Assembly: GCA_947259235.1 (NCBI GenBank)
Contig: CAMYLL010000031.1
Span: 1-14,080, forward strand
DNA from: an uncultured Pseudodesulfovibrio sp.
GTDB lineage: Bacteria; Desulfobacterota; Desulfovibrionia; Desulfovibrionales; Desulfovibrionaceae
DNA length: 14,080 nucleotides
Reading direction: 5' to 3'
Shown here: piece after piece, positions 1 to 14,080 of the stretch
How the letters are laid out: each line of letters opens with the position of its first letter
Numbering within the stretch: the stretch's first letter is position 1
Position numbers and translations under genes: made by a program
Notes under the pieces: generated by a model
Told to the model about the DNA's origin: nothing
The model's input: only the letters and a program-made list of their open reading frames with translations
Database searches by the model: none

Positions 1-213
1 ATAGTTGAGCTCATGCTTTTCAAGAGAGGTCATGATGCTGGGCAATGCGGCGGAGATGTCCTCCTTGCGGACATAACCAACCAGCCTGCCGGATTCGTTG
101 ACCACCAGGAGCATCCACAACTTGCTGTCGTCAAGCAGCTTTTGGGCGTCCTTGACCAGCGTCTGGGGGGTGACCTTGACGAAGTCGCGCAGCATTTTCA
201 GTCCAACGTACAT
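1..213 (-). CDS. CBS-domain protein, N-terminal part (runs off left edge)
   Basis: The first 71 codons are visible and the 3' end lies outside the window. The start is the ATG whose complement is at 211-213, preceded by AAGGAGA at a normal distance. The protein begins MYVGLKMLRDFVKV and continues with a segment typical of a CBS half-repeat: a polar helix (LVKDAQKLLDD), a hydrophobic strand (MLLVVNE), then GRLVGYVRKEDI and a following helix. CBS pairs bind adenosyl ligands and usually regulate an enzyme, channel or signalling output. No signal peptide is seen, so it is probably cytosolic. It is on the same strand as the kinase upstream but separated by about 257 nt with a possible promoter of its own. 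The ligand and partner domain cannot be told from this fragment. Confidence 0.8.
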   Translation of the reverse strand, partial: MYVGLKMLRDFVKVTPQTLVKDAQKLLDDSKLWMLLVVNESGRLVGYVRKEDISAALPSIMTSLEKHELNY

Positions 214-339
214 GATACTCTCCTTGAAGCATGGGTCCCGGCGGATGTCCGGGGCGGCTGGTTTCTCGCCCGGAATCAATACACGTTTTGAGCCCGTGCA
301 TCAATAGTTCCGGCGGCGAAAATCGCCCAGCAAGGCTGC

Positions 340-368
340 ATACAACCCATTTCAAGGTGGCAAGTCAA
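340..368 (-). promoter_or_regulatory. candidate sigma70 promoter for the CBS gene
   Basis: On the minus strand, TTGACT (complement of 363-368) is followed 17 nt later by TTGTAT (complement of 340-345). The -35 box matches 5 of 6 consensus bases and the -10 box only 3 of 6. It sits about 125 nt upstream of the CBS start, in the 214-470 spacer that otherwise holds no gene. Spacing is ideal but the -10 is weak, so this is a candidate only. Confidence 0.35.
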
Positions 369-470
369 GCGGAATCGAAACCTTTGTGAAATATATCCCG
401 AACAACGCCGGGCATCTATCCCGCTGTCCGAAGCGGGCCGACAGCCCCGGAATACCGCCGGACAGGTGCG

Positions 471-1625
471 CTACTGCGGCCCATCCCGGCCCGCGACTTT
501 CAGGTCGATCCAGAAGGTCGTGCCGCCCGCCTCGGTGGACTCGAACCCGACCCGACCGCCGAGGTGGTCCTCGCCCAGGAGCTTGATGGAATAGGTCCCG
601 AGCCCGCGGCCGGGCCCCTTGGTGGAAAACGACCGCTTGAAGAGCTGAAGCTGCACGGACTCCGCCATGCACTGGGGATTGTGGACGCTGAGGCGGATCG
701 TGCCGCCGTCCACCGTGGCAGCCGCTGTGACCGTGTCTCCGGCAGCAGACGCCTCCAGCGCGTTCTTCACCATGTTCACGAGCACCCGCCGCAGCAGGGC
801 GTGGTCCGCCTTGACATGGCCGTTCTTCGAGGCCGGGTCCACCACCAGACGCCTTCCCTTGGCCAGGGGAAGCGACAAGTATTCCTCCACCACCGTCTCC
901 AGGACTTCCAGCGCCTGAAGCGTGATCCGGGACACGACGTACTCGCCGCGCTCCACCTGCTGGAGGGTCCGCTGCGACTGTATCTGATCCACGAGCCGGG
1001 ACAATGCCGTGCCCACAAGGTCGAGGGACTCGCTCAGCTCCTGCGGGCATTCGTCGTGCAGGGTGCTGACCAGGCTGTAGGCGCTCCCAGCCGAGTTCAG
1101 AAGGTCGTGATAGAAGACACGCTCCATCACCTCCCGCTCCTTCTCCGCCGAGATATCCATCATGGTGACCACGCAGAACCTGTCCTCGCCATGCTGCCAG
1201 GGCGCGGCGTGTACCCGCAGGTCCAGGGCGCCGGTGTGGCCGTCCACGTTCTGCAGGATCTGGCAATCCCGGACACAGGGTTTGCCTGTGGCCATGGTTT
1301 CCAGCACGGCCAGAACGGCCCCGCACTCGCGGCAGTTGACAGACGTGCCGCACCCCCCCGGTTCGGTGGAGGCATGGACGCAGCCCACGATCTCGCCGGG
1401 CCGCTTGCCGAGGAAGGAGTGTCCGTCGCCGCTGCGCGTGAGTTCCTGGAACGGCTTGTTGGCAAAAACGATCTGCCGGGCAGGGTTGAGCACCGCGAGC
1501 GGCAGCGGGAAAAAGTCGAAATACTGGGAGCAGGCGTAGCCATCCACATGCTGGAACTCCCGCTCCACTTCTTCCGCGCTCTCGCGCCGGGCCGGGGCAA
1601 AATGCGTATGGTCGTCACGCTTCAT
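471..1625 (-). CDS. soluble PAS-domain sensor histidine kinase with Cys cluster
   Basis: This is a 384-residue kinase with no signal peptide or membrane segment. A PAS domain (about residues 30-160) leads into a short dimerisation helix with the phospho-acceptor His (HDLLN, H173) and a HATPase domain: N box VNMVKNALEA (N288) and G2 box GRGLGTYSIK (from 339). The usual DxGxG box is replaced by HNP (about 315-317), followed by an FKRSFSTKG F box; I recall this combination in a subfamily of such kinases. The PAS domain has an unusual Cys set: C82, C92, C98, C101 (CREC), C117, C121 and C151, suggesting a metal, haem, Fe-S or thiol-redox input (inference). I chose ATG at 1625 because AAAGG (1637-1641) is well placed for it; a TTG at 1631 is too close. 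It starts 7 nt after the large kinase gene, so the two are probably translationally coupled. No response regulator is adjacent. Confidence 0.88.
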   Translation of the reverse strand: MKRDDHTHFAPARRESAEEVEREFQHVDGYACSQYFDFFPLPLAVLNPARQIVFANKPFQELTRSGDGHSFLGKRPGEIVGCVHASTEPGGCGTSVNCRECGAVLAVLETMATGKPCVRDCQILQNVDGHTGALDLRVHAAPWQHGEDRFCVVTMMDISAEKEREVMERVFYHDLLNSAGSAYSLVSTLHDECPQELSESLDLVGTALSRLVDQIQSQRTLQQVERGEYVVSRITLQALEVLETVVEEYLSLPLAKGRRLVVDPASKNGHVKADHALLRRVLVNMVKNALEASAAGDTVTAAATVDGGTIRLSVHNPQCMAESVQLQLFKRSFSTKGPGRGLGTYSIKLLGEDHLGGRVGFESTEAGGTTFWIDLKVAGRDGPQ

Positions 1626-1632
1626 CTTCAAT

Positions 1633-4600
1633 TCAACCTTTCGAATATGTTAGCCGTTCTGGCCTCAGCAGTTGCTCGATCGAACGCAGCAGGGCATCCC
1701 TCTCCACGGGTTTGGGCAGATAGGCGTCCATGCCCGCCTCAAGCATCGTCTCCTCGTCGCCGCGCATGGCATAGGCCGTCAGGGCGAGAATTGGCACGGC
1801 CGACACATTCACGCCCGATTCGCCCTTGCGAATAGCCCCGGTGGCGCTGATGCCGTCCATCAAAGGCATCTGGATGTCCATCAGCACCAGGTCAAACGCA
1901 TCCTTGCGCAACGCTTCGAGAGCCGCCCTTCCATTCTCAACCGTGTGAACCTCATACCCGACCCGTTCAAGGATCTTCCGGATGGCGAACCGGTTGACCT
2001 CGTCGTCCTCGGCCACGAGGATGCGCCCCGATCCGGTCGGCGAAACGGCTGGTTCGGACCAGCTTTCCCCCACCCCGGCAGCGTCACGGGGCACCCGCAA
2101 CGGCAGTTCCAGCATAAATCGCGTGCCGCCCCCGGCCCGGTTCTCGGCGCCGATGGTCCCGCCCATCATGTCCACGAGTTGTCTGCAGATGGACAGCCCA
2201 AGGCCCGCCCCCTCGAACTTCCTCGTATACCCGGCGCTCGCCTGGGCAAAAGGCTCAAAGATGATGTCCAGCTTCTCCGGCGGGATGCCTATGCCCGTAT
2301 CCTCCACGGTGATCAGGACCCGCACCTCGTTTGGATCGGTCCCGGAGCAGGCGGATGCGACGGACGCACGCACCCCCACCTGACCTGCGGCAGTATATTT
2401 AATGGCATTGCCCACGACGTTGCCCAGAATCTGATGCATCCTGGTGGGATCAAAGAGCAGCAAGGGCGGCACATCGTCGTCCACAGCGAGGGAAAGAGGC
2501 ACTCCCTTGCACCCGGCGCTCCCCCGGAACACATCACGCACCTGATTGAAAACATCACGCAGCGAGCAGGGCATCGGTTCGATGGCCAGCTTGCCCGCCT
2601 CAATCGTGGAGTGGTCGAGAATGTCGCACAGCAAACGGGTCAGCCGCCGGGACGACTGCGTGGCGGCCTCCATCAACTCCCGCTGCTCGCCATCGAGTAA
2701 CGTCCCCTCAAGGAGCTGGAGCATGCCCATGATCCCGTTCAGCGGCGTGCGCACCTCGTGGCTCATGTTCGCCAGAAAGTCGGACTTGACCTTGCTGGCC
2801 GCCTCGGCCGCCAGCTTCGCCTCCATGAGCGCGCCTTCAAACTGCTTCTGCTCGGTGATGTCGGAAAAAATGGTGACGAACTGGCCCGGCGCGTTCCTGA
2901 ATGCCGTGACCAGATAATGCCTGCCAAAGGCGGCCGAGTAGCTGTCGAAACGGTCGGGACGGCCGGTGGTGACGATCCGGCCATAGCGCTGTATCCAGAC
3001 ATCCTCTGTTTCTGGCAGGATATCGAGCACGGTCTGGCCGATGACCTCAGCCGCCGTGAGCCCGGTCATCTTCTCAAAGGCCGGGTTAACGGCCAGGAAA
3101 CGATAGTTCTCTGGATTCCCTGCGGAATCGAAGAGGATCTCATGCAGGGCGAACCCCTCAAGCATCTGCTGAAAGAGGTTCTGGTAGCTGTGCAGGAGCT
3201 GCTGCTTTTCCGCCTCGTCCTTCCTGCGCTGGGAAATGTCGCGGGCGATGCTCAACTCGTAGATGACCCCTTCGCTGTTGAAAGCCCGACAGGACACCTC
3301 CACCGGGAACACCTCGCCGCCTCTGGTCGCATGCTCGCTCTCGAACAGGCTCCATCCTTTTGTCAGCAGCTCGTCGGCGACCCTGGCATAGACCGCGAGG
3401 TCCCGCTCCGTGTCGACGTCCCGGGGCGACATGCGCAAAAGCTCCTCGCGGGAATATCCGAGCCGCGAGCAGGCCACGTCGTTGACCTCGGTGAAGCAGC
3501 GCTCCTTGCCCGGGCGCAGGGGGGAGACAAAGAGGGCGTCGGTACCGCTGTTGAAGAGCAGCCTGTAGCGCTTCTCGCTTTCCTGCAACGCCCTCTCGGC
3601 ACGGGCGAAATCCGTGATGTCCTCGAAAATTGAGAGCAGGCGGGGGGTCTCGTCGATGGTCACTATCTCGCCGCTGTAGATCGCGTCGACCCGGACACCG
3701 CCCTTGGCCGTGGCCCGGAGCCGGATCGGTCCCGCCCGGCCGCTGTCCCTGATGTCCGACAGGAGTGCCTGCCGCTGTTCCAGGGTCAGCCAGCCAAGCT
3801 CGACGGAGGTCCGGCCGATGAGCTCGTCCCGGCTGAACCCGGAGACCTTGAGAAACTTGTCGTTGACGTCTATGAACCGGCCGTCGTCGATCTCCACCAG
3901 GGAGATCATGGTCGGCGCCGTGCGGAATATCGTCTCGAAACGCGTGTCGCTCGCGGCGGCCGACTGCTCGGCGCGCTTGCGATCGGAGATGTCGCGCGAC
4001 GCCCCCACGAGGTAAAGCTCGCCGTCCTCCGGGGCCTCAACCAGGGAACCGGTACACTCGACCCATACCTCCGAGCCGTCCTTACGCCGGAGCAGCATCT
4101 CCAGAGTGGCCGAGGCCATCCTGCCAGCGGCGAAATCGTCGAACACTTCCCGCACGAGGCCGCGATGGTCCGGGGCCACCAAATCCTCCCAGGAAGTATG
4201 CAGCAGCTCGGCCGCCGTGTAGCCGAGCACTTTTTCCACCGACGGGGAAAGATACACGAACCGCTGGTCACGATTCAGGGCCCATATGACGTCCGACATG
4301 GTGCCCGTGATGAGCTGGTACATATGCTCGCTACGCCGAAGGCGCTCGGCGGCCCGCTTCCTTGCGGTCACGTCCTCCACAAAACCACAGAGATACCTCT
4401 CGTCCCCCGGGCAATCACTGAAGGATGAAAAGGTCAGGATCGCATCAACGACTGAGCCGTCCCGGCACTTGTAGCGGTTCTCGAACGACTTCCAGTGCAC
4501 CCCGTCGTTCACGATCTCCTCGACGAACTGGGGCCGCCGGGCGGAATCCTCATACAGCGCGTCCTGAATGGACGTCGCGTTCGCCACGGCCATCAGGTCC

Positions 4601-5130
4601 TCCGGATCGTCATACTTGAGCATCCGGGCGATGGCGTTGTTCACATAGAGGAACTTGCCGTCCAGGGTGGACTCGAACATGCCGATGGGCACGTTGTCGA
4701 ACATGTCCCTGATGCGGTTGATATTGGCGTCGAGGGCCCTGGCGGCATATTCCCTGTCGGAGATGTCGGTGAAGAAATTCAGGGTGGCGGGCCTGCCCTG
4801 CCACTTGATGGCCACGCCGGAGACATGGAGATACACCGTGCGGCCGTCCTTTGACAGGGCGCGAAATTCGTAATGGGCGGGAACCTGCCCCCCATCGGTC
4901 CGGGCGCGGTGAAAGGCCATGACCCGCTCCCGGTCGTCGGGATGCACGAACTCCCCTATATCGTCCGCAAGCAGCTGCGCCTCGGAATAACCGGACAGTC
5001 GCGCAAGGGACGGGTTGCAGAAGCGCAGCCGCCCTTCCTGAATGATGGCGATGCCCTCCTGCGCGCTCTCCACGATCAGCCGATAGGTCTCGATGTTCGT
5101 GCCGAGCCCGAACTCGCCGCTCTCGCCCAT
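1633..5130 (-). CDS. multi-PAS hybrid sensor histidine kinase with receiver
   Basis: This 1165-residue cytosolic hybrid kinase has six consecutive PAS/PAC units (roughly 10-130, 133-262, 265-390, 393-510, 515-640, 642-765). Several end in the PAC-type DIS/DIT motif (FTDISDRE, SRDISDRK, FEDITD, ARDISQR, FSDITEQ). Then come HisKA with SHEVRTPLNG (H791), HATPase_c with N box NVVGNAIKYT (N908), G1 EDTGIGIP (D944) and G2 GAGLGLSI, and a C-terminal receiver (ILVAEDDEVN, phospho-acceptor D1085 in LMDIQMPLMDG, K in YLPKPV). All residues for autophosphorylation and internal phosphotransfer are present. An Hpt protein elsewhere would be the expected next step. It has no transmembrane segment, so it reads an internal cue through PAS ligands; which one cannot be told. 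The start at 5130 has a very strong Shine-Dalgarno; an upstream in-frame ATG at 5181 lacks one. Its 3' end is 7 nt from the next kinase gene. Confidence 0.93.
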   Translation of the reverse strand: MGESGEFGLGTNIETYRLIVESAQEGIAIIQEGRLRFCNPSLARLSGYSEAQLLADDIGEFVHPDDRERVMAFHRARTDGGQVPAHYEFRALSKDGRTVYLHVSGVAIKWQGRPATLNFFTDISDREYAARALDANINRIRDMFDNVPIGMFESTLDGKFLYVNNAIARMLKYDDPEDLMAVANATSIQDALYEDSARRPQFVEEIVNDGVHWKSFENRYKCRDGSVVDAILTFSSFSDCPGDERYLCGFVEDVTARKRAAERLRRSEHMYQLITGTMSDVIWALNRDQRFVYLSPSVEKVLGYTAAELLHTSWEDLVAPDHRGLVREVFDDFAAGRMASATLEMLLRRKDGSEVWVECTGSLVEAPEDGELYLVGASRDISDRKRAEQSAAASDTRFETIFRTAPTMISLVEIDDGRFIDVNDKFLKVSGFSRDELIGRTSVELGWLTLEQRQALLSDIRDSGRAGPIRLRATAKGGVRVDAIYSGEIVTIDETPRLLSIFEDITDFARAERALQESEKRYRLLFNSGTDALFVSPLRPGKERCFTEVNDVACSRLGYSREELLRMSPRDVDTERDLAVYARVADELLTKGWSLFESEHATRGGEVFPVEVSCRAFNSEGVIYELSIARDISQRRKDEAEKQQLLHSYQNLFQQMLEGFALHEILFDSAGNPENYRFLAVNPAFEKMTGLTAAEVIGQTVLDILPETEDVWIQRYGRIVTTGRPDRFDSYSAAFGRHYLVTAFRNAPGQFVTIFSDITEQKQFEGALMEAKLAAEAASKVKSDFLANMSHEVRTPLNGIMGMLQLLEGTLLDGEQRELMEAATQSSRRLTRLLCDILDHSTIEAGKLAIEPMPCSLRDVFNQVRDVFRGSAGCKGVPLSLAVDDDVPPLLLFDPTRMHQILGNVVGNAIKYTAAGQVGVRASVASACSGTDPNEVRVLITVEDTGIGIPPEKLDIIFEPFAQASAGYTRKFEGAGLGLSICRQLVDMMGGTIGAENRAGGGTRFMLELPLRVPRDAAGVGESWSEPAVSPTGSGRILVAEDDEVNRFAIRKILERVGYEVHTVENGRAALEALRKDAFDLVLMDIQMPLMDGISATGAIRKGESGVNVSAVPILALTAYAMRGDEETMLEAGMDAYLPKPVERDALLRSIEQLLRPERLTYSKG

Positions 5131-5133
5131 TCT

Positions 5134-5142
5134 CCCTCCCCC
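5134..5142 (-). promoter_or_regulatory. ribosome binding site deciding the hybrid kinase start
   Basis: The minus strand reads GGGGGAGGG here, a few bases before ATG at 5130. It supports that start (protein beginning MGESGEFGLG) over the in-frame ATGs further upstream at 5181 and 5169. Confidence 0.75.
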
Positions 5143-5176
5143 TTCTGGCGGAAATCGCCGTTTACCCATACTGATC

Positions 5177-5205
5177 AACATACAACAGAACGCACCTTAC
5201 TCCAA
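5177..5205 (-). promoter_or_regulatory. candidate sigma70 promoter for the two-kinase operon
   Basis: On the minus strand, TTGGAG (5200-5205) and TATGTT (5177-5182) are separated by 17 nt. The -10 matches 4 of 6 and the -35 matches 3 of 6. Transcription would begin near 5170, downstream of the alternative ATG at 5181, which agrees with translation starting at 5130. It follows directly after the terminator of the cheW unit. Confidence 0.3.
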
Positions 5206-5216
5206 TCATTTATGGG

Positions 5217-5260
5217 AAAAAATAAGGCAGGGCCCGCCCCATCCCCGGGAAGACCCTGCC
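5217..5260 (-). terminator. rho-independent terminator after cheW
   Basis: On the minus strand, GGCAGGG (5254-5260) pairs with CCCTGCC (5226-5232). A second inner pairing of CCCG (5233-5236) with CGGG (5246-5249) is possible. The stem is followed by TTATTTTTT. It lies 17 nt beyond the cheW stop codon and separates the chemotaxis unit from the kinase operon. Confidence 0.85.
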
Positions 5261-5277
5261 GTGGTGTCGTGCTGTCG

Positions 5278-5781
5278 TCAGGCCGCGATTTCCGCAGATT
5301 CCTCCGGCACCGCCAGTATCTCCTCTCCGCCGAAGATGGCGTCGACATCGACGATGATGATGAACTGGTCGCCCTGCCTGCCCATGCCCATGATGTAGTC
5401 GGTCCGCACCGCTGTTCCCATCTTGGGGGCGGGTTCGATGGTCCCTTCGGGCATCTCCACCACCTCCCGCACCGAGTCGACCAGCGCGCCCAGCACCAGC
5501 TGCGAGCCGCCAAGCTCAACCTCGAGAATGATGATGCAGGTGTCCACCGTGTCCTCCACCCGGCTCATGTCCAGCTTCTGGCGCATGTCCACCACGGGCA
5601 CGGCATGGCCGCGCAGGTTGATCACCCCGCGCATGTAGTCCGGCGTTCTCGGGATATAAGAAACCGTGGTGATTTCATGGACCTCCCTCACCCTGGCGAT
5701 ATCCAGAGCGAATATCTCCTTGCCGAGGGTGAAGGTCAGGAACTGCCCGAGGGACGGCTTGTTGATTGAAACGGTTGTCAT
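5278..5781 (-). CDS. cheW: CheW-like chemotaxis coupling protein
   Basis: This 167-residue protein is a single CheW domain. It contains LGQFLTFTLGKEIFALDI at the N terminus, the RGVINLRGHAVPVVDMR core, and VDSVREVVEMPEGTIEPAP. CheW bridges methyl-accepting receptors to the kinase CheA in cytosolic arrays. The start is the ATG at 5781 because GGGGGAGG (5785-5792) lies 3 nt ahead; an open frame extends further upstream but overlaps the MCP and has no ribosome site. It begins 10 nt after the MCP stop, and its ribosome site overlaps the final base of that stop codon, so the two genes were co-transcribed. No CheA is in the window. Because the MCP 5' end and its promoter are missing, how cheW is now transcribed is unclear. 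Confidence 0.93.
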   Translation of the reverse strand: MTTVSINKPSLGQFLTFTLGKEIFALDIARVREVHEITTVSYIPRTPDYMRGVINLRGHAVPVVDMRQKLDMSRVEDTVDTCIIILEVELGGSQLVLGALVDSVREVVEMPEGTIEPAPKMGTAVRTDYIMGMGRQGDQFIIIVDVDAIFGGEEILAVPEESAEIAA

Positions 5782-5791
5782 ATGCCTCCCC

Positions 5792-6601
5792 CTAGAATCT
5801 TTCGAAGTCGTGTTCATCGGCAGCGGCCAGGGCCTGAACCGGCAGGCTCCTGGGCGCGGCTTCCGCCTTCTTGGCCGCCAGGGCCCGGGGCGCGGTGCGA
5901 ACCACGCGGCGGGTCGAGCCGTCATGCGCGGAGGTCGACAACCCGTCGACGCGGAAGAACGACATGGTCTGCTGCAGCTGCTGTCCTTGACCGGCCAGCT
6001 CCTCGCTGGTGGCCGCCATCTCCTCGGAGGCCGAGGCGTTCTGCTGGATGACGGTGTCGAGCTGGGCTATGGCCTGGTTGATCTGGATGGCCCCCTGGTT
6101 CTGCTCGTTGCTGGCCGCGGCGATCTCCTGAACCAGCGCCGCGGTCTTGTCTATGCTCGGCACAAGGGCGTCGAGCATCTCGCCCGCCTGCTTGGCCACC
6201 TGCACTGTGCGGCCCGAGAGCTCGCTGATCTCGTTGGCGGCCTCGCCGCTGCGCTCGGCCAGCTTGCGCACCTCGGCGGCCACCACGGCGAACCCCTTGC
6301 CGTGCTCGCCCGCCCGGGCCGCCTCGATGGCCGCGTTGAGGGCCAGCAGGTTGGTCTGGCGGGCGATCTCCTCGATGATGGATATCTTTTCCGCAATGTT
6401 GGTCATGGCGCCAACGGCCTCGGCCACAGCCGCGCCGCTCTTCTTGGCATCCGCGGCAGAGGCGTTGGCTATGGATTCGGTCTCATGCGCGTTGCTCGAA
6501 TTCTGCTGGATGTTGGAGGTCATCTGCTCCATGGACGACGAGACTTCCTCGATGGCCGCGGCCTGCTCCGTGGCGCCCTGGGAAAGGCTCTCGGACGAGG
6601 C
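5792..6601 (-). pseudogene. methyl-accepting chemotaxis protein, C-terminal signalling domain only
   Basis: The frame gives 269 residues of a receptor cytoplasmic domain. It includes a methylation-helix segment ([20 protein letters not shown]), the hairpin tip [22 protein letters not shown], then [16 protein letters not shown], the returning helix, and a C-terminal tail ending DFERF, which resembles the pentapeptide that docks CheR/CheB. The sensor domain, membrane segments and HAMP expected in a roughly 500-700-residue receptor are missing. Homology stops at about 6598-6601 and an in-frame stop follows at 6605-6607. The first ATG within the fragment (6532) has no convincing ribosome site. 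It is therefore called a 5'-truncated remnant; if expressed, it could only be a soluble signalling domain. The break coincides exactly with the start of the outer-membrane channel fragment on the other strand. Confidence 0.85.
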
Positions 6602-6605
6602 CCTC
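6591..6605. other. breakpoint joining MCP and outer-membrane channel fragments
   Basis: To the left of this interval the minus strand encodes MCP; to the right the plus strand encodes the C-terminal part of a TolC-family channel. Bases 6591-6601 can be read as either gene (MCP residues SSA/ES on the minus strand; SDEA on the plus strand), so a few bases of microhomology are possible. Both genes lose their 5' ends here. A simple deletion between divergent genes would produce this, and so would an assembly mis-join. Confidence 0.75.
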
Positions 6606-6881
6606 TACAAGTATCGGGACGCCGGGAGAAAGATCAATCTCTACAAGGACACCCTGGTCCCCAAGGCCGAGCAGTCGCTGGGCGTGACCATGGAGGGGTT
6701 CATGACGGGATCAGGCACCTCCCTCGACCTCATCGACGCCGAGCAGACGCTCCTTGAGCTGCAACTGGCCTATTACCGCGCCCTCACGGACCAGGCCCTC
6801 CGGCTGGCCGAAATCGAAACCCTGGTCGGCCGCGAGCTCCCCTGCGAGTTCCACGGCTCGCTCCTGAAGCAAGACAAATAG
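6591..6881 (+). pseudogene. TolC/CusC-family outer-membrane efflux channel, C-terminal fragment
   Basis: About 95 codons remain. The segment [20 protein letters not shown] followed by PKAEQSLGVT, GSGTSLDLIDAEQTLLELQL and a last helix ending in LAEIETLVGREL is typical of the final coiled-coil hairpin of outer-membrane factors of RND pumps. A full protein would have roughly 400-500 residues including a signal peptide, so about four-fifths is missing. The frame stays open leftward across the junction through antisense MCP sequence to an ATG at 6147, but that part is not protein-like. The fragment ends 84 nt before cusB, the normal position of a cusC-type gene in a cusCBA operon. It cannot form a channel; the pump would need another outer-membrane factor. 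Confidence 0.82.
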
Positions 6882-6965
6882 GCACGCCGCGCCTGAAACC
6901 TCCCCCCGCCACCTGCGATGAACTCCGATGGTCGGGGCGGTTTTGAAAAGCAGACAAGGGACATC

Positions 6966-9098
6966 ATGAGCAGATTCAAAAATTCCAGGCTGATCATCGC
7001 CATCGCCGTGGTCAGCCTCGCCGCCTTCACGGCAGGATACCTGGTCAAGAGCACCGGCAATCCGGCCGCGACCGCGATTTCACCGGCGGAGACAACGGAA
7101 GAGCACGACCTCGAAGCCCATCTCGACGAAAAGGGCTCCGTCACCTGGACCTGTTCCATGCATCCCCAGATTCAGCTGCCGGAGCCGGGCAACTGCCCCA
7201 TCTGCTTCATGGAGCTGATCCCGCTGCAGCGCAAGGACGAGGGCGAGCGGACCAGCATCCGGGAGATCACCCTGACCGAGGGAGCCCGCAAGCTCGCAGG
7301 CATCAACGTGGAGAAGGTCAAGCGCCTCGACGTCGCGGTCGAGACGCGCATGGCGGGCAAGGTCGATTACGACGAAACCCGGGTCAGGACCATCACGGCC
7401 TGGGCGGGCGGGCGCGTCGACACGATGTACGTGGACTACACGGGCAGCCTGGTCAGGAAGGGCCAGGCCATGGTTTCCATATACAGCCCGGAACTGCTGA
7501 CGGCCCAGGCCGAGCTGATCCAGGCCATCAAGGCCGTGGGCGACCTCAAGAACAGCAACCTCGACCTGGTCAGGAACAGCGCGGTCCGCACCGAAGAGGC
7601 GGCGCGCGAGAAACTGCGCCTCCTGGGCCTGACCAGGGCGCAGATAGACCGAGTGGCCCGGGAAGGCAAAGCCGCGGAGCACATCACCCTGTACGCCCCC
7701 CAGGGCGGCGTTGTCACGAGCAAGGACGTCAACGAAGGCCAATACGTCAAGACGGGCAGCAGCATCTACTCCATCGCCGACCTGACGACACTGTGGGTCA
7801 TCCTCGAGGCCTATGAATCCGACCTCCCCTGGGTGGACCTCGGCCAGCAGGTGGAGTTCCAGACCGAGGCGTATCCCGGCAAGACGTTCACGGGCACGGT
7901 CGTCTACATCGATCCCATCGTGAACGAGAAAACCAGGACGGTGCGGGTTCGACTGTCCGTTCCCAACAAGGACGGCAGCCTCAAGCCCGGCATGCTCGTG
8001 CGCTCGACCCAGCGGCACGGCGGAAAGGACCGGGCCGCCGCCGACTCACCGCTTGTCATCCCGGCGTCCGCCCCGCTGATCACCGGCAAACGGGCCGTGG
8101 TCTACGTGGCGAACCCGGACAAAGAGGGAACCTACGAGGGACGTGAAGTCGTACTCGGCGCCAAGGCAGGCAATTACTACATCGTCAGGAACGGTCTCAA
8201 GGAAGGCGAGATGGTTGTCACCAAAGGCAACTTCAAGATCGACAGCGCCCTCCAGATCGTGGCCAGGCCGAGCATGATGAACCCCAGCGCCGCACCGGCT
8301 CCGACAACCGGGGAACTGCCCCGGCTCTTCGCGTCCAAGCTCCGCCTCCTTGGCGACTTGTTTGAAAAACTTGCGGACGACGTGCAGACGCAGGACCTCA
8401 AGCGCACCCACCTCGCCTTCGGGGAATTCAACAAGGAGCTTCGCCTCATCGACGGCTCGGAGCTGGACAGCGCGGCGTTCCTGAAGTGGAAGGAATACTC
8501 CATGCTCCTGAGCAACGACGCCATTCTCGGGGCAGAGGCCCGGGATGCCGGGCGGCTCGGAGAGATTTTCACGGAGATGAAGGCCCACTACGCGGGGCTG
8601 AGGGCGGCCTTCCCCCTTGAGGAGGCCGGAGCGCGACACGACGCGCCTGAAATCTTCCAGCGGCAGCTCGCCGTGGCCTTTGCCAGCTATGAATCCCTGG
8701 GCGACGCGCTGGCGGTGGACGATGCCGACGCGGCGACCAAGGCGGCGGCCAACCTGGCGGGCGCGCTCCAGCTGGTGAACGCGGCCTCCCTCGACGGGCC
8801 GTCGCACAACGTCTGGACCTCGGCGCTGGCCGCGATGACGGACGGCCTGACCGCCATCCGCGAGGCCGGGGACATCGTCGGCATCCGCACCGGATTCTAC
8901 CCGGTCTCCACCGGCATGGCCGAGGCTGTTCTCAAGCTCGGCATCACGACCGACGGACCGCTTTTCGAGATATTCTGCCCCATGGCCTTTGATTACGAGG
9001 GGGCCGTGTGGCTCCAGCGGGACGAGGACGTGCGCAACCCCTACTTCGGCGCGGCCATGTCGACCTGCGGCGAAACCAACCGGCAGCTCAAGCGATAG
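6966..9098 (+). CDS. cusB: CusB-type RND adaptor with heavy-metal-binding and DUF3347-like domains
   Basis: This 710-residue protein is the periplasmic membrane-fusion subunit of a metal efflux pump. It has an N-terminal membrane anchor or signal (about 8-26). A short heavy-metal-binding domain follows, with C63-S-M65-H66-P and C77-P-I-C80-F-M82. The adaptor core (about 95-440) contains lipoyl-like GGRVDTMYVDYTGSLVRKG, an alpha-hairpin, and beta-barrel segments such as LWVILEAYESDLPWVDLG. After a Pro/Ala-rich linker (about 439-452) there is a C-terminal extension of about 250 residues. Its end (CPMAFDYEGAVW, NPYFGAAMSTCGE; C671, M673, C701) matches DUF3347 as I know it. ATG at 6966 is preferred over 6918 because AAGGGA lies just upstream and the anchor then starts normally. 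It is 13 nt from cusA. The metal is probably Cu(I)/Ag(I), argued mainly from CusA. E. coli CusB (about 400 residues) lacks both extra domains. Confidence 0.9.
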   Translation: MSRFKNSRLIIAIAVVSLAAFTAGYLVKSTGNPAATAISPAETTEEHDLEAHLDEKGSVTWTCSMHPQIQLPEPGNCPICFMELIPLQRKDEGERTSIREITLTEGARKLAGINVEKVKRLDVAVETRMAGKVDYDETRVRTITAWAGGRVDTMYVDYTGSLVRKGQAMVSIYSPELLTAQAELIQAIKAVGDLKNSNLDLVRNSAVRTEEAAREKLRLLGLTRAQIDRVAREGKAAEHITLYAPQGGVVTSKDVNEGQYVKTGSSIYSIADLTTLWVILEAYESDLPWVDLGQQVEFQTEAYPGKTFTGTVVYIDPIVNEKTRTVRVRLSVPNKDGSLKPGMLVRSTQRHGGKDRAAADSPLVIPASAPLITGKRAVVYVANPDKEGTYEGREVVLGAKAGNYYIVRNGLKEGEMVVTKGNFKIDSALQIVARPSMMNPSAAPAPTTGELPRLFASKLRLLGDLFEKLADDVQTQDLKRTHLAFGEFNKELRLIDGSELDSAAFLKWKEYSMLLSNDAILGAEARDAGRLGEIFTEMKAHYAGLRAAFPLEEAGARHDAPEIFQRQLAVAFASYESLGDALAVDDADAATKAAANLAGALQLVNAASLDGPSHNVWTSALAAMTDGLTAIREAGDIVGIRTGFYPVSTGMAEAVLKLGITTDGPLFEIFCPMAFDYEGAVWLQRDEDVRNPYFGAAMSTCGETNRQLKR

Positions 9099-9111
9099 CG
9101 TGGAAGGGAAC

Positions 9112-12100
9112 ATGGGAAACGAACCCGAAACACGCATGGAAGCCAGGAGCCTCACCGACAAGGTCATCCGCTTCTGCCTTGAGCAGAAACTGATCGTCTT
9201 CCTCTTCGTGGCCGTGGTCATGGGCTGGGGCATGGTTGTCGCGCCCTTTGACTGGAAGATCGACGGGCTGCCCCGCGACCCCGTGCCCGTGGACGCCATC
9301 CCGGACATCGGCGAGAACCAGCAGATCGTCTTCACCCAGTGGATGGGCCGCTCGCCCCAGGACATCGAGGACCAGGTCACCTACCCGCTCACCGTCTCCC
9401 TGCTCGGCATTCCCGGCGTCAAGACGGTTCGCAGCTACTCCATGTTCGGCTTCTCGACCATCTACGTCATTTTCAACGAGGACATCGAGTTCTACTGGTC
9501 GCGCTCGCGCCTGCTGGAGAAGCTCAACAGCCTCCCGCCCGGCACACTGCCGCAGGATGTCAAGCCCACCCTCGGCCCCGACGCCACGGCGCTGGGGCAG
9601 GTCTTCTGGTACACGCTGGAGGGCAGGGACGAACACGGCAATCCCACGGGGGGCTGGGACCTCGACGAGCTGCGCAGCGTTCAGGACTGGTACGTCCGCT
9701 ACGCCCTGCTCGGGGCGGAGGGCGTCAGCGAAACAGCATCCGTCGGCGGATTCGTCAAGGAATACCAGATCGACGTGGACCCGGACGCCCTGCGCGCGGC
9801 AGGTGTCACCCTGGAGGACGTCTTCTCGGCGGTGAGGATGTCCAACCTCGACGTGGGCGCCCGGACCATCGAGATCAATAGCGTCGAGTACCTGATCCGT
9901 GGCATCGGCTTCGTCAAGGAGCTTGGGGACATAGAGAAATCCGTCATCAAGGTGGCCAACAACGTCCCCATCCGCGTTCAGGATGTGGCCACGGTCACCC
10001 TTGGTCCCGCGCTGCGGCGAGGCGTGCTGGACAAGGGGGGGGCCGAGGCCGTGGGAGGCGTCGTCGTCGTGCGTTACGGCGAAAACCCGCTCCAGGTCAT
10101 CAAGAACGTCAAGGCCAAGATTGCCGAGATCTCTCCGGGGCTGCCGTCCAAGACCCTGCCCGACGGAACGGTCAGCAAGGTGACCGTGGTCCCCTTCTAC
10201 GACCGCTCCGGCCTGATCAACGAGACGCTGGGCACGCTGAACACGGCCCTGACCGAGGAAGTCCTGATCACCATCATCGTGGTGCTCATTGCCGTCATGC
10301 ACCTGCCCAGCTCGCTGCTCATCTCATCCCTGCTGCCCATCGCCGTCATGATGGTCTTCATCGGCATGCGCCTGTTTAATGTCGACGCAAACATCGTGGC
10401 CCTGTCAGGCATCGCCATCGCCATCGGAACCATGGTCGACATGGGCATCATCATCTGCGAGAACATCCTCAAGAAATTCGAGCACGCCGCCCTTGACGAG
10501 AGCCGGATGAAGGTCATCTTCGACGGCGCGTCGGAGGTCGGCAGCGCGATCATGACGGCGGTGGCCACGACCATCGTCAGCTTCCTGCCGGTCTTTGCCA
10601 TGGTCGGCCCGGAGGGCAAGCTCTTCAAGCCGCTGGCCTACACCAAGAGCTTTGCGCTCATCGCCTCGATTATCGTGGCCCTGACAGTGCTCCCGGCCAT
10701 CGCCCATCTCATATATAGACGCAAAGAGTCCACCGCCCGGAAACGGCTGCCCAGTCATCTGGTGGACATGCTGTACATCGCGGCGGGCGTGGTCGTGATC
10801 CTCTTCGTGAAGTGGTGGGTCGGCCTGTTCCTCGTCGGCCTCGGCCTGCACCGCATCTTCGGCCATCTGCTCCCGCCGCGCATCGAAGGCCTGTTCAGCG
10901 GGGCCGAGAACTTCGGCGTCATCCTGCTTGTTGTCATATTCCTCTCCACCCACTGGCTGCCCCTGGGGCCGGAAAAGGGCGACCTGAGAAACGTCGTCTT
11001 CGTCTCGACGCTGATCGGCGGCCTGATGCTCTTCTTCCATCTGTTCCGGCGCGGCTATGCCACGATGCTGCGCTGGGTGCTTGATCACAAGGCCGCCTTC
11101 CTCTGCCTGCCCGCAGCCGTCATCCTTTGCGGCGCCCTGGTCTGGCTCGGCGGCGGCGCGCTGACTTCATGGCTGCCCGACGCGGCTCGCGCGTCCCGTC
11201 CCGTGGCCGGGCTGGTCCACCTGTTCCCCGGCCTGGGCAAGGAATTCATGCCGCCGCTTGATGAAGGCTCGTTCCTCTACATGCCCACCACCATGCCGCA
11301 CGCCTCCATCGGAGAAGTGCATGATGTCCTCTCCAAACAGGACATGGCCATCCTGAACATCCCGGAAGTGGACGACGCGGTGGGCAAGCTCGGCCGTGCG
11401 GAGACCCCGCTCGACCCCGCGCCCGTGTCCATGATCGAGACCGTGATCAACTACAAGCCCGAGTACCTCGTCGATGAAAACGGCACGCGCCTGCGCTATC
11501 TGTACGACGAGGACCAGAAGGACTACTTCCGCTCGGCGGATGGCAAGCCGCTGCCCGCCGAAGACGGATTCCCCTACCTCGTACAGGGGTTCTACCCCCG
11601 CGACGAAAAAGGGGCGCTTATCCCCGATCCCGATGGCAAGCCATTCAGGCAATGGCGTCCCCGCCTCGACCCGGACCTGAACCCCGGACGGACGGCGTGG
11701 CAGGGGATTCGGAGCCCGGACGACATATGGGACGAGATCGCCAGGGCCGCGGAGATGCCGGGCACAACATCGGCCCCCAAGCTCCAACCCATTGCCGCGC
11801 GCATCGTCATGCTCCAATCCGGCATGCGCGCTCCCATGGGCATCAAGGTCAAGGGACCGGACCTTCCGACCATCGAGGAGTTCGGCCTGCGGCTGGAGCA
11901 ACTGCTCAAGGAAGTCCCGTCCATCCAGCCCGCCGCCGTCATCGCCGACCGCATCGTGGGCAAGCCCTATCTCGAAATCGTCATCAACCGCGACGCCATC
12001 GCCCGGTACGGCATCACGCTCAGGAAGGTACAGGACGTCATCGAGGTGGCCGTGGGCGGCAAGGTCGTGTCCTCCACGGTCGAGGGGCGCGAACGCTACC

Positions 12101-13047
12101 CCATGCGGGTGCGCTACATGCGCGAGCTGCGGGACAGCATCGAGGAACTGGGCAACATCCTCGTGGCCGCACCGTCGGGCGAGCAGATTCCCCTGCAACA
12201 ACTCGCCGACATGCGCTATGTCAGGGGGCCGCAGGTCATCAAAAGCGAGGACACGTTCCTGGTCGGCTACGTGCTGTTTGACAAGAAACCCGGCCACGCC
12301 GAGGTCGACGTGGTCGAGAGCACCCGCGAGTATATCGACAGCAAGATCGCCTCCGGCGAACTGACCGTGCCCAACGGCGTGTCATACGAATTTGCGGGCA
12401 ACTATGAAAACCAGATCAGGGCGCAGAAGAAGCTGGCTGTCATCCTGCCGCTCGCGCTCATGGTCATCGTGGTCATCCTGTACCTGCAGTTCAAGTCCAT
12501 GGCCACGACGCTCATGGTCTTTTCCGGCATCATCGTGGCCTGGTCCGGCGGCTTCATGATGATCTGGCTCTACGGGCAGGACTGGTTTCTCAACTTCAGC
12601 GTCTTTGGCACGCACATGCGCGACCTCTTCCAGGTTCATCCCATCAACCTGAGCGTCGCCATCTGGGTCGGCTTCCTCGCCCTGTTCGGCATCGCCTCGG
12701 ACGACGGCGTGATCATGGCGACCTATCTGGACGAAAGCAGGGACAGCCGCGACACGAACAGCATCCGATCCATCCGCGAAGCCATCCTCACGGGGGCCCA
12801 GCGCAGGATACGGCCAGCCCTCATGACCTCGGCAACCACGATCCTGGCCCTGATTCCGATCCTGACCTCCACAGGACGCGGGGCCGACATCATGGTCCCC
12901 ATGGCCATCCCCTCGTTCGGCGGCATGACCATCGCCATCCTGACGGTCTTCGTGGTCCCGACGCTGTATTGCCTGGCAGAAGAAACAAAATTCAAAGTGA
13001 ACGAAAAACGCCGACAGCCGACCGACACCGAGTCGGAGCCGTCATAA
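9112..13047 (+). CDS. cusA: CusA-type Cu(I)/Ag(I) RND efflux pump, enlarged
   Basis: This inner-membrane proton/metal antiporter has 1311 residues, against about 1045 for E. coli CusA. The ATG at 9112 has AAGGGA 3-8 nt ahead. TM1 is at about 27-44. The TM4 motif GIAIAIGTMVDMGII carries D443, matching the proton-relay Asp (D405) of E. coli CusA. Three methionines sit where I recall the E. coli copper ligands M573, M623 and M672: M724 (FLYMPTT), M774 (PVSMIETVI) and M900 (VMLQSGMR). The first two are 50 residues apart in both proteins. This argues for copper or silver rather than zinc or cobalt. Two insertions explain the size: hydrophobic segments at about 554-645, after TM6, and a charged periplasmic stretch of about 77 residues between M774 and M900. 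The TM10 region reads GIASDDGVIMATYL, with D1197 where E. coli has E939. Co-transcribed with cusB. Confidence 0.93.
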   Translation: MGNEPETRMEARSLTDKVIRFCLEQKLIVFLFVAVVMGWGMVVAPFDWKIDGLPRDPVPVDAIPDIGENQQIVFTQWMGRSPQDIEDQVTYPLTVSLLGIPGVKTVRSYSMFGFSTIYVIFNEDIEFYWSRSRLLEKLNSLPPGTLPQDVKPTLGPDATALGQVFWYTLEGRDEHGNPTGGWDLDELRSVQDWYVRYALLGAEGVSETASVGGFVKEYQIDVDPDALRAAGVTLEDVFSAVRMSNLDVGARTIEINSVEYLIRGIGFVKELGDIEKSVIKVANNVPIRVQDVATVTLGPALRRGVLDKGGAEAVGGVVVVRYGENPLQVIKNVKAKIAEISPGLPSKTLPDGTVSKVTVVPFYDRSGLINETLGTLNTALTEEVLITIIVVLIAVMHLPSSLLISSLLPIAVMMVFIGMRLFNVDANIVALSGIAIAIGTMVDMGIIICENILKKFEHAALDESRMKVIFDGASEVGSAIMTAVATTIVSFLPVFAMVGPEGKLFKPLAYTKSFALIASIIVALTVLPAIAHLIYRRKESTARKRLPSHLVDMLYIAAGVVVILFVKWWVGLFLVGLGLHRIFGHLLPPRIEGLFSGAENFGVILLVVIFLSTHWLPLGPEKGDLRNVVFVSTLIGGLMLFFHLFRRGYATMLRWVLDHKAAFLCLPAAVILCGALVWLGGGALTSWLPDAARASRPVAGLVHLFPGLGKEFMPPLDEGSFLYMPTTMPHASIGEVHDVLSKQDMAILNIPEVDDAVGKLGRAETPLDPAPVSMIETVINYKPEYLVDENGTRLRYLYDEDQKDYFRSADGKPLPAEDGFPYLVQGFYPRDEKGALIPDPDGKPFRQWRPRLDPDLNPGRTAWQGIRSPDDIWDEIARAAEMPGTTSAPKLQPIAARIVMLQSGMRAPMGIKVKGPDLPTIEEFGLRLEQLLKEVPSIQPAAVIADRIVGKPYLEIVINRDAIARYGITLRKVQDVIEVAVGGKVVSSTVEGRERYPMRVRYMRELRDSIEELGNILVAAPSGEQIPLQQLADMRYVRGPQVIKSEDTFLVGYVLFDKKPGHAEVDVVESTREYIDSKIASGELTVPNGVSYEFAGNYENQIRAQKKLAVILPLALMVIVVILYLQFKSMATTLMVFSGIIVAWSGGFMMIWLYGQDWFLNFSVFGTHMRDLFQVHPINLSVAIWVGFLALFGIASDDGVIMATYLDESRDSRDTNSIRSIREAILTGAQRRIRPALMTSATTILALIPILTSTGRGADIMVPMAIPSFGGMTIAILTVFVVPTLYCLAEETKFKVNEKRRQPTDTESEPS

Positions 13048-13081
13048 CCGCAACCCGCAACCAACCGTAAGGAGACATACA

Positions 13082-13531
13082 ATGAAAAAACTGACCGCCA
13101 TCACCACGGCCCTCGCCCTGACCCTGCTCGTGTCCGGCTTTGCCTTTGCAATGCAGGGCATGGACCATGGCAACATGAAGGCCGGAGACATGTCCGTGCA
13201 TGACGGCATGCAGGTTGTCGAGACCAACCTGAACATGATGAAGACGGATGTCGAGACCATGAAGGACCCGGCCCAGCGCCAGGCCGCCATGAGCGCCATG
13301 AACAAGCACATGACCGACATGCACCACGGCATGGCGGCCATGGAAGGTCACGCCAAGAAGAACCACGACACAGGCATGGAAGCTTCCATGAAGCAGCTGA
13401 ACAAGGAAATGATGATCACCATGAAGGGTATGGGCATGATGAAAAAAGACCCCGATGCCGCCATACGGATGATGGAGGAAGGCAACATGAAGATGGAGAA
13501 AACCCTGATGCAAATGAAAGGCAAGATGTAA
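13082..13531 (+). CDS. secreted Met/His-rich protein, probable copper-binding
   Basis: This is a 149-residue protein with a clear signal peptide (MKKLTAITTALALTLLVSG, cleavage likely after AFA-23). The mature part of about 126 residues has 29 Met and 7 His and no Cys. Motifs include MQGMDHGNM, MHHGMAAMEGH and MKGMGMMKK; the rest is charged and helix-prone. Met clusters of this kind bind Cu(I)/Ag(I) with thioethers in periplasmic carriers such as CusF, CopM or PcoE, but I do not recognise it as a member of any of these. Its place as last gene of the efflux operon, 34 nt after cusA with a strong TAAGGAG, suggests it carries or buffers periplasmic copper for the pump (inference). The two halves both have a (K)DP turn followed by Met every 3-4 residues, which may reflect an internal duplication. 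Confidence 0.85.
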   Translation: MKKLTAITTALALTLLVSGFAFAMQGMDHGNMKAGDMSVHDGMQVVETNLNMMKTDVETMKDPAQRQAAMSAMNKHMTDMHHGMAAMEGHAKKNHDTGMEASMKQLNKEMMITMKGMGMMKKDPDAAIRMMEEGNMKMEKTLMQMKGKM

Positions 13532-13682
13532 AAAACATCATCAATTTGATTGCAAAGGTCATGGCTGGAGAAGATACTGTAAAGTGGCCTTACAATAGGT
13601 CCATCGCATAGTAGAGAATTCTGGCCCAGACAGATTCTTGAGACACCCCAATATCCACCCGATATCATTTGTATCTCCCACG

Positions 13683-13714
13683 AAAAAGGCTTAGAAGGTT
13701 TTCCTTCTAAGCCT
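13683..13714 (-). terminator. rho-independent terminator downstream of the tRNA-Ala fragment
   Basis: A perfect stem pairs 13687-13698 with 13703-13714 (12 bp, core GGCTTAGAAGG) with a 4-nt loop. On the minus strand it is followed by TTTTT (13683-13687 complement). It lies 13 nt downstream of the tRNA fragment's 3' end in the same orientation, as expected for a tRNA gene's own terminator. Read on the plus strand it lacks a good T tract, though the hairpin might still slow transcripts leaving the efflux operon. Confidence 0.88.
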
Positions 13715-13727
13715 CTATAATCATTGT

Positions 13728-13771
13728 TGGAGCTGGAGGGAATCGAACCCACTACCTCTTGAATGCCATGC
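13728..13771 (-). other. 3' fragment of tRNA-Ala(GGC): probable att site
   Basis: Read on the minus strand, this starts with the anticodon loop ATGGCAT (anticodon GGC, with T before and A after), continues with the 3' anticodon stem TCAAG, variable loop AGGT, T loop GGGTTCGATTCCC and 3' acceptor strand ending CTCCA. The 5' half of the tRNA (acceptor, D arm, 5' anticodon stem) is absent; what precedes the loop (CGTGC) does not pair with TCAAG. The encoded end is ACA, not CCA. The T stem GTGGG/CCCTC has one T-T mismatch. It is therefore not a working tRNA. Homology running from the anticodon loop to the 3' end is the classic footprint of a tyrosine-integrase element inserted in a tRNA gene. An intact tRNA-Ala would be expected at the element's other end. 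Confidence 0.78.
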
Positions 13772-13863
13772 ACGAGGACGGGCGTGTAAGGATAGAAATG
13801 CTTTGATTTTTTATTTTGAAGTCAACAAGAAATCAGTGATGTTGGAGGCGTGTTGAATGCGTT

Positions 13864-13887
13864 TGGTTGACCGAATGGTTGACCGAA
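13864..13887. repeat. tandem 12-bp direct repeat
   Basis: TGGTTGACCGAA occurs twice in a row with no spacer (13864-13875 and 13876-13887). It lies between the tRNA-Ala fragment and the toxin stop codon, outside any gene. Short direct repeats near an att site can be integrase arm-binding sites; this is a guess from position only. Confidence 0.8.
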
Positions 13888-13894
13888 ATCTAAG

Positions 13895-14080
13895 TTACAA
13901 CTGGCGTTCCACATCCATGCTCTGATGCAGGATTCTGACGATAGTCACTGTCTCGTCTTCAACACGATAGAAGACCAGATGCTTGCCCACAGGGTGGCTG
14001 AAATACCCTTCTCTGATATGGTCACAATTTCTGCCGATACCGACATTCTCTGAGATCAAATAAAAAGACTGATCAAGACG
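13895..14080 (-). CDS. RelE/ParE-family toxin, C-terminal part (runs off right edge)
   Basis: The last 61 codons and the stop (TAA, complement of 13895-13897) are visible; the start lies beyond the window. The sequence contains GIGRNCDHIREGYFSHPVG, then KHLVFYRVEDETVTIVRIL and ends HQSMDVERQL, which is the characteristic C-terminal half of ParE-type toxins (about 95-100 residues when complete). ParE toxins poison DNA gyrase and RelE relatives cleave mRNA; which applies here cannot be told. The antitoxin normally lies just upstream, so it should be outside the window to the right. GC content is lower than in the efflux and signalling genes, and the gene sits beside a tRNA-Ala scar, in keeping with a mobile element carrying a stability module. 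Confidence 0.82.
   Translation of the reverse strand, partial: RLDQSFYLISENVGIGRNCDHIREGYFSHPVGKHLVFYRVEDETVTIVRILHQSMDVERQL

Follow-up and report, generated by a model that had tools for sequence, protein, structure and literature searches.

Two gene remnants meet at a single point

In a Pseudodesulfovibrio contig, two unrelated genes of opposite orientation, one for a chemoreceptor (MCP, minus strand) and one for a CusC-type outer-membrane channel (plus strand), lack their 5′ ends at the same place, which raises the question of whether a rearrangement truncated both genes or whether the two sequences were brought together during library preparation or assembly. The window, meaning the whole stretch of DNA analysed (14,080 bp), is the entire contig C31 of an assembly of 2,928,646 bp (2.93 Mb) in 474 contigs with an estimated completeness of 82.78%, figures that point to a metagenome-derived origin. 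The last-numbered contig, C474, has 2,016 bp, contigs below ~2 kb having apparently been dropped. Among named relatives, the three nearest to the channel tail all belong to Pseudodesulfovibrio. The window contains the following features:

471-1631, minus strand: second histidine-kinase-like gene (HATPase_c)
1633-5181, minus strand: multi-PAS histidine kinase with receiver domain
5278-5781, minus strand: cheW, downstream of MCP as in seven relatives' loci
5792-6604, minus strand: 3′ part of MCP gene, cytoplasmic signalling part only, 270 codons and stop
6147-6881, plus strand: mechanical 244-aa ORF over the join (MCP antisense, then CusC tail), not considered a gene
6599-6602, no strand: join, GGC(C) compatible with both genes (3-4 nt)
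6600-6881, plus strand: 3′ part of CusC/TolC-type outer-membrane channel gene, last ~93 codons and stop
6605-6607, minus strand: TAG closing the MCP frame just past the join
6966-9098, plus strand: cusB-type periplasmic adaptor, intact (HMBD, HlyD_D23, DUF3347)
9112-13047, plus strand: cusA/czcA-type RND pump, 1311 aa, intact

In column-by-column alignments, MCP relatives match the window up to 6601 or 6602 and diverge past there, and CusC relatives match it from 6599 or 6600 onward, the stretch common to both homologies being GGC or GGCC. At the DNA level, MCP-side matches (77-82% identity over 630-653 bp, nine relatives) and cus-side matches (76-83% over 267-282 bp, five relatives) end within a few bases of each other, so the join is not a chance effect, and the presence of two joined gene halves in the sequence is confirmed. 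The preliminary description, in which both genes lose their 5′ ends at one point and the minus-strand MCP homology runs gapless to about 6601 before a stop at 6605-6607, agrees with these alignments, the TAG being built from cusC letters. It also had the channel homology start at about 6591 and comprise the last ~95 codons; the length holds (93-95 codons found) but the start moves to 6599-6600, since a Leu codon precedes the Ala-Leu/His-Tyr run in 12 of 12 relatives, whereas the window has GAG.

The join falls within the conserved cytoplasmic part of the MCP, ~45 residues ahead of the Pfam MCPsignal match, in a segment still matched by the genome's own paralogues. Short repeats occur close by: 6588-6605 reappears at 6783-6800 inside the CusC tail (2 mismatches in 18), and 6639-6647 repeats 6603-6611. 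In neither case is MCP sequence matched to the cusC sequence of the join, and both probably reflect chance or coding similarity.

The MCP and CusC remnants and their neighbours

The MCP frame runs for 270 codons without a stop, from 6604 down to the stop at 5792-5794, and contains the signalling domain PF00015 (1e-33). Of what a functional MCP carries upstream of this domain, the membrane/sensor part, HAMP and an own start codon are all absent; the match to the MCP of locus L057 starts at residue 406 of 661, corresponding to a loss of ~405 residues (membrane, sensor, HAMP). The MCPs of five same-genus relatives aligned in full are whole (661-703 aa), whereas the window holds only the last 270 residues, and the one relative scanned, L057, shows HAMP and a below-cut-off 4HB sensor match that the remnant lacks. 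Over its first 190 residues, the remnant is 74-89% identical to the MCPs of seven fetched same-genus MCP-CheW loci (L045, L046, L053-L057), whose downstream cheW is 59-74% identical to that of the window. At least 16 MCP frames are present in the assembly. The 15 of these besides the remnant, found with a hairpin motif in 20 contigs, span 589-823 aa, ten being whole within their contig, five reaching a contig end and none being cut inside a contig.

The channel remnant (6594-6878, plus strand) matches positions 111-187 of 187 of PF02321 (E 1.9e-5, 25.0 bits against a cut-off of 22) and is 88-90% identical to residues 348/350-442 of same-genus CusC, the value for Pseudodesulfovibrio sp. OB3 (L102) being 90%. 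The match to L102 starts at residue 348-350 of 442, leaving ~349 residues missing. While the 442-aa L102 protein shows two stretches of the OEP repeat (PF02321), the remnant covers part of one OEP model only, and the channel is identified as CusC by its operon context, the cusC-cusB-cusA order being common to the window and to CusCBA/CzcCBA heavy-metal RND efflux systems. A survey of 36 same-genus genomes, the window's own included (E <= 1e-10), gave CusC matches in 15, 12 of which (own included) hold the same subfamily at 69-100% identity to the query. In the 11 other genomes there are 12 CusC copies, and all of them align with 417 or more of the 442 query residues; relatives' CusC is whole, and that of the window, reduced to its tail, is the sole short one.

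The pump scores 773.2 bits with TIGR00914 (curated cut-off 701.45) and so belongs to the CusA/CzcA heavy-metal RND family; as the assignment goes just to this family, copper is a presumed substrate. The adaptor reaches 138.1 bits with the NCBIfam CusB model NF007303, below the cut-off of 390, and 133.1 bits with the general adaptor model TIGR01730, above its cut-off of 94.9, and is therefore called only CusB-type. It combines a heavy-metal binding domain (HMBD) with a C-terminal DUF3347 domain. The pump exceeds the 1051-position family model by ~260 residues, which is characteristic of the group, since the CusA proteins of five relatives (80-87% identical to that of the window) also have 1305-1311 aa. 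Some 85 bp separate the cusC stop from the cusB start in the window; in L047, L048 and L102 a small gene of 87-103 aa, absent from the window, lies between cusC and cusB (L102:6283-6546, without a Pfam match). A literature search on cusA, copper and Pseudodesulfovibrio returned nothing relevant.

Gene order in relatives and the missing 5′ halves

Gene order was explored by tblastn (E 1e-6) around 12 CusC loci, ten with an upstream flank of 6-11 kb and two (L049, L163) that end within 0.7 kb and are not assessable. An MCP adjoins CusC in none of the 12 (two not assessable), the only MCP-query match in the flanks being one of 36% identity ~9 kb off (L161), and a SpoIIE-HAMP gene lies upstream of cusC in seven, directly divergent in six of those. 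None of the seven fetched MCP-CheW loci has a CusC or CusB match nearby, and four of them have a divergent XRE-receiver gene upstream of the MCP. The MCP and cusC loci being separate in relatives, the simple deletion between divergent MCP and cusCBA neighbours put forward in the preliminary description finds no support in those examined. In G012, the locus with the fullest common order (L057, MCP-CheW-kinase-kinase) is ~562 kb away from cusC and oriented alike, so a deletion there could not yield the divergent join of the window; the orthologue is uncertain, as the closest MCP by DNA is another (C4:1307888, ~1.3 Mb from cusC). In G014 the two loci lie ~340 kb apart with their 5′ ends facing, an arrangement compatible with a deletion, albeit one that large.

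Within the assembly, a full-length CusC protein query (L017) matched the window alone at E up to 10, revealing neither an orphan 5′ half nor any other copy of the channel, in line with the pump without its channel of the preliminary description; two other OEP-family genes are present, on C256 and C268. An MCP query (L057) detected no orphan N-terminal half, with limited sensitivity because these halves differ much between relatives, and a DNA query made from the XRE-receiver gene and the MCP 5′ region in L046 yielded six short matches, none of them a missing half; the one on C374 we take, from its frames rather than a family search, to lie among other genes resembling an ATP synthase region. 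The N-terminal 244 residues of the XRE-receiver gene had no match in the assembly, and neither did SpoIIE-HAMP have a close one (34% identity over the full length, 48% over the C-terminal part and 36% over a short part, against 52-63% in relatives). Since the assembly is 82.8% complete and contigs below ~2 kb were apparently dropped, the absence of the 5′ halves is suggestive only and weak as evidence.

Tetranucleotide distances to the genome profile are 0.141 and 0.147 for the two halves of the window, compared with a mean of 0.143 (sd 0.032) for 38 six-kb chunks from 14 of 16 sampled contigs (the other two being too short). Foreign DNA on one side was rejected on this ground, an origin in another same-genus species being still compatible with the values. 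A search of the assembly with window positions 5000-8500 found no part of them in a near-identical second copy; the remaining 19 matches listed reach 87% identity at most.

To estimate how often genes are cut inside contigs, 61 contigs of this assembly, the window among them (850,538 bases in all, nine contigs taken only to 20 kb), were compared with 504 G012 proteins no shorter than 200 aa, predicted from 800 kb and from loci L047 and L057. Top matches of at least 60% identity gave 82 pairs: 66 full, nine cut at a contig end and seven interior candidates. One of these seven was an MCP paralogue match and one the cusC of the window; the other five were set aside on visual inspection, the start being wrong or the frame a spurious antisense one, and for two of them this rested on the G012 protein having an internal start. 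When the two target stretches are left out, none of 78 pairs (19 contigs, 89,100 aligned bases) was accepted as interior-cut, which is a weak bound.

Origin of the join

The observation is real in the sequence. It most probably reflects a chimera of assembly or library preparation and, failing that, an ordinary double pseudogene; an assembly error or an ordinary rearrangement by chance is a likelier source of the join than anything novel. The weights given below to a chimera and to a real rearrangement are judgements, not computed values. As the best single explanation, and a reasonably probable one, the join at 6599-6602 would have been made during library preparation or assembly, putting end to end in a 14-kb contig the blocks kinase-kinase-cheW-MCP and cusC-cusB-cusA, which would lie apart in the chromosome; reads would then not support it. 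Two blocks, an exact join, their separation in relatives and a fragmented assembly are the observed basis. Short-read assemblies tend to fail at repeats such as MCP genes, and the location of the join in a conserved MCP segment, in a genome with at least 16 MCP frames, suggests a chimera, as do the relatives examined, in which the loci are apart and both genes are whole (12/12 CusC; 5/5 MCPs aligned in full). Neither truncated frame contains a stop or frameshift, over 270 codons in the MCP and 93 in cusC, so no sign of decay is seen, which also speaks for a chimera. The mis-assembly that the preliminary description held to be the main alternative is kept and favoured, though not by the route it invoked, the collapse of repeated MCP genes: the 3-4 nt in common are far below k-mer length, the 15 other MCP frames are long and 5000-8500 has no second near-identical copy, so a repeat-mediated mis-join was rejected as direct cause. 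On the mock-community Illumina figures given in PMC11261854, inter-genome chimeric contigs per genome numbered 2.63 for SPAdes and 22.15 for megahit, those of SPAdes rising at lower coverage, and in a second benchmark, PMC7881036, species of low to intermediate coverage were likelier to yield chimeric contigs. The window resembles the chimeric short-read metagenome contigs as portrayed there in its abrupt interior join of natural blocks and its fragmented, incomplete assembly, and differs in having no long common repeat at the join (PMC11261854, PMC7881036). A search for literature on amplification chimeras with microhomology found none. Against a chimera, the two sides have only 3-4 nt in common, and the 5′ halves and the genes often upstream of them were not found, though they would be expected on other contigs unless in the missing part; both sides carry this genome's composition, no other MCP frame of the 15 is cut inside a contig, and the absence of interior-cut genes among the 78 pairs counts weakly in the same direction.

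A real rearrangement through the 3-4 nt microhomology has a lesser, though still appreciable, probability. By its simplest route, the cus block would first have come to lie near the MCP operon, and a later deletion would have taken the two 5′ ends along with all DNA between them; MCP and CusC would be dead, and CusBA would be without its own promoter region and channel. Such microhomology is typical of illegitimate joining, it is present here, and it is too short for a k-mer repeat error; the uniform composition, the absence of other accepted interior-cut genes and the facing 5′ ends in G014, despite the distance, are also in line with a real join, and the lack of both 5′ halves together with the XRE-receiver gene and a close SpoIIE-HAMP match is what one deletion would predict, with the reservation on completeness made above. 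On the contrary, the two loci are neighbours in no relative examined, those of G012 point the same way, neither remnant has decayed, and an inversion or translocation should leave reciprocal halves, of which none was found. That a Pseudodesulfovibrio species underwent a one-step natural microhomology-mediated deletion, silencing a chemoreceptor and leaving a heavy-metal CusBA pump to borrow another outer-membrane channel, seems rather unlikely. Retention of the remnants as functional genes, either as a soluble MCP signalling domain working with CheW or as a protein from the 244-aa ORF, is very improbable: the MCP frame is open and has an internal ATG at 6532, but this ATG belongs to the ordinary MCP coding sequence, the plus-strand ORF is in its upstream half the antisense of conserved MCP sequence, long mechanical ORFs abound throughout the GC-rich window, and no sigma-70-like promoter site was found in 5200-7100, a weak test.

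Were the join real, it would amount to an ordinary double pseudogene, in which an MCP devoid of membrane, sensor and HAMP parts should not signal, and cusBA would have lost the region where a promoter would lie. CusBA would need another channel, which the OEP-family genes on C256 and C268 could supply, making the locus a small natural test of whether a CusBA pump works with a foreign channel. If the join is instead an artefact, it is a warning that a gene loss claimed from one contig of a fragmented assembly has to be backed by reads.

At the far end of the window, a T-arm-like sequence at 13730-13775 (minus strand) looks by eye like the end (3′) of a tRNA gene and may be what remains of an integration site; ARAGORN found no whole tRNA there, and no tRNA or Rfam family was detected in the window. 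Beyond it, at 13895-14080 (minus strand), in a region with GC down to 0.44, the contig end interrupts a ParE-type toxin gene (PF05016, 5.3e-12), leaving its C-terminal part.
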